A stretch of 64,000 nt of DNA, taken from assembly GCF_004365635.1 (NCBI RefSeq), contig NZ_SOBH01000003.1:558001-622000 (forward strand), written 5' to 3'. The translations under genes were made by a program, and so were the position numbers. This DNA is from Litoreibacter halocynthiae. Its GTDB lineage: Bacteria; Pseudomonadota; Alphaproteobacteria; Rhodobacterales; Rhodobacteraceae. Below are positions 1-64,000 of the stretch, piece by piece; within the stretch, counting starts at the first letter, position 1, and every line of letters starts with the position of its first letter. A model generated the notes under the pieces. It searched no databases. It was not told the origin of the DNA and was given only the letters and a program-made list of their open reading frames with translations.

Positions 1-1068
1 GTGTGCCACGAATTCGGCGCACCTCTAAGCATCGAAGAGGTGGAACTTCGCGCACCGCAGGCGGGCGAGGTCGAGGTGGAGCTTGAAGCCTGCGCGATCT
101 GTTTCTCAGACATTTCTTTTCTGGACGGTGGATGGGGCGGTGACCTGCCCGCGGTTTATGGCCACGAGGCCGCGGGTCGCGTGTCCGCTTTGGGCGATGG
201 TGTCAGCGGGTTGAAAATTGGCGACGCGGTGCTTGTGACCCTGATCCGCTCCTGCGCCACCTGCACGCCTTGCGCTTCTGGCGTGCCGACGCAATGCGCG
301 ACACCCTATGACCGCATGTCGGGACCGCTCTCCATGCCCGACGGCAGTTTGTTGGAGCACGGGCTGGCCTGCGGTGCCTTCGCCGAACGCGCGGTGGTCG
401 ACCAAAGCCAGATCGCGCGCATCCCTGACACGATCCCGATGGACGCCGCGTCGTTGTTGTCTTGCGGCGTCGTCACGGGCGTCGGCGCGGTGGTGAACAC
501 CGCCAAGGTGCGCCCCGGTCAAACCGTCGTAGTTATCGGCGCGGGCGGCGTTGGTTTGAACGCAATCCAAGGTGCCGCAATCTCGGGCGCGGCGCGGATC
601 ATAGCGATTGATATGGTTCCTGAAAAGCTGGAAGCCGCGAAGGAGTTCGGCGCGACGGACGGCGTTTTGGCGACCGATCCAAAGCCATGGAAGAAAGTGG
701 CCGAGATTACCGGAGGCCGCATGGCTGATGCCGTCATGGTCACAGTCGGTGCAATTCCCGCGTTTGAATCAGCCCCTCGGTTCCTTGGCTCTGGCGGCAA
801 TATGTATCTCGTCGGAATGCCCCACTCGGGCGACAAAGCGACCTACGAGCCGGTAATCTTCGGCGCTATGGCGCAAGGGATGAAGGGGACTAAAATGGGT
901 GATGTCGTCCTCAAGCGCGACATTCCTTGGTTGGTCGACCTTTACGGACAAGGACGCCTGAAGCTTGATGAATTGGTGTCTGGGCGTTGGCGTCTGGATC
1001 AAATTAACGAGGCCATTGCCGACACGCGCTCAGGCGCTGCGCGCCGCAATGTGATTTTGTTTAAATGA
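1..1068 (+). CDS. Zinc-dependent alcohol dehydrogenase, 5' end cut by window
   Basis: Medium-chain, NAD(P)-linked, zinc-dependent alcohol dehydrogenase, oxidising an alcohol to a carbonyl; substrate unknown. The catalytic zinc site is visible as C34-x-S-D37, G54-H55-E56 and C155; the structural zinc loop is C85, C88, C91, C99; the Rossmann nucleotide loop GAGGVG lies at 180-185. The GTG at base 1 aligns with the internal Val of the usual N-terminus (family members begin M-K-A-x-V-C-H-E-F), so I take the true start to lie a few codons upstream, outside the window. Its stop overlaps the next start (ATGA), so it is translationally coupled to the enolase-superfamily dehydratase, suggesting a joint role in sugar-acid or polyol catabolism (inference). 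Confidence 0.85.
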   Translation: MCHEFGAPLSIEEVELRAPQAGEVEVELEACAICFSDISFLDGGWGGDLPAVYGHEAAGRVSALGDGVSGLKIGDAVLVTLIRSCATCTPCASGVPTQCATPYDRMSGPLSMPDGSLLEHGLACGAFAERAVVDQSQIARIPDTIPMDAASLLSCGVVTGVGAVVNTAKVRPGQTVVVIGAGGVGLNAIQGAAISGAARIIAIDMVPEKLEAAKEFGATDGVLATDPKPWKKVAEITGGRMADAVMVTVGAIPAFESAPRFLGSGGNMYLVGMPHSGDKATYEPVIFGAMAQGMKGTKMGDVVLKRDIPWLVDLYGQGRLKLDELVSGRWRLDQINEAIADTRSGAARRNVILFK

Positions 1069-2294
1069 AACTCCAGAACCTGCAGATCATTGTAACGTCG
1101 CCCCCCGCACCCGGCTGGGGCGGGCAGTATTGGATATTCGTCAAGCTGACGACCGCTTGTGGGATCGAAGGGATCGGAGAGGTCTATGCCTCCGCCGTTG
1201 GTCCGGATGCCATGCTCGCGGTGATCGAAGACGTCTTTGCGCGCCATATCGAAGGTGAAAACCCCGAAAACATCGAACTGATGTTCCGGCGCGTCTATTC
1301 CTCGGGTTTCACGCAACGGCCAGACCCGACCGTTATGGGCGCGTTTTCCGGCCTGGAAATGGCCTGCTGGGATATCCTCGGCAAAGCGCGGGATCGCCCA
1401 GTCTGGGCTATGTTGGGCGGAAAGATGAACCCGAAAATTAGGGCGTATACGTATCTGTACCCGCTGCCTCACCATGATCTGACAGAGTTTTGGACATCTC
1501 CGGAAATGGCCGCTGAAGCGGCACTTGATGCCGTGGAACGCGGCTACACGGCCGTCAAATTCGACCCCGCAGGTCCCTACACAATCCATTCCGGCCACCA
1601 GCCCGCGATGTTCGACATCTCCATGTCTGTGGCGTTCTGCAAGGCAATCCGTGACGCCGTGGGCGACCGCGCAGACCTGCTGTTCGGCACGCATGGCCAA
1701 TTCAACACGTCCGGCGCGATCCGTTTGGGGCAGGCGATAGAGCCGTACTATCCCTTGTGGTTCGAAGAACCTCTGCCACCTGACAATCCGCTGGAATTCG
1801 CAGAGGTCGCCAAGGCCGTGCGCATCCCGATTGCAGCAGGTGAACGCCTTACCACCAAGGCAGAATTCGCGACTTTGCTGCGCACGGGCGGGGTGAAAAT
1901 CCTACAACCCGCACTGGGCCGCGCTGGTGGCATCTGGGAGATGAAGAAGCTTGCTGGCTTGGCGGAGGTCTTCAACGCCGAAATGGCCCCGCACCTTTAT
2001 GCAGGTCCGGTCGAATGGGCGGCGAATATCCATCTGGCGACCTCCATCCCCAACTTGCTGATGTGCGAAACCATCGAGACGGATTTCCACGCGGACCTGA
2101 TCGGCGGGGCAATCAAGGTTGAAAACGGCTACATCACACCACCGGAAACACCGGGTCTAGGCATTTCGCTGGACGAGGATCTGGCGCGGGCAAATCCCTT
2201 CACCGGCACAGGCCTTCATCTGCAAATGCAGGAAGAGCCGTGCGACTACCAAAATGGCAATTCCTTTGCCGGTGGCGCGCCGCTCAAGACCTAG
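1065..2294 (+). CDS. Mandelate racemase / muconate lactonizing family sugar-acid dehydratase
   Basis: Enolase-superfamily enzyme of 409 residues: N-terminal capping domain (about 1-125) followed by a modified TIM barrel. Visible barrel-end residues are K165 in AVKFDP, GTH210G on the third strand, E234-E235 in WFEEP, E260 in AAGERL and H310 in MAPH. The His-Gly element on strand three is a feature I associate with the gluconate/galactonate/mannonate dehydratase branch rather than true racemases, so an acid-sugar dehydratase is the best guess; the substrate cannot be read from sequence. It starts inside the stop of the alcohol dehydrogenase and its 3' end overlaps the convergent FadR-type regulator by 11 bases. 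Confidence 0.8.
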   Translation: MKLQNLQIIVTSPPAPGWGGQYWIFVKLTTACGIEGIGEVYASAVGPDAMLAVIEDVFARHIEGENPENIELMFRRVYSSGFTQRPDPTVMGAFSGLEMACWDILGKARDRPVWAMLGGKMNPKIRAYTYLYPLPHHDLTEFWTSPEMAAEAALDAVERGYTAVKFDPAGPYTIHSGHQPAMFDISMSVAFCKAIRDAVGDRADLLFGTHGQFNTSGAIRLGQAIEPYYPLWFEEPLPPDNPLEFAEVAKAVRIPIAAGERLTTKAEFATLLRTGGVKILQPALGRAGGIWEMKKLAGLAEVFNAEMAPHLYAGPVEWAANIHLATSIPNLLMCETIETDFHADLIGGAIKVENGYITPPETPGLGISLDEDLARANPFTGTGLHLQMQEEPCDYQNGNSFAGGAPLKT

Positions 2295-3060
2295 AGGTTT
2301 CGTGCTGTAGGCGCAGCTTGGCGATCGTCTCGTTATGCTCCGCCTTGAGGCTGTCTTTCAGACTGTCTTCGACGTAGTTCAGATGCGCCTCCACGGCAGC
2401 GCGGGCACCGTCCTCGTCACGGGCAAGCAACGCTGTGTTGATCGTGCGATGCTGCTCCAGCAATGTGTCGCGGGTGATGCGCTGTTTGAACATCTTTTGA
2501 CGATTGTAGAACACACCTTCGCGTAGCATTTGAAACATTGCGCGCATCATATGCAGCATGATGACGTTGTGGCTGGCCTCGATAATCGCAAGGTGAAACT
2601 CGGCGTCCAGTTGCGCCTCCTCGGCGGGGTTCCGTTTCGAATGCGCCGCTTCCATCTTGCGGTAAATGGTGTCGACGACCTTTAGGTCGGTATCCGAGCC
2701 CAGCCGCGCGGCACGGGCGGCGGCCAGCCCTTCCAGATCGCGGCGGAAGGAAATGTAGTCAAAGACGGCTTCATCGTGATCCGCGAACAGTTGTACCAAG
2801 GCATCTGAAAATGCTGCACCGACCACTTCGGCGACGTAAATTCCGGCCCCCGCCTTGGTTGCCAGAAGCCCGCGGTCTTGCAGGTTCGCAACGGCTTCAC
2901 GCAAGGAAGGGCGCGAGACCCCCAGTTTCTCTGCCAGTTCTCGCTCGGACGGCAGCCGCTCCCCCGGTTTGAGGATGCCGCGTAAGATCAGCAACTCGAT
3001 CTGGCGCACAACGGCGTTGGAGAGTTTTTCGGCCTCGATCTTCTTGAATGGCATCGTCAC
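2284..3060 (-). CDS. FadR-subfamily GntR transcriptional regulator (FCD domain)
   Basis: A 258-residue DNA-binding regulator: winged HTH at about 15-75 (PSERELAEKLGVSRPSLREA is the recognition region) followed by an all-helical FCD ligand-binding domain, whose D-x(3)-H element (DAEFH) and later His residues form the usual metal/carboxylate site. Relatives of the PdhR/LldR/GlcC type sense small carboxylates. It converges on the ADH/dehydratase pair and may control it. The intergenic stretch just upstream of its own start carries TTGGT-N11-ACCA, and the same geometry occurs in front of glcD, 22 kb away, so it could also be the missing glycolate regulator (inference). Confidence 0.85.
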   Translation of the reverse strand: MTMPFKKIEAEKLSNAVVRQIELLILRGILKPGERLPSERELAEKLGVSRPSLREAVANLQDRGLLATKAGAGIYVAEVVGAAFSDALVQLFADHDEAVFDYISFRRDLEGLAAARAARLGSDTDLKVVDTIYRKMEAAHSKRNPAEEAQLDAEFHLAIIEASHNVIMLHMMRAMFQMLREGVFYNRQKMFKQRITRDTLLEQHRTINTALLARDEDGARAAVEAHLNYVEDSLKDSLKAEHNETIAKLRLQHETSRS

Positions 3061-3070
3061 ACCCCGCTAA

Positions 3071-3090
3071 TTGGTAAAAATATATGACCA
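3071..3090. promoter_or_regulatory. Candidate FadR/GlcC-type operator upstream of the regulator
   Basis: TTGGT at 3071-3075 and ACCA at 3087-3090 are separated by 11 bases of AT-rich DNA, ten bases from the regulator's start codon. TGGT/ACCA half-sites are typical of PdhR/LldR/GlcC proteins, although their usual spacer is about three bases. Autoregulation is the natural reading; unproven. Confidence 0.45.
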
Positions 3091-3106
3091 GTCATCGCGT
3101 TAGACA

Positions 3107-3136
3107 ACAAAAAACGGCCCCGACTTGGGGGCCGTT
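3107..3136 (-). terminator. Rho-independent terminator of the first OmpA lipoprotein gene
   Basis: Read on the minus strand, AACGGCCCC pairs with GGGGCCGTT (arms 3128-3136 and 3113-3121) and is followed by a run of six T (complement of the A-run before 3115). It lies 20 bases past the stop of the minus-strand OmpA gene. Confidence 0.8.
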
Positions 3137-3156
3137 ATGATCAGTTCTAAACCGGA

Positions 3157-3801
3157 TTAAGCCGCGTTTGGCCGGATAACGATATCGACGCGGCGATTCT
3201 GGGCGCGGCCTTCTTCGGTCACGTTGGATGCTACGGGGCGTGTCTCACCCTGCCCGTAGGACCTGATGCGCGACGGGGTGACGCCCGCGTCTTCCAGCGT
3301 GAAGGCAACGGCCTGCGCGCGACGCTCCGACAGCTCGTAATTGTAGCCGTCAGAACCCGTGTCATCGGTATGCCCGACAATGTTGACCGTCGTGTCCGGA
3401 TAGTCGCGCAAGTTGTCGGCCAAGGCGCGCAGATCAGCCTGCAAATCATAGCGCAAATCAGAACTGTTCACCGCAAACAGCAAATCTTGCGGCATGGTGA
3501 CCCGCAGCTCCTCACCGGTGTTTACGATATCAATGTTCTCGTTAGGGATGTCGCGGCGTAAATCTTCAGCCTGCTTGTCCAACTGATGGCCAATCACGCC
3601 ACCAGCGGCGGCACCAATGCCGGCACCTACGATGCCTTTGATCACTTTGTTGTCGTCGCTTGACGCACCTATAAGCCCACCAAGGGCTCCGCCGATAATG
3701 GCGCCGGTTTGCGATTTGTTGGCTTGGGAAACGCTGTCGGTTGTACACGCACTGACAGCAAGCGTGGCGGCCACAAGGGCTGCGATAGGTTTGATCGTCA
3801 T
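3157..3801 (-). CDS. OmpA-family glycine-zipper lipoprotein (copy 1)
   Basis: A 214-residue outer-membrane lipoprotein. A signal peptide ends at a lipobox-like VSAC with Cys19. Residues about 33-72 form a glycine-zipper segment (repeated G-x-x-x-G, as in GGALGGLIG and GAGIGAAAGG), and the C-terminal OmpA domain (about 95-210) should bind peptidoglycan: it has IVGHTDDTGS, ELSERRAQAV and GRAQNRRVDI. The probable role is tethering the outer membrane to the cell wall. It is a tandem paralogue of the next gene, each with its own intergenic space, and is closed by a strong terminator. Confidence 0.88.
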   Translation of the reverse strand: MTIKPIAALVAATLAVSACTTDSVSQANKSQTGAIIGGALGGLIGASSDDNKVIKGIVGAGIGAAAGGVIGHQLDKQAEDLRRDIPNENIDIVNTGEELRVTMPQDLLFAVNSSDLRYDLQADLRALADNLRDYPDTTVNIVGHTDDTGSDGYNYELSERRAQAVAFTLEDAGVTPSRIRSYGQGETRPVASNVTEEGRAQNRRVDIVIRPNAA

Positions 3802-3926
3802 GGTACCTGCCTCGGTATATGGGTCCCGCCTTTGCGGCGTGGGTTATAGGCAGATATTAGGCCAATTCGGTGCGTCTGTTAAGGGGGAAGCGTAGGCCGG
3901 CGAAAACATGCCGCCGGCCCGATGCT

Positions 3927-4559
3927 TTAGGAGTAGGGGCGAATGATGATTTCGACCCTGCGGTTCTGTGCGCGCCCGGAGCTGCTGTCATTGGACGCAA
4001 CCGGTTGGCTTTCGCCCTTGCCGATTGTGCGCAGGCGGGAGCTCGACACACCCGCATCACGCAACACGAAGGATACAGCCTGTGCACGGCGCTCGGACAG
4101 GTTCTGGTTGTAGTTCGCGTCACCGGTGCTGTCGGTATGGCCCACAACGATCACTTCGCTGTTGGGATAATCGTTCAGGTTGTTGGCAACGGCACGCAAG
4201 TCGGCCCGCAGGTCAGGGCGCAAGTTTGTGCTATCCGTGGAGAACAGCAAATCTTGCGGCAGGGTCACCCGCAGCTCGGAGCCTGTGTTGACCACGCCAA
4301 CATTGTTGCCCAGATCACCGCGCAACTCTTCGGCCTGCTTGTCCAGGCTGTTGCCAATGGCACCACCCACGGCACCACCGACGGCGGCGCCGATAATGCC
4401 GCGCTCTAGTTTGTTGTCGGATGTGGAGTTCGCGCCCAAAGCGCCACCAATGGCTGCACCGATCAGGGCGCCGTTCTTGGTGCGTTGGTTCGGAGTGGAT
4501 GCGTCACAACCTGCCAAAATCATGGCGGCAGCGGGCAGAGCCAAAAGAATAGGTTTCAT
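3927..4559 (-). CDS. OmpA-family glycine-zipper lipoprotein (copy 2)
   Basis: A 210-residue paralogue of the preceding gene with the same plan: signal peptide with lipobox LAGC (Cys18), glycine zipper (about 30-70), and C-terminal OmpA peptidoglycan-binding domain (VVGHTDSTGD, NLSERRAQAV, GRAQNRRVEI). The two copies align along their whole length, pointing to local duplication. A third OmpA protein of different N-terminal architecture lies at 34007-34645. Function beyond envelope anchoring cannot be specified. Confidence 0.88.
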   Translation of the reverse strand: MKPILLALPAAAMILAGCDASTPNQRTKNGALIGAAIGGALGANSTSDNKLERGIIGAAVGGAVGGAIGNSLDKQAEELRGDLGNNVGVVNTGSELRVTLPQDLLFSTDSTNLRPDLRADLRAVANNLNDYPNSEVIVVGHTDSTGDANYNQNLSERRAQAVSFVLRDAGVSSSRLRTIGKGESQPVASNDSSSGRAQNRRVEIIIRPYS

Positions 4560-4719
4560 AGTTTCATGTCCTCGTTGAGCCGCGACAGCGCGGCGCTTGT
4601 TCTATTAACTGGCAAGCGGCCAAAAAGTTTCAAGTGGCAGCAAGAAACTGTTCAGGCGCATTCCCGCCTGCGAGGTCAATTCATTGAAACACTTGGAATT
4701 CCGGCGGCAATCCGCCAGA

Positions 4720-5607
4720 TCATAAGCCGGTTTTCGCCGCCTCATAGGCCAGCATCGCCCGCTTGACCGGCAATCCCCAGTGATAACCGCCCAAACCACC
4801 CGATTTACGCAGCGCGCGGTGGCATGGAATCAGCCAGCTGATCGGGTTGCGCCCCACGGCAGTGCCAACAGCGCGCACGGCTTTTTTGTGACCCACCGTG
4901 TTAGCGATCTCGGAATAGGTGGTGACATGCCCGGTTGGCACTGCCAGCAAAGCCTCCCAAACCTTGATCTGGAACGGGGCGCCAATCAGGTAAAGGGGCG
5001 CATGCTCGGTCCCTGCCGCATCCGCGCCAAACGCGGCCAGCACCCAAGGGCGCAACATCGCGGGGTCTTCAACGTATGTTGCTCTTGGCCAGCGGCCAAC
5101 CAAATCGTCCATCGCCGCCGCTTCGCCCGTTTCCGCACCGAACCCGATGCCGCAAATCCCCTTGTCGGTGCCCATCACCAAGGCCGGACCAAACGGACTT
5201 TCGAACCAGCCCCAATAGATCGTCAGCCCTTCGCCTTTGCGGGCAAACTCGCCGGGGCTCATCGCTTCCCATTTCACGAACAGATCATGCAATCGCCCGC
5301 TGCCCGACAGACCAACGGAATCCGAGGTTTCCAGCATCGTGAACCGCTCTTCAAGCAGGGCCTTGGCATGTCCTAGCCGTAAGTACTGTTGCAGCCGCCC
5401 GGGCGACACGCCTGCCCATTTACTGAACACCCGCTGGAAATGCGCGGGGCTCATCTGCATCTCTTGCGCCAGTTGCTCTAACGACAGCGGGCCATCCTTG
5501 TGCTGGTCAATCGCCTCAATGGCGCGCTTCACCAGCCCGTAGTGATAGCTGCCTTCAGCACCGGCGGCGTGGTCATGATTGGCGATATGTGCGGTTCTAT
5601 GTTCCAT
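4720..5607 (-). CDS. Methylated-DNA-protein-cysteine methyltransferase with AraC-type domain (Ada-like)
   Basis: Suicide DNA-repair enzyme that takes the methyl group from O6-methylguanine onto a cysteine. The 295 residues comprise an AraC-type HTH region (about 25-120, MSPAHFQRVFSKWAGVSP) and a C-terminal Ogt/AdaB domain with the PCHR motif, acceptor Cys262. The N-terminal AdaA domain of E. coli Ada, which repairs phosphotriesters through a four-cysteine zinc site and drives activation, is absent: the protein starts straight before the HTH. It is therefore more a fused repair enzyme/regulator than a full Ada sensor. Start chosen at the ATG giving the complete HTH. Confidence 0.85.
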   Translation of the reverse strand: MEHRTAHIANHDHAAGAEGSYHYGLVKRAIEAIDQHKDGPLSLEQLAQEMQMSPAHFQRVFSKWAGVSPGRLQQYLRLGHAKALLEERFTMLETSDSVGLSGSGRLHDLFVKWEAMSPGEFARKGEGLTIYWGWFESPFGPALVMGTDKGICGIGFGAETGEAAAMDDLVGRWPRATYVEDPAMLRPWVLAAFGADAAGTEHAPLYLIGAPFQIKVWEALLAVPTGHVTTYSEIANTVGHKKAVRAVGTAVGRNPISWLIPCHRALRKSGGLGGYHWGLPVKRAMLAYEAAKTGL

Positions 5608-5677
5608 ACATCCAACCTATGCCGCAAACCCCACCGTATCGACCCGTTTTTTGCGCTTTCATGGGCTGCAACGCGTG

Positions 5678-6391
5678 TCATCGCGGGTCCGTCGCGCGAA
5701 GGGAGCATAGGTCCAGACCCAGCGTTCGGGCTTCCCATGGCTGCATGCATCCAGCTGCCGGACGGATATGGTCTGCCGGATCGAGACCAAGTTCAGCAAT
5801 CCTGGATGTCGCGCTTTCAGTCAGACACGCCCGGGCGGCAGACGTCAGTTGCAGGCTTTCCACCCAGCATCCGTTTGCCAGAATAATTTGAGGACGGTCG
5901 AGCAAAACCAAAGAGCATGCCATGCGCTCCGGCGCGGTAGGGCGGAAGTGATCTAGCGGGAACCCAAAATCGTGCGCCTCAGCAAGAATTGTGGCCATGC
6001 CAAAATGTAACTCGACCTGCCATCCGGTCAGAAGCACGCGGTGGCGGGCGGCCAAAAGCATGCCCTGAGCGTTCGGTTTCTCAACGACCTCGTCGTCTGG
6101 CAACCTCACTGCGGCAGAGTTTTGAGGCTGCTCGACCAGGCAATCACGACCGATCCACCGCACCTTCTGAAACCCGTCGTTATAGGTCAGCACCATGTCA
6201 CCGGGGCGCAGCCAGTCCATGGGCACATACCCTTCATCGGTGGCAATGAGTGTTCCACCGCCAAATCCCGACACCGGAAGATGCCATAACGCTGACGGCT
6301 GGAATAAGCCGTTCTGCCCGATCAGTTCGCTTTTGTGCAAAATCGCCATTCTGCCCCTACTCATGTCGCTCTGCGCAAGAGTGCCGCCCAT
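5678..6391 (-). CDS. Hint-domain (Hedgehog/intein-type) protein lacking the usual nucleophile
   Basis: A 237-residue protein with a Hint_2-type fold, a family common in Rhodobacteraceae: FGGGTLIATDEG, VPMDWLRPGDMVLT and LLAARHRVLLTG correspond to the conserved blocks. Active Hint modules begin with Cys or Ser just before G-T-x-I; here that position is Gly, so autocatalytic cleavage by the standard route looks impossible. There is no signal peptide and no second domain. The start could also be Met11 or Met15. Function unknown; relatives are often the C-terminal modules of secreted RTX-like proteins. Confidence 0.7.
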   Translation of the reverse strand: MGGTLAQSDMSRGRMAILHKSELIGQNGLFQPSALWHLPVSGFGGGTLIATDEGYVPMDWLRPGDMVLTYNDGFQKVRWIGRDCLVEQPQNSAAVRLPDDEVVEKPNAQGMLLAARHRVLLTGWQVELHFGMATILAEAHDFGFPLDHFRPTAPERMACSLVLLDRPQIILANGCWVESLQLTSAARACLTESATSRIAELGLDPADHIRPAAGCMQPWEARTLGLDLCSLRATDPR

Positions 6392-6489
6392 AAGTAAAGC
6401 GTCGCTGAACCTGACTTGGGCGAACTTGTAAAACTTGAAACACTTGGCACCCTCTTGCCCGCGCGCAGGCGACGGGGCATACCGCGCAC

Positions 6490-7146
6490 ATGACCAAGCC
6501 TGCCAAACAGCTCGACTACCATACGATCCATGAGATTTTTACGCGTTTCGCCGCGTCTGACCCCGAACCCAAGGGGGAGTTGAACCACGTCAACGCCTAC
6601 ACTTTGGTGGTCGCCGTGGCCCTGTCGGCGCAGGCCACTGATGTCGGGGTGAACAAGGCGACGGAGAAGCTGTTCCAGATTGCTGACACGCCGCAAAAAA
6701 TGCTGGACCTTGGCCTTGAGGGCCTGATCGAGCACATCAAGACCATTGGCCTGTTCCGTAACAAGGCCAAGAACGTCATCAAGCTGAGCCAGATTTTGGT
6801 GGACGAATACGGCGGGGTGGTTCCGTCCTCCCGTGCGGCGCTGATCTCGTTGCCCGGCGTAGGCCGCAAGACGGCCAATGTGGTCCTGAACATGTGGTGG
6901 CAGTATCCGGCGCAGGCCGTCGACACCCACATCTTCCGCGTTGGCAACCGCACTGGTATCTGCCCCGGAAAGAACGTGGATGTGGTCGAACGTGCGATCG
7001 AAGATAACATACCCGTAGAATTCCAGCACCACGCGCATCACTGGCTGATCCTGCACGGGCGCTACGTGTGTAAAGCCCGCAAGCCCGTTTGCGCCAACTG
7101 TATCATCCGTGATCTCTGCACTTCTGAGGACAAGAACTATGAATAA
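6490..7146 (+). CDS. nth: Endonuclease III
   Basis: Bifunctional DNA glycosylase/AP lyase removing oxidised pyrimidines in base-excision repair. The 218 residues include the helix-hairpin-helix LPGVGRKTA (121-129) with catalytic Lys127, the catalytic Asp145 in AVDTHIFRV, and the C-terminal 4Fe-4S loop C194-x6-C201-x2-C204-x5-C210. Length and motifs match the family throughout. The pfkB-type kinase start lies inside the end of this gene, eight bases before the stop, implying coupled translation. Confidence 0.95.
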   Translation: MTKPAKQLDYHTIHEIFTRFAASDPEPKGELNHVNAYTLVVAVALSAQATDVGVNKATEKLFQIADTPQKMLDLGLEGLIEHIKTIGLFRNKAKNVIKLSQILVDEYGGVVPSSRAALISLPGVGRKTANVVLNMWWQYPAQAVDTHIFRVGNRTGICPGKNVDVVERAIEDNIPVEFQHHAHHWLILHGRYVCKARKPVCANCIIRDLCTSEDKNYE

Positions 7147-8140
7147 GAAATTCCAAGTCGTCGGCATCGGCAACGCTATGGTCGACGTGTTGGCCTCCGC
7201 CACGGATGCGTTCTTGTCCGACAACGGCATCGACAAAGGCATCATGCAGCTCACTGACCGCGCCCGCGGTGTGGAGTTGTACGACCTGATCGGACCTGCC
7301 AAGGAAATCTCTGGTGGTTCTGCTGCCAACACGATCGCGGGTATCGCCCATCTGGGTGGTTCCACGGCCTATGTCGGTAAAGTTAAAGACGACCAGCTCG
7401 GCGCGATCTTCTCTCATGACCTGCGTGCGCAAGGCGCGGTTTATGAGACACCGCTGGCCCCAAGCACCCACGAGGCCGAAACGGGCCGCTGTATCGTGTT
7501 GGTCACTCCCGACGGAGAACGCTCGATGAACACCTACCTTGGCGTGACCGAATTTCTTGGCCCAGAAGACATCGACGAGGCGCAGATGGCGCAGGCCGAG
7601 TGGATTTATCTCGAAGGCTACCGCTTTGACGGCCCGCAATCTGTGGCCGCCTTTGACAAGGCGATTGCCGCTTGCACCAGTTCCGGCGGGCGGGTGTCGC
7701 TCACGTTGTCGGACCCGTTCTGCGTTGGACGCCACCGCGATGCCTTCCGCGCTTTGATTCAGGATCATGTCGACCTGCTGTTCTGCAATCGCGCTGAAAT
7801 GCTGTCGATGTACGAGACTGATGATTTTGACGCAGCCCTTGATATCGCCGCCTCCGAGGTTGAGATCGTCGCCTGTACCGATAGTGAAAACGGCGCGTAC
7901 ATTCTATCGCACGGTCGGCGTTGGCACGTGCCCGCAATGCCTGTGCAGATCGTCGACGCCACAGGCGCGGGCGATCTGTTTGCCGGAGCGTTCCTATGGG
8001 CGCTCACCAATGGGTATAATCTCGAAACCAGCGGCCGCATGGGATGCATCGCGGCCTCCGAAGTCATCTCACACATCGGCGCACGGCCCGAAGCGGATTT
8101 GAACGCATTGTTTGAGAAGCAGGGGTTGCTCAAGACCTGA
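7139..8140 (+). CDS. PfkB-family sugar/nucleoside kinase, adenosine kinase-like
   Basis: A 333-residue ribokinase-fold kinase. It shows the N-terminal signature region GGSAANTIAGIAHLGG (59-74) and the C-terminal PfkB signature DATGAGD (273-279) with catalytic base Asp279. Overall sequence resembles the adenosine kinase-like group of Rhodobacteraceae; specificity is not certain. I chose the ATG at 7139, with GAGGA at 7126-7130, over an upstream in-frame ATG because it has a Shine-Dalgarno and gives the family's usual N-terminus. The gene overlaps nth by eight bases. Confidence 0.88.
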   Translation: MNKKFQVVGIGNAMVDVLASATDAFLSDNGIDKGIMQLTDRARGVELYDLIGPAKEISGGSAANTIAGIAHLGGSTAYVGKVKDDQLGAIFSHDLRAQGAVYETPLAPSTHEAETGRCIVLVTPDGERSMNTYLGVTEFLGPEDIDEAQMAQAEWIYLEGYRFDGPQSVAAFDKAIAACTSSGGRVSLTLSDPFCVGRHRDAFRALIQDHVDLLFCNRAEMLSMYETDDFDAALDIAASEVEIVACTDSENGAYILSHGRRWHVPAMPVQIVDATGAGDLFAGAFLWALTNGYNLETSGRMGCIAASEVISHIGARPEADLNALFEKQGLLKT

Positions 8141-8192
8141 GGATGATCGACGCGCAGCTTCCTAGAAACTGAACGCGACGAAGGGGGACGCC

Positions 8193-9059
8193 ATGAAGCC
8201 AGAGACACCGGAATTTGCCGCACCAAGCGATGCCGCTGAACGGCACGCTGTCAGACCGGTTGTGTGCTATCCTCCCGAAACGCTCACCCCACCAGACCTT
8301 AAGGGGTTGGCCCGCCTGAGACAAAGCGCCAAGAAAACCGGCGAAGTGACCGTAGCGCCCCGTGAAGGTGCATGCATTGACGTGCCTGCGGGGTGCTTTT
8401 TTCGGATCGTGTCGGTCGAAGGCGCGCAGGTCGGTGACCTGAACATCTGGAACAGCGCCGACCTGACCGAGCGGTTCTATTCAGGCAAGACGCGAGCGCT
8501 CCATGGCACGCACCTATCCACGGGTGATCGCATGTGGTCGAGCTTCCCGACGCTCCGGCCAATGGCCACGATTACGGCTGATACGCTTGACTGGTACGGG
8601 TTTGATGCGTTTGGAGGCTCGGTCCATGACGTGATCGGGACGCGCTGCGACCCTTACACCGGACAACTGTTGTCAGGCACTTCATACCATCATTGCTGCC
8701 ACTCGAACCTGACACGGGCTTTGGCCGATCATTGTGATCTGACCTTATCCGAGGCCGAGGCCCACGTGCATGATGTGTTGAACGTATTTATGTGTACCGG
8801 CTTCACCCGCGATACGGGGCAGTATTTTATGAAGGCAAGCCCCGTACGCCCGGGTGACTATCTGGAATTTTTTGCGGAGATTGACCTGACCGTTGGTCTA
8901 TCGGCCTGTCCCGGAGGCGATTGCTCGCAAGAGCATTCTTCGGATGCGACAACCTGCTATCCGCTTCTGATCGAGGTCTTTGATCCCGGAAAGGGGGCCC
9001 GTGCCGCGCACAACCCACCGGCTCCGTCATCCTACGACCGAAGCCACGGCGCAAGTTAG
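8193..9059 (+). CDS. DUF1989 / urea carboxylase-associated family protein
   Basis: A 288-residue cytosolic protein of the DUF1989 family, which includes the urea-amidolyase-associated proteins and YcgI-like proteins. Recognisable conserved blocks are VEGAQVGDLNIWN, the region around STGDRMWSSFPTLRP, VIGTRCDPYTG and the late cysteine motif SACPGGD. Cys and Asp/Glu residues in these blocks suggest a metal or small-ligand site. No urea carboxylase or nitrogen gene lies nearby, so the specific role is open. A purine-rich GAAGGGGGA precedes the ATG. Confidence 0.75.
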   Translation: MKPETPEFAAPSDAAERHAVRPVVCYPPETLTPPDLKGLARLRQSAKKTGEVTVAPREGACIDVPAGCFFRIVSVEGAQVGDLNIWNSADLTERFYSGKTRALHGTHLSTGDRMWSSFPTLRPMATITADTLDWYGFDAFGGSVHDVIGTRCDPYTGQLLSGTSYHHCCHSNLTRALADHCDLTLSEAEAHVHDVLNVFMCTGFTRDTGQYFMKASPVRPGDYLEFFAEIDLTVGLSACPGGDCSQEHSSDATTCYPLLIEVFDPGKGARAAHNPPAPSSYDRSHGAS

Positions 9060-9074
9060 GCGCTTCGCACGGGT

Positions 9075-9093
9075 CTTGGTTTATCAAACCAAG
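9075..9093. terminator. Hairpin between convergent genes
   Basis: Perfect inverted repeat CTTGGTTT / AAACCAAG with a three-base ATC loop, placed between the convergent DUF1989 and sulfotransferase genes. No T-run follows on either strand, so it is only a probable bidirectional terminator. Confidence 0.5.
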
Positions 9094-9108
9094 GCGGCCC
9101 GCCATCCA

Positions 9109-9927
9109 TCAGTCACCCAGCTTGGCGTGCACCTCGTCCAGATCAATCTCCCCGATGGGCATCTTGTTGCCCGGGTTGGCGAAGTCGTATTTGAACAGGT
9201 TGAAATCGCGTTTGTAGATTTCATAGACAAGATGCATTGACAGATCGTCGAAATAATCCTCGATCGGGTGCGCGCGCTTGGGGCCGTGCCCCTCGCTCTC
9301 GTTGAAGCGCGGGATCGTTGCGACGTCAACCTTGTGCTTGGTGTCCACCGCATCCATCACCGATTGCATGCCGTCGTTGAATTTCTCGGTAAAGAAGATG
9401 TTGTCGTAGCGCCCGCCATTCACAATGAAGGTCGAGATGTGGCCCGCTTGGGCTGACCAGTGGATGTCAGGGTCCATCGGGCGGCGCCACCGGATGGTGT
9501 CGCGGGCAAACAGCAAGAAGCGGCGGAAGGACTGGATCTGGTCGAACTCGAAGCCGGTTTCCGGATCGCCGACCTCGATGCCGTATTTTTGCACAAGCAA
9601 GGGGACCAGATTGCCGCGGTAGCGTTTGCCGTTGCGTTGGATGCCACAGATCTTGTCGAAGAACGACGACAGGATCCGCCCATACGGGTTGCGGACGCAG
9701 GTGAACGAATAGCTTTTATGGGATGTGACGTTCTTCTCGATCTTCGGCTGGCTCTTCTCGATTGCCCATTTGTGCATCTTTCCGGTGGCATCATGGATGT
9801 CGCCGTCGAAGAATTCGCCGTGGTCGGAATAATACATGATTTGGCCGATGGATGAGCAGGCGCATTTGGGCACCACGCGGTACACCATGCTTTCACTTTC
9901 CGTCATCCAGGTTCCTGGAAACCCCAT
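9109..9927 (-). CDS. Sulfotransferase family 2 protein (carbohydrate sulfotransferase-like)
   Basis: A 272-residue PAPS-dependent sulfotransferase of the family that includes eukaryotic Golgi carbohydrate sulfotransferases. The 5'-phosphosulfate loop is VPKCACSSI (19-27) and the 3'-phosphate site is R79-N-P-Y-G-R84-I-L-S87 in FTCVRNPYGRILSSF. There is no signal peptide or membrane segment, so it acts in the cytoplasm on an unknown acceptor. It is divergent from a Branch-type glycosyltransferase, suggesting a cell-surface glycan that is built and sulfated (inference). GAGGA lies before the chosen ATG. Confidence 0.78.
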   Translation of the reverse strand: MGFPGTWMTESESMVYRVVPKCACSSIGQIMYYSDHGEFFDGDIHDATGKMHKWAIEKSQPKIEKNVTSHKSYSFTCVRNPYGRILSSFFDKICGIQRNGKRYRGNLVPLLVQKYGIEVGDPETGFEFDQIQSFRRFLLFARDTIRWRRPMDPDIHWSAQAGHISTFIVNGGRYDNIFFTEKFNDGMQSVMDAVDTKHKVDVATIPRFNESEGHGPKRAHPIEDYFDDLSMHLVYEIYKRDFNLFKYDFANPGNKMPIGEIDLDEVHAKLGD

Positions 9928-10083
9928 ACTGCTGTCCTCGTTCTTGAACTAAATGGCCCGTTGTTTACGTTTTGGCCACAATTGACCCTACAAATACATT
10001 CTCGGACTGTTTAAGCAACAGTAGCTAAGGTTATGTAGGTAAACCTAAAAGAGTTTTAAGACAGGTCCGGGGTTAAATTCCAG

Positions 10084-11661
10084 ATGGCAAAAATCGCCTT
10101 CATTCTGCTGTGTCATAAAGACCCCGGTGCGATTATCGACCAGGCGGAGCGTCTGACGGCGGCTGGCGACTGCATGGCCATCCACTTCGATGCCAGCGCG
10201 GATCCTGCTGCCTATCGCAAAATCCGCGAGGCGCTTGACGACAATCCTAATGTGGCTTTCGCCAAGAAGCGCATCAAATGCGGCTGGGGAGAGTGGTCGC
10301 TGGTGCAAGCCACCCTTCATGCGATGCGCGCAGCGGTTGACGAATTCCCGAGGGCCACACATTTCTACATGCTGTCGGGTGATTGCATGGCAATCAAATC
10401 CGCCACCTACGCGCATGAGGCGCTCGACTCAAACGATGTCGACTATATCGAAAGCTTCGACTTCTTCGCCTCCGATTGGATCAAGACGGGCATGAAGGCC
10501 GACCGGCTGATCTACAGGCATTGGTTCAACGAACGCGCGAAGAAATGGCTGTTCTACACCTCCTACGAGCTACAAAAGAAGCTCGGTCTGAAACGGGACA
10601 TCCCAAGCGATCTGCAGATGATGATCGGGTCGCAATGGTGGTGCCTGCGGCGGCGCACGGTGGAATGGGTGCTTGATTTCACCCGTGACCGGCCCGATGT
10701 GATGCGTTTTTTCAAAACAACATGGATTCCGGACGAGACCTTTTTCCAGACCCTAGTGCGCCATCTGGTGCCGTCGGACGAGATCAAGACCCGCACGCTG
10801 ACCTTCCTGATGTTCACCGATTACGGAATGCCGGTGACGTTCTACAATGACCACTATGATTTGCTGCTCAGTCAGGACTTCCTGTTCGCGCGGAAGGTGT
10901 CCGCCGATGCGCTGGAGCTTAAGGAACGGTTGGGCGACCTCTACGCTTCCGAACGGATGGATTTCCAGACCTCGAACGAAGGCCTGACACTGTTCAAATT
11001 CCTGACCGGGCGTGGCCGTATCGGCCGCCGCTTCGCCCCACGTTTCTGGGAGCGTGAAAGCTCGCTGGGTCGCGAGCGGGAGTTGATGGTAATCGCATGC
11101 AAGAAGTGGCACGTCGCCAAGCGTCTTCTTAGCCGCATTCTGGAACATACCGACCTTAAAGGCGCGGAATACCTGTTTGACGAGGAAGGCTCGGTTCTGC
11201 CCGATCTGGGCGGCATCCAGACAACGCTCGACAAACGCACCCGTCACCGCCGCGCGCTGATGCGGCTGCTCTATGATCATTACGAGCAGAACCGCATGGT
11301 GATCTGTCTCGATCCGTCCAATCTGGACCTGCTCACTGATCTGTTCTCTGACAACTCCACCACGCGGTTATTGGAGATCGAGTGCCGCTTCGAAGATGAA
11401 TACCTGCTTGGCCACGCCAAGCGCGTCGGGCTGGCGGGGGAAATGACCCCGCAGGACACCATCGACCGCTTGTTGCCGACCGTACGCCAGAACTTCCTGT
11501 TCGAAAGTGACCAGATCAAAGACGCGGACTTCCCCAACTACTTCAAGGTCTCTGAAAACGTGCCGCAGGAGGCCAATATCACGCCCCTTATGGCCTTTCT
11601 CGACGTGACCGAGGATAAAGCCCGCGAGATACTGAACATCGACTACTTGTTTGAGGACTAA
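10084..11661 (+). CDS. Beta-1,6-GlcNAc-transferase-like (Branch) glycosyltransferase with C-terminal extension
   Basis: A 525-residue protein. The N-terminal half (about 1-260) fits the core-2/I-branching GlcNAc-transferase family (GT14, Pfam Branch): IAFILLCHKDP, HFDASAD, the GWGEWSLVQATL block, YMLSGDCMAI and GSQWWCLRRRTVEWVL. The C-terminal half matches, from memory, an uncharacterised extension (DUF5928) found on such enzymes in Rhodobacteraceae. No transmembrane anchor is visible, unlike the Golgi homologues. It is followed six bases later by the HIT gene and is divergent from a sulfotransferase. Confidence 0.78.
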   Translation: MAKIAFILLCHKDPGAIIDQAERLTAAGDCMAIHFDASADPAAYRKIREALDDNPNVAFAKKRIKCGWGEWSLVQATLHAMRAAVDEFPRATHFYMLSGDCMAIKSATYAHEALDSNDVDYIESFDFFASDWIKTGMKADRLIYRHWFNERAKKWLFYTSYELQKKLGLKRDIPSDLQMMIGSQWWCLRRRTVEWVLDFTRDRPDVMRFFKTTWIPDETFFQTLVRHLVPSDEIKTRTLTFLMFTDYGMPVTFYNDHYDLLLSQDFLFARKVSADALELKERLGDLYASERMDFQTSNEGLTLFKFLTGRGRIGRRFAPRFWERESSLGRERELMVIACKKWHVAKRLLSRILEHTDLKGAEYLFDEEGSVLPDLGGIQTTLDKRTRHRRALMRLLYDHYEQNRMVICLDPSNLDLLTDLFSDNSTTRLLEIECRFEDEYLLGHAKRVGLAGEMTPQDTIDRLLPTVRQNFLFESDQIKDADFPNYFKVSENVPQEANITPLMAFLDVTEDKAREILNIDYLFED

Positions 11662-11666
11662 CGCCC

Positions 11667-12038
11667 ATGGCCTACACCTATGACGACCAGAATATTTTTG
11701 CCAAAATCCTGCGTGGCGAAATTCCCAACAACACGGTTTTCGAGAGCGATCACGCCTTGGCGTTCCGCGACATCTCTCCTGCGGCGCCGACCCATGTGCT
11801 GGTGATCCCCAAAGGGCCTTACGTGTCCATGGACCACTTCACCCAAGACGCCTCCGAGGCCGAGTTGGTCGGCTTCATGCGCGCCATTGGCGAAGTCTGC
11901 CGCCTTGAAGGTGTCAGCGAAAACGGCTTCCGCGCCATCGCCAACACAGGCGAGCACGGTGTGCAGGAGGTGCAACACCTGCATGTGCATATCATCGGTG
12001 GCAGACCGCTGGGCCGCATGTTGTCTAAGGTCGATTAG
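11667..12038 (+). CDS. HIT-family nucleotide-binding hydrolase
   Basis: A 123-residue histidine-triad protein. The triad is HLHVHIIGG near the C-terminus, and DISPAAPTHVLVIPK is the usual nucleotide-binding stretch. Relatives (HinT type) hydrolyse AMP from phosphoramidates such as aminoacyl-AMP. It follows the glycosyltransferase by five bases and is probably co-transcribed, although a functional link is not obvious. Confidence 0.9.
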   Translation: MAYTYDDQNIFAKILRGEIPNNTVFESDHALAFRDISPAAPTHVLVIPKGPYVSMDHFTQDASEAELVGFMRAIGEVCRLEGVSENGFRAIANTGEHGVQEVQHLHVHIIGGRPLGRMLSKVD

Positions 12039-12140
12039 GCCGAAATTCGGAACGCCGGAGAGGGTTGATATTCGCCTAGGAAGGTGCAGTCAGTTCGTGA
12101 CTATTCAAGGCCCGCATTGAGCCCAACGTGACCGATGCTG

Positions 12141-12170
12141 CAACTCGAACGAAAGTCCGGTTTTCCCACG
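12141..12170. repeat. Degenerate dispersed intergenic repeat, copy 1
   Basis: The segment containing CGAACGAAAGTCCGGTTTTC resembles four other intergenic segments (51273-51299, 51744-51776, 56105-56129, 58771-58797) that share a core like GAATGTCGGCTTTGAGCCCA. This is the weakest copy. It lies about 80 bases before the AT-rich orphan gene at 12248. Confidence 0.3.
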
Positions 12171-12247
12171 CGCTGAACCCGCCATAGCAGTGAAGCCGAT
12201 TTTATGATAGGCTGATAAATACTTGAAATAGCGTAGAGGAGTCCGTC

Positions 12248-13183
12248 ATGAGAATGCTCGGATACTTGTTTCTAATTGCGTTTCTGGGATCGACTTATCC
12301 AATTGAAGCGGGCGACACGCCGAATGGCGCTAAGTGTGCAAAGAGTAGCGATTGCGCATCGGGATACTGTTTCCCAGGGCCCGCGGCTGGAACAAACTTC
12401 TGTCTTCGTGCGGATTTGAATTGCGCTATGGAAGGCGTCAATGGCCATTACTTTGGCTTCATCGACCAAAGCCAAAACCCACCAGCAATATGTGCTGCAA
12501 AAATCGGCTGGCTATCGAATCCCACCGTCGACTACGATCCTGCTGACTTTCTATTAGATTCATTCCGCATTAGAGCGAAAATCCACCCAGTACAGCTTGA
12601 CGAAGCGCTTTCAAACTGCGCCAAGGACGAGGAGTGCTCAAGCGCCGTGGCGACCGCCTCGCCCAAAGCTGCTGCCGCACTTCAAGCCTTTGACACTATT
12701 AGAACTATCGCACACACTATCGCACCTCCTGTTGCTTTCCGAGCCGCTCATCGAACAGGAGGGCCTCCGGTGCGGGAAGGCCTGCCTTTCGCAGGCGAGG
12801 AAAGAAAATACCACTTTAACATACCTAATGGCTTTGCCATTTGTTCGATTGCCTTGAAAACCATTGGTGTGACCCCACAAGGTGGGAAAGCCGCTCTGAT
12901 GGATATGACTTTCTCCGCATCGTCAGCATCAATTTATACTTGGGCAAAGCGTAATGGCTTCACTGGTGGCGGAACAGGATGGGAGGGCGAATTTTTTGTA
13001 GTCTACGTTCGAAAGGATCGAGTAGGTCACTACAGATCGCTTAAGCTGTGCGACGTCACCGATACACCAAAGAATTTTTTGTGTCGGGGAAATGGCGTTG
13101 AGGCGATTACGCAAGATGATCCCAAGAGTCGGACATTTGTACCCTGTGGAAATCACAATCTAGCTGACGATGCGCGATACTGA
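12248..13183 (+). CDS. Orphan secreted cysteine-rich protein
   Basis: A 311-residue protein with a signal peptide (about 1-21, ending near IEAG) and no family I recognise. Right after the signal is a short disulfide-type pattern C-x5-C-x4-C-x10-C (GAKCAKSSDCASGYCFP onward), of the sort seen in small extracellular knottin- or Dickkopf-like modules; six or more further Cys follow. The rest has no recognisable motif. The gene is visibly AT-richer than its neighbours, uses codons that are rare around it, and is flanked on both sides by 200-300 bases of non-coding DNA, all pointing to acquisition by transfer. A GAGGAG sequence precedes the ATG. Confidence 0.6.
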   Translation: MRMLGYLFLIAFLGSTYPIEAGDTPNGAKCAKSSDCASGYCFPGPAAGTNFCLRADLNCAMEGVNGHYFGFIDQSQNPPAICAAKIGWLSNPTVDYDPADFLLDSFRIRAKIHPVQLDEALSNCAKDEECSSAVATASPKAAAALQAFDTIRTIAHTIAPPVAFRAAHRTGGPPVREGLPFAGEERKYHFNIPNGFAICSIALKTIGVTPQGGKAALMDMTFSASSASIYTWAKRNGFTGGGTGWEGEFFVVYVRKDRVGHYRSLKLCDVTDTPKNFLCRGNGVEAITQDDPKSRTFVPCGNHNLADDARY

Positions 13184-13486
13184 TCTCTACTGTTCTACCA
13201 CAACTCATACGTTCATGCCGTGCAAACGGAAAGCGACCATTCGCGTGGTCGAAACGAATGGCACCAAAGTCCGCAAAGCTGACATCACCACTCAAATAAA
13301 ACTCATGTGAGTATCGATTGAAGCTCTTGGATTTGATCCTGAGCAGCGTGCTCCAAAGACGCGCCAAAGATCAGTCGAAGTCCCCCTGAAGCTCATAACG
13401 CAAAACCCTCACTCGCCCCTTGTCGGGACGGGTGAGGACGCTATGATCGCAGCCTCTGATTTACTCTTGGAACGGGACGACACACC
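13184..13486. other. Intergenic stretch with no recognisable gene
   Basis: About 300 bases between the orphan secreted protein and the zinc-finger gene. A 31-codon open frame exists at 13215-13310 but has no Shine-Dalgarno or recognisable product. No terminator hairpin or promoter stood out. Confidence 0.5.
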
Positions 13487-13666
13487 ATGGCCACTGCTGC
13501 CCCTGAGATCGAAATTGTGGACACCATGCGTATCGCGTGTGATGGCGGCGAAGGGGCCTTGGGCCATCCGCGCGTCTGGCTGCAAATCCCTGCCGATACC
13601 GGCTTTGTGGAATGCCCCTATTGCGACAAGAAAATCGTCCACAAGGATTTCGAGGGCAAAGTCTAG
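13487..13666 (+). CDS. Small zinc-finger protein, NDUFS6 / zf-CHCC type
   Basis: A 59-residue protein too short for most ORF thresholds. It has the CHCC zinc-finger arrangement: Cys in RIACDGG, His in GHPRVWL, then C-P-Y-C in [10 protein letters not shown]. The family contains the accessory subunit NDUFS6 of mitochondrial complex I and free-standing alphaproteobacterial proteins of unknown role. Its TAG stop shares its last base with the GTG start I assign to polA, so the two are likely translationally coupled; this placement in front of polA is one I associate with Rhodobacteraceae. Confidence 0.85.
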
Positions 13667-16452
13667 TGGCGTTTGGCAAGGGCTGCCATCTGCACCTGAT
13701 CGACGGCTCTGCCTTCATCTTTCGTGCCTACCACGCCCTGCCACCGCTCACGCGCAAATCCGACGGGTTGCCCATCGGGGCTGTCGCGGGCTTTTGCAAT
13801 ATGTTGCAGCGCTACGTCGAGGGCAATAACGGCTCCGACGCGCCGACCCATGTGGCGGTGATCTTCGACAAGGGGTCGCACACGTTCCGCAACGATATGT
13901 ACGACCTCTACAAAGCCAACCGCGAGGCCATGCCCGAGGATTTGCGCCCGCAAATGCCGCTGACCCGCGAGGCGACCATTGCCTTCAATATCGCTTGTGA
14001 GGAGATGGAAGGCTACGAAGCCGACGACATCATCGCGACGCTGGCTGTGCAAGCGCGCGAACTCGGTGGCCGCTGCACCATCATTTCCAGCGACAAGGAC
14101 TTGATGCAGCTGGTCGGCGGCGGCGTCGAAATGCTCGACGCCATGAAGAACAAGGTGATCGACGTCGAAGGCGTCGAGGAGAAATTCGGTGTCGGCCCGA
14201 ACCGTGTGGTCGATGTGCAGGCACTTGCCGGCGACAGCGTCGACAACGTGCCGGGTGCGCCGGGCATTGGCGTCAAGACGGCGGCACTGTTGATCAATGA
14301 ATACGGCACGCTGGAAGAACTTCTCGACCGTGCCGAGGAAATAAAGCAACCCAAGCGCCGCCAGACCCTGATTGACCACCGCGCGCAGATCGAGCTGTCC
14401 AAACGCCTCGTGCAGTTGGACGAGAACACCCCGCTGACCTTTTCGATCGACGATCTGGAGGTGCGCGAGCCCGAGCCAGACAAACTGCTGAGCTTCCTCG
14501 CCGAAATGGAATTCCGCACGCTGTCCAAACGCATTGCCGAAAAATTGGGTGTGGAAGCTCCTGTCATCGAGGACGTCGCGCCACCCGCAGCCGACGCGCC
14601 GGAAATGCCGGATATGAAGGACGCGACATACGAAACCGTGCGCGACGCGGCGGCCCTGCAAAAATGGATCGACCTGACCTACGAGCATGGCCATGTCGCC
14701 GTGGACACCGAGACCACCGGATTGAACGAGATGGTCGTCGATCTGGTCGGCATTTCGCTTTGCGTGAACGTGGGTCATGCCTGCTACATCCCGCTGGCGC
14801 ACAAAGACGGCAGCGACGATCTGTTCGGCTCCGACGCACCTGCCGAGGGGCAGATGCCGCTGCAAGAGGCGCTCGATCTGTTGAAGCCGATGCTGGAGGA
14901 TGAAAGCATCCTCAAAATCGGCCAGAACATGAAATACGACGCCAAGATTTTTCACCGCTACGGCGTGGAAGTTGCACCGTTCGATGACACCATGCTGATC
15001 AGCTACGCGCAGCATGCGGGCTTGCATAATCACGGCATGGACGCGCTGTCGGAGCGCTATCTGGGTCACACGCCGATCCCGATTAAATCGCTTCTGGGCA
15101 CGGGCAAAAGCCAAATCACCTTTGACCGAGTGCCAATCGACGAGGCGACGCCTTACGCTGCCGAAGACGCCGACATCACCTTACGCTTGTGGCAGGTTTT
15201 GAAGCCGCAACTGCACGAGAAAGGCGTCACCACGGTCTATGAGACGCTGGAGCGCCCTTTGGTTCCCGTGCTGGCCCAGATGGAGCGGAACGGCGTCAAA
15301 GTTGACCGCGACACCCTCAGCCGAATGTCCAACGCCTTCGCCCAGAAGATGGCGGGGCTTGAGGCCGAGATTCACGAACTTGCAGGGCAGGATTTCAACG
15401 TAGGTTCGCCCAAGCAACTTGGTGAAATCCTGTTCGATAAGCTGGAGCTTCCGGGCGGCAAGAAAGGCAAGACGGGGGCCTATTCTACCGGCGTCGATAT
15501 CCTCGAAGATCTCGCGACCGAGCACGAGCTGCCCGGCAAGGTTCTGGACTGGCGGCAACTCAGCAAGCTGAAATCGACTTATACCGACGCGCTCCAAACC
15601 CACATCAACGCGGACACCGGGCGGGTTCACACAAGCTATTCTATCGTCGGTGCGAACACGGGCCGTCTGTCGTCGTCAGAGCCTAACCTGCAAAACATCC
15701 CCGTGCGTTCCGAGGAGGGCCGCCGCATCCGCGAGGCGTTTGTGGCCGAGCAGGGCAACGTGCTTGTGTCGCTCGACTATTCCCAGATCGAATTGCGCAT
15801 CCTCGCCCATGTCGCGGGCATCGACGCGCTGAAGCAGGCGTTCAAGGACGGCCATGACATCCATGCCATGACCGCGTCGGAGATGTTCGACGTGCCATTG
15901 GACGAGATGACCCCCGACGTGCGCCGCAAAGCCAAGGCGATCAACTTCGGGGTGATTTACGGCATCTCCGGTTTCGGCCTCGCACGCAACCTGCGCATCC
16001 CGCGGGCCGAGGCGCAGGGCTTCATCGACCGCTATTTCGAGCGCTTCCCCGGCATCCGCACCTATATGGACGAGACCATCCAGTTTGCCAAAGACCACGG
16101 CTACGTGCAGACCCTGTTCGGCCGCAAGATCAACACGCCGGAGATCAACGCCAAAGGCCCCGGTGCGGGCTTCGCCAAACGCGCGGCGATCAACGCACCG
16201 ATCCAGGGCACCGCCGCCGACGTCATTCGCCGTGCCATGATCCGTATGCCGGATGCGATCAAAGACCTGCCTTGCAAAATGCTGCTACAGGTGCATGACG
16301 AACTGATCTTCGAGGTGCCGGAGGGTGCGGTTGATCAAACAATCGACGTGGTGCGTGGGATCATGGAAAATGCCTCTGATCCTGCGGTGAATTTCGACGT
16401 GCCGCTGGTCGTTGACGCAGGGCAGGGCGCGAACTGGGCTGAGGCGCATTGA
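13666..16452 (+). CDS. polA: DNA polymerase I
   Basis: A 928-residue three-domain repair polymerase. The 5'-3' nuclease occupies about 1-290 (LIDGSAFIFRAYHALP at the start), the 3'-5' proofreading domain about 330-510 (D347-T-E349, then YAAEDAD), and the polymerase about 545-928: motif A SLDYSQIELR (Asp704), motif B RRKAKAINFGVIYG, motif C QVHDELIFEV (Asp878). All proofreading and polymerase metal ligands are present. I start it at GTG 13666, overlapping the zinc-finger stop by one base, because the upstream in-frame ATG lies inside that gene and adds an unrelated N-terminus. Confidence 0.95.
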   Translation: MAFGKGCHLHLIDGSAFIFRAYHALPPLTRKSDGLPIGAVAGFCNMLQRYVEGNNGSDAPTHVAVIFDKGSHTFRNDMYDLYKANREAMPEDLRPQMPLTREATIAFNIACEEMEGYEADDIIATLAVQARELGGRCTIISSDKDLMQLVGGGVEMLDAMKNKVIDVEGVEEKFGVGPNRVVDVQALAGDSVDNVPGAPGIGVKTAALLINEYGTLEELLDRAEEIKQPKRRQTLIDHRAQIELSKRLVQLDENTPLTFSIDDLEVREPEPDKLLSFLAEMEFRTLSKRIAEKLGVEAPVIEDVAPPAADAPEMPDMKDATYETVRDAAALQKWIDLTYEHGHVAVDTETTGLNEMVVDLVGISLCVNVGHACYIPLAHKDGSDDLFGSDAPAEGQMPLQEALDLLKPMLEDESILKIGQNMKYDAKIFHRYGVEVAPFDDTMLISYAQHAGLHNHGMDALSERYLGHTPIPIKSLLGTGKSQITFDRVPIDEATPYAAEDADITLRLWQVLKPQLHEKGVTTVYETLERPLVPVLAQMERNGVKVDRDTLSRMSNAFAQKMAGLEAEIHELAGQDFNVGSPKQLGEILFDKLELPGGKKGKTGAYSTGVDILEDLATEHELPGKVLDWRQLSKLKSTYTDALQTHINADTGRVHTSYSIVGANTGRLSSSEPNLQNIPVRSEEGRRIREAFVAEQGNVLVSLDYSQIELRILAHVAGIDALKQAFKDGHDIHAMTASEMFDVPLDEMTPDVRRKAKAINFGVIYGISGFGLARNLRIPRAEAQGFIDRYFERFPGIRTYMDETIQFAKDHGYVQTLFGRKINTPEINAKGPGAGFAKRAAINAPIQGTAADVIRRAMIRMPDAIKDLPCKMLLQVHDELIFEVPEGAVDQTIDVVRGIMENASDPAVNFDVPLVVDAGQGANWAEAH

Positions 16453-16455
16453 GGC

Positions 16456-17043
16456 TTAACTCTCCAATGCCTCCGACTTGATGATTTCAAAGAATTCCCC
16501 GCCAGACCAAACGCCGAACCACCCGTCCCGATGAACCCCTAGGTCAATCAGCCGGTAAAAGCTCTTACGGTCGATCAACGCTTCCAGATTGCGCCGGACT
16601 AGAACGTAGGGCGACGGCTCGCCGTCGTCGTCATAGGCCACGCGGATCGGGTGGTCCGGCCCCGCGACAAAAGTATCACCCACATGGGTCTCGAACCGCA
16701 GTTTCTGGTCCTCGCCCTCGCCAACTGCATCAAAATCAAGCGCCACAAACGGCGCATCATCCACCGTGATCCCGACCTTCTCGACAGGAGTCACAAGGAA
16801 ATAATCGTCACCGTCCTTGCGAATGATCGACGAGAACAGCTTTACCAATCCAGCCCGCCCGATAGGCGTCCCCAGATAGAACCACGTCCCGTCCCGCGCG
16901 ATGCGCATATCCAGATCGCCACAAAACGGCGGATTCCACTTGTCCACCGGCGGCAAGCCGCCTTTGGCACCTTCTTGCGCAGCGGCTGCGATGCTTTCCG
17001 CTGACGGCACCTCAAGCTTTTGTGCATCGGGTTCTTTTGCCAT
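16456..17043 (-). CDS. DUF1285 family protein
   Basis: A 195-residue cytosolic protein of the DUF1285 family, of unknown function. Conserved-looking blocks are CGDLDMRIARDGTWFYLGTPIGR, YFLVTPVEKVGITVDDAPF and YRLIDLGVHRDGWFGVWSGG. The gene is convergent with polA, stop codons three bases apart, and divergent from the MoxR operon; the 66-base gap to moxR must hold both promoters. Confidence 0.8.
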   Translation of the reverse strand: MAKEPDAQKLEVPSAESIAAAAQEGAKGGLPPVDKWNPPFCGDLDMRIARDGTWFYLGTPIGRAGLVKLFSSIIRKDGDDYFLVTPVEKVGITVDDAPFVALDFDAVGEGEDQKLRFETHVGDTFVAGPDHPIRVAYDDDGEPSPYVLVRRNLEALIDRKSFYRLIDLGVHRDGWFGVWSGGEFFEIIKSEALES

Positions 17044-17109
17044 TCTCTTATTCCGCCATATCTGCCTTTATATACCCATAGAGTATAGCCGCCCCGAGGG
17101 AGTTGTCAC

Positions 17110-18117
17110 ATGGCCGACGCGCAAGATCTGGTAAAAGATATCGAAACCCTAGCGGAGAAGCTGAATACCGCCCGCACCAGCATCGGCCAGCAGATCATCG
17201 GCCAGCAGGACGTCGTGGACCTGTCGCTGGTCGCCATGCTGTCCGGCGGCCATGCGTTGCTGATGGGCTTGCCGGGCCTTGGAAAAACGCTGCTGGTGGA
17301 CACGCTGTCCACCGTGATGGGCCTTAGCGCCAACCGTGTGCAGTTCACGCCCGACTTGATGCCCGCCGATATCATCGGCTCCGAAGTGCTGGAGACCGCC
17401 GACGACGGCACCCGCGCCTTCCGCTACATCGAAGGCCCGATCTTTGCGCAATTGCTGATGGCCGACGAAATCAACCGCGCCTCGCCGCGTACCCAGTCCG
17501 CGCTGTTGCAGGCGATGCAGGAACGCTCCGTCACCGTGGCGGGCACGGACCACGCTTTGCCCGCGCCGTTTCATGTCCTGGCGACCCAGAACCCGCTAGA
17601 GCAGGAAGGCACCTATCCTTTGCCTGAAGCCCAGCTTGACCGCTTCCTGTTGCAGATCAACGTCGACTATCCCGACCGCGACACCGAGCGCGATATCCTG
17701 CTGGCCACGACCGGCACAGTGTCCGCCAAATCGACCGCCGTGTTCACCGGCGAGGAGTTGATCGCCGCGCAAACCCTCGTGCGCCGTATGCCCGTGGGTG
17801 ACGCCGTGGTCGAACATATCCTTGACCTTGTCCGCGCCTGCCGTCCTGACGAGGCCGAAGCCACTGACCTTGTCCGCGACACCGTCTCATGGGGGCCTGG
17901 TCCGCGTGCTGCACAAGCTCTAATGCTCACCGTTCGCGCCCGCGCGCTGCTGCAAGGCCGCCTTGTGCCCTCGTCAGACGACGTGCTGGCGCTGGCCGAT
18001 CCGGTCCTGTCGCATCGAATGGCTCTTAGCTTCGCCGCCCGCGCCGAGGGTCGCGTTCTGTCCGACGTCATCGCGGATGTCGCCACCCAAACAGGTCAAC
18101 GGAAAGCCGCCGCGTGA
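17110..18117 (+). CDS. MoxR-type AAA+ ATPase
   Basis: A 335-residue AAA+ chaperone-like ATPase. Walker A is GLPGLGKT (53-60), Walker B LLMADE (115-120), and the sensor region [22 protein letters not shown] is the canonical MoxR block. MoxR proteins act with adjacent DUF58 and VWA-type membrane proteins, probably in maturation or metal insertion for periplasmic or membrane complexes. It heads a four-gene operon in which the first three genes overlap by four bases. Confidence 0.92.
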
Positions 18118-19019
18118 GCCAGCCTTCCCCCAACGATCCGGCGACCACACCCGCCAGCCTCCGGCATCGCGCAGAGGCGCACGCCAGCGCGTTTCCCGCG
18201 CTTTTGGCGCAGGCGGATCATTTGGCGTCGACGGTTCTTTTGGGGGAGCATGGCCGCAAACGCGCGGGCATGGGCGACGAGTTCTGGCAATACCGCCCCT
18301 CGCAACATGGCGACGGAGTGCGTGATATCGACTGGCGCCGTTCCGGTCGCTCCGACGCGACTTTTGTGCGCCAGAAGGAATGGCAAGCGGCGCAATCGGT
18401 GATGCTGTGGGTGGATGATGCCATGTCGATGTCGTTCACAGGCGGCAAAGATCGCCCCACCAAAGGCCACCGCGCTCGCGTCATCGCTATGGCGCTGTGC
18501 GTGTTGCTCAACAAGGGAGGCGAGCGTTTCGGCCTTGCTGATCGTGGCACTCCGCCGCGCAGGGGCGAGGCGCAGCTGACCCGTGTCGCCCGCCATTTGA
18601 TGAACGCGCAAGCCGAGGTTGACTATGGCACGCCCAACGCCCGCATCCTGCCCGCAGGCTCTCGCGCGGTGTTCATTTCCGACTTCTTGGGCGACCCGTC
18701 CAAGGTTGCGGAAGCCTTGACCTCCGCCACCGATCACGGTGTGCGCGGTGCGTTGGTCCAAATACTCGACCCGGACGAGGAAGCCTTCCCTTATGACGGC
18801 CGCACCGTGTTTGAAAGCATGTCCGGCGCGATCAAGTTCGAGACGCTGAAAGCCAACTCCCTGCGCGACGCCTATCTTGAGCGCCTCGCTGCGCGCAAAG
18901 CGCAGTTGCAGGATCTGGCCCGCAAAACCGGCTGGCGCTACATGTGCCACCACACCAATGATCCGGCAGCCAAGGCGCTGCTATGGCTTTATCAATCGCT
19001 TGAGCGGGGTGCATCGTGA
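18114..19019 (+). CDS. DUF58 domain protein, MoxR partner
   Basis: A 301-residue cytosolic protein of the DUF58 family (VWA-like fold). Typical elements are GEHGRKRAGMGDEFWQYRPSQHGD followed by RDIDWRRSGRSD, then the degenerate VWA stretch MLWVDDAMSMSF. It begins at GTG, overlapping the MoxR stop by four bases, and its own stop overlaps the next start likewise. Probably an adaptor between the ATPase and the membrane proteins encoded downstream. Confidence 0.9.
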   Translation: MSQPSPNDPATTPASLRHRAEAHASAFPALLAQADHLASTVLLGEHGRKRAGMGDEFWQYRPSQHGDGVRDIDWRRSGRSDATFVRQKEWQAAQSVMLWVDDAMSMSFTGGKDRPTKGHRARVIAMALCVLLNKGGERFGLADRGTPPRRGEAQLTRVARHLMNAQAEVDYGTPNARILPAGSRAVFISDFLGDPSKVAEALTSATDHGVRGALVQILDPDEEAFPYDGRTVFESMSGAIKFETLKANSLRDAYLERLAARKAQLQDLARKTGWRYMCHHTNDPAAKALLWLYQSLERGAS

Positions 19020-21760
19020 TAGCGAACCTCGCCTTCACCACGCCCCTTTTGCTGGCCGCCCTCGCGATCCTGCCTATCCTGTGGTGGTTGCTGCGCGCCG
19101 TGCCGCCTGCACCGATAAAGCGCCGCTTTCCGGGCATCGCGCTGCTGTTGGGCCTGAACGATGACGAGACCCAAACCGACACGACGCCGTGGTGGCTGCT
19201 GTTACTCCGTATGCTGGCCGTCGCGGCCTTCATCATCGGCTTTGCCGGTCCCGTCCTGAACCCCGAAGAGGACCGCGCAGGCTCCGGCCCGCTGTTGATC
19301 GCTATGGACGGCTCATGGGCCAGCGCCCGCGACTGGCCCGCCCGCACCGCACGGGTCGAGGAACTGCTGGCCGAAGCCGCCCGCGAAGGCCGTCCCGCCG
19401 CCATCGCCGTGCTGTCCGAGCCGCCCGTAGGTGATCTGATCTTCCAATCCGCCGACACCGTCGCCGCAACGCTCGCAGGGGTCCAGCCCCGCGCTTGGGA
19501 GCCGGACGAAGACACGCTCACCGACTGGCAAACCCGCCTTGGCGATACTGGATTTGAAACCATCTGGTTCTCGGATGGCCTCGACCGCGATAGCCGCGCC
19601 GATCTGCTGGCAACGCTCAACGACAAAGGCGACGTGACCGTCATTGAAACCCCGCGCCCTGTCTACGCCTTGACACCTGCCGTCTTCAAAGACGGACGCA
19701 TTTCGGTCACGGCCCTGCGCAGCCCGTCTGGCGCTGCCCGCGATATTACAATTTCCGCCATTGGCCCCGATCCCAACGGGACGGAGCAGGAACTGGCAAC
19801 CGCCACCGCCTCCTTCGCCATCGGCGCAGACCAAGCGGAAATTCTGCTCGACCTGCCCACCGAACTGCGCAACCGCGTCAATCGGTTCGAAGTGCAAGGC
19901 ACCCGCTCCGCAGGCGCCGTGACGCTCACAGATGACGCCCTGAAGCGCCGCGAAGTGGGGTTGCTGTCTGGTCGCAACGACCAAGAGGCGCAGGACCTCC
20001 TGTCGCCGCTTTACTATCTCAACAAGGCGCTGGTGCCGACCGCCGACCTGATCGAAGGCGCGTTGCAGGACATGTTGCTTGCCAGCCCCGACGTGCTGGT
20101 ACTGGCCGATATCGCCACCGTCTCTGGCGCCGAGCGTGACAACCTCTTGGATTGGGTCGACGAGGGCGGCATGCTGGTCCGCTTCGCAGGCCCCCGCACC
20201 GCCGCCGCAGACATCGAAAACAACGACCCGCTGATGCCCGTGCGCCTGCGTGCGGGGGGGCGCAGTGTCGGCGGGGCAATGTCATGGGGCGAGCCGAAAG
20301 CCCTGCGCGCGTTCACCCGCGACAGCCCGTTTTTCGGCCTGACAATCCCCGATGACGTTCAGGTCAGCTCCCAAGTGATGGCGCAGCCTGACCCCGATTT
20401 GGCCGAACGCACCATCGCGTCGCTGACCGACGGCACGCCGCTGGTCACCCGCAAGCCGCTAGGCGACGGGCAGATCATCCTGTTTCACGTCACCGCCAAC
20501 GCCGAATGGTCCACACTGCCGCTCTCCGGCCTGTTCGTGCAGATGCTGGAGCGCCTCGCGATCTCCACCCGCCCCGCTGAAATCGCTGCCGAGGATTTGG
20601 CAGGCACCACTTGGGTGCCGGAGGAAACGCTAGATGCGTTCGGCGTGGTCCGTGACGCGGGCAATCTGGCAGGCGTGGCGGGGGAAACGATTGCCGAGTC
20701 CCCAATCGGCCCCGACCTGCCGCCGGGCCTTTATGCTGGCGAGGATCGCCGCATCGCGCTGAACGTGCTGCCTGCCGGTGCCACGCTGACCCCCACCGCA
20801 TGGCCCGCTGGCACCACCGTCGAGGGCATCGTGGTCGCACAGGAAACCCCGCTGATGGGCGCACTTCTTTCGCTGGCCTTGGCCTTGCTGCTGGTCGATA
20901 TCATCGCCTCGTTGGCGCTGTCCGGAAAACTGCGCGGGGCCGCGACAACGGCTCTGGTCCTGATCGCGGTCTCGGCCCTGCCACAACAATCCCGCGCCCA
21001 AGATGATACCCGCGCGTTGAAAGCCACCTCGGAGGTCGTCTTGGCCTATGTCAAAACTGGCGATAGAGGGCTGGACCGCCTCTCGAACGAAGGGCTGAAG
21101 GGCCTGTCGGTCAGCTTGTTCCGCCGCACCTCGGTCGAACCTGCGGACCCCATCGCCGTCGATCTGGAAACGGACGAGCTTGCCTTCTTCCCCATCCTCT
21201 ACTGGCCCATCACGGAGAGCCAGCCGACCCCGTCGCCTGACGCCTATGCCAAGCTGAACCGCTACCTGCGCACCGGCGGGATGATCCTGTTCGACACCCG
21301 CGACGGCAATATCGGCGGCTTTGGCACCTCCACCCCGCAAGGTCGCAAACTTCAAGCCTTGGCCGCGCCGTTGGATATTCCAGCACTTGAGCCGATCCCG
21401 CAGGACCACGTGCTTACACGCACGTTCTATCTGTTGCAGGACTTCCCCGGTCGCTTCACTTCCCGCGACATCTGGGTCGAGGCCGCCCCCGCTGACGCCG
21501 AAGTTGTCGACGGTTTGCCCTTCCGCGACCTGAACGACGGCGTGACCCCTGTGCTGATCGGCGGCAACGATTGGGCGGCTGCGTGGGCGCGCGACGAGCG
21601 CGGCAATCCGCGTTATCCCGTTGGCCGAGGTTTCGCCGGAGAGCGTCAGCGCGAACTTGCCATCCGTTTCGGCGTCAACGTGGTGATGCATGTGCTGACC
21701 GGCAATTACAAATCGGATCAGGTCCATGTTCCGGCCCTGCTCGAGCGGTTGGGGAACTGA
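19016..21760 (+). CDS. BatA-like membrane protein with C-terminal DUF4159
   Basis: A 914-residue membrane protein. The N-terminus is a BatA_N-type segment (two membrane helices near 7-27 and 62-82, FTTPLLLAALAILPILWWLL), followed by a long soluble part with a VWA-like region (LLIAMDGSWASA), a membrane helix pair near 620-660, a cleavage-site-like ALPQQSRAQ, and a DUF4159 domain at about 670-905 (FFPILYWPITES, LRTGGMILFDTRDG). The start is a GTG overlapping the DUF58 stop. Such proteins are the standard third member of alphaproteobacterial MoxR operons; function unknown. Confidence 0.87.
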   Translation: MIANLAFTTPLLLAALAILPILWWLLRAVPPAPIKRRFPGIALLLGLNDDETQTDTTPWWLLLLRMLAVAAFIIGFAGPVLNPEEDRAGSGPLLIAMDGSWASARDWPARTARVEELLAEAAREGRPAAIAVLSEPPVGDLIFQSADTVAATLAGVQPRAWEPDEDTLTDWQTRLGDTGFETIWFSDGLDRDSRADLLATLNDKGDVTVIETPRPVYALTPAVFKDGRISVTALRSPSGAARDITISAIGPDPNGTEQELATATASFAIGADQAEILLDLPTELRNRVNRFEVQGTRSAGAVTLTDDALKRREVGLLSGRNDQEAQDLLSPLYYLNKALVPTADLIEGALQDMLLASPDVLVLADIATVSGAERDNLLDWVDEGGMLVRFAGPRTAAADIENNDPLMPVRLRAGGRSVGGAMSWGEPKALRAFTRDSPFFGLTIPDDVQVSSQVMAQPDPDLAERTIASLTDGTPLVTRKPLGDGQIILFHVTANAEWSTLPLSGLFVQMLERLAISTRPAEIAAEDLAGTTWVPEETLDAFGVVRDAGNLAGVAGETIAESPIGPDLPPGLYAGEDRRIALNVLPAGATLTPTAWPAGTTVEGIVVAQETPLMGALLSLALALLLVDIIASLALSGKLRGAATTALVLIAVSALPQQSRAQDDTRALKATSEVVLAYVKTGDRGLDRLSNEGLKGLSVSLFRRTSVEPADPIAVDLETDELAFFPILYWPITESQPTPSPDAYAKLNRYLRTGGMILFDTRDGNIGGFGTSTPQGRKLQALAAPLDIPALEPIPQDHVLTRTFYLLQDFPGRFTSRDIWVEAAPADAEVVDGLPFRDLNDGVTPVLIGGNDWAAAWARDERGNPRYPVGRGFAGERQRELAIRFGVNVVMHVLTGNYKSDQVHVPALLERLGN

Positions 21761-21761
21761 G

Positions 21762-23825
21762 ATGGACGTGATTTTCTCCCCCCTTGTCCCATGGCCCGCG
21801 CTTTATATCGCTGCAGCGATCACCATGCTTTTCGCCATTCTCGCCATCTGGCGCGGCCTTGGCGGCTGGTGGCTTCGCGCTCCTGCCATGGCGGTGCTGC
21901 TTCTGGGTTTAGCGAACCCGTCCTTGCAAGATGAGGAGCGCGATCCGTTGTCCGATATCGTTGTGATGATCGTGGACGAAAGCGCCTCGCAGCGTCTGTC
22001 CGATCGCGCAAGCCAGACCGCGCAGGCGGTGGAGGCGCTGACCACCGACCTCACCTCGCGCGGGATGGAGTTGCGCACGATCACCGTGCCGGACGGGCAG
22101 GGCGACGCGGGCACCGAGTTGATGACCGCCCTCAACGATACGCTGTCCGAGGAGCCGAAATCGCGCATTGCGGGCACGATCCTTCTGACTGACGGCCAGT
22201 TGCATGACGCGGCGCGCGCGCCTGCACTGGAGGCCCCGCTGCATACGCTGCTCACGGGTCGCAGTACCGACTGGGACCGCCGCCTGATCGTCAAAAACGC
22301 CCCTGCCTTCGCCATTCTGGACGAGGAAATCACCCTCACCCTGCGCATCGAGAACCAAGGCGCGGTGCCACGCGACATCCCTGACCGCGCCAGTATTTCC
22401 ATCGCGATTGACGGGGCCGAGGCGCAGACCTTCCAGGTGCCAACAGGCGAAGATCTGGAACTGCCCCTGAAGCTGCCTCATGGCGGTATGAACGTGCTGC
22501 AATTCAACGTGGCCGCCGACGAGACCGAGCTGACCGACCGCAACAATTCCGCCGTGGTGCAAATCAACGGCGTGCGTGACCGGCTGCGTGTTTTGCTGGT
22601 CTCCGGCGAGCCGCACGCGGGCGAGCGCACATGGCGCAATCTGTTGAAATCCGACAGCGCCGTGGACCTCGTCCACTTCACCATCCTGCGTCCGCCCGAA
22701 AAGCAGGACGGCGTGCCGGTGTCGGAGTTGTCCCTGATCGCCTTCCCGACCCGCGAGTTATTCCTTGAGAAGGTCGACGAGTTCGACCTGATCATCTTCG
22801 ACCGCTACAAGCGCCGCGGCATCCTGCCTGCGCTCTATTTTGACAGCATCCGGCAATATGTCGAAAAAGGCGGCGCTGTGCTGGTTGCCGCAGGTCCCGA
22901 TTTCGCCTCTGCCGACAGCATCTACCGCTCGCCCTTGGGGGACATCATGCCCGCAGAGCCAACCGCGCGGGTACTGGATCAGGGCTTTACACCGCTGATA
23001 TCAGAGCTGGGCGCACGACACCCCGTCACCGAAGGCTTGGAGAAATTCGCGCCCAACCCCACCGTCGACGGCATCCCCGGCTGGGGCCGCTGGATGCGCC
23101 AGATCGAGGTGAAGCCGCTTCAAGGACAGACCGTGATGACCGGCATTGAGGAGCGCCCGCTGCTGACGCTGGATCGCGTGGGCGAGGGGCGCATCGCCTT
23201 GATGGCGTCGGATCAGGCGTGGCTGTGGCATCGCGGGTTCGAGGGCGGCGGGCCGCAACTCGAATTGCTGCGCCGCCTTGCGCATTGGATGATGAAGGAG
23301 CCCGACCTTGAGGAAGAGGCCCTGACCGCGATAGCCGAGGGCCAGACCATGACTCTCACGCGCCGCACTCTGGCGCTGGAGACCGGCGAGTTGGAAATCA
23401 CCGCGCCCGACGGCACAGTCACGACGCTGCCGCTGGAGGAAACTTCTCCGGGCCGCTTCACCGCGACCTTTGAGGGGCCGGAACCCGGCCTCTATCGCCT
23501 GAAGGAAGGCGATCAGGAAAGCGTCGTCGCCTTGGGGCCAGCCGCCCCGCGCGAATTCATCGAGACGATCGCGTCCGGTGACAAGCTGGAAGATTTGGTA
23601 GATGCGACCCGTGGTGGCATTCTACGTCTGGAAGGCGGCATACCCAACCTGCGCATGGTCGGCGAGGGGCGTAACGCGGCGGGCCGTGGCTGGATCGGCC
23701 TGACCCCCCGCAACGCGTATCTCACGACGAACGTGACGGTAACCCCATTGGTCTCACCGTGGTTGTTCTTGTTTCTGGCAATTTTGCTGACCGTCGGTGC
23801 CTGGCTGCGCGAAGGCCGTCGCTAG
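21762..23825 (+). CDS. Membrane-anchored glutamine amidotransferase-like protein of the MoxR operon
   Basis: A 687-residue protein with two N-terminal membrane helices (about 8-58), a VWA-like segment (VVMIVDESAS near 70-80), a class I glutamine amidotransferase-like domain (about 280-500, beginning RVLLVSGEPHAGERTWRNLL, with GGAVLVAAGPDF), and a C-terminal membrane helix followed by REGRR. The catalytic Cys of true amidotransferases is not evident, so a binding rather than enzymatic role is likely. I start it at ATG 21762, one base after the upstream stop, instead of an overlapping upstream start. Confidence 0.82.
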   Translation: MDVIFSPLVPWPALYIAAAITMLFAILAIWRGLGGWWLRAPAMAVLLLGLANPSLQDEERDPLSDIVVMIVDESASQRLSDRASQTAQAVEALTTDLTSRGMELRTITVPDGQGDAGTELMTALNDTLSEEPKSRIAGTILLTDGQLHDAARAPALEAPLHTLLTGRSTDWDRRLIVKNAPAFAILDEEITLTLRIENQGAVPRDIPDRASISIAIDGAEAQTFQVPTGEDLELPLKLPHGGMNVLQFNVAADETELTDRNNSAVVQINGVRDRLRVLLVSGEPHAGERTWRNLLKSDSAVDLVHFTILRPPEKQDGVPVSELSLIAFPTRELFLEKVDEFDLIIFDRYKRRGILPALYFDSIRQYVEKGGAVLVAAGPDFASADSIYRSPLGDIMPAEPTARVLDQGFTPLISELGARHPVTEGLEKFAPNPTVDGIPGWGRWMRQIEVKPLQGQTVMTGIEERPLLTLDRVGEGRIALMASDQAWLWHRGFEGGGPQLELLRRLAHWMMKEPDLEEEALTAIAEGQTMTLTRRTLALETGELEITAPDGTVTTLPLEETSPGRFTATFEGPEPGLYRLKEGDQESVVALGPAAPREFIETIASGDKLEDLVDATRGGILRLEGGIPNLRMVGEGRNAAGRGWIGLTPRNAYLTTNVTVTPLVSPWLFLFLAILLTVGAWLREGRR

Positions 23826-23827
23826 GC

Positions 23828-24544
23828 CTATTCGAACTTCTGAAATAACTCTTCCAGATGCGGTACGAATTCCGTGCACATGGTAATCGAGATGCTGTCA
23901 GGATCGTAGAACGCATTGGCCTCACCACAAGATTCGATGCGAATCTCAACCGTTTCTGGGAGGGAAAAATCGCTGTTCAATTCTCCGATCTCGGCTTCAA
24001 GAAGCGGGCGGATCAGCGCCTCACGGTCGCCAGAGCCGAGCGCGAGTTTGAAGCTTTCACCGCTGCCGGGCTTTTCCATTTCATCGAATATCTGTCCCCA
24101 GCTCGAGATTGCCTGTTCGTACTCATCGGCGCAGCTCTCGGCCCGTTCCTCTGGCAAGCCAAGTTCCTCGGCAAGTTCCTCTCGCTCGTCGGGGGCCGCG
24201 CCGTAGAACAGGCATATATGGTTGTAATAGCGTTGCTCATCGGTGCCGTGCAGATCCCAATAGGCGACTTCTTCTTTTCCGTCGGGGTCGTTTATGAAGC
24301 CAAATGCGCTGTCATAGGCGATCTCTTGCGCTGTATCTTCGTCATACAGCGCGTCGATAAGTAACACCGCCATGGTGTCAGCGGCGTCTTCCTCTTGGCC
24401 GTAGATCGGAACCTCCATGAGGTCGATCACCGCGTGACCCATTTCATGGTAGAATATGGACAGAAGATTGGCCTCTACGAACGCGGTTTGATCCGCGAGG
24501 GCAGGCATTGGAAGGCATAGTGCTGCCACTAGGGGCCACTTCAT
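23828..24544 (-). CDS. Secreted DUF4344 zinc metallopeptidase-like protein
   Basis: A 238-residue exported protein: signal peptide 1-17 (cleavage after PALA) and a zincin motif H33-E-M-G-H37 in SIFYHEMGHAVIDLMEVP, as in the DUF4344 family. EEDAADTMAVLL may supply the third metal ligand. Two later Cys pairs could form disulfides, fitting a periplasmic location. Its start overlaps the stop of the upstream small gene by four bases, so both are one transcription unit. The substrate is unknown. Confidence 0.75.
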   Translation of the reverse strand: MKWPLVAALCLPMPALADQTAFVEANLLSIFYHEMGHAVIDLMEVPIYGQEEDAADTMAVLLIDALYDEDTAQEIAYDSAFGFINDPDGKEEVAYWDLHGTDEQRYYNHICLFYGAAPDEREELAEELGLPEERAESCADEYEQAISSWGQIFDEMEKPGSGESFKLALGSGDREALIRPLLEAEIGELNSDFSLPETVEIRIESCGEANAFYDPDSISITMCTEFVPHLEELFQKFE

Positions 24545-24900
24545 TTCAGCTTTACCGTATAGGCCTGATCGGACCAGCCATGCACGTTGTCGCGGGCGCG
24601 GATAATCACTTCGTTAACACCGCTTGGCACTGTCACACCGGACAAGGACCGCGTGAACGGTTGCTCTGTCTCATGTGGGTGTGCCAGCTTGCGAAACCCC
24701 AACTCGGTGCCGTCGGGCGTGCTCACTGACCACCCGTCGGCATAGTGGTCCCAGCCGGTGTCCGGATGGCTGACGGTGACGTCAAAGGTCCAGCCGCCGC
24801 CTGCTTGACGCGCGGTGACACGTTTGACCTGCGCCTGATCCGCCAGAACGGGTGAGGCGAGAACAATCGCTGCAAAAGCGGAAACGTATAGAGGTCTCAT
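24541..24900 (-). CDS. Small periplasmic protein, beta-sandwich-like
   Basis: A 119-residue protein with a clear signal peptide (about 1-20, ending VLAD) and a short mature domain rich in alternating hydrophobic residues with several Trp (GGGWTFDVTVSHPDTGWDHY, GWSDQAYTVKLK), suggestive of an immunoglobulin-like beta-sandwich. No family recognised. Translationally coupled to the DUF4344 protein and three bases from the DUF599 gene, so the three probably form an operon. Confidence 0.65.
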   Translation of the reverse strand: MRPLYVSAFAAIVLASPVLADQAQVKRVTARQAGGGWTFDVTVSHPDTGWDHYADGWSVSTPDGTELGFRKLAHPHETEQPFTRSLSGVTVPSGVNEVIIRARDNVHGWSDQAYTVKLK

Positions 24901-24903
24901 GGT

Positions 24904-25626
24904 TCAGGTCTCCTTGGTGGCGGCTGGCATAGCTGGGCCACCTTCCAGAATCGTGCGCGGCAGCGACGAAAATTCGCGCTGCCAGATAATGAATGTGACT
25001 GCGATGGTCGCTATAATCAAGGGGATCGGCCCCAATAGCCACGCGAGTGTGCCCAGAGCGTAGTAAATAGCACGCAGCCCACGGTTGAAGTTCCACGCCG
25101 CGCGAATGTTGATTTCGCCCGCTTGGGCGGCACGCGCGTAGGTCGAGGGCTCGGATATGTCATTCGGCACCGCAGCCATGACCACCGCGCAGTAGCCGAA
25201 CAGCCGGTTTGCCCACACAAATTTCAGAAATCCGTGGGTCAGAAACAGCACCACCACCAGAAGTTTCATTTGCCACACGATGTTCGGTACAGCTTCAACC
25301 GTCAGGTCGGAGGCCACCATCTGGATTTTCTCGGTATTGCCGATCATTGCCAAGGCGCCGCCGATGGCAATCATGCAGCCCGAGGCAAAGAACGCGGTGC
25401 CTTGGCGCAAATTGGTCAGGATCGCGGCGTCGAAAATGCGCGGCTCGCGGGTCACCAGCTGGCGCATCCACTCACGCCGGTACTCGACCATAATAACCGT
25501 GACGGAGCGTCTAACGGCGCTCGGATTCTCAATCCGCCAACTAACGGTGATCCAGCAGAACAACAGTAGAGCCAGCGCCACGGCGTCCAACATCGTCAAC
25601 AAAGACAGGTGCTCAAGTATAGTCAT
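24904..25626 (-). CDS. DUF599 integral membrane protein
   Basis: A 240-residue membrane protein with about four hydrophobic segments (near 5-25, 75-98, 115-140, 185-215) and the DUF599 signature around the first loop: RREWMRQLVTREPRIFDAAILTNLRQG, plus RGLRAIYYALGTLAW. Function unknown. It is divergent from glcD; the 91-base gap contains a strong palindromic operator at 25670-25694 that could affect both genes. Confidence 0.85.
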   Translation of the reverse strand: MTILEHLSLLTMLDAVALALLLFCWITVSWRIENPSAVRRSVTVIMVEYRREWMRQLVTREPRIFDAAILTNLRQGTAFFASGCMIAIGGALAMIGNTEKIQMVASDLTVEAVPNIVWQMKLLVVVLFLTHGFLKFVWANRLFGYCAVVMAAVPNDISEPSTYARAAQAGEINIRAAWNFNRGLRAIYYALGTLAWLLGPIPLIIATIAVTFIIWQREFSSLPRTILEGGPAMPAATKET

Positions 25627-25669
25627 CAGACAATCCTACGCGTGTTTCATGGGACTTGCTATATGGCCA

Positions 25670-25694
25670 AATTGGTAATATGTTTTTACCAATT
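25670..25694. promoter_or_regulatory. Palindromic operator upstream of glcD
   Basis: Perfect nine-base inverted repeat AATTGGTAA / TTACCAATT with a seven-base spacer. Its inner core TTGGT-N11-ACCAA has the same spacing as the site in front of the FadR-type regulator at 3071-3090. It lies 24 bases before the glcD start and 44 bases before the divergent DUF599 start, a typical place for a GlcC/LldR-type site. Confidence 0.7.
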
Positions 25695-25717
25695 GCCGCA
25701 GCTCAGGAGAATATCCG

Positions 25718-27151
25718 ATGGAAATGCCTGCCCCGGACGTGAAGATCATGGCCAAGAAAGCCAAGTTGGTAGAGCGCCTGCAATCGGTGCTGCCCCTTGA
25801 TGCGGTCATCCATGACGAGTTCGAGACGCGCGCCTATGAATGCGACGCCCTGACCGCTTATAAATGCCCGCCGCTTTGCGCGGTGCTGCCATCGTCGACA
25901 CAAGAGGTCTCAGCCGTCTTGAAGATTTGCCATGAGGAAGGCGTCCCCGTGGTACCACGGGGTTCCGGCACGTCCTTGGCAGGGGGCGCGTTACCCACGG
26001 CGGATAGCGTGATCCTCGGCGTCGCCAAGCTCAACGATGTGATCGAAACAAGCTACGAGGACCGCTACATCAAGGTCCAGACCGGACGTACCAATCTCAG
26101 CGTCACCGGAGCCGTCGAGGAAAACGATTTCTTCTACGCCCCCGACCCGTCCTCGCAACTGGCCTGTGCTATTGCGGGCAATATCGCGATGAATTCCGGC
26201 GGGGCGCATTGCCTGAAATACGGTGTGACCACCAACAACCTGCTGGGCGTGACCATGGTGCAGATGGACGGTACCGTGGTTGAGATCGGCGGCGCGCATC
26301 TGGATTCGGGCGGCTACGATTTGCTGGGCCTGATCTGCGGCTCCGAGGGACAAATGGGAGTAGTGACCGAAGCCACCCTGCGCATTCTGCGCAAACCCGA
26401 AGGCGCGCGGCCCGTGCTGATGGGCTTTGACGATAACGAGGTCGCAGGCGCATGCGTGGCCGACATCATCAAGGCGGGCGTGCTGCCCGTCGCCATCGAA
26501 TTCATGGACCGCCCGGTCATTCGCGCCACCGAGGCGTTCGCGGGCGCAGGCTACCCAGATTGCGAGGCGCTGCTGATCGTGGAGGTCGAAGGCTCCCCCG
26601 GAGAAATCGACGAGCAGTTGAGTAAAATTCTCGAAATCGCGCGTCGTCACAATCCGGTTGAGCTGCGCGAAAGCACCTCCGCCGAGGAAAGCGCCAAAAT
26701 CTGGCTGGGCCGGAAATCTGCCTTCGGGGCGATGGGGCAAATCAACGATTATATGTGCCTTGATGGGACGATCCCCGTGTCAGAGCTTCCTTACGTTTTG
26801 AAACGCATTGGCGAGCTGTCCAAGCAATACGGATTAGACGTCGGCAACGTGTTTCACGCAGGCGACGGCAACATGCACCCGTTGATCCTGTTCGACGCCA
26901 ATAAGGAAGGCGATCTGGAGCTGTGTGAAGCTATGGGTGCCGACATCCTGCGCCTATGCGTGGAAGTCGGCGGTTGTCTGACCGGAGAGCATGGTGTGGG
27001 GATCGAAAAACGCGATCTGATGTTCGACCAGTTCAAGCCCGAAGACATGGAAGCGCAGATGAAGGTCAAGGATGTGTTTGATCCGAAATGGCTTCTCAAC
27101 CCTGCCAAGGTCTTCCCGCTGAGCGTGACCGAGACCCGACGCGCAGGCTGA
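25718..27151 (+). CDS. glcD: Glycolate oxidase, FAD-linked subunit GlcD
   Basis: A 477-residue FAD-linked oxidase subunit that, with GlcE and GlcF, oxidises glycolate (or D-lactate) to glyoxylate and passes electrons to the membrane. The PCMH-type FAD-binding domain (about 50-230) contains VVPRGSGTSLAGGALP and NIAMNSGGAHCLKYG; the C-terminal substrate domain has VFHAGDGNMHPLILFD and GGCLTGEHGVGIEKRDLM. An AGGAGA precedes the ATG. In marine Rhodobacteraceae this operon serves use of glycolate excreted by phytoplankton (known of the group). A palindromic operator lies upstream. Confidence 0.95.
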   Translation: MEMPAPDVKIMAKKAKLVERLQSVLPLDAVIHDEFETRAYECDALTAYKCPPLCAVLPSSTQEVSAVLKICHEEGVPVVPRGSGTSLAGGALPTADSVILGVAKLNDVIETSYEDRYIKVQTGRTNLSVTGAVEENDFFYAPDPSSQLACAIAGNIAMNSGGAHCLKYGVTTNNLLGVTMVQMDGTVVEIGGAHLDSGGYDLLGLICGSEGQMGVVTEATLRILRKPEGARPVLMGFDDNEVAGACVADIIKAGVLPVAIEFMDRPVIRATEAFAGAGYPDCEALLIVEVEGSPGEIDEQLSKILEIARRHNPVELRESTSAEESAKIWLGRKSAFGAMGQINDYMCLDGTIPVSELPYVLKRIGELSKQYGLDVGNVFHAGDGNMHPLILFDANKEGDLELCEAMGADILRLCVEVGGCLTGEHGVGIEKRDLMFDQFKPEDMEAQMKVKDVFDPKWLLNPAKVFPLSVTETRRAG

Positions 27152-27156
27152 ACCCG

Positions 27157-27190
27157 CCCCTCCGGGGGGAATATTTTTGCCAAGATGAAA
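27157..27190 (+). repeat. Terminator-like dispersed element, copy 1
   Basis: CCCC-TCC-GGGG hairpin followed by AATATTTTTGCCAAGATGAA. The same 20 bases occur exactly, on the opposite strand, at 31452-31471. Both copies sit a few tens of bases past a stop codon in the direction of the upstream gene, so it behaves like a short GC hairpin plus T-run. Here it lies between glcD and glcE, where it could attenuate readthrough. Confidence 0.6.
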
Positions 27191-27214
27191 CGCTATTGAA
27201 GAAGTTGATCCGAC

Positions 27215-28312
27215 ATGATGACACCTGACAGTGAAGCAGCGTTGGCCGAAGCGGTCGCAGGCGCGAAAGGCCCCTTGCGCATTCAAGGCGGCGGCACGCG
27301 ACCGATCGGGCAGGCGGAGGGCGAGGTGCTGTCTACCGCTGGCCTGTCGGGTATCGAGCTGTACGAGCCGGGCGCTTTGACGCTGGTGGTTAGGGCGGGC
27401 ACGCCTGTGGCGGTGATCGAGGCGGCACTGGCCAAGGAAAACCAGCGGCTGCCGTTCGATCCGATGGACCACCGCGCGTTGCTTGGCACCAAGGGGGAGC
27501 CGACGATTGGCGGGGTTGTGGCCACGAACGCCTCCGGCCCGCGCCGTATTCAGGCCGGTGCCTGCCGCGACAGTCTGATCGGGGTGCGCTACGTGGACGG
27601 TCAGGGGGCCGTGATCAAGAACGGCGGGCGCGTGATGAAGAACGTCACCGGCTATGATTTGGTCAAGCTGTTGGCAGGGTCATATGGCACCTTGGGCGTG
27701 TTGACCGAGGTGGGCTTCAAGGTGCTGCCCGGCATTGAGGCCACGGCGACACTGGTGCTGAACGGCTTGGATGTGACTCGCGCGGTGGATGCGATGTCGA
27801 AGGCGTTGGGCTCCCCGTTCGAAATTTCGGCCGCCGCGCATTTCCCTGAAACAGGTCAAACAACACTCCGGTTGGAAGGTTTTGAGGCGTCTGTAACGTA
27901 TCGCATGGCGCAGCTCCGCGCCCTTCTGGACGGGTTCGGTGATATGGAAGAGCTGCATGGCGACGCGTCCCGCGATCTGTGGACCGCCACCCGCGACGTG
28001 ACGCATTTTGCGGGCGCGCAGGGCGATCTATGGCGCATTTCGGTAAAACCAAGCGACGCGCCGGACGTGGTCAAGCACTTGCCCGACGGCGCGCGCCTGT
28101 CGCTCGACTGGGGAGGGGGGATGATCTGGGTTGTCGCACCCAAAGGCGCGGACATTCGCGCCGCGCTGGGTGGCATCGCGGGCCATGCGACTTGTCTACG
28201 GGGCAGCGCGCCGACGTTCCATCCGGAGCCTGCGCCGGTGGCGGCGATCTCCCGAGGTCTGCGTGAAAAGTTCGACCCGCGCGGTATTCTGAACACCGGA
28301 TTGATGGGGTAA
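27215..28312 (+). CDS. glcE: Glycolate oxidase, FAD-binding subunit GlcE
   Basis: A 365-residue second FAD-binding subunit of glycolate oxidase. It carries a shorter PCMH-like domain: LRIQGGGTRPIGQ at the N-terminus, PTIGGVVATNASGPRRIQAGACRD, and VMKNVTGYDLVKLLAGSYGTLGVLTEV, all typical of GlcE. It ends in FDPRGILNTG as in the family. It sits 63 bases after glcD, with a terminator-like repeat in the gap, and 3 bases before glcF. Two adjacent ATGs (27215, 27218) could both serve as starts. Confidence 0.93.
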   Translation: MMTPDSEAALAEAVAGAKGPLRIQGGGTRPIGQAEGEVLSTAGLSGIELYEPGALTLVVRAGTPVAVIEAALAKENQRLPFDPMDHRALLGTKGEPTIGGVVATNASGPRRIQAGACRDSLIGVRYVDGQGAVIKNGGRVMKNVTGYDLVKLLAGSYGTLGVLTEVGFKVLPGIEATATLVLNGLDVTRAVDAMSKALGSPFEISAAAHFPETGQTTLRLEGFEASVTYRMAQLRALLDGFGDMEELHGDASRDLWTATRDVTHFAGAQGDLWRISVKPSDAPDVVKHLPDGARLSLDWGGGMIWVVAPKGADIRAALGGIAGHATCLRGSAPTFHPEPAPVAAISRGLREKFDPRGILNTGLMG

Positions 28313-28315
28313 ACC

Positions 28316-29647
28316 ATGCAAACGAACTTCAGCCCAGAGCAGCTCAAAGACCCCTCCACCGCCCGTTCCGAGCAGGTATTACGCACCTGCGTGCATTGCG
28401 GGTTTTGCACCGCCACTTGCCCGACATACCAGATTCTTGGCGACGAGTTGGACAGCCCCAGAGGCCGCATCTACCTGATCAAGGACATGCTGGAAAACGA
28501 CCGCAAACCCGACGCCAAGACGGTCAAGCATATCGACCGCTGCCTGTCCTGCCTTGCCTGCATGACGACCTGCCCATCGGGCGTGCACTACATGCATCTG
28601 GTCGATCATGCCCGCGAGTATATCGAGGAGCATTACGACCGCCCCCTGACCGACCGCGCGTTGCGCTGGGTGTTGGCGCGTATCCTGCCCTACCCGAACC
28701 GCTTCCGTCTGGCGCTTCTGGGTGCCAAGATCGGCAGGCCCTTCGCCCGCTTCATGCCGGATGCGCGGCTCAGGGCGATGCTGGAAATGGCCCCGAAAAC
28801 CATTCCACCAGTGTCGCGCAACGACGACCCGCAGACCTTCGCGCCCGAGGCCTCCAAAAAGATGCGCGTCGCCTTGATGACCGGCTGCGCGCAAAAGGCG
28901 CTCAACACCGATATCAACGATGCCACCATTCGCCTGCTGACCCGTCTGGGCTGCGAGGTCGTTGTGGCCGAGGGTGCTGGTTGTTGCGGGGCGCTGACCC
29001 ACCACATGGGCAAAACCTCCGAAAGCCACGCTACCGCCGCCAAGAACATCCGTGCTTGGGACGCCGAGATGAAGGGCAAGGGTTTGGATGCCATCGTCAT
29101 CAACACCTCCGGCTGCGGCACGACGGTCAAAGATTACGGCCACATGTTCCGCAATGAGCCGCTGGCCGCAGAGGCCGACGCGGTGTCGAAAATCGCCATG
29201 GACGTGTCGGAGGTGCTGATGAAGCTGGACCTGCCGCAAGGCGCGGATCAGGACTTGAAAGTCGCCTACCACGCAGCCTGTTCCTTGCAACACGGCCAGC
29301 AGATCAAGACCTACCCGAAAGACCTGCTCAAGCGTGCTGGCTTCACGGTGTTGGAGCCGAAAGACCCGCATTTGTGCTGCGGCTCGGCGGGGACATATAA
29401 CCTGATGCAGCCCGAGATTTCCAAGCAGCTGAAAAACCGCAAGGTGCAAACGCTGGAGGCCAAGAACCCTGATATCATCGCTGCCGGCAATATCGGCTGT
29501 ATGATGCAAATCGGGTCTGGCACACAGGTACCGATCGTTCACACGGTCGAGCTTCTGGATTGGGCTACGGGCGGTCCGAAACCGCCTGCGATGCTTGCGG
29601 CTGCGAATGGTGGCGCGCGTCCGATGGACATTCCCGTCCTACGCTGA
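28316..29647 (+). CDS. glcF: Glycolate oxidase, iron-sulfur subunit GlcF
   Basis: A 443-residue electron-transfer subunit. Two 4Fe-4S ferredoxin motifs lie at C25-C28-C31-C35 and C76-C79-C82-C86; the C-terminal part has two CCG domains (GAGCCGALTHH and HLCCGSAGTYN) that mark heterodisulfide reductase-like quinone-interacting subunits. It completes the glcDEF operon; no glcG, transporter or malate synthase follows. Confidence 0.95.
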   Translation: MQTNFSPEQLKDPSTARSEQVLRTCVHCGFCTATCPTYQILGDELDSPRGRIYLIKDMLENDRKPDAKTVKHIDRCLSCLACMTTCPSGVHYMHLVDHAREYIEEHYDRPLTDRALRWVLARILPYPNRFRLALLGAKIGRPFARFMPDARLRAMLEMAPKTIPPVSRNDDPQTFAPEASKKMRVALMTGCAQKALNTDINDATIRLLTRLGCEVVVAEGAGCCGALTHHMGKTSESHATAAKNIRAWDAEMKGKGLDAIVINTSGCGTTVKDYGHMFRNEPLAAEADAVSKIAMDVSEVLMKLDLPQGADQDLKVAYHAACSLQHGQQIKTYPKDLLKRAGFTVLEPKDPHLCCGSAGTYNLMQPEISKQLKNRKVQTLEAKNPDIIAAGNIGCMMQIGSGTQVPIVHTVELLDWATGGPKPPAMLAAANGGARPMDIPVLR

Positions 29648-29682
29648 CGGTGCAATTGCCCATCTTGGGGTTCAGCCTGACC

Positions 29683-29712
29683 GGAACCGCACCGATGGCA
29701 CGGTTCCCGTTT
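29683..29712 (+). terminator. Probable terminator of glcDEF
   Basis: Seven-base arms GGAACCG (29683-29689) and CGGTTCC (29701-29707), loop of 11, then CGTTTTAT. It lies 36 bases past the glcF stop. The following 200 bases up to the protease gene hold nothing I recognise. Confidence 0.55.
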
Positions 29713-29923
29713 TATGGTCTCCGCAGGGCCTATGGAGTACAGTCTGTCACTGCCGCATAATATCCGTCGTAGCGCGATTGCTCAAAAGGTGGTCTGGACA
29801 AGTCCGCTGACGTTGGTCTCACTGGCTGTGCTGGCCTAAGCGCCAAAAATTAACCCATGCCTGCCGCATTCTTGCCCCAACTGTTTTCTACTGAGGATCA
29901 AAACGGGCATATCGGGGCGATTT

Positions 29924-30730
29924 ATGCGATTTCTGGCAACACTGATAACGGCATTACTGCTGGCAACCTCTACGCAGGCGGAAGGCGTGCTCAAGTCGCT
30001 CACATCGCTGGACGCGACCAAGGCATGGCAGGGCGTGGGCCGCATCAATTTGGGGAGCTCTGGATTTTGCACAGGCACTTTGATTGCCCCCGATCTGGTG
30101 CTGACAGCGGCGCATTGCTTTTTCGACAACACCGGCGCGCGCACCGACGATTCCGAAATCGAATTTCTGGCCGGATGGCAACACGGGCGCGCCTCCGCTT
30201 ATCGCGGGGCGAAGCGGTCGGTGATCCATCCCGATTACGTCTACAAAGGGCGTGGCAATGTCGACAAAGTGTCGTCCGATCTGGCGTTGATCCAGCTGGA
30301 CCAGCCGATCAAGAACCCGTCCATTCGTCCGTTCAACACGGCCGTTGAGGTGGGTCGCGGGCAGGAGGTGCAGGTTATTTCCTACGCCAAACACCGCGAA
30401 AACTCCCCGTCCATTCAGGAAACCTGCAACGTGCTTGCACGCGATCCGGGTGTATATGTAACCTCTTGCGACGTGGACTTCGGCTCTTCGGGCGCGCCGA
30501 TCTTCGCCATCCAGAACGGTGAGCCGGTGATCCTGTCCGTGGTCTCCGCCAAAGCCGAATGGCGCTCGCAGAAAGTGGCGCTTGGCGTGGGGCTGGACCA
30601 ACGCCTGTCCGTGCTTTTGAGCGAAATCGAATATAATGATGGTGTGTTCCGCCGCGTCGATACCGGCGCCTCCCGCGTGGCGCTGCAATCGGGCATCCAG
30701 CCGTCCGGCGCGTTGTTTATAAAACCGTAA
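29924..30730 (+). CDS. Secreted trypsin-like serine protease
   Basis: A 268-residue exported chymotrypsin-fold protease. The signal peptide is 1-19 (cleavage after STQA). The catalytic triad is complete: His64 in LTAAHC, Asp119 in SSDLALIQLD, Ser189 in FGSSGAP. Cys49/Cys65 would form the usual disulfide beside the active-site His. Distant from Deg proteases: no PDZ domain. Substrate unknown; it may act in the periplasm or outside. Confidence 0.88.
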   Translation: MRFLATLITALLLATSTQAEGVLKSLTSLDATKAWQGVGRINLGSSGFCTGTLIAPDLVLTAAHCFFDNTGARTDDSEIEFLAGWQHGRASAYRGAKRSVIHPDYVYKGRGNVDKVSSDLALIQLDQPIKNPSIRPFNTAVEVGRGQEVQVISYAKHRENSPSIQETCNVLARDPGVYVTSCDVDFGSSGAPIFAIQNGEPVILSVVSAKAEWRSQKVALGVGLDQRLSVLLSEIEYNDGVFRRVDTGASRVALQSGIQPSGALFIKP

Positions 30731-30739
30731 GCGCAGGGG

Positions 30740-30768
30740 CTTGAAACCCCGACCATCCTTTCCCAAAT
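30740..30768 (+). promoter_or_regulatory. Candidate RpoH (sigma-32) heat-shock promoter for hsp20
   Basis: CTTGAAA at 30740-30746 and CCCAAAT at 30762-30768, separated by 15 bases, fit the heat-shock sigma factor pattern (CTTGAAA and a CCCCATnT-like -10). Transcription would start near 30775, just before the first hairpin of the Hsp20 leader. Confidence 0.6.
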
Positions 30769-30776
30769 CAATGTTA

Positions 30777-30865
30777 CCGGATGCCCGAACGGGGTCCGGC
30801 AACTGCAAACCGGGCCTGTCCATTTGGAAGGCCCGACACTGTAAACATTGCTTTTGAAAAGGATG
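30777..30865 (+). promoter_or_regulatory. ROSE-like RNA thermometer in the hsp20 leader
   Basis: Three successive hairpins: CCGGA/TCCGG with an inner CCC/GGG (30777-30799); CGGGCCT/AGGCCCG with an inner TCC/GGA (30811-30835); and a weak one (about 30848-30864) in which UUGCU (30848-30852) faces the Shine-Dalgarno AGGA (30860-30863) through pairs that include a G-G mismatch, followed by U/A pairs closing a three-base loop. UUGCU opposite AGGA is the hallmark of ROSE elements, which melt on heating and control small heat-shock genes in alphaproteobacteria. Structure drawn by hand. Confidence 0.65.
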
Positions 30866-30871
30866 AAAACC

Positions 30872-31321
30872 ATGCGAGCATATGATTTCGCCCCCCTTCA
30901 CCGCGCCACTGTCGGATTTGACCGTGTCGCCGACCTGATGGACCGCGTGATGTCCACGGAAGTCACAAACTCCACATACCCGCCCTATAATATCGAGAAA
31001 ACCGGCGACGACTCCTACCGCATCTCGGTAGCTGTCGCAGGCTTCTCCGAGGCTGACCTGACCGTCGAACAGCGCGAAAACGCGCTCGTGGTATCTGCAA
31101 AGAAAGCCGATGAGGGCGAGGAAAAGACCTACCTGCACCGTGGCATCGCCACCCGCGCCTTCGAGAAGCGCTTCCACCTCGCGGACCACGTTCGCGTGAC
31201 ATCGGCAAACCACGCCGACGGGATGCTGCATATCGATCTGGTGCGTGAAGTGCCCGAGGCGCTGAAACCGCGCCAAATCCAGATCAGCAAAGCATCTGAT
31301 CCCAAGGCGATCGAGGCCTAA
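30872..31321 (+). CDS. Small heat-shock protein Hsp20 (IbpA-like)
   Basis: A 149-residue ATP-independent holdase. The alpha-crystallin domain spans about 35-125: PPYNIEKTGDDSYRISVAVAGF, then ALVVSAKK, LHRGIATRAFEKRFHLADHVRV and the GMLHIDL strand. It matches the IbpA type of Rhodobacteraceae. I start it at ATG 30872, which has AAAAGGA eight bases upstream, rather than at the upstream TTG. Regulation appears double: an RpoH promoter and a ROSE-like leader. Confidence 0.92.
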   Translation: MRAYDFAPLHRATVGFDRVADLMDRVMSTEVTNSTYPPYNIEKTGDDSYRISVAVAGFSEADLTVEQRENALVVSAKKADEGEEKTYLHRGIATRAFEKRFHLADHVRVTSANHADGMLHIDLVREVPEALKPRQIQISKASDPKAIEA

Positions 31322-31337
31322 CCCTCTCGCCTAACGG

Positions 31338-31375
31338 AAACGGCCCCGTGCTCCCCAGCTGGGGCCGTTTTTATT
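31338..31375 (+). terminator. Terminator of hsp20
   Basis: Ten-base perfect arms AAACGGCCCC (31338-31347) and GGGGCCGTTT (31361-31370) followed by TTATT; 17 bases past the hsp20 stop. Confidence 0.85.
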
Positions 31376-31450
31376 GATCAGTGGTTGCTCCGGACCGCAG
31401 CCTTAACTCCGCAGTAAGGTTAACGCGCGCCGTCACCCGCCACACCTATT

Positions 31451-31476
31451 GCTTCATCTTGGCAAAAATATTCGCC
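31451..31476 (-). repeat. Terminator-like dispersed element, copy 2
   Basis: On the minus strand this reads GC-rich bases, then AATATTTTTGCCAAGATGAA, identical over 20 bases to 27171-27190. It follows the stop of the minus-strand gene at 31497 by about 20 bases, the same placement as the copy after glcD. Confidence 0.6.
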
Positions 31477-31496
31477 CCGCAGGGTCGGCCAACATC

Positions 31497-32357
31497 CTAG
31501 AACCACTGTCCAGGCTCCATCAGCCCCAGTTCCAGCAACTGGTTGGAATTCCACTCGAATTTCGCGGAATTTTTCCACCAGAAATGCGGGATCGCGTACA
31601 TTGATCCGGGGTTGGACACCAACGCCTTGGCCGTGCGGAACGAACAGATCGTGGCCGAGATGTTGTGGTGCCACGGGCAGCAATACGTGTTGTATTCCTG
31701 TAGGTTAAACGTGTGATTGCCGTTCAGCTTCAACCCTTTGACGGCGTGGAACAGCCCGACGCGGTCGATACGGCGGCGCGCCCATGGAATATGCTCCTCA
31801 AACCGCCAGCGCAGCCCTCCGAAGAAGTCGAGTTGCCGGTCCAGCGCCTCCCCGTCTTCGGTAAAGCGCGCCAGTGCATAATAGCCCGACTTGTCCATAT
31901 AGGCGTCATCCAGACACACCGCATTGGGGTACTTGCCAAGGTCCTTGGAATACAAATCGACCACATAGGTCATGACCGTGTGGCGCCGCTCTTCGATGTT
32001 GAACGCGATCAGCTCGCGCACATTCCGCGTCTCGCAGAACGGGAAAAATAGATATTCCGCGTTAAAGCAGTAGTGCATCCAGACGCCGGGAAAGAGCTTG
32101 ATGACCTCGTTCGTGATGGTGGCAAAGGCATCCTGCTCATGCACATCCGCCTCGATCAGGTGCAGGCCGTCGCGGTCTTCAGGCAGCAAATGGCCGGAGG
32201 CAAAGGCAAGAACCTCGCGGAAACCCATCTTTTGAACATGCGCAATGGTGCTTTCGACCTCGGTGCCATCCTCGATAAACACGAGCGCGAATGGTCCTTT
32301 GGCCGACAGATGCGTCGGGGCGACGTCCAGAAACGCACGTAAAGAGCTGTGCCGCAT
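31497..32357 (-). CDS. Conserved uncharacterised protein, possibly glycosyltransferase family 2-like
   Basis: A 286-residue cytosolic protein without signal or membrane segments. The start (LRAFLDVAPTHLSAKGPFALVFIEDGTEVESTIAHVQKMGF) looks like the beginning of a nucleotide-sugar-binding Rossmann fold with a helix after the first strand, and NAEYLFFPF could be a variant of the acceptor/donor region, which is why relatives tend to be labelled glycosyltransferase family 2. The D-x-D motif is not convincing, so enzyme activity is not established. It is divergent from miaB and its 3' end carries a dispersed terminator-like element. Confidence 0.55.
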   Translation of the reverse strand: MRHSSLRAFLDVAPTHLSAKGPFALVFIEDGTEVESTIAHVQKMGFREVLAFASGHLLPEDRDGLHLIEADVHEQDAFATITNEVIKLFPGVWMHYCFNAEYLFFPFCETRNVRELIAFNIEERRHTVMTYVVDLYSKDLGKYPNAVCLDDAYMDKSGYYALARFTEDGEALDRQLDFFGGLRWRFEEHIPWARRRIDRVGLFHAVKGLKLNGNHTFNLQEYNTYCCPWHHNISATICSFRTAKALVSNPGSMYAIPHFWWKNSAKFEWNSNQLLELGLMEPGQWF

Positions 32358-32470
32358 GCCTGTTATTCTTTCCTTTTTGCTCGCGGCTAAACTCTGTCAT
32401 TGCGCCTTGAATTGCAAGATCGCACAGGCTGCGCTATGCCCCGCCTCAACCCTTATCCCGCAGGTGTCTC

Positions 32471-33787
32471 ATGTCGAACGCTAAGAAGCTCTTTATCAAG
32501 ACCTATGGCTGCCAGATGAATGTCTATGACAGCGAACGCATGGCGGAAGCCTTGGGGGCCGAAGGCTATGAGGCGACCGAGGTCATGGCCGACGCCGACA
32601 TGATCCTTCTCAACACCTGCCATATCCGTGAAAAGGCGGCCGAGAAGCTCTATTCTGATCTGGGCCGGTTGCGCCCGTTGAAGGAAGACAAACCGGACCT
32701 GAAAATCGGTGTGGCCGGCTGCGTCGCGCAGGCCGAAGGTGCGGAAATCATGCGCCGTCAGCCGATGGTCGATCTGGTCGTCGGGCCGCAAACCTACCAC
32801 CGTTTGCCCGACCTTATGGAGAAGGTGAACAAGGGCGAACAAGCGCTCGACACAGACTTCCCCGAAGAAGACAAGTTCGAGCATTTACCTAAACGCGAAA
32901 GCAAGGCCCGTCCGTCCGCCTTCCTGACGGTGCAGGAAGGTTGCGACAAGTTCTGCGCCTTCTGCGTGGTGCCCTATACCCGCGGCGCGGAAGTCTCCCG
33001 CCCACCGGAACGCCTGATCGCCGAGGCCCGCAATCTGGTGGAGCGCGGCGTGCGCGAGATCACTCTGCTGGGCCAGAACGTCAACGCCTATCACGGCGAA
33101 GGCGCGGACGGCACATGGGGGCTCGCCCGCCTGATCTGGGCGCTAAACGACATCGAGGGGCTGAAACGCATCCGCTTTACCACCTCGCATCCCAACGACA
33201 TGGAAGACGCCTTGATCGAGGCACACGGCACCTGCGACAAGCTGATGCCCTATTTGCACCTTCCCGTGCAGTCAGGGTCCGACAAAATCCTCAAGGCGAT
33301 GAACCGCAAGCACACTGCCGCCAGCTACATCGACCTGATCGGCCGCATCCGCGCCGCGCGTCCTGATCTATTGTTGTCCGGTGACTTTATCGTCGGCTTC
33401 CCCGGCGAGACCGAGGAGGATTTCGAGGCCACGCTGGATCTGGTCCGCAAGGTGAATTACGGGCAGGCCTATTCTTTCAAATACTCCGCCCGCCCGGGAA
33501 CGCCCGCCGCCGAAAAAGCACCAGCCCCGGACGACATCGCGTCGGAGCGTTTGCAGCGCTTGCAAGCCCTGCTGTCCGAGCAGCAATACGCCGCACAGCG
33601 TGGCATGGTCGGGCGCGTGGTCGGCGTATTGTTCGAAAAGAAAGGGCGTCTTGAGGGGCAACTGGTCGGCAAATCCGACTACCTGCACGCGGTTCACTGT
33701 GACGCGCCGGAGCACATGATCGGCACCGTTCAACGCGTGCGCATCGAGGCCAGTGTCACCAACTCGTTGAAAGGCGTGTTGGCCTAG
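32471..33787 (+). CDS. miaB: tRNA-2-methylthio-N6-dimethylallyladenosine synthase MiaB
   Basis: A 438-residue radical-SAM methylthiotransferase modifying A37 of tRNAs reading UNN codons. The N-terminal UPF0004 domain has its three cluster cysteines in TYGCQMN, NTCHIRE and AGCVAQ; the radical-SAM cluster is C158-x3-C162-x2-C165 in GCDKFCAFC; a TRAM domain closes the protein (about 375-438). It opens the tRNA/rRNA-maturation series miaB, phoH, ybeY that is interrupted further on by the accessory block. Confidence 0.96.
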
Positions 33788-33851
33788 GGAAGTCCCCAGC
33801 ACCCAAGAGTGCCCTAAGGGCAGGGTTTTCGGACAATTCTGCGAAAAATCC

Positions 33852-33886
33852 TACCACTGTTGCCGATTCGGCAACTATATGTGGTA
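33852..33886. promoter_or_regulatory. Nested dyad upstream of the OmpA/lipoprotein pair
   Basis: An inner perfect repeat GTTGCCG-ATT-CGGCAAC (33859-33875) is enclosed by TACCAC (33852-33857) and GTGGTA (33881-33886). It lies 120 bases before the GTG start at 34007 and 65 bases after miaB. It could be a miaB terminator without T-run or an operator for the envelope genes. Confidence 0.4.
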
Positions 33887-34006
33887 AAAACCTCTTTAAT
33901 TTACACACAAATTTGATAGTCTTGGGCATATATAGGTGGATGTATCGGTAACCAGTCAACGGGTCGGTGCAAGAAGTTCAAGATTTACACGCAAAAGGAC
34001 GAGGCA

Positions 34007-34645
34007 GTGAAACTCAATCTTTCAAAAATCCTGCGAAGCGCGTTGGGGGGATGTGCCGTTGTGGTGTCCGCTTTGGCGTTTTCGACAGCAGGCGCTTCTG
34101 CGCAGCAGCAATATGTCTATACCGAAGACGGGTTCAGCCAGGGCACGGTGGCCAACGGCAAGATCGTTCGTCGTACAACCATCCGTGCGGAGCGCTACAT
34201 TCCGACCATCTGGGTCGACCCGGACGGGTGCGAACACTGGGTTATGGATGACGGTTTCGAAGGTTTCATGACGCCGCACGTCACCCGTCAGGGCATTCCG
34301 GTTTGCCGCCGTGGCAACACCTGTGCCGTGATGAACTCGGATCAGCTTTTTGCGACCAACCAAGCCACCATCAACGCAGCGAACAAGCGTCGCTTGCAGC
34401 AGTTCTTCCAGTCGGCAGGTGCCACGGCTTACATCATCGAAGGTCACACCGACAGCCGCGCCAGCGATGCCTACAACCTGAACCTGTCGCAGCGCCGCGC
34501 GAATGCGGTTGCTCAGGTGGCCCGCTCTGTTGGGGCTCGTATCTCCGCGACACGCGGCTACGGTGAACGCGTACCAAAAGCGTCCAACGGCACCTCACGC
34601 GGCATGGCGGCCAACCGCCGTGTTGAAATTCAGTGCATTCGCTAA
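34007..34645 (+). CDS. OmpA-family envelope protein with N-terminal two-cysteine segment
   Basis: A 212-residue exported protein. The signal peptide is about 1-32 (cleavage near ASA). Residues 68-100 carry IWVDPDGCEHW and a closing PVC (Cys75, Cys100), a segment repeated in the next gene. Residues about 108-212 are an OmpA peptidoglycan-binding domain (IIEGHTDSRASD, NLSQRRANAV, GMAANRRVEIQC). There is no lipobox, so unlike the OmpA pair at 3157-4559 it is a soluble periplasmic protein. The start is GTG with GAGG upstream. Twelve bases separate it from the lipoprotein gene that follows, and the two likely work together. Confidence 0.85.
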   Translation: MKLNLSKILRSALGGCAVVVSALAFSTAGASAQQQYVYTEDGFSQGTVANGKIVRRTTIRAERYIPTIWVDPDGCEHWVMDDGFEGFMTPHVTRQGIPVCRRGNTCAVMNSDQLFATNQATINAANKRRLQQFFQSAGATAYIIEGHTDSRASDAYNLNLSQRRANAVAQVARSVGARISATRGYGERVPKASNGTSRGMAANRRVEIQCIR

Positions 34646-34657
34646 GGGAACGATGAC

Positions 34658-34984
34658 ATGAAAATGACCAAACTTTTAGCAGTTGTCTCCCTTGGAGCCC
34701 TCGCCGCGTGTAGCGGTGGGCTCACTGGCGAAGGCAATGGCGGCGATAAAACCCGCGATTACTCCGGCCTGTTCGGGCGTGGCCAAAAAGACCTAAGCCA
34801 GCTGGAAGCCGGCATCTGGGTTGATCCGCGCGGCTGTGATCACTGGATCATCGACGACGGTATCGAGGGTTACCTCTCCGCCCGTCTGGACCGCAACGGC
34901 AAGCCCGTTTGCTCCGGTGCAGCCCCTCCCGGCTACGCGACTGGCAACTACCGCGGCTCCGACGACGTGCGTGACCCGATCTAG
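34658..34984 (+). CDS. Small lipoprotein sharing the two-cysteine segment
   Basis: A 108-residue lipoprotein with lipobox LAAC (Cys18). Residues 53-85 repeat the segment of the preceding OmpA protein: IWVDPRGCDHW to GKPVC (Cys60, Cys85), with 19 of 33 positions identical by my count. The remainder is low-complexity. It has no OmpA domain. The shared segment suggests either duplication of a binding module or the same partner. A strong terminator follows. Confidence 0.78.
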   Translation: MKMTKLLAVVSLGALAACSGGLTGEGNGGDKTRDYSGLFGRGQKDLSQLEAGIWVDPRGCDHWIIDDGIEGYLSARLDRNGKPVCSGAAPPGYATGNYRGSDDVRDPI

Positions 34985-35010
34985 GTGCCTTGCATTTCTG
35001 CAAATTTTGA

Positions 35011-35039
35011 AAAGGCTGCCCTCCGGGGCGGCCTTTTTT
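35011..35039 (+). terminator. Terminator after the lipoprotein gene
   Basis: AAGGCTGCCC pairs with GGGGCGGCCTT (one wobble) around a short loop, followed by a run of T. It separates the envelope pair from phoH. Confidence 0.8.
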
Positions 35040-35130
35040 CGTATCAGACATGTGAAACATGGCCCACCCCCCTTGCACGCCCATGCCTGCTCATGCACCC
35101 TTCCCATGCAACCCAACTCAGGAGAGCTCT

Positions 35131-36138
35131 TTGACCACAAGTGAATTGACCGTGGGCGCCACGGACGCGGCCCCGTCCGAAACCCTTCTGGAGTTTCCCG
35201 ACAATCGGTTGCTGATTGACTTATGTGGAGAGTTCGACCGCAACCTTGCCCAGATCGAACAAGTCCTAGGCGTGCAAATCGTGCGACGTGGCAACCAGTT
35301 GGCCGTCATGGGCGAAGCGATGGAAAAAGCCGTCGCCGTTCTGGAGGCGCTCTATATGCGGCTGGAGGGCGGGCGCTCGGTCGAGATGGCTGATATCGAG
35401 GCCGAAATCCGCATGGGCCGGTCTGCCGACAATACCGGCATCCGTGACGGCGACCAGATCGAGATGTTCAACGCAGGCGTCGAGATCAAGACCCGCAAGA
35501 AAACCGTGGAGCCGCGCACGCAGGCCCAGAAAGACTACGTCACCTCGCTGTTCAACAACGAGCTGGCCTTCGGCATCGGCCCCGCTGGTACCGGTAAAAC
35601 TTATCTGGCTGTGGCGGTGGGCGTATCGCTGTTCATCACCGGCAAGGTCGACAAGATCATTCTGTCCCGCCCCGCTGTTGAGGCGGGGGAGCGTTTGGGC
35701 TTCCTGCCCGGTGACATGAAGGACAAAGTCGATCCTTACATGCAGCCTCTCTACGATGCGCTGAACGATTTTCTACCCGGCAAACAGACTGCCAAGTTGA
35801 TTGAGGAAAAGCGCATCGAGATAGCGCCGCTGGCCTTCATGCGGGGCCGCACGCTGTCCAACGCCTTCGTGGTGCTGGACGAGGCGCAGAACGCCACGAC
35901 CATGCAGATGAAGATGTTCCTGACCCGTCTGGGGCAGGGGTCGCGCATGGTGATCACAGGGGACCGCTCGCAGGTCGACTTGCCCCGCGGTGTCCAGTCC
36001 GGCCTGCGCGAGGCAGAGACACTGATCAAGGGCGTCAAAGGGGTGTCCTTCAGCTACTTCACCGCCAAAGACGTCGTCCGCCACCCGCTCGTCGCGCGGA
36101 TCATCGAAGCCTACGAGGCAGCAGAGGCCAAAGGGTAG
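35131..36138 (+). CDS. phoH: PhoH-family ATPase (YbeZ type)
   Basis: A 335-residue P-loop ATPase of the PhoH-like group, which works with the rRNA-processing endonuclease YbeY. Walker A is GPAGTGKT near residue 150 and the Walker B region is FVVLDEAQNA; the C-terminus TGDRSQVDLPRG is typical. I assign the start to TTG 35131, which has AGGAG six bases upstream; the longer open frame adds a Pro/His-rich tail with no family match. In related genomes ybeY follows directly; here it lies 9.4 kb further on. Confidence 0.9.
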   Translation: MTTSELTVGATDAAPSETLLEFPDNRLLIDLCGEFDRNLAQIEQVLGVQIVRRGNQLAVMGEAMEKAVAVLEALYMRLEGGRSVEMADIEAEIRMGRSADNTGIRDGDQIEMFNAGVEIKTRKKTVEPRTQAQKDYVTSLFNNELAFGIGPAGTGKTYLAVAVGVSLFITGKVDKIILSRPAVEAGERLGFLPGDMKDKVDPYMQPLYDALNDFLPGKQTAKLIEEKRIEIAPLAFMRGRTLSNAFVVLDEAQNATTMQMKMFLTRLGQGSRMVITGDRSQVDLPRGVQSGLREAETLIKGVKGVSFSYFTAKDVVRHPLVARIIEAYEAAEAKG

Positions 36139-36242
36139 GTTGGGCTGCGGATGTGGGGAGTGGCTGTTTTATGCCCTTTCTAACGAATGTCGTCGGGCTA
36201 ATAATTATTGGTGAATTTGGCCGTAGTTAAACTTCAGTCGTT

Positions 36243-37169
36243 TCAAGCTTTGGGCAGGATCAAATCCGTGCCCGATGGTCCTTGGCAAAACGCTACGCAG
36301 CTTTCGGCGAACATCTCAATTAGTCTTCGCTTAGGCCCCGATGCAAAGCCGAGTGACAGGGTGACACCGCTTGTGCTGTCGGTGATTGGCAGGCAGCGAA
36401 TGTTGCTGCCTGAATACGTCGGCACGTCCCGTGGTTTCATGTTCAAAAGGGAAATCCCGATTTTCGAGGCGACAAGTGAACGGACCATTTCCGTAGAATT
36501 TGCAGTTGCCACGATCTGAAGATCTGCGCCCCCTTGCTCAAGCAATTCCAGGTAATACCCACGCGCGGCAGGCCGGTCCAAAAGGATCAGCGGTTCACAC
36601 ACAATTTGGGAGACCGTCACAGCATCATAAGCTGCTAAGGCATGGTCAGCCGGACACAGGCAATAGGTTGGTGCATAGATAAGCGTTCGGGTCTCGATCT
36701 GTGGGTTGGGCAGTTCTTCGACAAACAGGATCATATCGAATTGTCCGTCCAGCAACCCCTGTTGGATCGAGTCATTGTCGCCTTCGGTGAATGTGAAGGC
36801 CACGCCGGGATAGGCTGCCAACATTTGTGCGGCAAGCTCTGGCAAGAAGGCAGGGGCGATTGGCGCGTTGTATCCGATTGCCAAATTTCCCGAGAGGCTG
36901 GATTGCAGGTCGGAGACATCCGTCAGCAACATATCATACCGGTCCAATAAATCATCAATGCGCCGCCCAATGTCGCGGCCCGCTGCGGTTGGAAATATCC
37001 CCTTGGCCCGTGCGCGTGTCACGAGCGCAACGCCAAAGGCGGCTTCGGCCTTATCCAAAGCGGCTGCGATTGCAGATGGCGTCACATGGGCAGCCTCGGC
37101 CGCGTGGGTGATGCTGCCATATTTCAGTGCAGCTTGAACGTAGCGCATTGCGCGGACGGACAATGTCAT
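36243..37169 (-). CDS. LysR-family transcriptional regulator
   Basis: A 308-residue LysR regulator: N-terminal winged HTH (about 5-62, GSITHAAEAAHVTPSAIAAALDKAEAAFG) and a periplasmic-binding-like effector domain (about 90-300). It is divergent from the flavoenzyme gene at 37273, with about 100 bases between, the standard arrangement for a LysR protein and its target. By that logic its effector is a methylated amine such as dimethylglycine or sarcosine (inference). Confidence 0.87.
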   Translation of the reverse strand: MTLSVRAMRYVQAALKYGSITHAAEAAHVTPSAIAAALDKAEAAFGVALVTRARAKGIFPTAAGRDIGRRIDDLLDRYDMLLTDVSDLQSSLSGNLAIGYNAPIAPAFLPELAAQMLAAYPGVAFTFTEGDNDSIQQGLLDGQFDMILFVEELPNPQIETRTLIYAPTYCLCPADHALAAYDAVTVSQIVCEPLILLDRPAARGYYLELLEQGGADLQIVATANSTEMVRSLVASKIGISLLNMKPRDVPTYSGSNIRCLPITDSTSGVTLSLGFASGPKRRLIEMFAESCVAFCQGPSGTDLILPKA

Positions 37170-37272
37170 GACTTAACCTCGGATTTTTTGAGATATTGCA
37201 TCACATAAAACTATTTTCCAAAGGATAACGCATTTGGCAGGGTGTCTCTGACCATAGATCGGGGATCGAGTC

Positions 37273-39708
37273 ATGAAATCCAGAACCAAAGTTGTCGTCA
37301 TCGGCGGTGGCATTGCCGGTTGTTCGACGTTGTATCACCTCACCCAAGAGGGGTGGTCAGATGTCGTCTTGGTCGAGCGCGATGAGCTGACGTCTGGCAC
37401 CACGTGGCATTCGGCGGCGCAGGTCACAAATTTCGGCATGGCCCAGACTATGGTTGGCCTCAAGTCCCACTCCATCGCGCTTTACAAGAAGTTGCGTGAC
37501 GATCCCGAATACCCAGTGGGCTATCACCATGGCGATGGCGGTATTCGGCTCGCCAATACCGAAGAACAAATGCAGGGCTATCGCCACTTCGCCTCTATGG
37601 CGCGCGGGATGGGAGTGGAATACGAGGTCATTGATGCGCAGGAATGTGCGCGCCGCCACCCGTTGATTACAACAACGAACCTGCTGGGCGGGCTTTGGGA
37701 CGGGCAGGACGGCGATATTGACCCCGCTCAGCTTTGCCAAGCGCTTGCCTTTCATGCGCGTAAGGCGGGCGCAGAGATCTATCGCAACACACCCGTCACC
37801 CGCCTGACGCAACACAAGGATGACACTTGGACGGTTCACACCGATCACGGTGATATTGACTGCGACTTCATCGTGAACGCCGGCGGATACCGCGTGAACG
37901 AAATTGGCGCGATGATGGGCGTGCAGCATCCTGTTGCGTCGATGGAGCACCAATATTTCATCACAGAAGACATCCCTGCCATCGCGGCGGCCGGACACCG
38001 GATGCCGCTGCTTCGCTGCCCGATCTCGGATTACTACTCGCGTCAGGAAAAGGGCGGTCTACTGGTCGGGTTCTACGAGCAGGACTGCAAAACTTGGGGG
38101 ATGGACGGGATCAGCCCAAGTTTTTCCAACGATCTTTGCCCTGATGATCTGGACCGTGTGATGGACGTTCTTGAAGGGGCGTTTGAACGCATGCCCGCAT
38201 TGGCCGAGGTCGGCATCAAACGGATCGTAAATGGCCCGATTACCTATACCATCGACGGAGCGCCATTGGTTGGTCCTATTCCGGGCAAGCGTAACGCCTA
38301 TTGCATTATCGGTCTGCGCGCAGGCTTGGGTGAAGGCGGCGGCCATGGTTGGTTGCTTGCGCAGCAGATTGTTCATGGAGAGGCCTGCTACGACACTTGG
38401 GTGACAGACCCCCGACGCTTCACCGGACATGCGACCGTTGAATTGACTGCACGAAAGTCGATTGAGGATTATCAAAACGAATTCCGTTTCCATTTCCCCC
38501 ATGAGCATCGGCCCGCAGGGCGTAATGCCAAGACAACGCCGCTGACACCTATTCTCGCTGCGGAAGGGGCAGAGTTTACCGTCGTGAACGGGTGGGAGCG
38601 CGTCGATTACATCAAACCCGCACCAGATTTTCACCCCTCGCTCAGCTTCAATTTCGATGAAGCCTTTGACGTTGTTGCTGCCGAAGTGAACAACGTTGCC
38701 ACAAATGTGGGGCTAACCGAGGTCAACGGCTTCAACCGGATCGAGATTACCGGCAAGGATCGTCACGCCTTCCTTGACCGCATGATCTGTGGGACCGTTT
38801 CGAGGCGCGGTGGGCGCGTTGGGCTTGGCTACCTGCTTAACGAACACGGGTGCATCAAGGGCGAAGCGACGGTTGCCAATCTGCCCGCCTCGGACCGGGG
38901 GCCGGATCGAATCTGGTATGGATCAGCAGCCGCGTCGGAATACCACGACATGGATTGGCTGACCGCGCATCTGAACCCGGATGAAGACGTGCAACTGCGC
39001 AGCCTGACCAATGATCACACGATCCTTGTTCTGGCAGGACCGAAGGCGCGCGCTGTTCTGTCCGAGTGCGCGCGCGGCGACTGGTCTGCCGCGTCATTTC
39101 CGTGGCTTTCAGTCCGTGAATGCACAATCGGTTTCGCACCTGCCATCGTAATGGGCGTCAGCTTTTCAGGCGAATTGGCGTATGAAATCCACGTGCCAAA
39201 CGCCTCTCTCCACGCCGCTTATCTGGCGCTAAGGGCGGCTGGTGAGACGCATGGCCTGAAACTCTTCGGGGCGCGTGCTGTTGATTCCATGCGCATGGAA
39301 AAAGGGTTCCTGCACTGGAAGGCGGATTTGATTACGGAATTTGATCCATTTGAAACGGGCCTCTCGCGCTTCGTTAAGTTGGACAAAGAAGACTTCATTG
39401 GTAAGGCCGCGCTATTGAAACGTCAGGCCGCTGGGCCACAGAGCCAGTTGGTCACGCTCAAGATTGATGCGGCCCATGCGCCAGCGCATCCGGGAGCGTC
39501 GTTGATGCAAGGCGACAAAGTGATCGGCACAATCACCTCCGGGGACTACGGCCACCGCGTAGGCATGAACCTCGCCTATGCTTTCGTCACCTCTGGTTTC
39601 AGCCAAACAGGTTCAACGATGCAGCTCGATTTGTGCGGCGAACGCGTTGCTGCGCAGGTCATCGATCCATCGCCCTATGATCCAGAATTCGCACGGATGC
39701 GGAGCTAA
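37273..39708 (+). CDS. Dimethylglycine/sarcosine dehydrogenase-like FAD and folate enzyme
   Basis: An 811-residue flavoenzyme. The N-terminal DAO domain has the dinucleotide motif VVVIGGGIAGCSTLYHL (10-26) and the SGTTWHSAAQV block where FAD is covalently bound in relatives (His at W-H). A central FAO_M segment and a C-terminal GcvT aminomethyltransferase-like folate domain (about 440-800, FLDRMICGTVSRRGGRVGLGY, then ALRAAGETHGLKLFGARAVDSMRMEKGF) follow. It would demethylate dimethylglycine or sarcosine, giving methylene-tetrahydrofolate. The region is transcribed away from a LysR gene and stands alone, without the usual betaine-pathway neighbours. Confidence 0.85.
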   Translation: MKSRTKVVVIGGGIAGCSTLYHLTQEGWSDVVLVERDELTSGTTWHSAAQVTNFGMAQTMVGLKSHSIALYKKLRDDPEYPVGYHHGDGGIRLANTEEQMQGYRHFASMARGMGVEYEVIDAQECARRHPLITTTNLLGGLWDGQDGDIDPAQLCQALAFHARKAGAEIYRNTPVTRLTQHKDDTWTVHTDHGDIDCDFIVNAGGYRVNEIGAMMGVQHPVASMEHQYFITEDIPAIAAAGHRMPLLRCPISDYYSRQEKGGLLVGFYEQDCKTWGMDGISPSFSNDLCPDDLDRVMDVLEGAFERMPALAEVGIKRIVNGPITYTIDGAPLVGPIPGKRNAYCIIGLRAGLGEGGGHGWLLAQQIVHGEACYDTWVTDPRRFTGHATVELTARKSIEDYQNEFRFHFPHEHRPAGRNAKTTPLTPILAAEGAEFTVVNGWERVDYIKPAPDFHPSLSFNFDEAFDVVAAEVNNVATNVGLTEVNGFNRIEITGKDRHAFLDRMICGTVSRRGGRVGLGYLLNEHGCIKGEATVANLPASDRGPDRIWYGSAAASEYHDMDWLTAHLNPDEDVQLRSLTNDHTILVLAGPKARAVLSECARGDWSAASFPWLSVRECTIGFAPAIVMGVSFSGELAYEIHVPNASLHAAYLALRAAGETHGLKLFGARAVDSMRMEKGFLHWKADLITEFDPFETGLSRFVKLDKEDFIGKAALLKRQAAGPQSQLVTLKIDAAHAPAHPGASLMQGDKVIGTITSGDYGHRVGMNLAYAFVTSGFSQTGSTMQLDLCGERVAAQVIDPSPYDPEFARMRS

Positions 39709-39744
39709 TCGGTACATTTCAGGAGGATTCCTAAAGCGTCGCTT

Positions 39745-39759
39745 CAAGCCCGCGGCTTG
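39745..39759. terminator. Small hairpin downstream of the flavoenzyme gene
   Basis: CAAGCC-CGC-GGCTTG, six-base perfect arms, 37 bases after the stop. There is no T-run, so termination is only possible. Confidence 0.35.
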
Positions 39760-39775
39760 TGCCGACTATCCTCGA

Positions 39776-39815
39776 TCTGCACCATTTCTGCACAACTCCA
39801 CGCGCCCATCTGCAC
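39776..39815 (+). promoter_or_regulatory. Three helically phased direct repeats upstream of the exosortase operon
   Basis: TCTGCAC occurs at 39776-39782, 39787-39793 and 39809-39815: starts are 11 and 22 bases apart, so all three face the same side of the helix. OmpR-type response regulators bind direct repeats spaced about 10-11 bases, and the operon encodes one. The last copy ends 21 bases before the exosortase ATG, so binding here could autoregulate the operon. Confidence 0.5.
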
Positions 39816-39836
39816 CACCAGCCGTGACAAAGCGGC

Positions 39837-41258
39837 ATGGAACAAAAACGCGATACCCTGCTTTGGATTGGTCTGACTGTTGCGTCAGCGCTGCTCGCCA
39901 TCGAGCCCGTTCGGTGGCTTTTTACAAGCTGGCGTGACCCGTCCTACCAGTCCTACGGCGCGGTTTATTGCATCGTGCTTGTGGGTCTGGTGGGGCTGTC
40001 CCTGAAAAGCTCCCCTCCCGGCGGGCCAGCCATCGCAGGGCGCGTTTTTGTTCTATTCCTTTTTGCCGCCCTCATCCGGCTGGCGGGCCAGATGCTGGCC
40101 ATCAACATCCTGAGCGCGCTGGCCCTGTCACTGGACGTCTTTGCCCTCGCGACAATGTTGCGTCTGGATCGCCGCAAGCTCGCGCTGTCGCCGTTCTGGA
40201 TGGCCACGTTCTTCCTGTTCGCCTTGCCGCTTGGACCGATCTTGCAGCGGGTCGCGGGGTTTCCGTTGCAGATGGTCTCGGCCGATCTGGCGTGCCAGAT
40301 GATGTCACCTTTCTTCGCGGACCTGATCTGCGAAGGCGTCCGCCTGCGCCTGAACGGCGTGGACGCCATGGTCGACCTGCCATGCTCCGGCGCGTCGGGC
40401 CTGCTGTTGATGGTCAGCCTCTGGGCCTTCCTCAACATCCTGTATCGTCCGCGCTTGCTGACCGCGTTTACGGGCGGATTGGCCGTGATCGGGCTGAGCA
40501 TTCTTGGCAACGCCTTGCGAATCAGTTTGCTGGCTGGCGGCTTGGGGCAGGGCATCGACACCATGGCGCCCACGCTCCACAACTCGATCGGGTTGGTCAC
40601 GCTGATGGTTGCAGCTGCGCCAGTCGTATTGCTCTATCGTCCCTCCGCCAAGCCCGTGCGCATGCTGCAATGGCGGCTGCCGGCATTTCCAAAGTCGCTG
40701 CACATTCCAATGGTCGCGGTGGCGTTGGTTGCTGCAATTGCCATCGTAAACGCCCCGAAACGCCCGGTGGACCTGTCTGCCCAAGTGGTCCCCGCACGCC
40801 TGCCGATGCAACTGCTAGGCGCACGGGCCGAGCCCATCGCGCTCAGCGAAACCGAGCAGCGGTATTTCACCGCCTATGGCGGCTCCGCGCAGAAGGTCCA
40901 ATACGGGCCGATGGGGCTGAACATCGTGCGCACGACCTCGCCGCTGCGCCACCTGCATTCCCCTGAAACCTGCTTGCTCGGTATGGGCTACAGCGTGCAG
41001 TTTATGGGCACGCGCTACGATCCCCTCCCGACCTCTGTCTACGAGGCAACCGGTCCGGACGGGCGGGTCTGGACCGTCGCAGTCAGCTTCATATCGGATG
41101 ACGGCCAACAGACCCCCAGCGTCGGCGAAGCTGTCTGGAGCTGGCTCGGCGGCTCCTCGCGCAGCTGGCAATCCGTGCAGCGCGTCACCCCGAAATCCCT
41201 GCCCGAACAAGACCGTATTTCCTTTGAAAATGCCGCTTTGGCGGCGCTTGACCTGTAA
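39837..41258 (+). CDS. Exosortase with fused EpsI-like C-terminal domain
   Basis: A 473-residue membrane transpeptidase/protease of the exosortase family, which cleaves PEP-CTERM-type sorting signals after export. About eight membrane helices fill residues 8-270. The catalytic residues are in family context: Cys183 in DLPCSGASG, Arg228 in GNALRIS and His248 in HNSIGL. A helix near 290-305 leads into a C-terminal periplasmic part (about 306-473) with the EpsI-like motif HLHSPETC (His374, Cys379). Such fused tails occur in some exosortase subclasses; I cannot name the subclass with certainty. Its likely substrate is the next gene's product, 21 bases downstream. Confidence 0.85.
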   Translation: MEQKRDTLLWIGLTVASALLAIEPVRWLFTSWRDPSYQSYGAVYCIVLVGLVGLSLKSSPPGGPAIAGRVFVLFLFAALIRLAGQMLAINILSALALSLDVFALATMLRLDRRKLALSPFWMATFFLFALPLGPILQRVAGFPLQMVSADLACQMMSPFFADLICEGVRLRLNGVDAMVDLPCSGASGLLLMVSLWAFLNILYRPRLLTAFTGGLAVIGLSILGNALRISLLAGGLGQGIDTMAPTLHNSIGLVTLMVAAAPVVLLYRPSAKPVRMLQWRLPAFPKSLHIPMVAVALVAAIAIVNAPKRPVDLSAQVVPARLPMQLLGARAEPIALSETEQRYFTAYGGSAQKVQYGPMGLNIVRTTSPLRHLHSPETCLLGMGYSVQFMGTRYDPLPTSVYEATGPDGRVWTVAVSFISDDGQQTPSVGEAVWSWLGGSSRSWQSVQRVTPKSLPEQDRISFENAALAALDL

Positions 41259-41279
41259 CCCGAAACGAGGACCAAACCC

Positions 41280-43301
41280 ATGCGACTTTTCTTTATCCTG
41301 ATCCCCATATTCTCCCTAAGCGCGGTCTTTTCGGCGTTTGCGTCTGACACCGACGAAGTCGCGGGACGGGTCATCGCGAATGTGGCGGGAACGTCCTATG
41401 ACCTGCCAATGCTCGACAGCAAAATCAGCGTCAACATCGAAGGCGACATGGCAACGGTTGAGGTCACGCAAAGTTTCATCAACGAAGCACATGTGCCGGT
41501 GGAGGCGGAATACCTCTTCCCGCTGAACCAGCTTGCCGCCGTTTACAGCATGGACATGCTCATCGGTGACGAGGTCATAAAGGCGAAGATCAGGGAAAAA
41601 GCCGTGGCCGAGGCCGAGTTCAAGAAGGCCGCCCAAGATGGCAAAGCCGCAGCACTTCTGACGCAGCATCGCCCCAACATGTTCACCCAAAGCATTGCCA
41701 ACTTGATGCCCGGCCTGCCGATCACCGTGACGCTGCGCTACGTGCAGATGGTGCCGAAAATCGACGGCCAGCATGAGTTGGTGATCCCGCTGATCGTTGG
41801 CCCCCGATATGAAAGTGCGGCCGTGCAACTGCCGGATGAGGACAGCGAAGACGTCCCGATGACCGCCAACTCATGGACGATCAGTGACGTGCCGGCCTAC
41901 CCGCAAGTCGTGGGGTTGGACTTGCCCGACACCTTCACGTCCGAACGGGTTGCCCTTGATCTGACGCTGACAGGCGGCGTGTCGATCTCTGATTTCGGCA
42001 GCGACACCCACCAACTTGCGGTGCAGTCGACCGGGGACGGCCTGACCGCAAAATTCGCCAAGGGCAAGGTGCTCGACAACCGCGATCTGGTTATCCGCTT
42101 CACCTTGGGCGGCGAAACTCTAGAGGCCGCCAGCCTGTCCCATACGGACGAACGCGGCGGGTTCGTGTCGCTGATGATCGAGCCGCCAGCCGTGCCGGAT
42201 GCCGCGACGATCACCCCGCGCGAGCTGGTTTTTGTGCTTGATACATCCGGCTCCATGGGTGGCCAGCCAATGGCGGCCAGCAAAAGGTTCATGGACGCGG
42301 CCCTGCGCGGGATGCGCCCCACAGATTATTTCCGCATCATTCCCTTCGCCAATCACACGCAGAATTTCTCCAGCGTGTCCAAGCAAGCGACGGCGCGCAA
42401 CATTCGCAGCGCCCGCGCCTATGTCGACAAGCTGAGCACAGGCGGTGGCACCGAGATCGACAACGCGATTCGCACTGCTTTCAGCACTCCCCAGCCTGAA
42501 AACACCATGAAGATCGTAGTTTTCCTGAGCGACGGGTATATCGGCGGCGAGGCCCAGGTGTTGCGCACAATTCGCCAACGAATCGGCAATTCCCGCATCT
42601 ATGCGTTCGGGGTCGGTACCTCGGTGAACCGCTACTTGCTGGACGCCATGGCGGATGAGGGGCGCGGATATGCCCGCTATGTCGGCGTTGACGAGGATGC
42701 CTACGAGGTTGCGGAAACGCTGGCCGCCGACCTGAAATCCCCGCTGCTGACGGATATCTCTATCGACTGGGGCGATCTTGACGTTACCGATGTCACGCCT
42801 TCCCGTCTGCCTGACTTGTTCGCGGGTAACAGCTTGCGCATCTATGCCCGCCACTCCGGCACGGGTGCGGCGGAGGTCACGCTAAAGGGGCTCGTGCAGG
42901 GACGCCAAGCCGCGATGCCGGTCAAACTGACCCTGACGGATAACGCGGAAAACGCAGCTTTACCGCTCATTTGGGCGCGCAACCGTATCGCGTCGCTCAC
43001 CCGTCAAATCGCTGTGGGCGAGCAGCCGGAAGCCGCAGACAAGGAAATCACCAAGCTGGGGCTGGAATTCTCGCTCCAAACCCAAAACACCTCCTTTGTC
43101 GCCGTGTCAGAGCAAACGGTGAATACCAGCGGGCATCAGGCCACCTTGGCAAATGTGCCGCTTCCCATGGTGTCCGGCGTCTCGAAAGAGGCCTATCCGC
43201 AGCCCTTCGCAGGATCGTCCTCGCCCGAACCTCAAGCTATTATCGGCTTCCTGCTGATCGCCGCGATGACCCTGTTCGGGTTCCGGCGGAGGGTCCGGTG
43301 A
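41280..43301 (+). CDS. VIT + VWA surface protein with PEP-CTERM-like sorting signal
   Basis: A 673-residue exported protein. The signal peptide is about 1-21. A VIT domain lies at about 30-160 (SVNIEGDMATVEVTQSF, EAEYLFPL, RYVQMVPK) and a von Willebrand A domain at about 315-490 with an intact MIDAS: D321-T-S323-G-S325, T391, D418. The C-terminus is a sorting signal: SSS-PEP (649-651), a hydrophobic helix (653-665) and RRRVR. This domain plan matches the known single targets of proteobacterial dedicated sortases, but the signal here is of exosortase type. Adhesion or metal-dependent protein binding is the likely role. Confidence 0.85.
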   Translation: MRLFFILIPIFSLSAVFSAFASDTDEVAGRVIANVAGTSYDLPMLDSKISVNIEGDMATVEVTQSFINEAHVPVEAEYLFPLNQLAAVYSMDMLIGDEVIKAKIREKAVAEAEFKKAAQDGKAAALLTQHRPNMFTQSIANLMPGLPITVTLRYVQMVPKIDGQHELVIPLIVGPRYESAAVQLPDEDSEDVPMTANSWTISDVPAYPQVVGLDLPDTFTSERVALDLTLTGGVSISDFGSDTHQLAVQSTGDGLTAKFAKGKVLDNRDLVIRFTLGGETLEAASLSHTDERGGFVSLMIEPPAVPDAATITPRELVFVLDTSGSMGGQPMAASKRFMDAALRGMRPTDYFRIIPFANHTQNFSSVSKQATARNIRSARAYVDKLSTGGGTEIDNAIRTAFSTPQPENTMKIVVFLSDGYIGGEAQVLRTIRQRIGNSRIYAFGVGTSVNRYLLDAMADEGRGYARYVGVDEDAYEVAETLAADLKSPLLTDISIDWGDLDVTDVTPSRLPDLFAGNSLRIYARHSGTGAAEVTLKGLVQGRQAAMPVKLTLTDNAENAALPLIWARNRIASLTRQIAVGEQPEAADKEITKLGLEFSLQTQNTSFVAVSEQTVNTSGHQATLANVPLPMVSGVSKEAYPQPFAGSSSPEPQAIIGFLLIAAMTLFGFRRRVR

Positions 43302-44027
43302 ATGCACGCCTCGCTGGACAAACGCGGCGTGAGTTGCAACACAAATGGCATGACAGCCCGCATCCTCATCGTTGATGACGACCCTCACATCCGCGACGTC
43401 GTGCGCATCGCGGCGGAGGCGGCGGGATATGCGACGCTGGAGGCGTCAAACGGCCGGCTTGCCCTGACCCATATCGGGCGCGAAACCATCGACCTTGTGG
43501 TGCTGGATATCGGAATGCCGCAGATGGACGGGTTCGTTTGCTGCAAGGAAATCCGCGCCAAGTCCAACGTGCCGGTCCTGTTCCTAACCGCTCAGGATGA
43601 CGAGATCGACCGCGTTCTGGGGTTCCAGTTGGGGGCGGATGACTTTGTGTCCAAACCCTTCAGTCCGCGCGAATTGGTGCTGCGGATCAAGGCCATTCTG
43701 GCCCGCGGCAAACCGCAAACCAAAGCCCTGCGGCATGGCGTGCTGGAAATGGACAGCGCGGGTCACAACTGCCGCATCGACGGCGCGCAAATGGTCCTGA
43801 CCGCGACCGAGTTCGCGCTGCTCTCCACATTGCTTGCGCATTCAGAGCAGGTCCATGATCGTAGCCAGTTGATTGATCAGGTCTATGGGCCGAACAACAC
43901 CCTGTCGGGGCGGACGGTGGACAGCCATGTCCGCAACATCCGCACCAAGGCGGCGGAACTGGGCTGCAACGATATCATCGTGACGGTCCACGGCGTCGGC
44001 GTGAAACTTGGCGCGTGCAGCCGGTGA
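43302..44027 (+). CDS. OmpR-family response regulator of the exosortase locus
   Basis: A 241-residue two-component regulator: receiver domain (about 18-130, phospho-acceptor Asp69 in VVLDIGMP, Lys in SKPFSP) and a winged-helix DNA-binding domain (about 145-238, TATEFALLSTLLAHSEQ, SGRTVDSHVRNIRTK). The ATG at 43302 directly follows the target-protein stop and has GGAGGG eight bases upstream; an internal Met17 would give the usual short N-terminus but lacks a Shine-Dalgarno. It presumably controls the operon, perhaps through the phased repeats at 39776-39815. Confidence 0.88.
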   Translation: MHASLDKRGVSCNTNGMTARILIVDDDPHIRDVVRIAAEAAGYATLEASNGRLALTHIGRETIDLVVLDIGMPQMDGFVCCKEIRAKSNVPVLFLTAQDDEIDRVLGFQLGADDFVSKPFSPRELVLRIKAILARGKPQTKALRHGVLEMDSAGHNCRIDGAQMVLTATEFALLSTLLAHSEQVHDRSQLIDQVYGPNNTLSGRTVDSHVRNIRTKAAELGCNDIIVTVHGVGVKLGACSR

Positions 44028-45559
44028 TCGGTTCGCGCAAAAAGTGGCGTCCCTCCATCGCAATGGTGATCGCCGTTGTTTGCGCGGCGCTGGTCTCGGT
44101 GCCGCTTCTGGCCTTGCTGGCAGTGCGGTTGACCTCCAACCAGTTCGTGCGCGAGACCGAGCAATCCCTGATCCAGCAAGGCGCGATCTATGCCGAGATT
44201 TACGCGGAAGCCTTTACCGTGCTGGACGGCCCGTTGATCGGGACGGCGCTGGATAACGATCAGAAAGAGCACTGGAATGCCAATCTGCACCCCGCCCGCG
44301 CGCAGTTGAATGTGCGTCGCGAAAGCGTCGCCCCGCCGCGCCCTGACGGTGAACCCGTCACCGATGCGCTGGACCAGCGGCACGCGGATATCATCGGGCC
44401 ATTGCTCGAAATTGCGCGGCGTTCCCAAAGGACCACCTTGGCCGGTGTGGTCTTTCTGGATCATACAGGGCGGGAGTTGAATACAGACGGCGCGCCGTCG
44501 CTCGCGGCGGTCGCGGAAGTGCAAACCGCCCTGAGCGGTGACATTGGCGCCAAGCTCAGGGCGCGCGATGACGACTTTGAGCCACACGCATTCTCGTCGC
44601 TCAGCCGCGACACGGGGTTTCGCGTTTTCCTGACCTATCCGGTTATCGTGCAGGATCGTGTGATCGGGGTGGTCTACCTGTCGCGCACGCCACTGAACCT
44701 CGGAAAGTTCCTGTTTCAGGAACGATACGCACTTCTGACAATGCTGGTGTCGACGGTGATCGGGGCCACCCTGATCGGCTTGCTGCTGCTACGGCTGATT
44801 TCCCGCCCCATTCATGCGTTACGTGATGCATCGCGAATGATCGCAGCGGATCAGCAGCCTGACGACAACCCCGTGCTGCATTACGGCCTGCGCGAACTTG
44901 CCGATCTGGGGGACAGTGTCTCGACTATGGCGGAAACGCTGTCTCGACGGTCGCAAGAAATCTCGACCTATACGGATCACGTCACCCACGAGTTGAAGTC
45001 GCCGGTCACGGCAGTAATTGGCGCGGCGGAGCTGTTGCAGGACGACGCGCTGAACCCAAAAGACCGCGCCAAACTGCTGGGCAATATCGAAACGCAAGCG
45101 CGCCGGATGAACCGCCTTCTGGGCCGCTTGCGCGATATGACACGGCTGCGCGTGACCCAAGGTGGCAAGCCGGGGCAATTGGCGCAAATGCTGCCGCAGC
45201 TTGACGGCCTAAAGGTTGTCATGGACGCCGCACCGGAGACGACCCTGCCGCTTTCGGTCGAACACGGGCAGATGATCTTGCACCACATGGCGCAGAATTC
45301 GCGCGCCCACGGGGCGCAGGAGTTTCGTGTTGAATATGCCGACAACGTGCTGCGTGTGATCGATGATGGCGATGGCATCACCGAAAACGACAGCAAGCGC
45401 GTCACCGAGCCGTTCTTCACCACCCGTCGCGACCAAGGGGGAACCGGCATGGGGCTGTCCATCGTCGTGGCAGTGCTCGACAGCTACGGCGCGACGTTGG
45501 ACTGCCTTCCAAGCGCGGAGGGCGCGGTTTTCGAGATACGTTTCCGCAACGCCGGTTGA
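44024..45559 (+). CDS. Sensor histidine kinase of the exosortase locus
   Basis: A 511-residue membrane sensor: first helix about 9-35, a periplasmic sensing region of about 200 residues, second helix about 236-258, HAMP linker (LISRPIHALRDASRMIAA), HisKA with His322 in VTHELKSPVTAV, and a HATPase domain whose N-box is a variant (HHMAQNSRAHGA) followed by DDGDGI and GGTGMGLSIV. I start it at GTG 44024, forming a GTGA overlap with the regulator stop, although a GTG nine bases upstream is possible. The periplasmic domain would read an envelope or extracellular signal for the surface system. Confidence 0.87.
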   Translation: MIGSRKKWRPSIAMVIAVVCAALVSVPLLALLAVRLTSNQFVRETEQSLIQQGAIYAEIYAEAFTVLDGPLIGTALDNDQKEHWNANLHPARAQLNVRRESVAPPRPDGEPVTDALDQRHADIIGPLLEIARRSQRTTLAGVVFLDHTGRELNTDGAPSLAAVAEVQTALSGDIGAKLRARDDDFEPHAFSSLSRDTGFRVFLTYPVIVQDRVIGVVYLSRTPLNLGKFLFQERYALLTMLVSTVIGATLIGLLLLRLISRPIHALRDASRMIAADQQPDDNPVLHYGLRELADLGDSVSTMAETLSRRSQEISTYTDHVTHELKSPVTAVIGAAELLQDDALNPKDRAKLLGNIETQARRMNRLLGRLRDMTRLRVTQGGKPGQLAQMLPQLDGLKVVMDAAPETTLPLSVEHGQMILHHMAQNSRAHGAQEFRVEYADNVLRVIDDGDGITENDSKRVTEPFFTTRRDQGGTGMGLSIVVAVLDSYGATLDCLPSAEGAVFEIRFRNAG

Positions 45560-45589
45560 CGCCGCCCAAACCTGCTGGCAGGGGAAACC

Positions 45590-46087
45590 ATGGCACAAAT
45601 TGAAATCCTCACCGAAGACGAACGCTGGACCGACGCGGCCCTTCCCGCACTGGCGGAGAAGGCGTGCAGCGCGGCCTTGGACGAGCTGTCGCTGGACGCG
45701 GACTACGAGATCAGCTTGCTGGCCTGCAATGACGCCCGCGTGGCCGAGTTGAACACCGAATTTCGCGGCAAACTTGTGCCGACCAACGTGCTGTCCTGGC
45801 CGTCCGAGGAGCGCGCGGCGCAAATCCCCGGCATGTTTCCGATGCTGCCCGATGGGGCGCCGCACGAACTGGAACTGGGCGATATCGCTATCGCATTCGA
45901 GACCTGCACCCTCGAGGCCGACGACGCTGGCAAGCCTTTTGAGGACCATGTGACGCACCTATTGGTGCATGGAACCCTTCATCTGTTGGGCTTTGATCAC
46001 ACAAATGATCCAGATGCCGCCTTGATGGAGGGTTTGGAGACCAGAATTCTTGCAAAATTAGGCATTGAGGACCCATATAGGGTGTAA
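45590..46087 (+). CDS. ybeY: Endoribonuclease YbeY
   Basis: A 165-residue single-strand-specific metalloendoribonuclease for 16S rRNA 3' maturation and ribosome quality control. The zinc site is H127-G-T-L-H131-L-L-G-F-D-H137, and the RGKLVPTNVLSWP block is diagnostic. It normally sits next to phoH; here the accessory block of 36243-45559 intervenes. GGGGAA precedes the ATG, and it is followed by corC. Confidence 0.95.
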   Translation: MAQIEILTEDERWTDAALPALAEKACSAALDELSLDADYEISLLACNDARVAELNTEFRGKLVPTNVLSWPSEERAAQIPGMFPMLPDGAPHELELGDIAIAFETCTLEADDAGKPFEDHVTHLLVHGTLHLLGFDHTNDPDAALMEGLETRILAKLGIEDPYRV

Positions 46088-46124
46088 GGCCCGTGTATGG
46101 GGCCGATTTATTGGAAAAGGACCG

Positions 46125-47021
46125 ATGGGCGCAGAAATAGAAGGCTCGTCTACCGCAGCGCAAAGCGCGCAGGACATAGACACGAACCAGACCGAAGTTG
46201 CGATTGGCGACGAGACGGAACCTGGACTTTTTTCACGCGTAATTGCAGCGTTCCGTGCGCCCGATTCCGACGATGAAATCTCCGACAGAAACGGGAACGG
46301 CAGGGCAATGCTCGGCCTTGGTAATTTGCGCGCAAAGCGTGTGGAAGACGTTGTCATTCCACGCGCTGAAATCGTGTCGGTGCCGAAATCCATCGGGCTG
46401 GATGATCTGGTAGGGGTGTTCCGCGACAGCGGTCTCACCCGTGTGCCGGTGTTCGAGGACACGCTGGATTCCCCGATCGGAATGATCCACCTGAAAGATC
46501 TGGCTCTGCGTCACGGCTTCAATGGCAAAAGCCCCGATTTCGATCTGGAAGCCATGGTGCGTCCGGTTCTGTTCGTGCCGCCCTCGATGCCGATCGGGGT
46601 GCTGCTGGCCAAAATGCAGACCGAGCGCAAACACATGGCGCTGGTGATTGACGAATATGGCGGCGTTGACGGCTTGGTGACCATCGAAGACCTGATCGAG
46701 CAGGTTTTGGGCGAGATCGAGGACGAGCACGACATCGACGAGGCCGATCTGTGGAAAATGGAAAAGCCGGGGATTTATCTGGCTCAGGCCCGTGCCCCGC
46801 TGGAAGAGTTCGAGGCCGAGATCGGCCAACGCCTGTCGGATGACGAGATGGACGAGGAAATCGACACGCTCGGTGGCTTGGTCTTTATGCTGTCGGGCCG
46901 TGTTCCGGCGCGTGGTGAGGTGGTCGAGCACCCCTCCGGTGCCGAGTTCGAAATTCTGGACGCCGACCCGCGCCGCATCAAGCGCATTCGGGTTTTGATG
47001 CCCGCAGGGCAAGCAAGCTGA
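46125..47021 (+). CDS. CorC/HlyC-family CBS-domain protein
   Basis: A 298-residue cytosolic CBS-pair protein of the CorC/HlyC type, linked to magnesium/cobalt efflux or transporter control. After a divergent acidic N-terminal region (1-70), two CBS motifs (about 75-200, MIHLKDLALRHG, MALVIDEYGGVDGLVTIEDLIEQVLGEI) are followed by a CorC_HlyC domain (about 215-298, RVPARGEVVEHPSGAEFEILDADPRRIKRIRV). I start at ATG 46125, with AAAAGGA upstream, as the longer frame would overlap ybeY. It forms an operon with ybeY and lnt. Confidence 0.88.
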   Translation: MGAEIEGSSTAAQSAQDIDTNQTEVAIGDETEPGLFSRVIAAFRAPDSDDEISDRNGNGRAMLGLGNLRAKRVEDVVIPRAEIVSVPKSIGLDDLVGVFRDSGLTRVPVFEDTLDSPIGMIHLKDLALRHGFNGKSPDFDLEAMVRPVLFVPPSMPIGVLLAKMQTERKHMALVIDEYGGVDGLVTIEDLIEQVLGEIEDEHDIDEADLWKMEKPGIYLAQARAPLEEFEAEIGQRLSDDEMDEEIDTLGGLVFMLSGRVPARGEVVEHPSGAEFEILDADPRRIKRIRVLMPAGQAS

Positions 47022-47026
47022 TCGCA

Positions 47027-48538
47027 ATGATCCGTCGTGCCTTCCGGCCCGCCGCGCGGCCCAGTCGGGCGCAGTTTCTCGCTGCCCTCGGGTTTGGCGC
47101 GCTTGGCGCGTTGGGCCAGGCGCCATGGTCGCTCTGGCCGGTGGCGTTGCTGGGCTTCGGCGGGCTGATCTGGCTTTACCGAGCCTCCGCCACAGCACCC
47201 AAGGCCGCATGGATCGGCTGGGCAGGTGGCGCGGGCTATTTCGTGGTGTCACTGTTCTGGCTGGTGGAGCCGTTCATGGTCGATATCGCGCGTCATGGCT
47301 GGATGGCCCCGTTTGCGCTGTTCTTCATGGCCGGTGGGTTGGCCCTGCTCTGGGCCACGGCCTTCGGTGTGGCGCGCCGCATTGGCGGCCTGATCGCGCT
47401 TGTCGCGTTGTGGACCGCGATGGAAATGCTGCGCAGCGTTTTGTTTACCGGTTTTCCTTGGGCCACCGTCGGGCATATCTGGTCGGATCACCCGATCTTG
47501 CAGATCGCGGCTTATGGCGGCACTCCGGTTCTGACGTTGCTCACTTTGGCCATTGCTGCCGGCCCCGCTGCTCGAAAACCCCTTGTAGGATTGGCAGTAT
47601 CTAGCATTCTATTGCTGGCAGGGTGGGGCTATGGCTCCCGGCAACTGGCCACCCATGCTGCGCAGAATACTGACATATCGGTGCGTCTGGTCCAGCCAAA
47701 TGCTGCGCAGCATTTGAAGTGGGATCCGGAACATGTCGGCACGTTTCTGCAGCGCGCGGTGAACCTGACTTCAGCCCCTGCGGACACTGCGCCGGACCTG
47801 ATCGTCTGGCCCGAAACCTCGGTGCCTTACGCGTTGAACGACGCGCCAACCGTTTTGGAAGCCATTTCACGCGCGGCGGGCGGGCAGCCTGTGATCGTCG
47901 GCGGCAATGACAGGGTTGAGGATGGTTGGCGCAACACCCTCGTGCTGCTTGGCCCCGAAGGCCGCAGGGAGCAGACCTACCACAAATACCACCTCGTGCC
48001 GTTCGGCGAATACATTCCCTTCGGCGAGGCGCTGTCCAAAATGGGCATACGCGGTCTGGCGTCGCGCGACGGCGGCGGCTTCTCTAAAGGTCCGGGGCCA
48101 AAGCTGATTGATTTGCCGGGCATCGGCACCGCCTTGCCGCTGATATGCTACGAGTTGATCTTCCCGCGCAGCTTTATCGGCCTGCCGCGCCCGGACCTGC
48201 TGCTGCAAATCACCAATGACGCTTGGTTTGGCAACATCTCCGGTCCCTACCAGCATCTGGCCCAAGCCCGTCTGCGCGCGGTCGAGCAAGGCCTGCCGCT
48301 GATCCGCGCCGCCAATACAGGCGTTTCAGCAGTGATCGACCCAAGGGGCCGGATCACCGCGCAAACCGACCTGAATGTGGCTGCGGTTCTGGACGCGGGT
48401 TTGCCCGAAGCTGCGCCTGCTACGCTCTACAGTCGCCTGTATGACTGGCCGATGCGCGGCCTTTTGGTGCTGTTGCTGATCTGGCGGATCGCCGCACGAC
48501 GCCGTGTTTCCATTGACCATGCTTCGCCACAAGAGTAG
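47027..48538 (+). CDS. lnt: Apolipoprotein N-acyltransferase
   Basis: A 503-residue inner-membrane enzyme that adds the third acyl chain to lipoproteins. About six N-terminal helices (about 15-205) precede a periplasmic nitrilase domain with the triad Glu263 (WPETSVPY), Lys320 (YHKYHLVPFGEY) and Cys374 (LICYELIFP); a last helix lies near 480. It starts five bases after corC. Its client lipoproteins include the OmpA and small lipoproteins of this window. Confidence 0.95.
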   Translation: MIRRAFRPAARPSRAQFLAALGFGALGALGQAPWSLWPVALLGFGGLIWLYRASATAPKAAWIGWAGGAGYFVVSLFWLVEPFMVDIARHGWMAPFALFFMAGGLALLWATAFGVARRIGGLIALVALWTAMEMLRSVLFTGFPWATVGHIWSDHPILQIAAYGGTPVLTLLTLAIAAGPAARKPLVGLAVSSILLLAGWGYGSRQLATHAAQNTDISVRLVQPNAAQHLKWDPEHVGTFLQRAVNLTSAPADTAPDLIVWPETSVPYALNDAPTVLEAISRAAGGQPVIVGGNDRVEDGWRNTLVLLGPEGRREQTYHKYHLVPFGEYIPFGEALSKMGIRGLASRDGGGFSKGPGPKLIDLPGIGTALPLICYELIFPRSFIGLPRPDLLLQITNDAWFGNISGPYQHLAQARLRAVEQGLPLIRAANTGVSAVIDPRGRITAQTDLNVAAVLDAGLPEAAPATLYSRLYDWPMRGLLVLLLIWRIAARRRVSIDHASPQE

Positions 48539-48555
48539 GGCAGGTCAATCATTCA

Positions 48556-48601
48556 CTGCCACAACGGCTTCCTGACGTGGCGGAGCATTAAAACCGGAGC
48601 A
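48556..48601 (+). promoter_or_regulatory. SAM/SAH riboswitch in the metK leader
   Basis: CUGCCAC (48556-48562) pairs with GUGGCGG (48577-48583) around the loop AACGGCUUCCUGAC; the CUUCC of the loop can pair with GGAG downstream to form the pseudoknot. This is the layout and conserved loop sequence (ACAACGGCUUCCUG) of the SAM/SAH class found before metK in Rhodobacterales. Two GGAGCA copies exist, at 48582-48587 and 48596-48601; the second is the Shine-Dalgarno, eight bases before the ATG. Ligand binding would hide the ribosome site and lower SAM synthetase production. Confidence 0.9.
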
Positions 48602-48608
48602 CTTCCCC

Positions 48609-49790
48609 ATGGCACGACAGAACTATCTCTTCACTTCGGAATCTGTTTCCGAAGGACATCCCGACAAGGTATGCGACCGCATTTCCGACGCCGTTCTGGA
48701 CGCTTTCCTTGCGGAAGAGCCCGAGGCCCGCGTCGCAGCCGAAACCTTCGCCACTACCAACCGCGTGGTGATCGGGGGCGAGGTTGGCCTGTCCGATAAG
48801 AACAAGCTGCACGAATACATGGGGCGCATCGACGACATCACCCGCGATTGCATCCGCGACATCGGCTACGAACAGGACAAATTCCACTGGAAGACCGTCG
48901 AGGTCACCAACCTGCTGCACGAACAATCCGCCCATATTGCCCAAGGCGTCGACGCGGCGAGTGGCAAGGAAGAAGGGGCCGGCGACCAAGGCATCATGTT
49001 CGGCTACGCGTGTGACGAGACGCCGGAGCTGATGCCCGCGCCCATCCATTACGCCCACGCCATTCTGCGCCGTCTGGCCGAGGTCCGCAAAGACGGCACC
49101 GAGCCGACGCTTGGCCCCGACGCCAAGTCACAGCTGACCGTGCGCTATGTTGATGGCAAGCCGGTGGGCGTGTCCTCCGTCGTGCTGTCCACACAGCATC
49201 TGGACGAGAGCATGACCTCCGCCGATGTGCGCGCGGTGGTCGAGCCGTATATCACCGAAGTTCTGCCACAGGGCTGGCTATCAGCTGACACCGAATGGTG
49301 GGTTAACCCGACCGGCAAGTTCGTCATCGGCGGCCCTGACGGGGATGCGGGCCTGACGGGTCGCAAGATCATCGTCGACACTTATGGTGGCGCGGCCCCG
49401 CATGGCGGCGGCGCGTTCTCCGGCAAAGATCCGACCAAGGTGGACCGCTCGGCGGCTTATGCATCGCGCTATCTGGCGAAAAACGTGGTGGCCTCCGGCC
49501 TCGCGAAGCGTTGCACGATCCAGCTGAGCTATGCCATCGGCGTGGCCAAGCCGCTGTCGATTTATTGCGACACACACGGCACTGGTGAAGCACAAGACGC
49601 CGCCATCGAAGCCGCTGTAGCGGGCCTGATGGACCTGACTCCGCGCGGTATCCGCGAGCATCTGGGCATGAACCGCCCGATTTATGCCCGCACCGCGGCC
49701 TATGGCCACTTTGGCCGCGCGCCCGAAGCCGATGGCGGCTTCTCGTGGGAACGCACCGATCTGGTTGAGGCGCTGAAAAAAGCGGTCTGA
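48609..49790 (+). CDS. metK: S-adenosylmethionine synthetase
   Basis: A 393-residue enzyme making SAM from methionine and ATP. Signatures are [24 protein letters not shown] at the start, [21 protein letters not shown], and the P-loop-like [23 protein letters not shown]. It is full length compared with the family. Its leader contains a SAM/SAH riboswitch that masks the ribosome-binding site, and a hairpin follows the stop. Confidence 0.97.
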
Positions 49791-49811
49791 TCGCGATCCG
49801 GCATAGCGAAA

Positions 49812-49842
49812 ACTAAGGGCGTGTCAGTGGCGCGCCCTTAGT
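49812..49842 (+). terminator. Hairpin after metK
   Basis: Ten-base perfect arms ACTAAGGGCG (49812-49821) and CGCCCTTAGT (49833-49842) with an 11-base loop, followed by CGTTT. Probable terminator with a weak T-run. Confidence 0.7.
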
Positions 49843-49896
49843 CGTTTGCGGCATGCCCCGTTGCACCCGCCGCATGGCGCGGCTACACCGCCGCGC

Positions 49897-50607
49897 ATGA
49901 GCAAATCAGACACAGATTCCACGACGCCCCGACGCAACTTCTATGGCCGCCTGAAGGGCAAGACCCTCAACGCGCGCCAGCGGCAGGATTTCGACGAGGT
50001 GCTGCCAGACTTTCTGCTGGACGGGGTCAGCCGCGAGGACAACCCCGAGCGGGCGATGCTGGATGTCGACGCAATTGCGCAGGGCAAGCCATTGTGGCTG
50101 GAAGTCGGCTTCGGGTCTGGCGAGCATCTTGTCCATCAGGCCAAGTCAAATCCGGACGTGCAATTCATCGGCTGCGAGATTTACGTCAACGGTGTCGCCT
50201 CCCTGCTTGGCAAAATCCGCCGCGAGGGGATGAGCAATATCGCCATCCATCCGGGCGATGCGCGGGATTTGCTGGACGTGTTGCCCGCGAACAGCTTGGA
50301 CAAAATGTTCCTGCTCTATCCCGACCCGTGGCCCAAAGCCCGCCACCACCGCCGCCGCTTCGTGACGCCGGAGCATCTGGACCCGCTGGCCGAAAAGCTG
50401 AAATCCGGCCACGAGTTTCGCGTCGCCACCGATATCGAGGACTACGTGCGCCAGACCTTGGGAGAGGTGCCGCGCGCAGGCTTCAAGCTGACGGAAAACC
50501 CCGCCGATTTGGGCAGGCCTTGGGATGACTGGTTTTCCACCCGCTACGAGCAAAAGGCGCTCCGCGAGGGGCGTTCGCCGCATTACATGACCTTCATACG
50601 CGATTAA
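49897..50607 (+). CDS. trmB: tRNA (guanine-N7-)-methyltransferase
   Basis: A 236-residue SAM-dependent enzyme making m7G46 in tRNA. The SAM site is LWLEVGFGSGEHLVHQ and the substrate/catalytic stretch is FLLYPDPWPKARHHRRRF. I start it at ATG 49897, which gives the usual short basic lead (MSKSDTD, then RRNFYGRLKGKTL); an upstream TTG at 49846 would add an unrelated Pro/His-rich tail. Confidence 0.92.
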   Translation: MSKSDTDSTTPRRNFYGRLKGKTLNARQRQDFDEVLPDFLLDGVSREDNPERAMLDVDAIAQGKPLWLEVGFGSGEHLVHQAKSNPDVQFIGCEIYVNGVASLLGKIRREGMSNIAIHPGDARDLLDVLPANSLDKMFLLYPDPWPKARHHRRRFVTPEHLDPLAEKLKSGHEFRVATDIEDYVRQTLGEVPRAGFKLTENPADLGRPWDDWFSTRYEQKALREGRSPHYMTFIRD

Positions 50608-50629
50608 CTTTCAAACGGGATCATCTGCC

Positions 50630-51079
50630 ATGACAGCCAAGACACGCATCGTCCTTTCGAGCGACCACGCCGACATCAAGCTGCGCCAGACCATCGCCGC
50701 GCATGTCGCGGGTCTTGGCTACGAGGTCGAAGACATCGGCCCGATGACTTCGGAAAGCACGCCCTATCCCCAACACGGCGAAGCCGCCGCGCGGCGTGTG
50801 GCGTCCGGCGACTGTGATTTGGGCATCATCGTGTGCGGCACGGGTCAGGGCATCATGATGGCCGCCAACAAGGTCAAAGGCATCCGCTGCGGTGTCTGCT
50901 CCGACACGTTCTCTGCCCGCATGATCCGCCAACACAACAACGCCAACATGCTGTCGATTGGGGCGCGTGTGATCGGCGAGGGGCTGGTGCTTGATATTGT
51001 GGACGCCTTCTTGAGCGCCGAGTTCGAGGGCGGTCGCCACGCCACGCGGGTGGATATGATCACGGCGATTGAGGGGTAG
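50630..51079 (+). CDS. rpiB: Ribose-5-phosphate isomerase B
   Basis: A 149-residue RpiB/LacAB-family isomerase interconverting ribose-5-phosphate and ribulose-5-phosphate. It has SSDHADIKLRQ (10-20), catalytic Cys69 in IIVCGTGQGIMMAANK, and the ARMIRQHNNANMLSIGARVIG block. It is 22 bases after trmB. A perfect hairpin at 51145-51165 beyond the stop may terminate transcription. Confidence 0.93.
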   Translation: MTAKTRIVLSSDHADIKLRQTIAAHVAGLGYEVEDIGPMTSESTPYPQHGEAAARRVASGDCDLGIIVCGTGQGIMMAANKVKGIRCGVCSDTFSARMIRQHNNANMLSIGARVIGEGLVLDIVDAFLSAEFEGGRHATRVDMITAIEG

Positions 51080-51098
51080 CGATACCTGTTGGAGCGCA

Positions 51099-51241
51099 CG
51101 CCGGGCGGTCGGCGGACCGGGGGTGGGCGATCCTTCGGTGCAGTTTGGCAGTTTATCTCTGCCAAGTTTATCGTCCCTCACAAGCCGGTGCGCCCGTTGC
51201 AAAATCGCCGACCCGTGGGACGGTCCGACGATCGCCCGGCG
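51099..51241. repeat. Long imperfect inverted repeat with internal hairpin
   Basis: CCGGGCGGTCGGCGGACCG at 51101-51119 matches the reverse complement of 51221-51239 at 17 of 19 positions, and the match continues outward by two bases and inward as GGGTGGGCGAT (51121-51131) against ATCGCCGACCC (51204-51214), 10 of 11. A further perfect hairpin (51145-51165) lies inside. The whole could fold into a branched cruciform or RNA. It may be a small non-autonomous mobile element or a structured RNA. Confidence 0.55.
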
Positions 51242-51272
51242 CCTACGGCTTGCTTCCGGACGAGAGATGGCG

Positions 51273-51299
51273 AGCAGTAATGTCTGCTTTGAGCCCATA
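51273..51299. repeat. Degenerate dispersed intergenic repeat, copy 2
   Basis: Contains GCAGTAATGTCTGCTTTGAG followed by CCCATA, one of the better copies of the core GAATGTCGGCTTTGAGCCCA. It lies left of the AT-rich membrane gene at 51385. Confidence 0.4.
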
Positions 51300-51384
51300 C
51301 CTACCAACACAATGTAGGAATGATCTCACATACATGCATCGCAATTTGTTAAATCAGGTGTAAGTTTGGCTGCGACCATGATTT

Positions 51385-51693
51385 ATGGATTTTTGGAAAG
51401 TGCAGGGGAATAATTTGAGGCTTGTTGATTGGTTCATCGAATACATTGATATTTACGATCACCGGATGACTGTTAGGGATGAGGTGACAAAAACCCGCGC
51501 ACTTTTGGCAGGTTTTTTGGCTTGCTATTTAAGTCTTTTAGTCACTGGATTTTTGTTGCTTTCCCTCTTTTGGGTCTTTGATAACTCTATATCACCAACT
51601 CTGTTGTTCGAACGTTCATCTCAAAAATCGTTGCTGGTGCTTGGCACTATATGGGGAGCGTTCGGTTTTTTCTCAGGACGAGGTAAACAATGA
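51385..51693 (+). CDS. Small AT-rich two-helix membrane protein
   Basis: A 102-residue protein with two hydrophobic helices (about 40-64 and 82-97) and a charged N-terminal region. No family recognised. Its base composition is clearly AT-richer than that of the surrounding housekeeping genes, and it is bracketed by two copies of a degenerate intergenic repeat, both signs of acquisition. No clear Shine-Dalgarno is visible; whether it is expressed is uncertain. Confidence 0.45.
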   Translation: MDFWKVQGNNLRLVDWFIEYIDIYDHRMTVRDEVTKTRALLAGFLACYLSLLVTGFLLLSLFWVFDNSISPTLLFERSSQKSLLVLGTIWGAFGFFSGRGKQ

Positions 51694-51743
51694 ACGTTTC
51701 CAGAATCCGATACTGCTTTGAGGTAATCGGCACAGCCCGTGAC

Positions 51744-51776
51744 CGAACTAATGTCGGCTAAGTCCGCATTGCGGAC
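51744..51776. repeat. Degenerate dispersed intergenic repeat, copy 3
   Basis: Contains CGAACTAATGTCGGCTAAGT, continuing into a perfect hairpin GTCCGC-ATT-GCGGAC (51762-51776). It lies right of the AT-rich membrane gene. The rest of the 51694-51906 gap holds nothing I recognise. Confidence 0.4.
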
Positions 51777-51906
51777 CTTTGACCCAGTGTGTTGCAATGA
51801 GGTTAACCGAAACGCGCCGCTTCTACCCACGACAAACCACCATGGACCCTCACGCACCTCTGGGCTATCACGTCAGGGCTTTTGACTGACCAGAGAGAAC
51901 TGCCCT

Positions 51907-53253
51907 ATGTCCGGCCACGGTGACCCCATTCCAATGACCTCCCGCGCTGGCGGCGCGTTAACTGGCGAGGCGCATGTGCCGGGGGATAAATCCATCTCCC
52001 ACCGCTCGCTGATTTTGGGCGCGATGGCTGTGGGGGAGACCAAGGTCTCCGGTCTGCTGGAAGGCCAAGACGTGCTGGACACGGGCCGCGCGATGCAGGC
52101 CTTTGGGGCGGAGGTTATCAACCACGGCAGCGGCAACTGGTCGGTGCATGGCGTGGGCGTCGGCGGCTTTGCGGAGCCTGACCACGTGATCGACTGCGGT
52201 AACTCCGGCACTGGCGTTCGGTTGATCATGGGGGCAATGGCGACCTCGCCCATCACCGCGACCTTCACGGGCGATACCTCCCTCAATGGTCGTCCCATGG
52301 GCCGCGTGACCGACCCGCTGGCGCTGTTCGGAACGCAAAGCTATGGGCGCAAGGGCGGGCGGTTGCCGATGACCATCGTGGGCGCTGCGAACGCGGCCCC
52401 CGTGCGCTACACCGTGCCGATGCCGTCGGCTCAGGTGAAATCCGCCGTACTGCTGGCGGGGCTGAATGCGGCTGGTGAGACCGTGGTGATTGAGAAAGAA
52501 GCGACCCGCGACCACTCGGAACGGATGTTGGCGGGTTTTGGTGCCAACCTGAGCGTCGACGACACCAAGGAAGGCCGCGTGATCACGCTGCAAGGCCAGC
52601 CCGAGCTTAAGCCGCAAACCATCACCGTGCCGCGCGACCCAAGCTCCGCTGCATTCCCTGTCTGCGCGGGGATCGTCGCCCAAGGCTCCGACGTGCTGGT
52701 GCCAGGGATCGGCTTGAACCCCACCCGTGCGGGGTTGTTCACCACGTTGCAGGAAATGGGCGCGGACCTGACATTCGAAAATATGCGCGAAGAAGGCGGG
52801 GAGCCTGTGGCGGACCTGCGCGCCAAATTCTCCGACAACATGAAGGGGATCGAGGTGCCACCGGAGCGCGCGGCGTCGATGATCGACGAATATCCGGTGC
52901 TGTCCGTTGTCGCGGCTTTTGCCACGGGCAAGACCGTCATGCGCGGCGTCAAGGAATTGCGGGTCAAGGAAAGCGACCGCATCGACGCCATGGCGCGCGG
53001 GCTGGAAGCCTGCGGGGTGACAGTCGAGGAAGACGAGGATACCTTCATCGTGCACGGTATGGGCGTAGGCGGCGTTCCGGGGGGTGGCACTTGCGCGACG
53101 CATTTGGATCACCGCATTGCCATGTCGTTTATGGTGCTGGGGCTGGGCACGCAAAAGCCGGTCCATATTGACGACGGGGGGCCGATCGCGACGTCCTTCC
53201 CGATTTTTGAGGATTTGATGCGCGATTTGGGCGCGAATATTACAAGGGACTAG
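51907..53253 (+). CDS. aroA: 5-enolpyruvylshikimate-3-phosphate synthase
   Basis: A 448-residue shikimate-pathway enzyme. Conserved blocks are [10 protein letters not shown] near the start, [29 protein letters not shown], the late [11 protein letters not shown] and LDHRIAMSF. Its RDHSE, GDKS, SAQVK and NPTR elements fit the class II EPSPS pattern, but the loop reads N-S-G-T-G, keeping the Gly that some class II enzymes replace with Ala. It is followed by a run of closely packed genes to cmk, as aroA-cmk linkage is common in bacteria. Confidence 0.95.
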
Positions 53254-53258
53254 GGTTT

Positions 53259-53840
53259 ATGCAGAAGTATTTTGCGAGTGTTGTTGTCGGTGGCGAAGGT
53301 GAATTGGACGCCAACTCGCGCATTTTTGTCGGGCATTCCGACAGCATAGCGCAGTTTCTGGCCACACTGATGATGGCCTTTGATCAAGACGACACCAAAC
53401 TGCTTTTGCTGCGCCGCGCCGCGTTGCTGGATGATTTCGAGGAGGGCGACTTTGATGCCCCGATCAACCTTGGCCCCGTAAAGGCGATGGACATCCAGCC
53501 CGGCCGCCTGATCGCGGGTGACCCCTATCCCGGCGCATTGCCACAGGCTTTGCCCGAAAGCGGCTGCAAAATGGCACTGGTGGAGCTGGCGGTGAAATCC
53601 GGCGGCGGCCAAGTCGCACTGGTGGGAGTGAAGGCCGACAACGCCATCCAAGGCCTGCGCATCATGCTCAGCGATGCGGAGCAGGGCGGCGCGACAATCA
53701 CCTCGGTCGAGGGGCTGATGGATTCCGAACTGCATGCCGACGACGCCTATGACTTCGACGCCAAGCCAAGTGCATTGGCAGCGCGGGTCGCAAAGGGCGA
53801 GCATATCGCGATGAGCGAGCCGATTGCGTTCGGTTCCTAA
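53259..53840 (+). CDS. Uncharacterised protein between aroA and cmk
   Basis: A 193-residue cytosolic protein with no signal peptide, membrane segment or family I recognise. It starts with a short hydrophobic strand (YFASVVVGGEGEL) and contains RIMLSDAEQGGATITSVEGLMDSELHADDAYDFDAK near the end; acidic overall. It begins five bases after aroA and overlaps the next gene by 17 bases, so it belongs to the aroA-cmk transcription unit. Confidence 0.6.
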   Translation: MQKYFASVVVGGEGELDANSRIFVGHSDSIAQFLATLMMAFDQDDTKLLLLRRAALLDDFEEGDFDAPINLGPVKAMDIQPGRLIAGDPYPGALPQALPESGCKMALVELAVKSGGGQVALVGVKADNAIQGLRIMLSDAEQGGATITSVEGLMDSELHADDAYDFDAKPSALAARVAKGEHIAMSEPIAFGS

Positions 53841-54330
53841 ATCCCTGCTTTGGGCGTGGGCGGTCGCGACCGCCGCGCTCTATGGCGTGTTGGCCTACGG
53901 GTCCTACGTCACCTTGCCCTTCCTTGCGAGGGGCATTTTGGGCTTTGATATGCGACCATTCGGGATGCCCTTCGACATTGCCGAACCCTACATCGTAAAC
54001 CTGACGTCGGACGCGCAAGGTTACTACTTTGGCGTTCTGAGGCCATTGGATACCGCCTTCATTGTGGCGTTGGTCTTGCTCGCGGTGGCATTGGCCCAGA
54101 GGTTTGGCGGAAAGCTGTTCTGGTTGAGTCTTTGCGCCGCATTCCTGTATGGCGCGGCCGACTTTGTTGAGAATTGGCTTGTCGGGCTTGCCATGGGCGA
54201 CGGGTTCCACCTGATTGCCCCAGAGGCATTTGAAAAGATTGCCCAGTTCACAAAATTGAAATTCGCAGCCTTGGTGCTGATGGCCGCCAGCCTGCTCCTG
54301 CAATGGAGGCGCGCCGATGCCCAAAGGTAG
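53824..54330 (+). CDS. Small integral membrane protein
   Basis: A 168-residue protein with four hydrophobic segments (about 10-33, 75-92, 98-120, 143-160) and short loops. No family recognised. It starts at TTG inside the preceding gene and overlaps the next gene by 14 bases; coupling suggests it is real. Confidence 0.6.
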   Translation: MRSVPKSLLWAWAVATAALYGVLAYGSYVTLPFLARGILGFDMRPFGMPFDIAEPYIVNLTSDAQGYYFGVLRPLDTAFIVALVLLAVALAQRFGGKLFWLSLCAAFLYGAADFVENWLVGLAMGDGFHLIAPEAFEKIAQFTKLKFAALVLMAASLLLQWRRADAQR

Positions 54331-54718
54331 CTGCTTGTGCGGCCAGATCACCTACACCGTCACTGGCCCTTTGCGCCCCGTTATCGCGTGCCATTGCCAG
54401 CAATGCCGCAAGTCCAGCGGGCATCATGTGGCGGCGACCTCGGCGGCGCGGGGTGATGTGGAGATTACGGGCGAGGTGACGTGGTACGCATCCTCCCCCA
54501 CCGCACGGCGCGGGTTCTGCGGCACCTGCGGCAGCCAGATATTCTGGGACGGGCCGGGGGTGAACCTCTCCATTTCTGCGGGCAGCTTTGACGGTGACGC
54601 TGGGCTTAGGCTTGCGGGCCACATCTTTTGCGCCGACAAAGGGGACTATTACGAAATCTCTGACGATCTGCCTTGTGCGGATGCCGAAGACCCCATGTTG
54701 ACGACACAAGTGCCATGA
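54317..54718 (+). CDS. GFA-family (glutathione-dependent formaldehyde-activating/CENP-V-like) protein
   Basis: A 133-residue small zinc-binding protein: CLCG near the start, [12 protein letters not shown], and [12 protein letters not shown] give the Cys arrangement of the GFA family. Most members have no assigned reaction. It overlaps the upstream membrane protein, and its TGA overlaps the cmk ATG (ATGA). Confidence 0.85.
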
Positions 54719-55335
54719 AATTCACAGTTGCAATCGACGGGCCAGCCGCAGCCGGAAAAGGGACATTGTCCAAGCGTGTGGCCGAAGAATTCGGCTTCGC
54801 GCATCTGGACACCGGACTGCTTTATCGCGCCACGGGTGCGCGGGTTCTCGCAGGCGCCGACTCGGTGGAGGCGGCGACAAGCCTCGAGCCCGAGGATATG
54901 GAGCGCGACGATTTGCGGACCACGGCTGTGGCGCAAGCGGCTTCCAAGGTTGCGGCGATCCCTGAGGTCCGCGCGGCACTGGTGCAGTTCCAGCGCGACT
55001 TTGCCCGCCGCGAGGGTGGTGCCGTGCTGGACGGGCGCGACATTGGAACGGTGATTTGTCCCGATGCGGATGTGAAGCTGTTCGTCACGGCCTCCGACGC
55101 GGTCCGTGCGGAGCGGCGCTATCTGGAGCTGTCGGCAAACGGCCACGAGGTCACCCGCGAGGGTGTGCTGCGAGACCTGACGGAGCGCGACGCCCGCGAC
55201 CGTGACCGCGAAACGGCCCCGATGGCGGCGGCTGAAGACGCGGTGGTGATCGACACCTCGGACATGTTCATTCACGACGCGGTTGCGGCCGCAACCCGAG
55301 TGGTTCGGGCGCGGATAAAAGCTGTCTCGGACTAA
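54715..55335 (+). CDS. cmk: Cytidylate kinase
   Basis: A 206-residue kinase phosphorylating CMP and dCMP. The P-loop is GPAAAGKGT near residue 10; [14 protein letters not shown] and [14 protein letters not shown] are the nucleotide-monophosphate binding blocks. I start it at ATG 54715, in the ATGA overlap, rather than at an upstream start inside the GFA gene. Downstream rpsA, usually next to cmk, lies 3.8 kb away across accessory DNA. Confidence 0.95.
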
Positions 55336-55337
55336 GA

Positions 55338-55378
55338 AAAGATAGGCGGCCGCCCATTTCGGGCTGCGGTCATCTTTA
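55338..55378 (+). terminator. Probable terminator of the aroA-cmk operon
   Basis: AAAGAT and ATCTTT enclose GCCGCCC/GGGCTGC (one mismatch) around an ATTTC loop, with TATTA following. Imperfect but well placed, three bases past the cmk stop. The rest of the gap to 55573 shows nothing I recognise. Confidence 0.6.
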
Positions 55379-55573
55379 TTACAGGCGTTACCCTGCATCC
55401 CTTGGGGGTCAAGTGCCCCTATATTTGCCGGCGGTCGCGGGAAACTCCTTGCGCGGAGCCATGGAACACAGATCGAATGCGAGGCGGTAAGAGCGCCACG
55501 CGTTTGGTTAACCGAGGACAGGGTATAGGGCGGATGCGTTAAGGTTTGGTGGTGGCTGCGTTCGGTGCCTTTG

Positions 55574-55981
55574 CTACCGGATTACATGAACGGCGCATTT
55601 TGCATGGCGGACGACTCTGGCGGCGGTGGAGCCCAAAAACAGGTCGCTGAACCCCGGTCTGTGCGATGCCAGCACGATGCAGTCGATACCATTATTGTTG
55701 GCGTAATCGACGATGGAGCGCCCCGCGTGACCGGAAATCATTTTTGGCGTTGCACCTGACAGATCCTTGGCCGCCTTAGCCAGAGAGGCCTCGGCCTCGC
55801 GCCGTGTCGAGGCAAGCACGTCGCGCGGAATAGAGGAGGTGACGTAGTCTGGAATGTCCTCTATCACATGCGCCACCGTAAACTTTGCATCCTTGTCCGC
55901 CAGCGCGCGCGCGACGGCATAGGATGCCTGAGTGTCGTGGTCGTTATCGAAAACGACCGGTACGAGGATATTCTTATACAT
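55574..55981 (-). CDS. Universal stress protein (UspA family)
   Basis: A 135-residue single-domain Usp protein. The start MYKNILVPVVFDND and the ATP-binding stretch ASHRPGFSDLFLGSTAARVV (G-x2-G-x9-G-S/T variant) are typical. It is monocistronic on the minus strand. Role presumably in stress survival; no nearby gene narrows this. Confidence 0.88.
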   Translation of the reverse strand: MYKNILVPVVFDNDHDTQASYAVARALADKDAKFTVAHVIEDIPDYVTSSIPRDVLASTRREAEASLAKAAKDLSGATPKMISGHAGRSIVDYANNNGIDCIVLASHRPGFSDLFLGSTAARVVRHAKCAVHVIR

Positions 55982-56104
55982 GGTTCCATCTCCAACTTGG
56001 TTTCATTTGCAGTGATACCCCGAATCTACACGCACTGGCGTGGCCGGTCGTTGCGTTAGGTCAATTGGGGCTGCAGGGGCGATAGGGTACTCAGAGTGGC
56101 TACG

Positions 56105-56129
56105 CGCGAATGGCGGCTTTGGAACCCAA
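56105..56129. repeat. Degenerate dispersed intergenic repeat, copy 4
   Basis: GCGCGAATGGCGGCTTTGGA continuing to ACCCA, similar to the core GAATGTCGGCTTTGAGCCCA. It lies just past the 3' end of the MocR-type gene. Confidence 0.4.
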
Positions 56130-56170
56130 GACTCCCCAATGCTGCGGTTGTCACGAACGTCTGCTCTCGA

Positions 56171-57493
56171 TCAAATCCCCAGAGATTTACGCACTTCCAC
56201 GAGAACCGTGCTCAAGCCAGCCTTCGGGACACCACCAAAGGCCAGCCGTAACGCCTGCGGGACCGCTGTGGTGGTTGCGTATGGCTCCGCTCCAGATACC
56301 AAAATGCGGCTTTCCCTTAAGCGACTAATGATGGGCTCAGCCCGAACAGCTTGATCGAGGGGCAGCCATGCAAACCCAGCATTGGGATGGGCCACAATGG
56401 GGATGCCTTCGAAGATGGCATTGCAAATCTGCTGACGCTCTGCTCCGTCGCGCCTTCGGTTTTCTTCGGATGCGGCCAAGGTGCCGTCCTCAATCCAGCC
56501 TGTCACCAACCCCGAGATCAACGCCGGAGCGTTCCAGGTTGTTGCACGGATCGCTTCGATCAATTGGTCTATGTGCGTCGCCGGTGCAATCACATATCCA
56601 ATACGCAGGCCCGTCGCGATGCTCTTGGAAAACCCGCCAACGTGTATCGTCCGTTCCGGGGCCAAGGTGAGAAACGTCGGTGGTGGATCGGGTTCCAGAA
56701 ACGCATAGGCGGCATCTTCGATGATAAGAAGGTCATGCTTTTGCGCGACCTCAATCAAACGACCGCGTGTTACTTCGTCCATCACCGACCCAAGCGGATT
56801 GTGTACGGTCGGCATCAGATAGACAGCTTTGATCGGTCGCAAGCGGCACTGTCGATCGAGATCATCAGGGTCCATTATGCCCTGAACCCCCTCGATTGAG
56901 GTGACGTCTAGCCCCTGCAAGGCAACAACCGACTTGAAGCCGGGATATGTCAACGCATCAACCGCCACAATATCTCCGCGCCGAAGAAGCCCAAGGGCTG
57001 TTATCGCCAATCCATGCTGGCCTCCGGACGTCACCAAAAGACGCTCTGGTTCAACGCGATCCAAAGTGGAGTGAAGGCTTTCAGCGATGATCCGTCGTTC
57101 ATGGAGCCGCCCGCCATGGGGCTGATAGCGCAGCATCGCCTCCAAATCGCCTGCCGTCGCCAGCCTTCGAAGACCGGCACGCAACGCATCAACGTCAGCG
57201 GCATCACCCGGCATATTGAACACAAGATCGATCAAGCCATCACTGGCGGTCTGATGGATGCCCAGTGTCATGGGTAAATCGAGGTCACGCACGAAGGTGC
57301 CGCGCCCGGCCTCTCCGACAACGAGCCCCCGACGCTCCAACTCTGCATAGACGCGGGTGGCCGTCGCGAGGGCGATGTCAAACTGTTCGGCAAAGGCGCG
57401 ATGCGTGGGCAGTTTGGTTCCCGGCACCAATTTGCCCGTTTGGATCGAACGGGCCATCGTATCGGCGAGGGTCAGGTATCTGGCTTTGGGCAT
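56171..57493 (-). CDS. MocR-type regulator (GntR HTH fused to aminotransferase domain)
   Basis: A 440-residue regulator: winged HTH at about 5-70 (LPTHRAFAEQFDIALATATRVYAELE) and a fold-type I aminotransferase domain (about 85-435) whose PLP-binding Lys is K290 in GGFSKSIATGLRIGY, with the PTVHNPLG and IIEDAAYAF blocks. MocR proteins usually control a divergent gene in response to an amine or PLP derivative; here that is an MFS transporter whose start is 89 bases away. Confidence 0.88.
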   Translation of the reverse strand: MPKARYLTLADTMARSIQTGKLVPGTKLPTHRAFAEQFDIALATATRVYAELERRGLVVGEAGRGTFVRDLDLPMTLGIHQTASDGLIDLVFNMPGDAADVDALRAGLRRLATAGDLEAMLRYQPHGGRLHERRIIAESLHSTLDRVEPERLLVTSGGQHGLAITALGLLRRGDIVAVDALTYPGFKSVVALQGLDVTSIEGVQGIMDPDDLDRQCRLRPIKAVYLMPTVHNPLGSVMDEVTRGRLIEVAQKHDLLIIEDAAYAFLEPDPPPTFLTLAPERTIHVGGFSKSIATGLRIGYVIAPATHIDQLIEAIRATTWNAPALISGLVTGWIEDGTLAASEENRRRDGAERQQICNAIFEGIPIVAHPNAGFAWLPLDQAVRAEPIISRLRESRILVSGAEPYATTTAVPQALRLAFGGVPKAGLSTVLVEVRKSLGI

Positions 57494-57511
57494 TGTCTCA
57501 CTGTATCTATG

Positions 57512-57527
57512 ACAATTTAAAAATTGT
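57512..57527. promoter_or_regulatory. Palindrome between the MocR and MFS genes
   Basis: ACAATTT-AA-AAATTGT, perfect seven-base arms, in AT-rich DNA that probably contains both divergent promoters. A candidate MocR binding site. Confidence 0.45.
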
Positions 57528-57581
57528 TATATTTCTGTCTTCTTGGCATTTGGGTCTCAAGTCAATTCCTATGGTGTTCAA

Positions 57582-58751
57582 ATGACAAAAACGGTTTCCG
57601 CATCGCTGCTCGCACTCGGGCTATTCACGGTGACATTCGCAGTGAACCTGCAAGCACCGCTGTATGATGTTTATGCGGCTGAAAGTAATGTTGGCGCGAC
57701 GGCTGTGACGGTCGCATTTGCGGCCTATGCCGCTGGCCTTATGCCGACCCTTATACTGCTTGGTGGGTTGTCTGATCGCATCGGTCGCCGGATACCAATT
57801 GCGATGGCTCTGCTGCTCGGAGTGGTCGCAACTGTGCTTTTGGTGCAGGTGCCAAGCTGGAGCAGCCTCGTGATTGCGCGGCTCTTTCTTGGAGTTGGAA
57901 CCGGCCTCGCGACAACGGCAGGAACGGCTTACATGACCGAAATACTTGGCGAAGATCGATCCCGCAGCGCAGCACTCATTGTCACATCGGCTACGTCTCT
58001 TGGCTTTGGTGGAGGTGCGTTGGCCACTGGCATCAGCCTTGGCTTGCAAGGACCGACGCTTCTTCCTGTCAGTTACATTGCATTGATTGTCGCTGCGCCG
58101 CTGCTGGCAATCATTGCATTGGTCTTGCCCCGCGTAGATCGTCCGAAACAAGTGTCGGTCTTACGCCTGCCGGTATTTCCGAAAGGGACATGGGTGTTTG
58201 GGGTGGCCATGGCCTTGGCTTGGTCCACCACGGGCATGACAATCGCGGTGGTGCCGCTGGAGTTAGCAGCAAACGGTCTTGGCGGCTGGACGGGTCTGGT
58301 GATCTTTCTCGCGATTTTCATAGGATTTCTCTGCCAGCCGATTGCCCGCCGTATGACTAATAGCCAATCGCTCGCCTTGGGCTTTGCGCTGATCCCACTC
58401 GGATTTTTGGTTCTCCTAGCTGGCGTCTGGCTACATCTCCTCGCCTTAGTGCTTATCGGAACATGCATCACGAGCGCTGCTAGCTATGGTTTCAGCTATC
58501 TCGCATCGCTCTCAGAGGTCTCCCTTCGCGCTCCACAGGATCGCGCTCGGGCGACGGCTGGACTATTTGTTTATGCGTATTTTGGGTTTTCTCTTCCCGT
58601 GATTGCCAATGGCGCATTGGCCGACATGCTTGGCCTGCTGGCGGCTATGACCGTATTCTCAGCCGCGCAAATTGTAATCACAGTAATCATCGTCACTATG
58701 TGGAAACGGCAATCCGCGAGACCTACCGCAACCGTTGAAACACTGACCTGA
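57582..58751 (+). CDS. Major facilitator superfamily transporter
   Basis: A 389-residue 12-helix exporter-like MFS protein. The loop between helices 2 and 3 has GGLSDRIGRRIPIAMALL, matching the MFS signature G-x-x-x-D-x-x-G-R-R. I start it at ATG 57582, giving a short MTKTVSAS lead before helix 1; an upstream TTG would add 13 residues. It is divergent from a MocR regulator and probably controlled by it. Composition is slightly AT-richer than the housekeeping genes. Confidence 0.87.
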   Translation: MTKTVSASLLALGLFTVTFAVNLQAPLYDVYAAESNVGATAVTVAFAAYAAGLMPTLILLGGLSDRIGRRIPIAMALLLGVVATVLLVQVPSWSSLVIARLFLGVGTGLATTAGTAYMTEILGEDRSRSAALIVTSATSLGFGGGALATGISLGLQGPTLLPVSYIALIVAAPLLAIIALVLPRVDRPKQVSVLRLPVFPKGTWVFGVAMALAWSTTGMTIAVVPLELAANGLGGWTGLVIFLAIFIGFLCQPIARRMTNSQSLALGFALIPLGFLVLLAGVWLHLLALVLIGTCITSAASYGFSYLASLSEVSLRAPQDRARATAGLFVYAYFGFSLPVIANGALADMLGLLAAMTVFSAAQIVITVIIVTMWKRQSARPTATVETLT

Positions 58752-59163
58752 AAGCTGCCGTTCGTGAAAGTGCAGCGAAATGGCGGCTCCGTCCGCTAAG
58801 CTGATCATTCTGCGCTATTGGGAACAGGCGACTTAATTGATTTCACTCCAATATCGTCGAAGTCAATCCTCGGATGCCTGAGCACTACTCACACAACGCC
58901 TGAATCGCCGCTACAGGGTGCGTTTTGCACCCAAGCCTTGATTGGGCGCGATACAATCGTCCTAACCCTTACAGACTTGCCCTTCCCCCCAACCCGCGCT
59001 ATACGCGCGGCTGTCTAAGGGGCGAGAACAGTCTCAGGGCGAGCAGGGTCGGTTTTCCGGCCCTTCTTGTTTTGAGAAAACCCCGAAGACCAACTGAAAC
59101 CCAAAGACCGGCGGAGACAACCGCTCGGCCCGTATAAACATCAGATTAGGAAACACACGCCAC
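58752..59163. other. Long intergenic region with rpsA leader
   Basis: Right of the MFS gene lies a degenerate repeat copy (58771-58797, GCAGCGAAATGGCGGCTCCG). The second half holds the rpsA promoter (58977-59005) and a leader of about 150 bases with a hairpin GGTTTTC (59051-59057) / GAAAACC (59076-59082). No gene recognised. Confidence 0.6.
58977..59005 (+). promoter_or_regulatory. Candidate housekeeping promoter of rpsA
   Basis: TTGCCC at 58977-58982 and TATACG at 59000-59005 with a 17-base spacer; start expected near 59012, giving a leader of about 150 bases. Plausible, not proven. Confidence 0.5.
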
Positions 59164-60843
59164 ATGGCTACAAACGCATCTATGGACGAATTCGAAGCCC
59201 TCTTGAACGAAAGCTTCGAAATGGACACCCCCGACGAAGGTTCGGTTGTCAAAGGCAAGGTACTGGCGATCGAAGCCGGCCAAGCCATCATCGATATCGG
59301 CTACAAAATGGAAGGCCGTATCGACCTTAAAGAATTCGCAGAACCAGGCGAATCCGCAAAAATCGAAGTGGGCGACGAAGTTGAGGTGTTCCTTGACCGC
59401 GTCGAGAACGCCCGCGGCGAGGCCTCCATCAGCCGCGACAAAGCGCGCCGCGAGGAAGCCTGGGACCGTCTGGAAAAAGCTTACGCAGACGAAGAGCGCG
59501 TCGAAGGCGCCATCTTCGGTCGCGTCAAAGGCGGCTTCACCGTGGATCTGGGCGGCGCCGTTGCGTTCCTTCCCGGCTCCCAAGTCGACGTGCGCCCTGT
59601 GCGCGACGCGGGCCCTCTGATGGGTCTGAAGCAGCCGTTCCAAATCCTGAAAATGGACCGTCGCCGTGGCAACATCGTTGTGTCCCGTCGTGCCATTCTG
59701 GAAGAATCGCGTGCTGAACAGCGTGCGGAAGTCATCGGCAACCTTACCGAAGGTCAGGCTGTTGACGGCGTGGTCAAAAACATCACCGAGTACGGCGCAT
59801 TCGTCGATCTTGGCGGCGTAGACGGCTTGCTGCACGTCACCGACATGGCATGGCGCCGCGTCAATGACCCGCGCGAGATCCTGTCGATCGGCGAAACCGT
59901 CAAGGTTCAGGTCATCAAGATCAACAAGGAGACGCACCGTATCTCGCTTGGCATGAAGCAGTTGCAGGACGATCCATGGGAAGCCGTTGCCAACAAGTAT
60001 GCGCTGGATTCCACGCATACCGGTCGCGTGACCAACATCACCGATTACGGCGCATTTGTTGAGCTGGAGCCCGGTGTCGAAGGTCTGGTTCACGTCTCGG
60101 AAATGTCCTGGACCAAGAAGAACGTGCATCCCGGCAAGATCGTGTCCACCTCGCAAGAGGTCGAAGTCATGGTTCTGGAAATCGACAGCGCCAAGCGCCG
60201 CGTTTCCCTGGGTCTCAAGCAGACTCAGCGCAACCCGTGGGAAGTGTTCGCAGAGAACAACCCTGTCGGCAAAGAGATCGAAGGCGAAGTCAAGAACATC
60301 ACCGAATTCGGTCTGTTCGTCGGCCTCGAGAACGATATCGACGGCATGGTTCACCTGTCCGACATCACGTGGGACGGCCGTGGCGAAGACGCCTTGGGCG
60401 ATTTCCGCAAAGGCGACATGGTCAAGGCCGTTGTAACCGAGGTGGATGTTGAGAAAGAGCGTATCTCGCTCTCGATCAAAGCTCTGGACGGCTCGTTCGA
60501 CACCGCAGTGGACGGCGTCAAGCGCGGCTCCATCATCACCGTCGAGGTCACCTCGATCGAAGATGGCGGCATCGAAGTGGAATATGAGGGTGCCAAATCC
60601 TTCATCCGCCGCTCCGACCTGTCGCGCGACCGTGCCGAGCAGCGCCCTGAGCGTTTCGGCGTTGGCGACAAGCTCGACGTGCGTGTGACCAATGTGGACG
60701 CCAAGACCCGCCGTTTGGGTCTGTCGATCAAGGCACGCGAGATCGCGGAAGAGAAAGAAGCAGTCGAGCAGTATGGCTCCTCTGACTCCGGCGCGTCCCT
60801 GGGTGATATCCTTGGTGCGGCTCTGAAGTCCGACGACGAGTAA
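59164..60843 (+). CDS. rpsA: 30S ribosomal protein S1
   Basis: A 559-residue protein with six S1 (OB-fold) repeats, needed for mRNA binding at translation initiation. The repeats begin near residues 22, 108, 195, 280, 367 and 455; the VDGVVKNITEYGAFVDLGGVDGLLHVTDM block is typical. Repeats 1 and 2 are the divergent ribosome-binding pair. It ends with a Ser/Gly tail and an efficient terminator. Confidence 0.97.
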   Translation: MATNASMDEFEALLNESFEMDTPDEGSVVKGKVLAIEAGQAIIDIGYKMEGRIDLKEFAEPGESAKIEVGDEVEVFLDRVENARGEASISRDKARREEAWDRLEKAYADEERVEGAIFGRVKGGFTVDLGGAVAFLPGSQVDVRPVRDAGPLMGLKQPFQILKMDRRRGNIVVSRRAILEESRAEQRAEVIGNLTEGQAVDGVVKNITEYGAFVDLGGVDGLLHVTDMAWRRVNDPREILSIGETVKVQVIKINKETHRISLGMKQLQDDPWEAVANKYALDSTHTGRVTNITDYGAFVELEPGVEGLVHVSEMSWTKKNVHPGKIVSTSQEVEVMVLEIDSAKRRVSLGLKQTQRNPWEVFAENNPVGKEIEGEVKNITEFGLFVGLENDIDGMVHLSDITWDGRGEDALGDFRKGDMVKAVVTEVDVEKERISLSIKALDGSFDTAVDGVKRGSIITVEVTSIEDGGIEVEYEGAKSFIRRSDLSRDRAEQRPERFGVGDKLDVRVTNVDAKTRRLGLSIKAREIAEEKEAVEQYGSSDSGASLGDILGAALKSDDE

Positions 60844-60865
60844 TCGCTCTCGATAAAGTTTGAGG

Positions 60866-60897
60866 ACGGCCCTGCCAGAAATGGCGGGGCCGTTTTC
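60866..60897 (+). terminator. Terminator of rpsA
   Basis: Eleven-base arms ACGGCCCTGCC (60866-60876) and GGCGGGGCCGT (60883-60893), one mismatch, followed by TTTCGTT. The remaining 240 bases to ihfB contain a TATAGT (61077-61082) that could be a -10 element but no clear -35. Confidence 0.8.
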
Positions 60898-61138
60898 GTT
60901 TGTGGGAAGTGCCCCGAATCGACCTGAATTTGGCCCTTGGTGCCATGCGGCTTGCGTCCATTTGTGTGACACAGAGACGCAATTTGTGCCGCCAAGCGGT
61001 ATTTTTCACGCTATTTTCTCGCGCATGACCGCGCTGCCCCCCCTGTAAACGCTTTCCTCAGTTGGATTATTTGTCCTATAGTTCACCGAAGCACGGTGGC
61101 CACCCGTTGCACTAACAAAGTCCTGGGGAGGATATTTG

Positions 61139-61426
61139 ATGATACGCTCTGAGCTGATCCAAAAGATCGCCGATGAAAACCCGCACCTGTACCAACGGGA
61201 TGTAGAGCGCATCGTGAACACCATCTTCGAAGAAATCGTGGACGCGGTGGCCTCGGGCAACCGCGTTGAGCTACGTGGCTTTGGCGCGTTCTCTGTCAAA
61301 AAACGCGACGCGCGCACGGGTCGGAACCCGCGCACAGGCGAAAGCGTTCATGTAGAAGAGAAGCATGTGCCTTTCTTCAAGACCGGCAAGCTGCTACGAG
61401 ACCGTCTCAACGGAAACGAAAGCTGA
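61139..61426 (+). CDS. ihfB: Integration host factor subunit beta
   Basis: A 95-residue HU/IHF-fold DNA-bending protein. [26 protein letters not shown] is the diagnostic arm with the Pro used to intercalate DNA. Start taken at ATG 61139 with GGGGAGGA upstream; a TTG one codon earlier is less likely. rpsA-ihfB adjacency is common in proteobacteria. It is followed five bases later by the LapA-like gene. Confidence 0.95.
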
Positions 61427-61431
61427 ACTAA

Positions 61432-61791
61432 ATGCGCTACATTCGCTATGTGTTTATGGCCGTCGTCGGCCTCTCCTTGATTCTGGTCGCCCTTGCCAAT
61501 CGCGGCATGGTCACGATCAAACTGCTGCCCGAAGAAATGGCGGCCTATCTGGGACAGCCTCTGTCCTATGACCTGCCCCTATTCGTTGTGATCTTTGGCG
61601 GCATCATCATCGGCCTGCTGATCGGTTTCGTTTGGGAATGGTTCCGCGAGCACAAGCACCGCGCCGACGCCCGCCTGCAAAAGCGCGAGAAGGAAAAGCT
61701 GGAGCGTGAGGTCAAAGGCCTCAAGCGCAAGTCGAATGAAGGCAAGGACGAAGTTCTGGCCCTGCTCGACGACAGCGCTGCTGCGCGCTAG
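61432..61791 (+). CDS. LapA-domain (DUF1049) inner-membrane protein
   Basis: A 119-residue membrane protein with two helices (about 5-22 and 50-72) and a basic/acidic coiled-coil-like C-terminus (KREKEKLEREVKGLKRKS). The LapA/DUF1049 family is linked in E. coli to lipopolysaccharide assembly. It sits directly after ihfB, an arrangement widespread in proteobacteria, and is nine bases before trpF. Confidence 0.87.
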   Translation: MRYIRYVFMAVVGLSLILVALANRGMVTIKLLPEEMAAYLGQPLSYDLPLFVVIFGGIIIGLLIGFVWEWFREHKHRADARLQKREKEKLEREVKGLKRKSNEGKDEVLALLDDSAAAR

Positions 61792-61800
61792 ATCATTCAT

Positions 61801-62454
61801 ATGACAACCCGTATCAAAATCTGCGGCTTGGGCCGCCCTGCCGATGTGGCCGCTTGCGCAGCTGCGGGCGCTGCGTATGTGGGGTTCGTGTTCTTCGAAA
61901 AGTCTCCCCGGCATCTGAGCTTGGACGCCGCACGCGCGCTTGCCATGGAGGTGCCGCTGGGCCTTGCCAAGGTGGCGCTGACGGTCAACGCGGACGATGC
62001 GGCGCTGGACGCTTTGATGGATCAGGTACCGCTGGATATGCTGCAACTTCATGGCTCCGAGACCCCAGAGCGTGTGGCAGAGGTGCGTGACCGTTTTGGC
62101 CTGCCGGTGATGAAAGCCGTCGGCATCGCCGATGAAGGCGATCTTGCGATGCTGGAGGATTACATGCGTCTGGCCGATCAGATTCTGGTCGATGCCAAGC
62201 CGCCGAAAGGCGCTGATCTGCCAGGGGGTAACGGTTTGGCCTTTGACTGGCGTCTGATCGCGGGCCGTCGATGGTCTGTACCATGGATGCTTGCTGGCGG
62301 GTTAACGCCTGACAACGTGGCGGAGGCGATCCGTCTGACAGGTGCCAAACAAGTTGACGTGTCCTCGGGTGTGGAAAGCGCGCGCGGCGTCAAAGACGCA
62401 GCGCTAATCAAACAGTTTGTGGCTGCAGCCCTCGACGATACACCCAAGCTGTAG
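61801..62454 (+). CDS. trpF: Phosphoribosylanthranilate isomerase
   Basis: A 217-residue TIM-barrel enzyme of tryptophan synthesis. It has the catalytic [11 protein letters not shown] near the start (Cys general base), QLHGSET, the LVDAKPPKG strand with the catalytic Asp, and the C-terminal phosphate-binding AGGLTPDNV and VDVSSGVES. It precedes trpB by 84 bases. Confidence 0.95.
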
Positions 62455-62538
62455 TTTCCGCACCTCGCGTCGGCCTTGCGCTTTACCCCGACGGGTTCAC
62501 GGGCTACATCAACAGAGTTGCAACGGGAGTGTTCCAAA

Positions 62539-63771
62539 ATGCCTGATGATCTGCTGAACAGCTACAAAACCGGCCCTGACGAAAAGGGCCGCTTTGGCGA
62601 TTTTGGCGGGCGCTTTGTGTCCGAAACTCTGATGCCGCTGATCCTGGAGCTGGAAGAGCAATACGAGCACGCCAAGACCGACAAGTCCTTCTGGGACGAG
62701 ATGGACTTTCTGTGGAAGCATTACGTGGGCCGCCCCTCGCCAATGTATCACGCCGAGCGCCTGTCCGAGCATCTAGGCGGCGCGAAAGTCTACATGAAGC
62801 GCGACGAGTTGAACCACACTGGCGCACATAAGATCAACAACGTGTTGGGACAGATCATTCTGGCCCGCCGCATGGGTAAAACGCGCATCATTGCGGAAAC
62901 CGGTGCGGGCCAGCATGGCGTTGCCACCGCGACTGTTTGTGCCAAATTCGGCCTGAAATGCGTGGTCTATATGGGCGCGCATGACGTGGAACGTCAGGCC
63001 CCTAACGTGTTCCGCATGCGCCTGCTGGGTGCCGAGGTGGTGTCTGTGACGTCCGGCCGTGGCACGCTGAAAGACGCGATGAACGACGCAATGCGCGACT
63101 GGGTGACCAACGTGCGCGATACGTTCTACTGCATCGGCACGGTCGCCGGCCCGCACCCGTACCCCGCTATGGTTCGCGATTTTCAAGCGATCATAGGCAA
63201 CGAAGCCAAAGAGCAGTTGATGGAGGCCGAAGGCCGTCTGCCCGATACGCTGGTTGCTGCGATCGGCGGCGGCTCCAATGCGATGGGGCTGTTCTTCCCG
63301 TTCCTCGACGATAAGGATGTAGAGATCATCGGCGTCGAAGCTGGCGGCAAGGGCGTGAACGCCAAGATGGAGCATTGCGCGTCTTTGACTGGGGGTCGCC
63401 CCGGCGTGTTGCATGGCAACCGCACCTACCTGCTGCAAGATGATGACGGGCAAATCCTTGAAGGGTTCTCGATTTCCGCTGGTCTGGACTATCCGGGCAT
63501 CGGGCCGGAGCATTCGTGGTTGCACGAAATTGGCCGCGCACAATATGTGGCGATCACCGACAAAGAGGCGCTGGAAGCGTTCCAGCTGTGCTGTTCTTTG
63601 GAAGGGATTATTCCCGCGCTTGAGCCATCCCACGCGCTGGCCCATGTGATGAAGATCGCGCCCGATTTGCCAAAGGATCATATCATCTGCATGAACATGT
63701 GCGGACGCGGTGACAAAGACATCTTCACTGTCGCCCGTGCACTGGGCTTCGAGATGGGCGAATTCGCCTGA
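62539..63771 (+). CDS. trpB: Tryptophan synthase beta subunit
   Basis: A 410-residue PLP enzyme condensing indole with serine. PLP-binding Lys98 lies in [10 protein letters not shown] and the phosphate cup is GGGSNAMG. I start it at ATG 62539, with GGGAG ten bases upstream. A strong terminator follows immediately, and trpA, which often comes next, is absent: the next gene is on the other strand. Confidence 0.96.
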
Positions 63772-63791
63772 TCGCTTGACCAGACCTAAAG

Positions 63792-63819
63792 AAAAGGCGC
63801 CCTTGGAGGCGCCTTTTTT
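63792..63819 (+). terminator. Terminator of trpFB
   Basis: AAAAGGCGCC pairs with GGCGCCTTTT around a six-base loop, with six T in a row; 20 bases after the trpB stop. Confidence 0.9.
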
Positions 63820-63845
63820 CGTCTAAGCCGCGCTATGGCGTAGCA

Positions 63846-64000
63846 TTAATTCGCGTCCAGCGCGTTCTTGACCAAAACCTCCAGCGGCACGATATCAAGC
63901 GCTCGCTGATGGGTGGAGGCGAGGCGGATCTTCGGGGCCGCGCCCTCCTCATGGGCTTGCAAAAACCGCGCGGCACATAGGCACCATTGGTCGCCCGGGT
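63846..64000 (-). CDS. DUF2237 family protein, partial
   Basis: The last 51 codons of a minus-strand gene whose beginning lies outside the window. The frame reads PGDQWCLCAARFLQAHEEG, then KIRLASTHQRALDIVPLEVL and ends in a stop at 63846-63848. The WCLCA-R motif and the ATH-x2-ALEVVPLE-type tail match the DUF2237 family of unknown function. It faces trpB, with the terminator between. Confidence 0.8.
   Translation of the reverse strand, partial: PGDQWCLCAARFLQAHEEGAAPKIRLASTHQRALDIVPLEVLVKNALDAN

Follow-up and report, generated by a model that had tools for sequence, protein, structure and literature searches.

When an exosortase lies beside a VIT-VWA protein and a two-component pair, is it a sorting system in its own right or a dedicated sortase system with one part replaced? 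The question is raised by positions 39709..45559 of the window (the whole 64-kb stretch of Litoreibacter DNA that was analysed), where the first-pass annotation had recognized an exosortase, a VIT + VWA protein with a PEP-CTERM-like tail, an OmpR-type regulator and a histidine kinase, and had proposed a signal-controlled, one-target machine built like a dedicated sortase system with an exosortase in place of the sortase. Our analysis bears out the four gene assignments by domain matches and makes it very probable that the module is a self-contained, switchable, one-target exosortase system; the sortase analogy survived only in part.

The four genes lie head to tail on the + strand, in the order xrtT, VIT-VWA gene, regulator and kinase, with intergenic distances of 21 nt, 0 nt and then a 13-nt overlap. 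Exosortase T (473 aa) is encoded by xrtT at 39837..41258 and its apparent dedicated target, the VIT-VWA protein (673 aa), at 41280..43301. A CreB-like OmpR-type response regulator follows at 43302..44027 (241 aa as called), and a CreC-like histidine kinase with a GTG start at 44015..45559 (514 aa). Judged from the reading frame, the regulator is likelier to start at the in-frame ATG at 43350, directly before ILIVDDD. Because the interval opens at the first base past the upstream gene (39709), it takes in the 128-nt promoter region. Matches in a consensus scan for promoters and terminators were at or below chance.

The enzyme is a member of NF033770 (exosortase T), an already curated NCBIfam family, which it matches at 678.5 bits (cut-off 250) with residues 10–473 on model positions 1–472; PF09721 matches at 68.6 bits. 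The Cys183, Arg228 and His248 picked out from the sequence at first pass are invariant in 77/77 aligned XrtT, window included, and His372, His374 and Cys379 are likewise invariant in all 77. A multi-helix exosortase domain is joined to an EpsI-like alpha/beta C-terminal domain (AlphaFold pLDDT 91.4). The profile alignment of XrtT with XrtD extends through the EpsI motif of XrtD, H-S-P-E-x-C-L; the EpsI-type model TIGR02914 (cut-off 42.8 bits) is absent from XrtT matches at E 0.1. Alignments for the structural analysis covered 54 of the 76 XrtT relatives and 55 of the 58 kinase relatives. A search of solved structures with XrtT gave a best Foldseek E of 0.068, nothing convincing or close. Literature searches on XrtT, on class GN sortase with VIT-VWA and on the repeat described below returned nothing on the module among the matches listed.

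The VIT-VWA protein begins with a signal peptide, judged by eye, and matches VIT at 102 bits and VWA_3 at 65.5 bits. Its VWA metal-site pattern is intact (DTSGS at 321, GGGTE at 388, SDG at 417). The C-terminus, SSSPEPQAIIGFLLIAAMTLFGFRRRVR, carries a PEP-CTERM tail (43224..43298, + strand) of PEP at residues 649–651, a membrane helix and RRRVR. This tail, PEPQAIIGFLLIAAMTLFGFRRRVR, reaches 18 bits on the PEP-CTERM model TIGR02595 (cut-off 16, E 0.03), the sole match above that cut-off in its own genome; the annotation had seen no other PEP-CTERM protein in the window. Sorting-tail models of 24–25 positions are weak and the first-pass search was loose: at E 10, 7 of the 14 control genomes gave VPLPA-CTERM matches and 12 gave PEP-CTERM matches, above cut-off in 0/14 and 2/14, respectively. 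Because the TIGR02595 score is weak by itself, we place weight on conservation of the tail. Of the 76 VIT-VWA ORFs, 70 retain PEP motif, helix and basic end; exact PEP is missing from three complete proteins (L059, L092, L111). A tail model (A2) scored the VIT-VWA protein at 61 bits and the runner-up at 12 in its own genome; across 17 XrtT genomes (its own and 16/16 others) it picked out a single confident target every time. There is one detectable target per XrtT genome tested, as the one-target claim had it, and the many further PEP-CTERM proteins that would have refuted the claim did not appear. The VIT-VWA protein may be displayed at the surface.

The pairing of XrtT with VIT-VWA is strict and one-to-one. 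In a sample of the order, XrtT was found in 14/390 genomes and VIT-VWA of at least 443 bits in the identical 14, with the two genes adjoining in all of them; in the class sample XrtT was above cut-off in 4/385 genomes, each with one VIT-VWA at 457–464 bits. Even within the window's own genus only 3/6 genomes have the two. Among loci from named genomes, which include the roseobacters Ruegeria, Leisingera and Litoreibacter, the VIT-VWA gene is present at 76/80, and the remaining four stop at a contig edge; XrtT without a VIT-VWA gene, a finding that would have told against the annotation, was not seen wherever sequence allowed a look. The two genes can be farther apart (1.4 kb at L103, 5.5 kb at L107), and at L087 the VIT-VWA gene is broken. 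Trees limited by length and score took in 77 XrtT, 76 VIT-VWA proteins, 64 regulators and 59 kinases, window included. For the 59 members that carry all four proteins above these limits, the four distance matrices correlate at 0.83–0.91; shuffles reached at most 0.155.

Best models for the regulator and kinase are CreB (200 bits, cut-off 273) and CreC (136 bits, cut-off 356), each short of its cut-off. The regulator has Response_reg and Trans_reg_C only, and the kinase HisKA and HATPase_c, with a HAMP match below cut-off. Its AlphaFold model (pLDDT 86.1) has an alpha/beta domain between two membrane helices that, from the model, is probably Cache/PAS-like; the best Foldseek match was a WalK model, at a TM-score of 0.34 over the whole query. 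Kinase and module are co-inherited within the 12 genomes compared: a module-type kinase (at least 479 bits) occurs in 5/5 genomes with XrtT and 0/7 without, where the best score was 194 bits. A regulator-kinase pair, in varied arrangements, is at 63/76 VIT-holding loci. Of the 13/76 without one, six have the xrtT-VIT genes flanked on each side by over 3 kb of sequence (L087, L090, L095, L097, L103, L114), which means that not every module needs the pair.

Support for signal control comes from a direct repeat in the promoter region, ATCTGCACCATTTCTGCACAAC (39775..39796, + strand), a putative response-regulator site with TGCAC half-sites at 39778 and 39789, 11 bp apart. A third half-site, noted by inspection in the window only, lies at 39811..39815 on the same strand, 22 bp (two 11-bp steps) past the second. 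TGCAC-N6-TGCAC has a single exact copy in the 64-kb window; copies with up to one mismatch number 4, not above chance. Comparison of 80 upstream regions (79 named-genome loci and the window; L096, whose match is 138 bases from a contig end, was omitted) found the exact repeat just upstream of xrtT in 49, where 0.07 were expected and the largest of 100 shuffles gave 2. In controls, the opposite strand yielded 1 copy, a 350-nt stretch within xrtT 0 and the remaining 1.42 Mb 6; compared with every other repeated pentamer at spacers of 3–9, the TGCAC pair ranks first. Twenty of the 80 regions fall below the repeat-matrix threshold. Twelve of these retain one good half-site (nine Ruegeria/Shimia loci, L059, L060, L063) and eight have no half-site at all. 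No pair was detected at the locus of any of those eight: six are pair-less, and L080 and L113 end too soon. The repeat is still present at pair-less L097, L112 and L114. Pair and repeat are associated (50/12 at loci with the pair vs 3/6 at pair-less loci, p = 0.006, relatedness ignored), in a table that omits 4/13 pair-less loci as cut short (L068, L080, L082, L086) and keeps L073, L083 and L112 despite short flanks.

The repeat also occurs beyond XrtT. At other loci the CreBC-like regulator family goes with a wandering "DGWWL" peptide of the pattern [VIL]P-x-x-[LV]-x-x-D-[GA]-WW-[LIFM], found at the N-end of a DUF4153 protein, in an XrtT loop, at the cytosolic end of VIT-VWA or as a stand-alone micro-protein (~20 residues minimum); it was not found in the window's own genome. 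A matrix trained only on XrtT loci identified the repeat upstream of 21/25 WW-motif loci of XrtT-less genomes, 17 of which adjoin a related regulator, and at 1/20 sortase loci. The repeat has the same 5-6-5 direct-repeat layout as the cre/blr tag of CreBC, TTCACN6TTCAC as given in the part of PMC4689548 drawn on here, with half-site TGCAC vs TTCAC. The classical tag itself is rejected as the module's operator: 81 sequences, scanned from -400 to +150 relative to the start of the xrtT ORF, contained no copy within one mismatch, ORF starts being set stop-to-stop and some contigs short. Since the repeat is common to related regulator loci and has a layout like the cre tag, it is likely, on this pattern of sequence, to be where the module's response regulator binds. 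Both the repeat and its connection with the CreBC-like family are new.

The module may work as follows. The CreC-like kinase would receive a periplasmic signal through its Cache/PAS-like domain and phosphorylate the CreB-like regulator; this would bind TGCAC-N6-TGCAC ~40 bp before xrtT and switch on the xrtT-VIT-regulator-kinase operon. Sec would export the VIT-VWA protein, which its PEP-helix-Arg tail would keep in the inner membrane until XrtT, with Cys183 as nucleophile together with Arg228 and His248, cut it at the PEP motif, and the body could be released or transferred to an acceptor. We infer for the mature body, within or outside the envelope, a metal-dependent binding role.

The two-component pair could be a passenger, or act mainly elsewhere, with some other regulator binding the repeat before xrtT; the pair-less loci, six of them well flanked, and the repeats kept at three of them (L097, L112, L114) fit this. 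We nevertheless regard it as unlikely, given that the kinase tracks XrtT in the genomes compared, that most WW-motif loci of XrtT-less genomes have the repeat, usually with a homologous regulator, and that none of the eight regions lacking any half-site belongs to a locus where a pair was detected.

Other alternatives keep the XrtT-VIT-VWA link and question the enzyme's task. The genome encodes a second, full-length exosortase, XrtD (626 bits), and with the VPLPA-CTERM model no target above cut-off was found there, so an enzyme lacking known work exists that might handle the VIT-VWA tail; equally, XrtT might have extra substrates missed by the tail model. There is only a slight chance of either, because XrtT and VIT-VWA, the two proteins profiled, have identical distributions in 390 genomes, and the tail model leaves a wide gap to the next protein and finds one target in 16 more genomes. 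Nor is there support for the second exosortase serving other PEP-CTERM proteins of the genome, as it is XrtD and no further VPLPA-CTERM or PEP-CTERM targets are above cut-off. The tail could instead be a membrane anchor only, VIT-VWA being an inner-membrane partner of an XrtT that does other work, e.g. glycan chemistry: the EpsI-like domain with its invariant His372, His374 and Cys379 could have an activity of its own, and in the portion of the literature covered we found no published demonstration of cleavage by the XrtT family. This too is very improbable when PEP, helix and basic end are so widely kept alongside the invariant Cys/Arg/His, and when homologous VIT-VWA bodies are found next to a sortase and bear a signal of the sortase type, which argues for a need to free the body from its tail.

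A more speculative extension is that the module forms a closed feedback loop and is one outlet of a wider CreBC-like family that has an operator of its own (TGCAC-N6-TGCAC) and uses a docking peptide in the cytosol to couple kinase to membrane partner. A peptide on the VIT-VWA end would be removable by XrtT cutting, so the kinase could gauge how much unprocessed target remained. We hold this only tentatively, with the chances well against it. Were it true, a CreBC-like pair with such an operator and docking peptide would be an undescribed regulatory family.

Species with PEP-CTERM proteins often hold twenty or more, according to the sections of PMC3237569 used here, which makes cleavage, acceptor and purpose of an exosortase hard to test. 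The module puts enzyme, sole detected substrate and switch in one operon, occurs in named roseobacters and offers a predicted operator open to mutation. It is a small test bed for a protein-sorting system that is still poorly understood: possible cleavage at PEP by an exosortase, the partner to which the product would be joined and the timing become testable in one strain.

How does the module compare with known systems? CreBC has as partner CreD, an inner-membrane protein (PMC4689548, in part); unlike CreBC, the module's pair would control an exosortase and its target, and the CreB and CreC cut-offs are not reached. Two-component control of PEP-CTERM genes is known from PrsK/PrsR, where PrsR is sigma-54-interacting and, in the account taken from PMC1569441, associated with numerous PEP-CTERM genes that are transcribed separately; the module has an OmpR-type regulator, in which no PrsR-type sigma-54 interaction domain was found, and a single target encoded in its own operon. 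VIT-VWA ("vault protein") homologues ending in LPXTG, GlyGly-CTERM and PEP-CTERM tails were reported by Haft and Varghese 2011 (PMC3237569), among them a PEP-CTERM-tailed VIT-VWA of Verrucomicrobium spinosum that pairs with an exosortase. That protein has the same body family in another phylum, and the relevant sections of the report describe no XrtT family, two-component pair or operator. The XrtT family and VIT-VWA with several sorting tails were thus already known; what is new is the direct repeat. XrtN of Bacteroidetes is likewise an exosortase paired with a VIT-domain target, but XrtT scores only 38 bits on the XrtN model TIGR04476 (cut-off 200).

The dedicated sortase system (TIGR03784/TIGR03788/TIGR03785) is alike in having one enzyme and one VIT-VWA target in adjacent genes, and to this extent the comparison drawn at first pass stands. 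It has, however, a sortase and an LPxT-like tail in the order VIT-sortase, whereas the module has an exosortase and a PEP tail in the order xrtT-VIT, with no class GN sortase among its four genes. VIT-VWA proteins of the two types form separate clades. On the sortase-target model TIGR03788 the window's protein scores 464 bits (cut-off 551.65) and XrtT-linked proteins 443–480; sortase-type proteins are above cut-off in 40 genomes. Loci from 20 of these 40 were examined (L181, L185 and L186 cut short by the contig), and a CreBC-like pair was seen at 0/20 of these alphaproteobacterial sortase loci; the module's kinase scores 37 bits on TIGR03785, the kinase of the proteobacterial sortase system (cut-off 612). 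With its kinase and regulator CreBC-like and such a pair not seen at any of the 20 loci, the module is not a sortase system in which a single gene was exchanged: the two differ in enzyme, tail, gene order and regulators. The feature common to the two is the VIT-VWA body, one family paired with two unrelated sorting enzymes via different tails.

All four genes that the first-pass annotation had proposed at 39709-45559, as a self-contained exosortase / VIT-VWA / two-component locus, are present as open reading frames. The first (39837-41258, + strand) encodes exosortase T: in an NCBIfam search its product matched NF033770 over nearly its full length at 678.5 bits (cut-off 250), with XrtO the runner-up at 81 bits. 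The product of the second (41280-43301, +) has VIT and VWA domains and a PEP-CTERM tail at its C-terminal end; against TIGR03788, the model for targets of proteobacterial sortases, it reached 464 bits (cut-off 551.65). An OmpR-type regulator (43302-44027, +; top model CreB, 200 bits, cut-off 273) and a kinase (44015-45559, +; top model CreC, 136 bits, cut-off 356) follow. The idea that this pair is that of the proteobacterial sortase system did not survive, the kinase scoring 37 bits on that system's kinase model (cut-off 612) and CreB and CreC scoring best. The genes are tightly packed, with 21 nt between xrtT and the VIT-VWA gene, 0 nt between the latter and the regulator gene, and a 13-nt regulator/kinase overlap; 128 nt separate xrtT from the gene upstream. 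The closest named relative, in a scan of named genomes covering the best 80 of 83 relatives, was Litoreibacter ascidiaceicola (XrtT identity 94%).

XrtT and its VIT-VWA partner were strictly paired. XrtT exceeded its cut-off in 4 of 385 genomes sampled across the class and 14 of 390 across the order. Order-sample VIT-VWA proteins of at least 443 bits occurred in exactly those 14 genomes, adjoining XrtT every time; below that score there were a 125-bit relative in an XrtT-less genome and a second, of 136 bits, in genome G439. Each of the four class-sample XrtT genomes gave a single VIT-VWA match (457–464 bits), and sortase-type VIT-VWA proteins passed the cut-off in 40 genomes of that sample. 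Among the 80 named-genome loci (the best 80 of 83 relatives), 76 had the VIT-VWA gene, broken in L087 and separated from xrtT by 1.4 kb in L103 and 5.5 kb in L107; in the other four the contig runs out no more than 55 bases after the xrtT match or ORF ends. PEP was found within the last 90 residues of 70 of the 76 VIT-VWA ORFs, the remaining six being cut or broken (L082, L087, L100) or altered in the motif (L059, L092, L111).

With a tail model built from 32 tails, the window's VIT-VWA protein scored 61 bits, and the second-best place in its genome reached 12 bits. The other XrtT genomes each gave one match at E ≤ 1.1e-8 (16/16), in every case the VIT-VWA protein, with 25 additional weak matches in total, none with E better than 0.003. 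TIGR02595 passed its cut-off once in the window's genome, at 18 bits, a score insufficient taken alone. The earlier proposal of a single target is thus upheld by one confident tail in each of these genomes, and TIGR02595 concurs; these results suggest that the XrtT system is dedicated to one target, as far as the tail models and TIGR02595 can see, despite the XrtD (626 bits) that the genome also encodes. XrtD lies at G000:C4:169244-169954 (fetched as L001 and L038), beside a gene read by eye as glycosyltransferase-like; no VPLPA-CTERM target above the cut-off was found in this genome, leaving XrtD without a visible substrate. Distant VIT-VWA proteins of 772–776 aa were noted in G439 (L150, ~8 kb from xrtT) and G731 (L149), with ends that are Gly-rich, then helical, then basic, recalling GlyGly-CTERM tails; in G439 this would place a third tail type alongside the PEP type in one genome.

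Cys183, Arg228 and His248 are invariant in 77/77 XrtT sequences, as are His372, His374 and Cys379 of the C-terminal domain. The AlphaFold model of XrtT (pLDDT 91.4) has a helical membrane part followed by an alpha/beta domain; solved structures gave no convincing match to it (best E 0.068). A profile alignment of XrtT with XrtD spans both parts and extends over the H-S-P-E-x-C-L motif in XrtD's EpsI domain. The kinase model (pLDDT 86.1) shows a mixed alpha/beta domain flanked by two long helices, and its top PDB match was a WalK model at a low TM-score of 0.34. The WalK extracellular domain is described as of Cache type (PMC4822843); from this and the WalK match we read the modeled sensor domain as probably Cache/PAS-like.

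When repeated pentamers were counted without bias in the 350 bp surrounding every xrtT start (the window plus 79 loci), TGCAC with a 6-bp spacer came first, in 49 of 80 regions; the best non-shifted alternative reached 4, and dinucleotide shuffles a mean of 0.07 and a maximum of 2. The repeat is strand-specific: the opposite strand had it in one region, a 350-nt segment within xrtT yielded no copy, and the other 1.42 Mb of the loci held six. The window's copy (39775-39796) is the only exact TGCAC-N6-TGCAC in its 64 kb, and a third half-site can be read two 11-bp steps further on. With up to one mismatch the window held four matches, no excess over chance, so the case for the repeat rests on its conservation. 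A matrix derived from the 49 exact sites was satisfied by 60/80 xrtT upstream regions (of the 20 failing, 12 retain one good half-site and 8 have no trace) and by 1/20 sortase loci. It was passed by 50/62 loci with the regulator/kinase pair vs 3/9 without (Fisher p 0.006, relatedness ignored). The layout is identical to that of the cre/blr tag TTCACN6TTCAC, reported in PMC4689548 as bound by the best-matching regulator family, and we infer that the repeat is a putative operator of the module's regulator. The matrix was also satisfied upstream of the WW/DUF4153 ORF at 21 of 25 WW-motif loci (L243-L267) from XrtT-less genomes; a homologous regulator adjoins 17 of the 25, the fetched stretch being too short to tell in the other 8. 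This suggests a regulator family with a box of its own.

The WW motif, [VIL]P-x-x-[LV]-x-x-D-[GA]-WW-[LIFM], appears at XrtT loci in several settings: as a small ORF between the VIT and regulator genes in 10 Ruegeria/Shimia loci (L053-L058, L061, L062, L064, L065; e.g. L061:13521-), within an XrtT loop in nine (L069, L070, L072, L078, L079, L082, L086, L089, L116), and at the VIT-VWA end in three (L060, L063, L075). Pairwise codon differences in the small ORFs were 274 synonymous vs 347 non-synonymous in frame, and 46/542 and 70/549 in the other two frames. At E 0.01 the motif was found in 86/390 order-sample genomes, with no match in the window's own. The best 30 loci comprised 5 XrtT micro-ORFs, 19 DUF4153 N-ends and 6 small stand-alone ORFs (L246, L248, L251, L253, L255, L264); a related regulator adjoins 22, and each of the remaining 8 is a DUF4153 locus whose retrieved sequence stops at most ~105 nt from the gene. 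The peptide (VPxxLxxDGWWL) appears to roam between micro-protein, XrtT loop, VIT-VWA end and DUF4153 N-end, tied to the CreBC-like regulator family, and is possibly a docking peptide for the kinase. At four XrtT loci a DUF4153 membrane-protein gene (L093:13553-15124, L096:3619-5292, L118:10725-12281, L068:10873-12213) is the neighbor of the VIT-VWA gene, a bridge between the two operon types; it lies between the VIT-VWA and regulator genes in three, and the contig ends in the fourth.

The module moves as a unit. Within its own genus just 3 of the 6 genomes sampled carry it, and a module-type kinase (at least 479 bits) was found in 5/5 genomes with XrtT vs 0/7 without. In two module-less congeners, sequence matching window 35-36.1 kb lies a short way before ybeY, at ~0.4 kb (G657) and ~1.6 kb (G476). 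The window's ~36.2-45.6 kb is therefore additional DNA in comparison with both; besides the four module genes it contains genes for a LysR regulator and an oxidoreductase. The oxidoreductase, which with the LysR regulator occupies 36243-39708, is dimethylglycine dehydrogenase-like by our reading. In a third congener, G599, ybeY and the sequence after it are retained, but different genes come before ybeY. Among 80 loci, both of the window's flanking genes were seen only in L039, so the module occupies other sites elsewhere. Across 59 members, the four proteins' distance matrices show correlations of 0.83–0.91 (shuffles at most 0.155). The pair takes several positions relative to xrtT/VIT: downstream (45 loci), upstream in the same orientation (4), upstream but divergent (13) and in an odd arrangement (1); no pair was seen in 13 loci, six with more than 3 kb of sequence on both sides. 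In one metagenome-assembled locus (L042:14037-15710) the kinase gene is split into two ORFs, by a frameshift or in a decaying copy.

In 20/20 alphaproteobacterial sortase loci, the VIT-VWA ORF is overlapped or followed by an ORF that matches a class GN sortase query; the two sortases tested by family model both pass TIGR03784. No module-type regulator or kinase was found next to it in any of the 20, although L184 gave a 30-bit kinase match at its edge. An LP-x-[TGS] tail was found in 23 of 30 sortase-type loci listed; of the other seven, five were printed in another frame, one was incomplete and L180 lacked the motif. Sortase loci combine a sortase with an LP-x-[TGS] tail, whereas the module combines an exosortase with a PEP tail. 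With two distant relatives as its root, the VIT-VWA tree separates the 76 exosortase-type proteins, the window's included, from 20 sortase-type ones as distinct clades (support 0.97 and 1.0). Varied tails on the VIT-VWA body family were described already in 2011 (PMC3237569), and our literature search for XrtT found no paper, though an NCBIfam family name exists; from that tail variety and that name, the kind of system is already known. To it the present work adds the strict pairing, the CreBC-like control, the putative operator and the spread.
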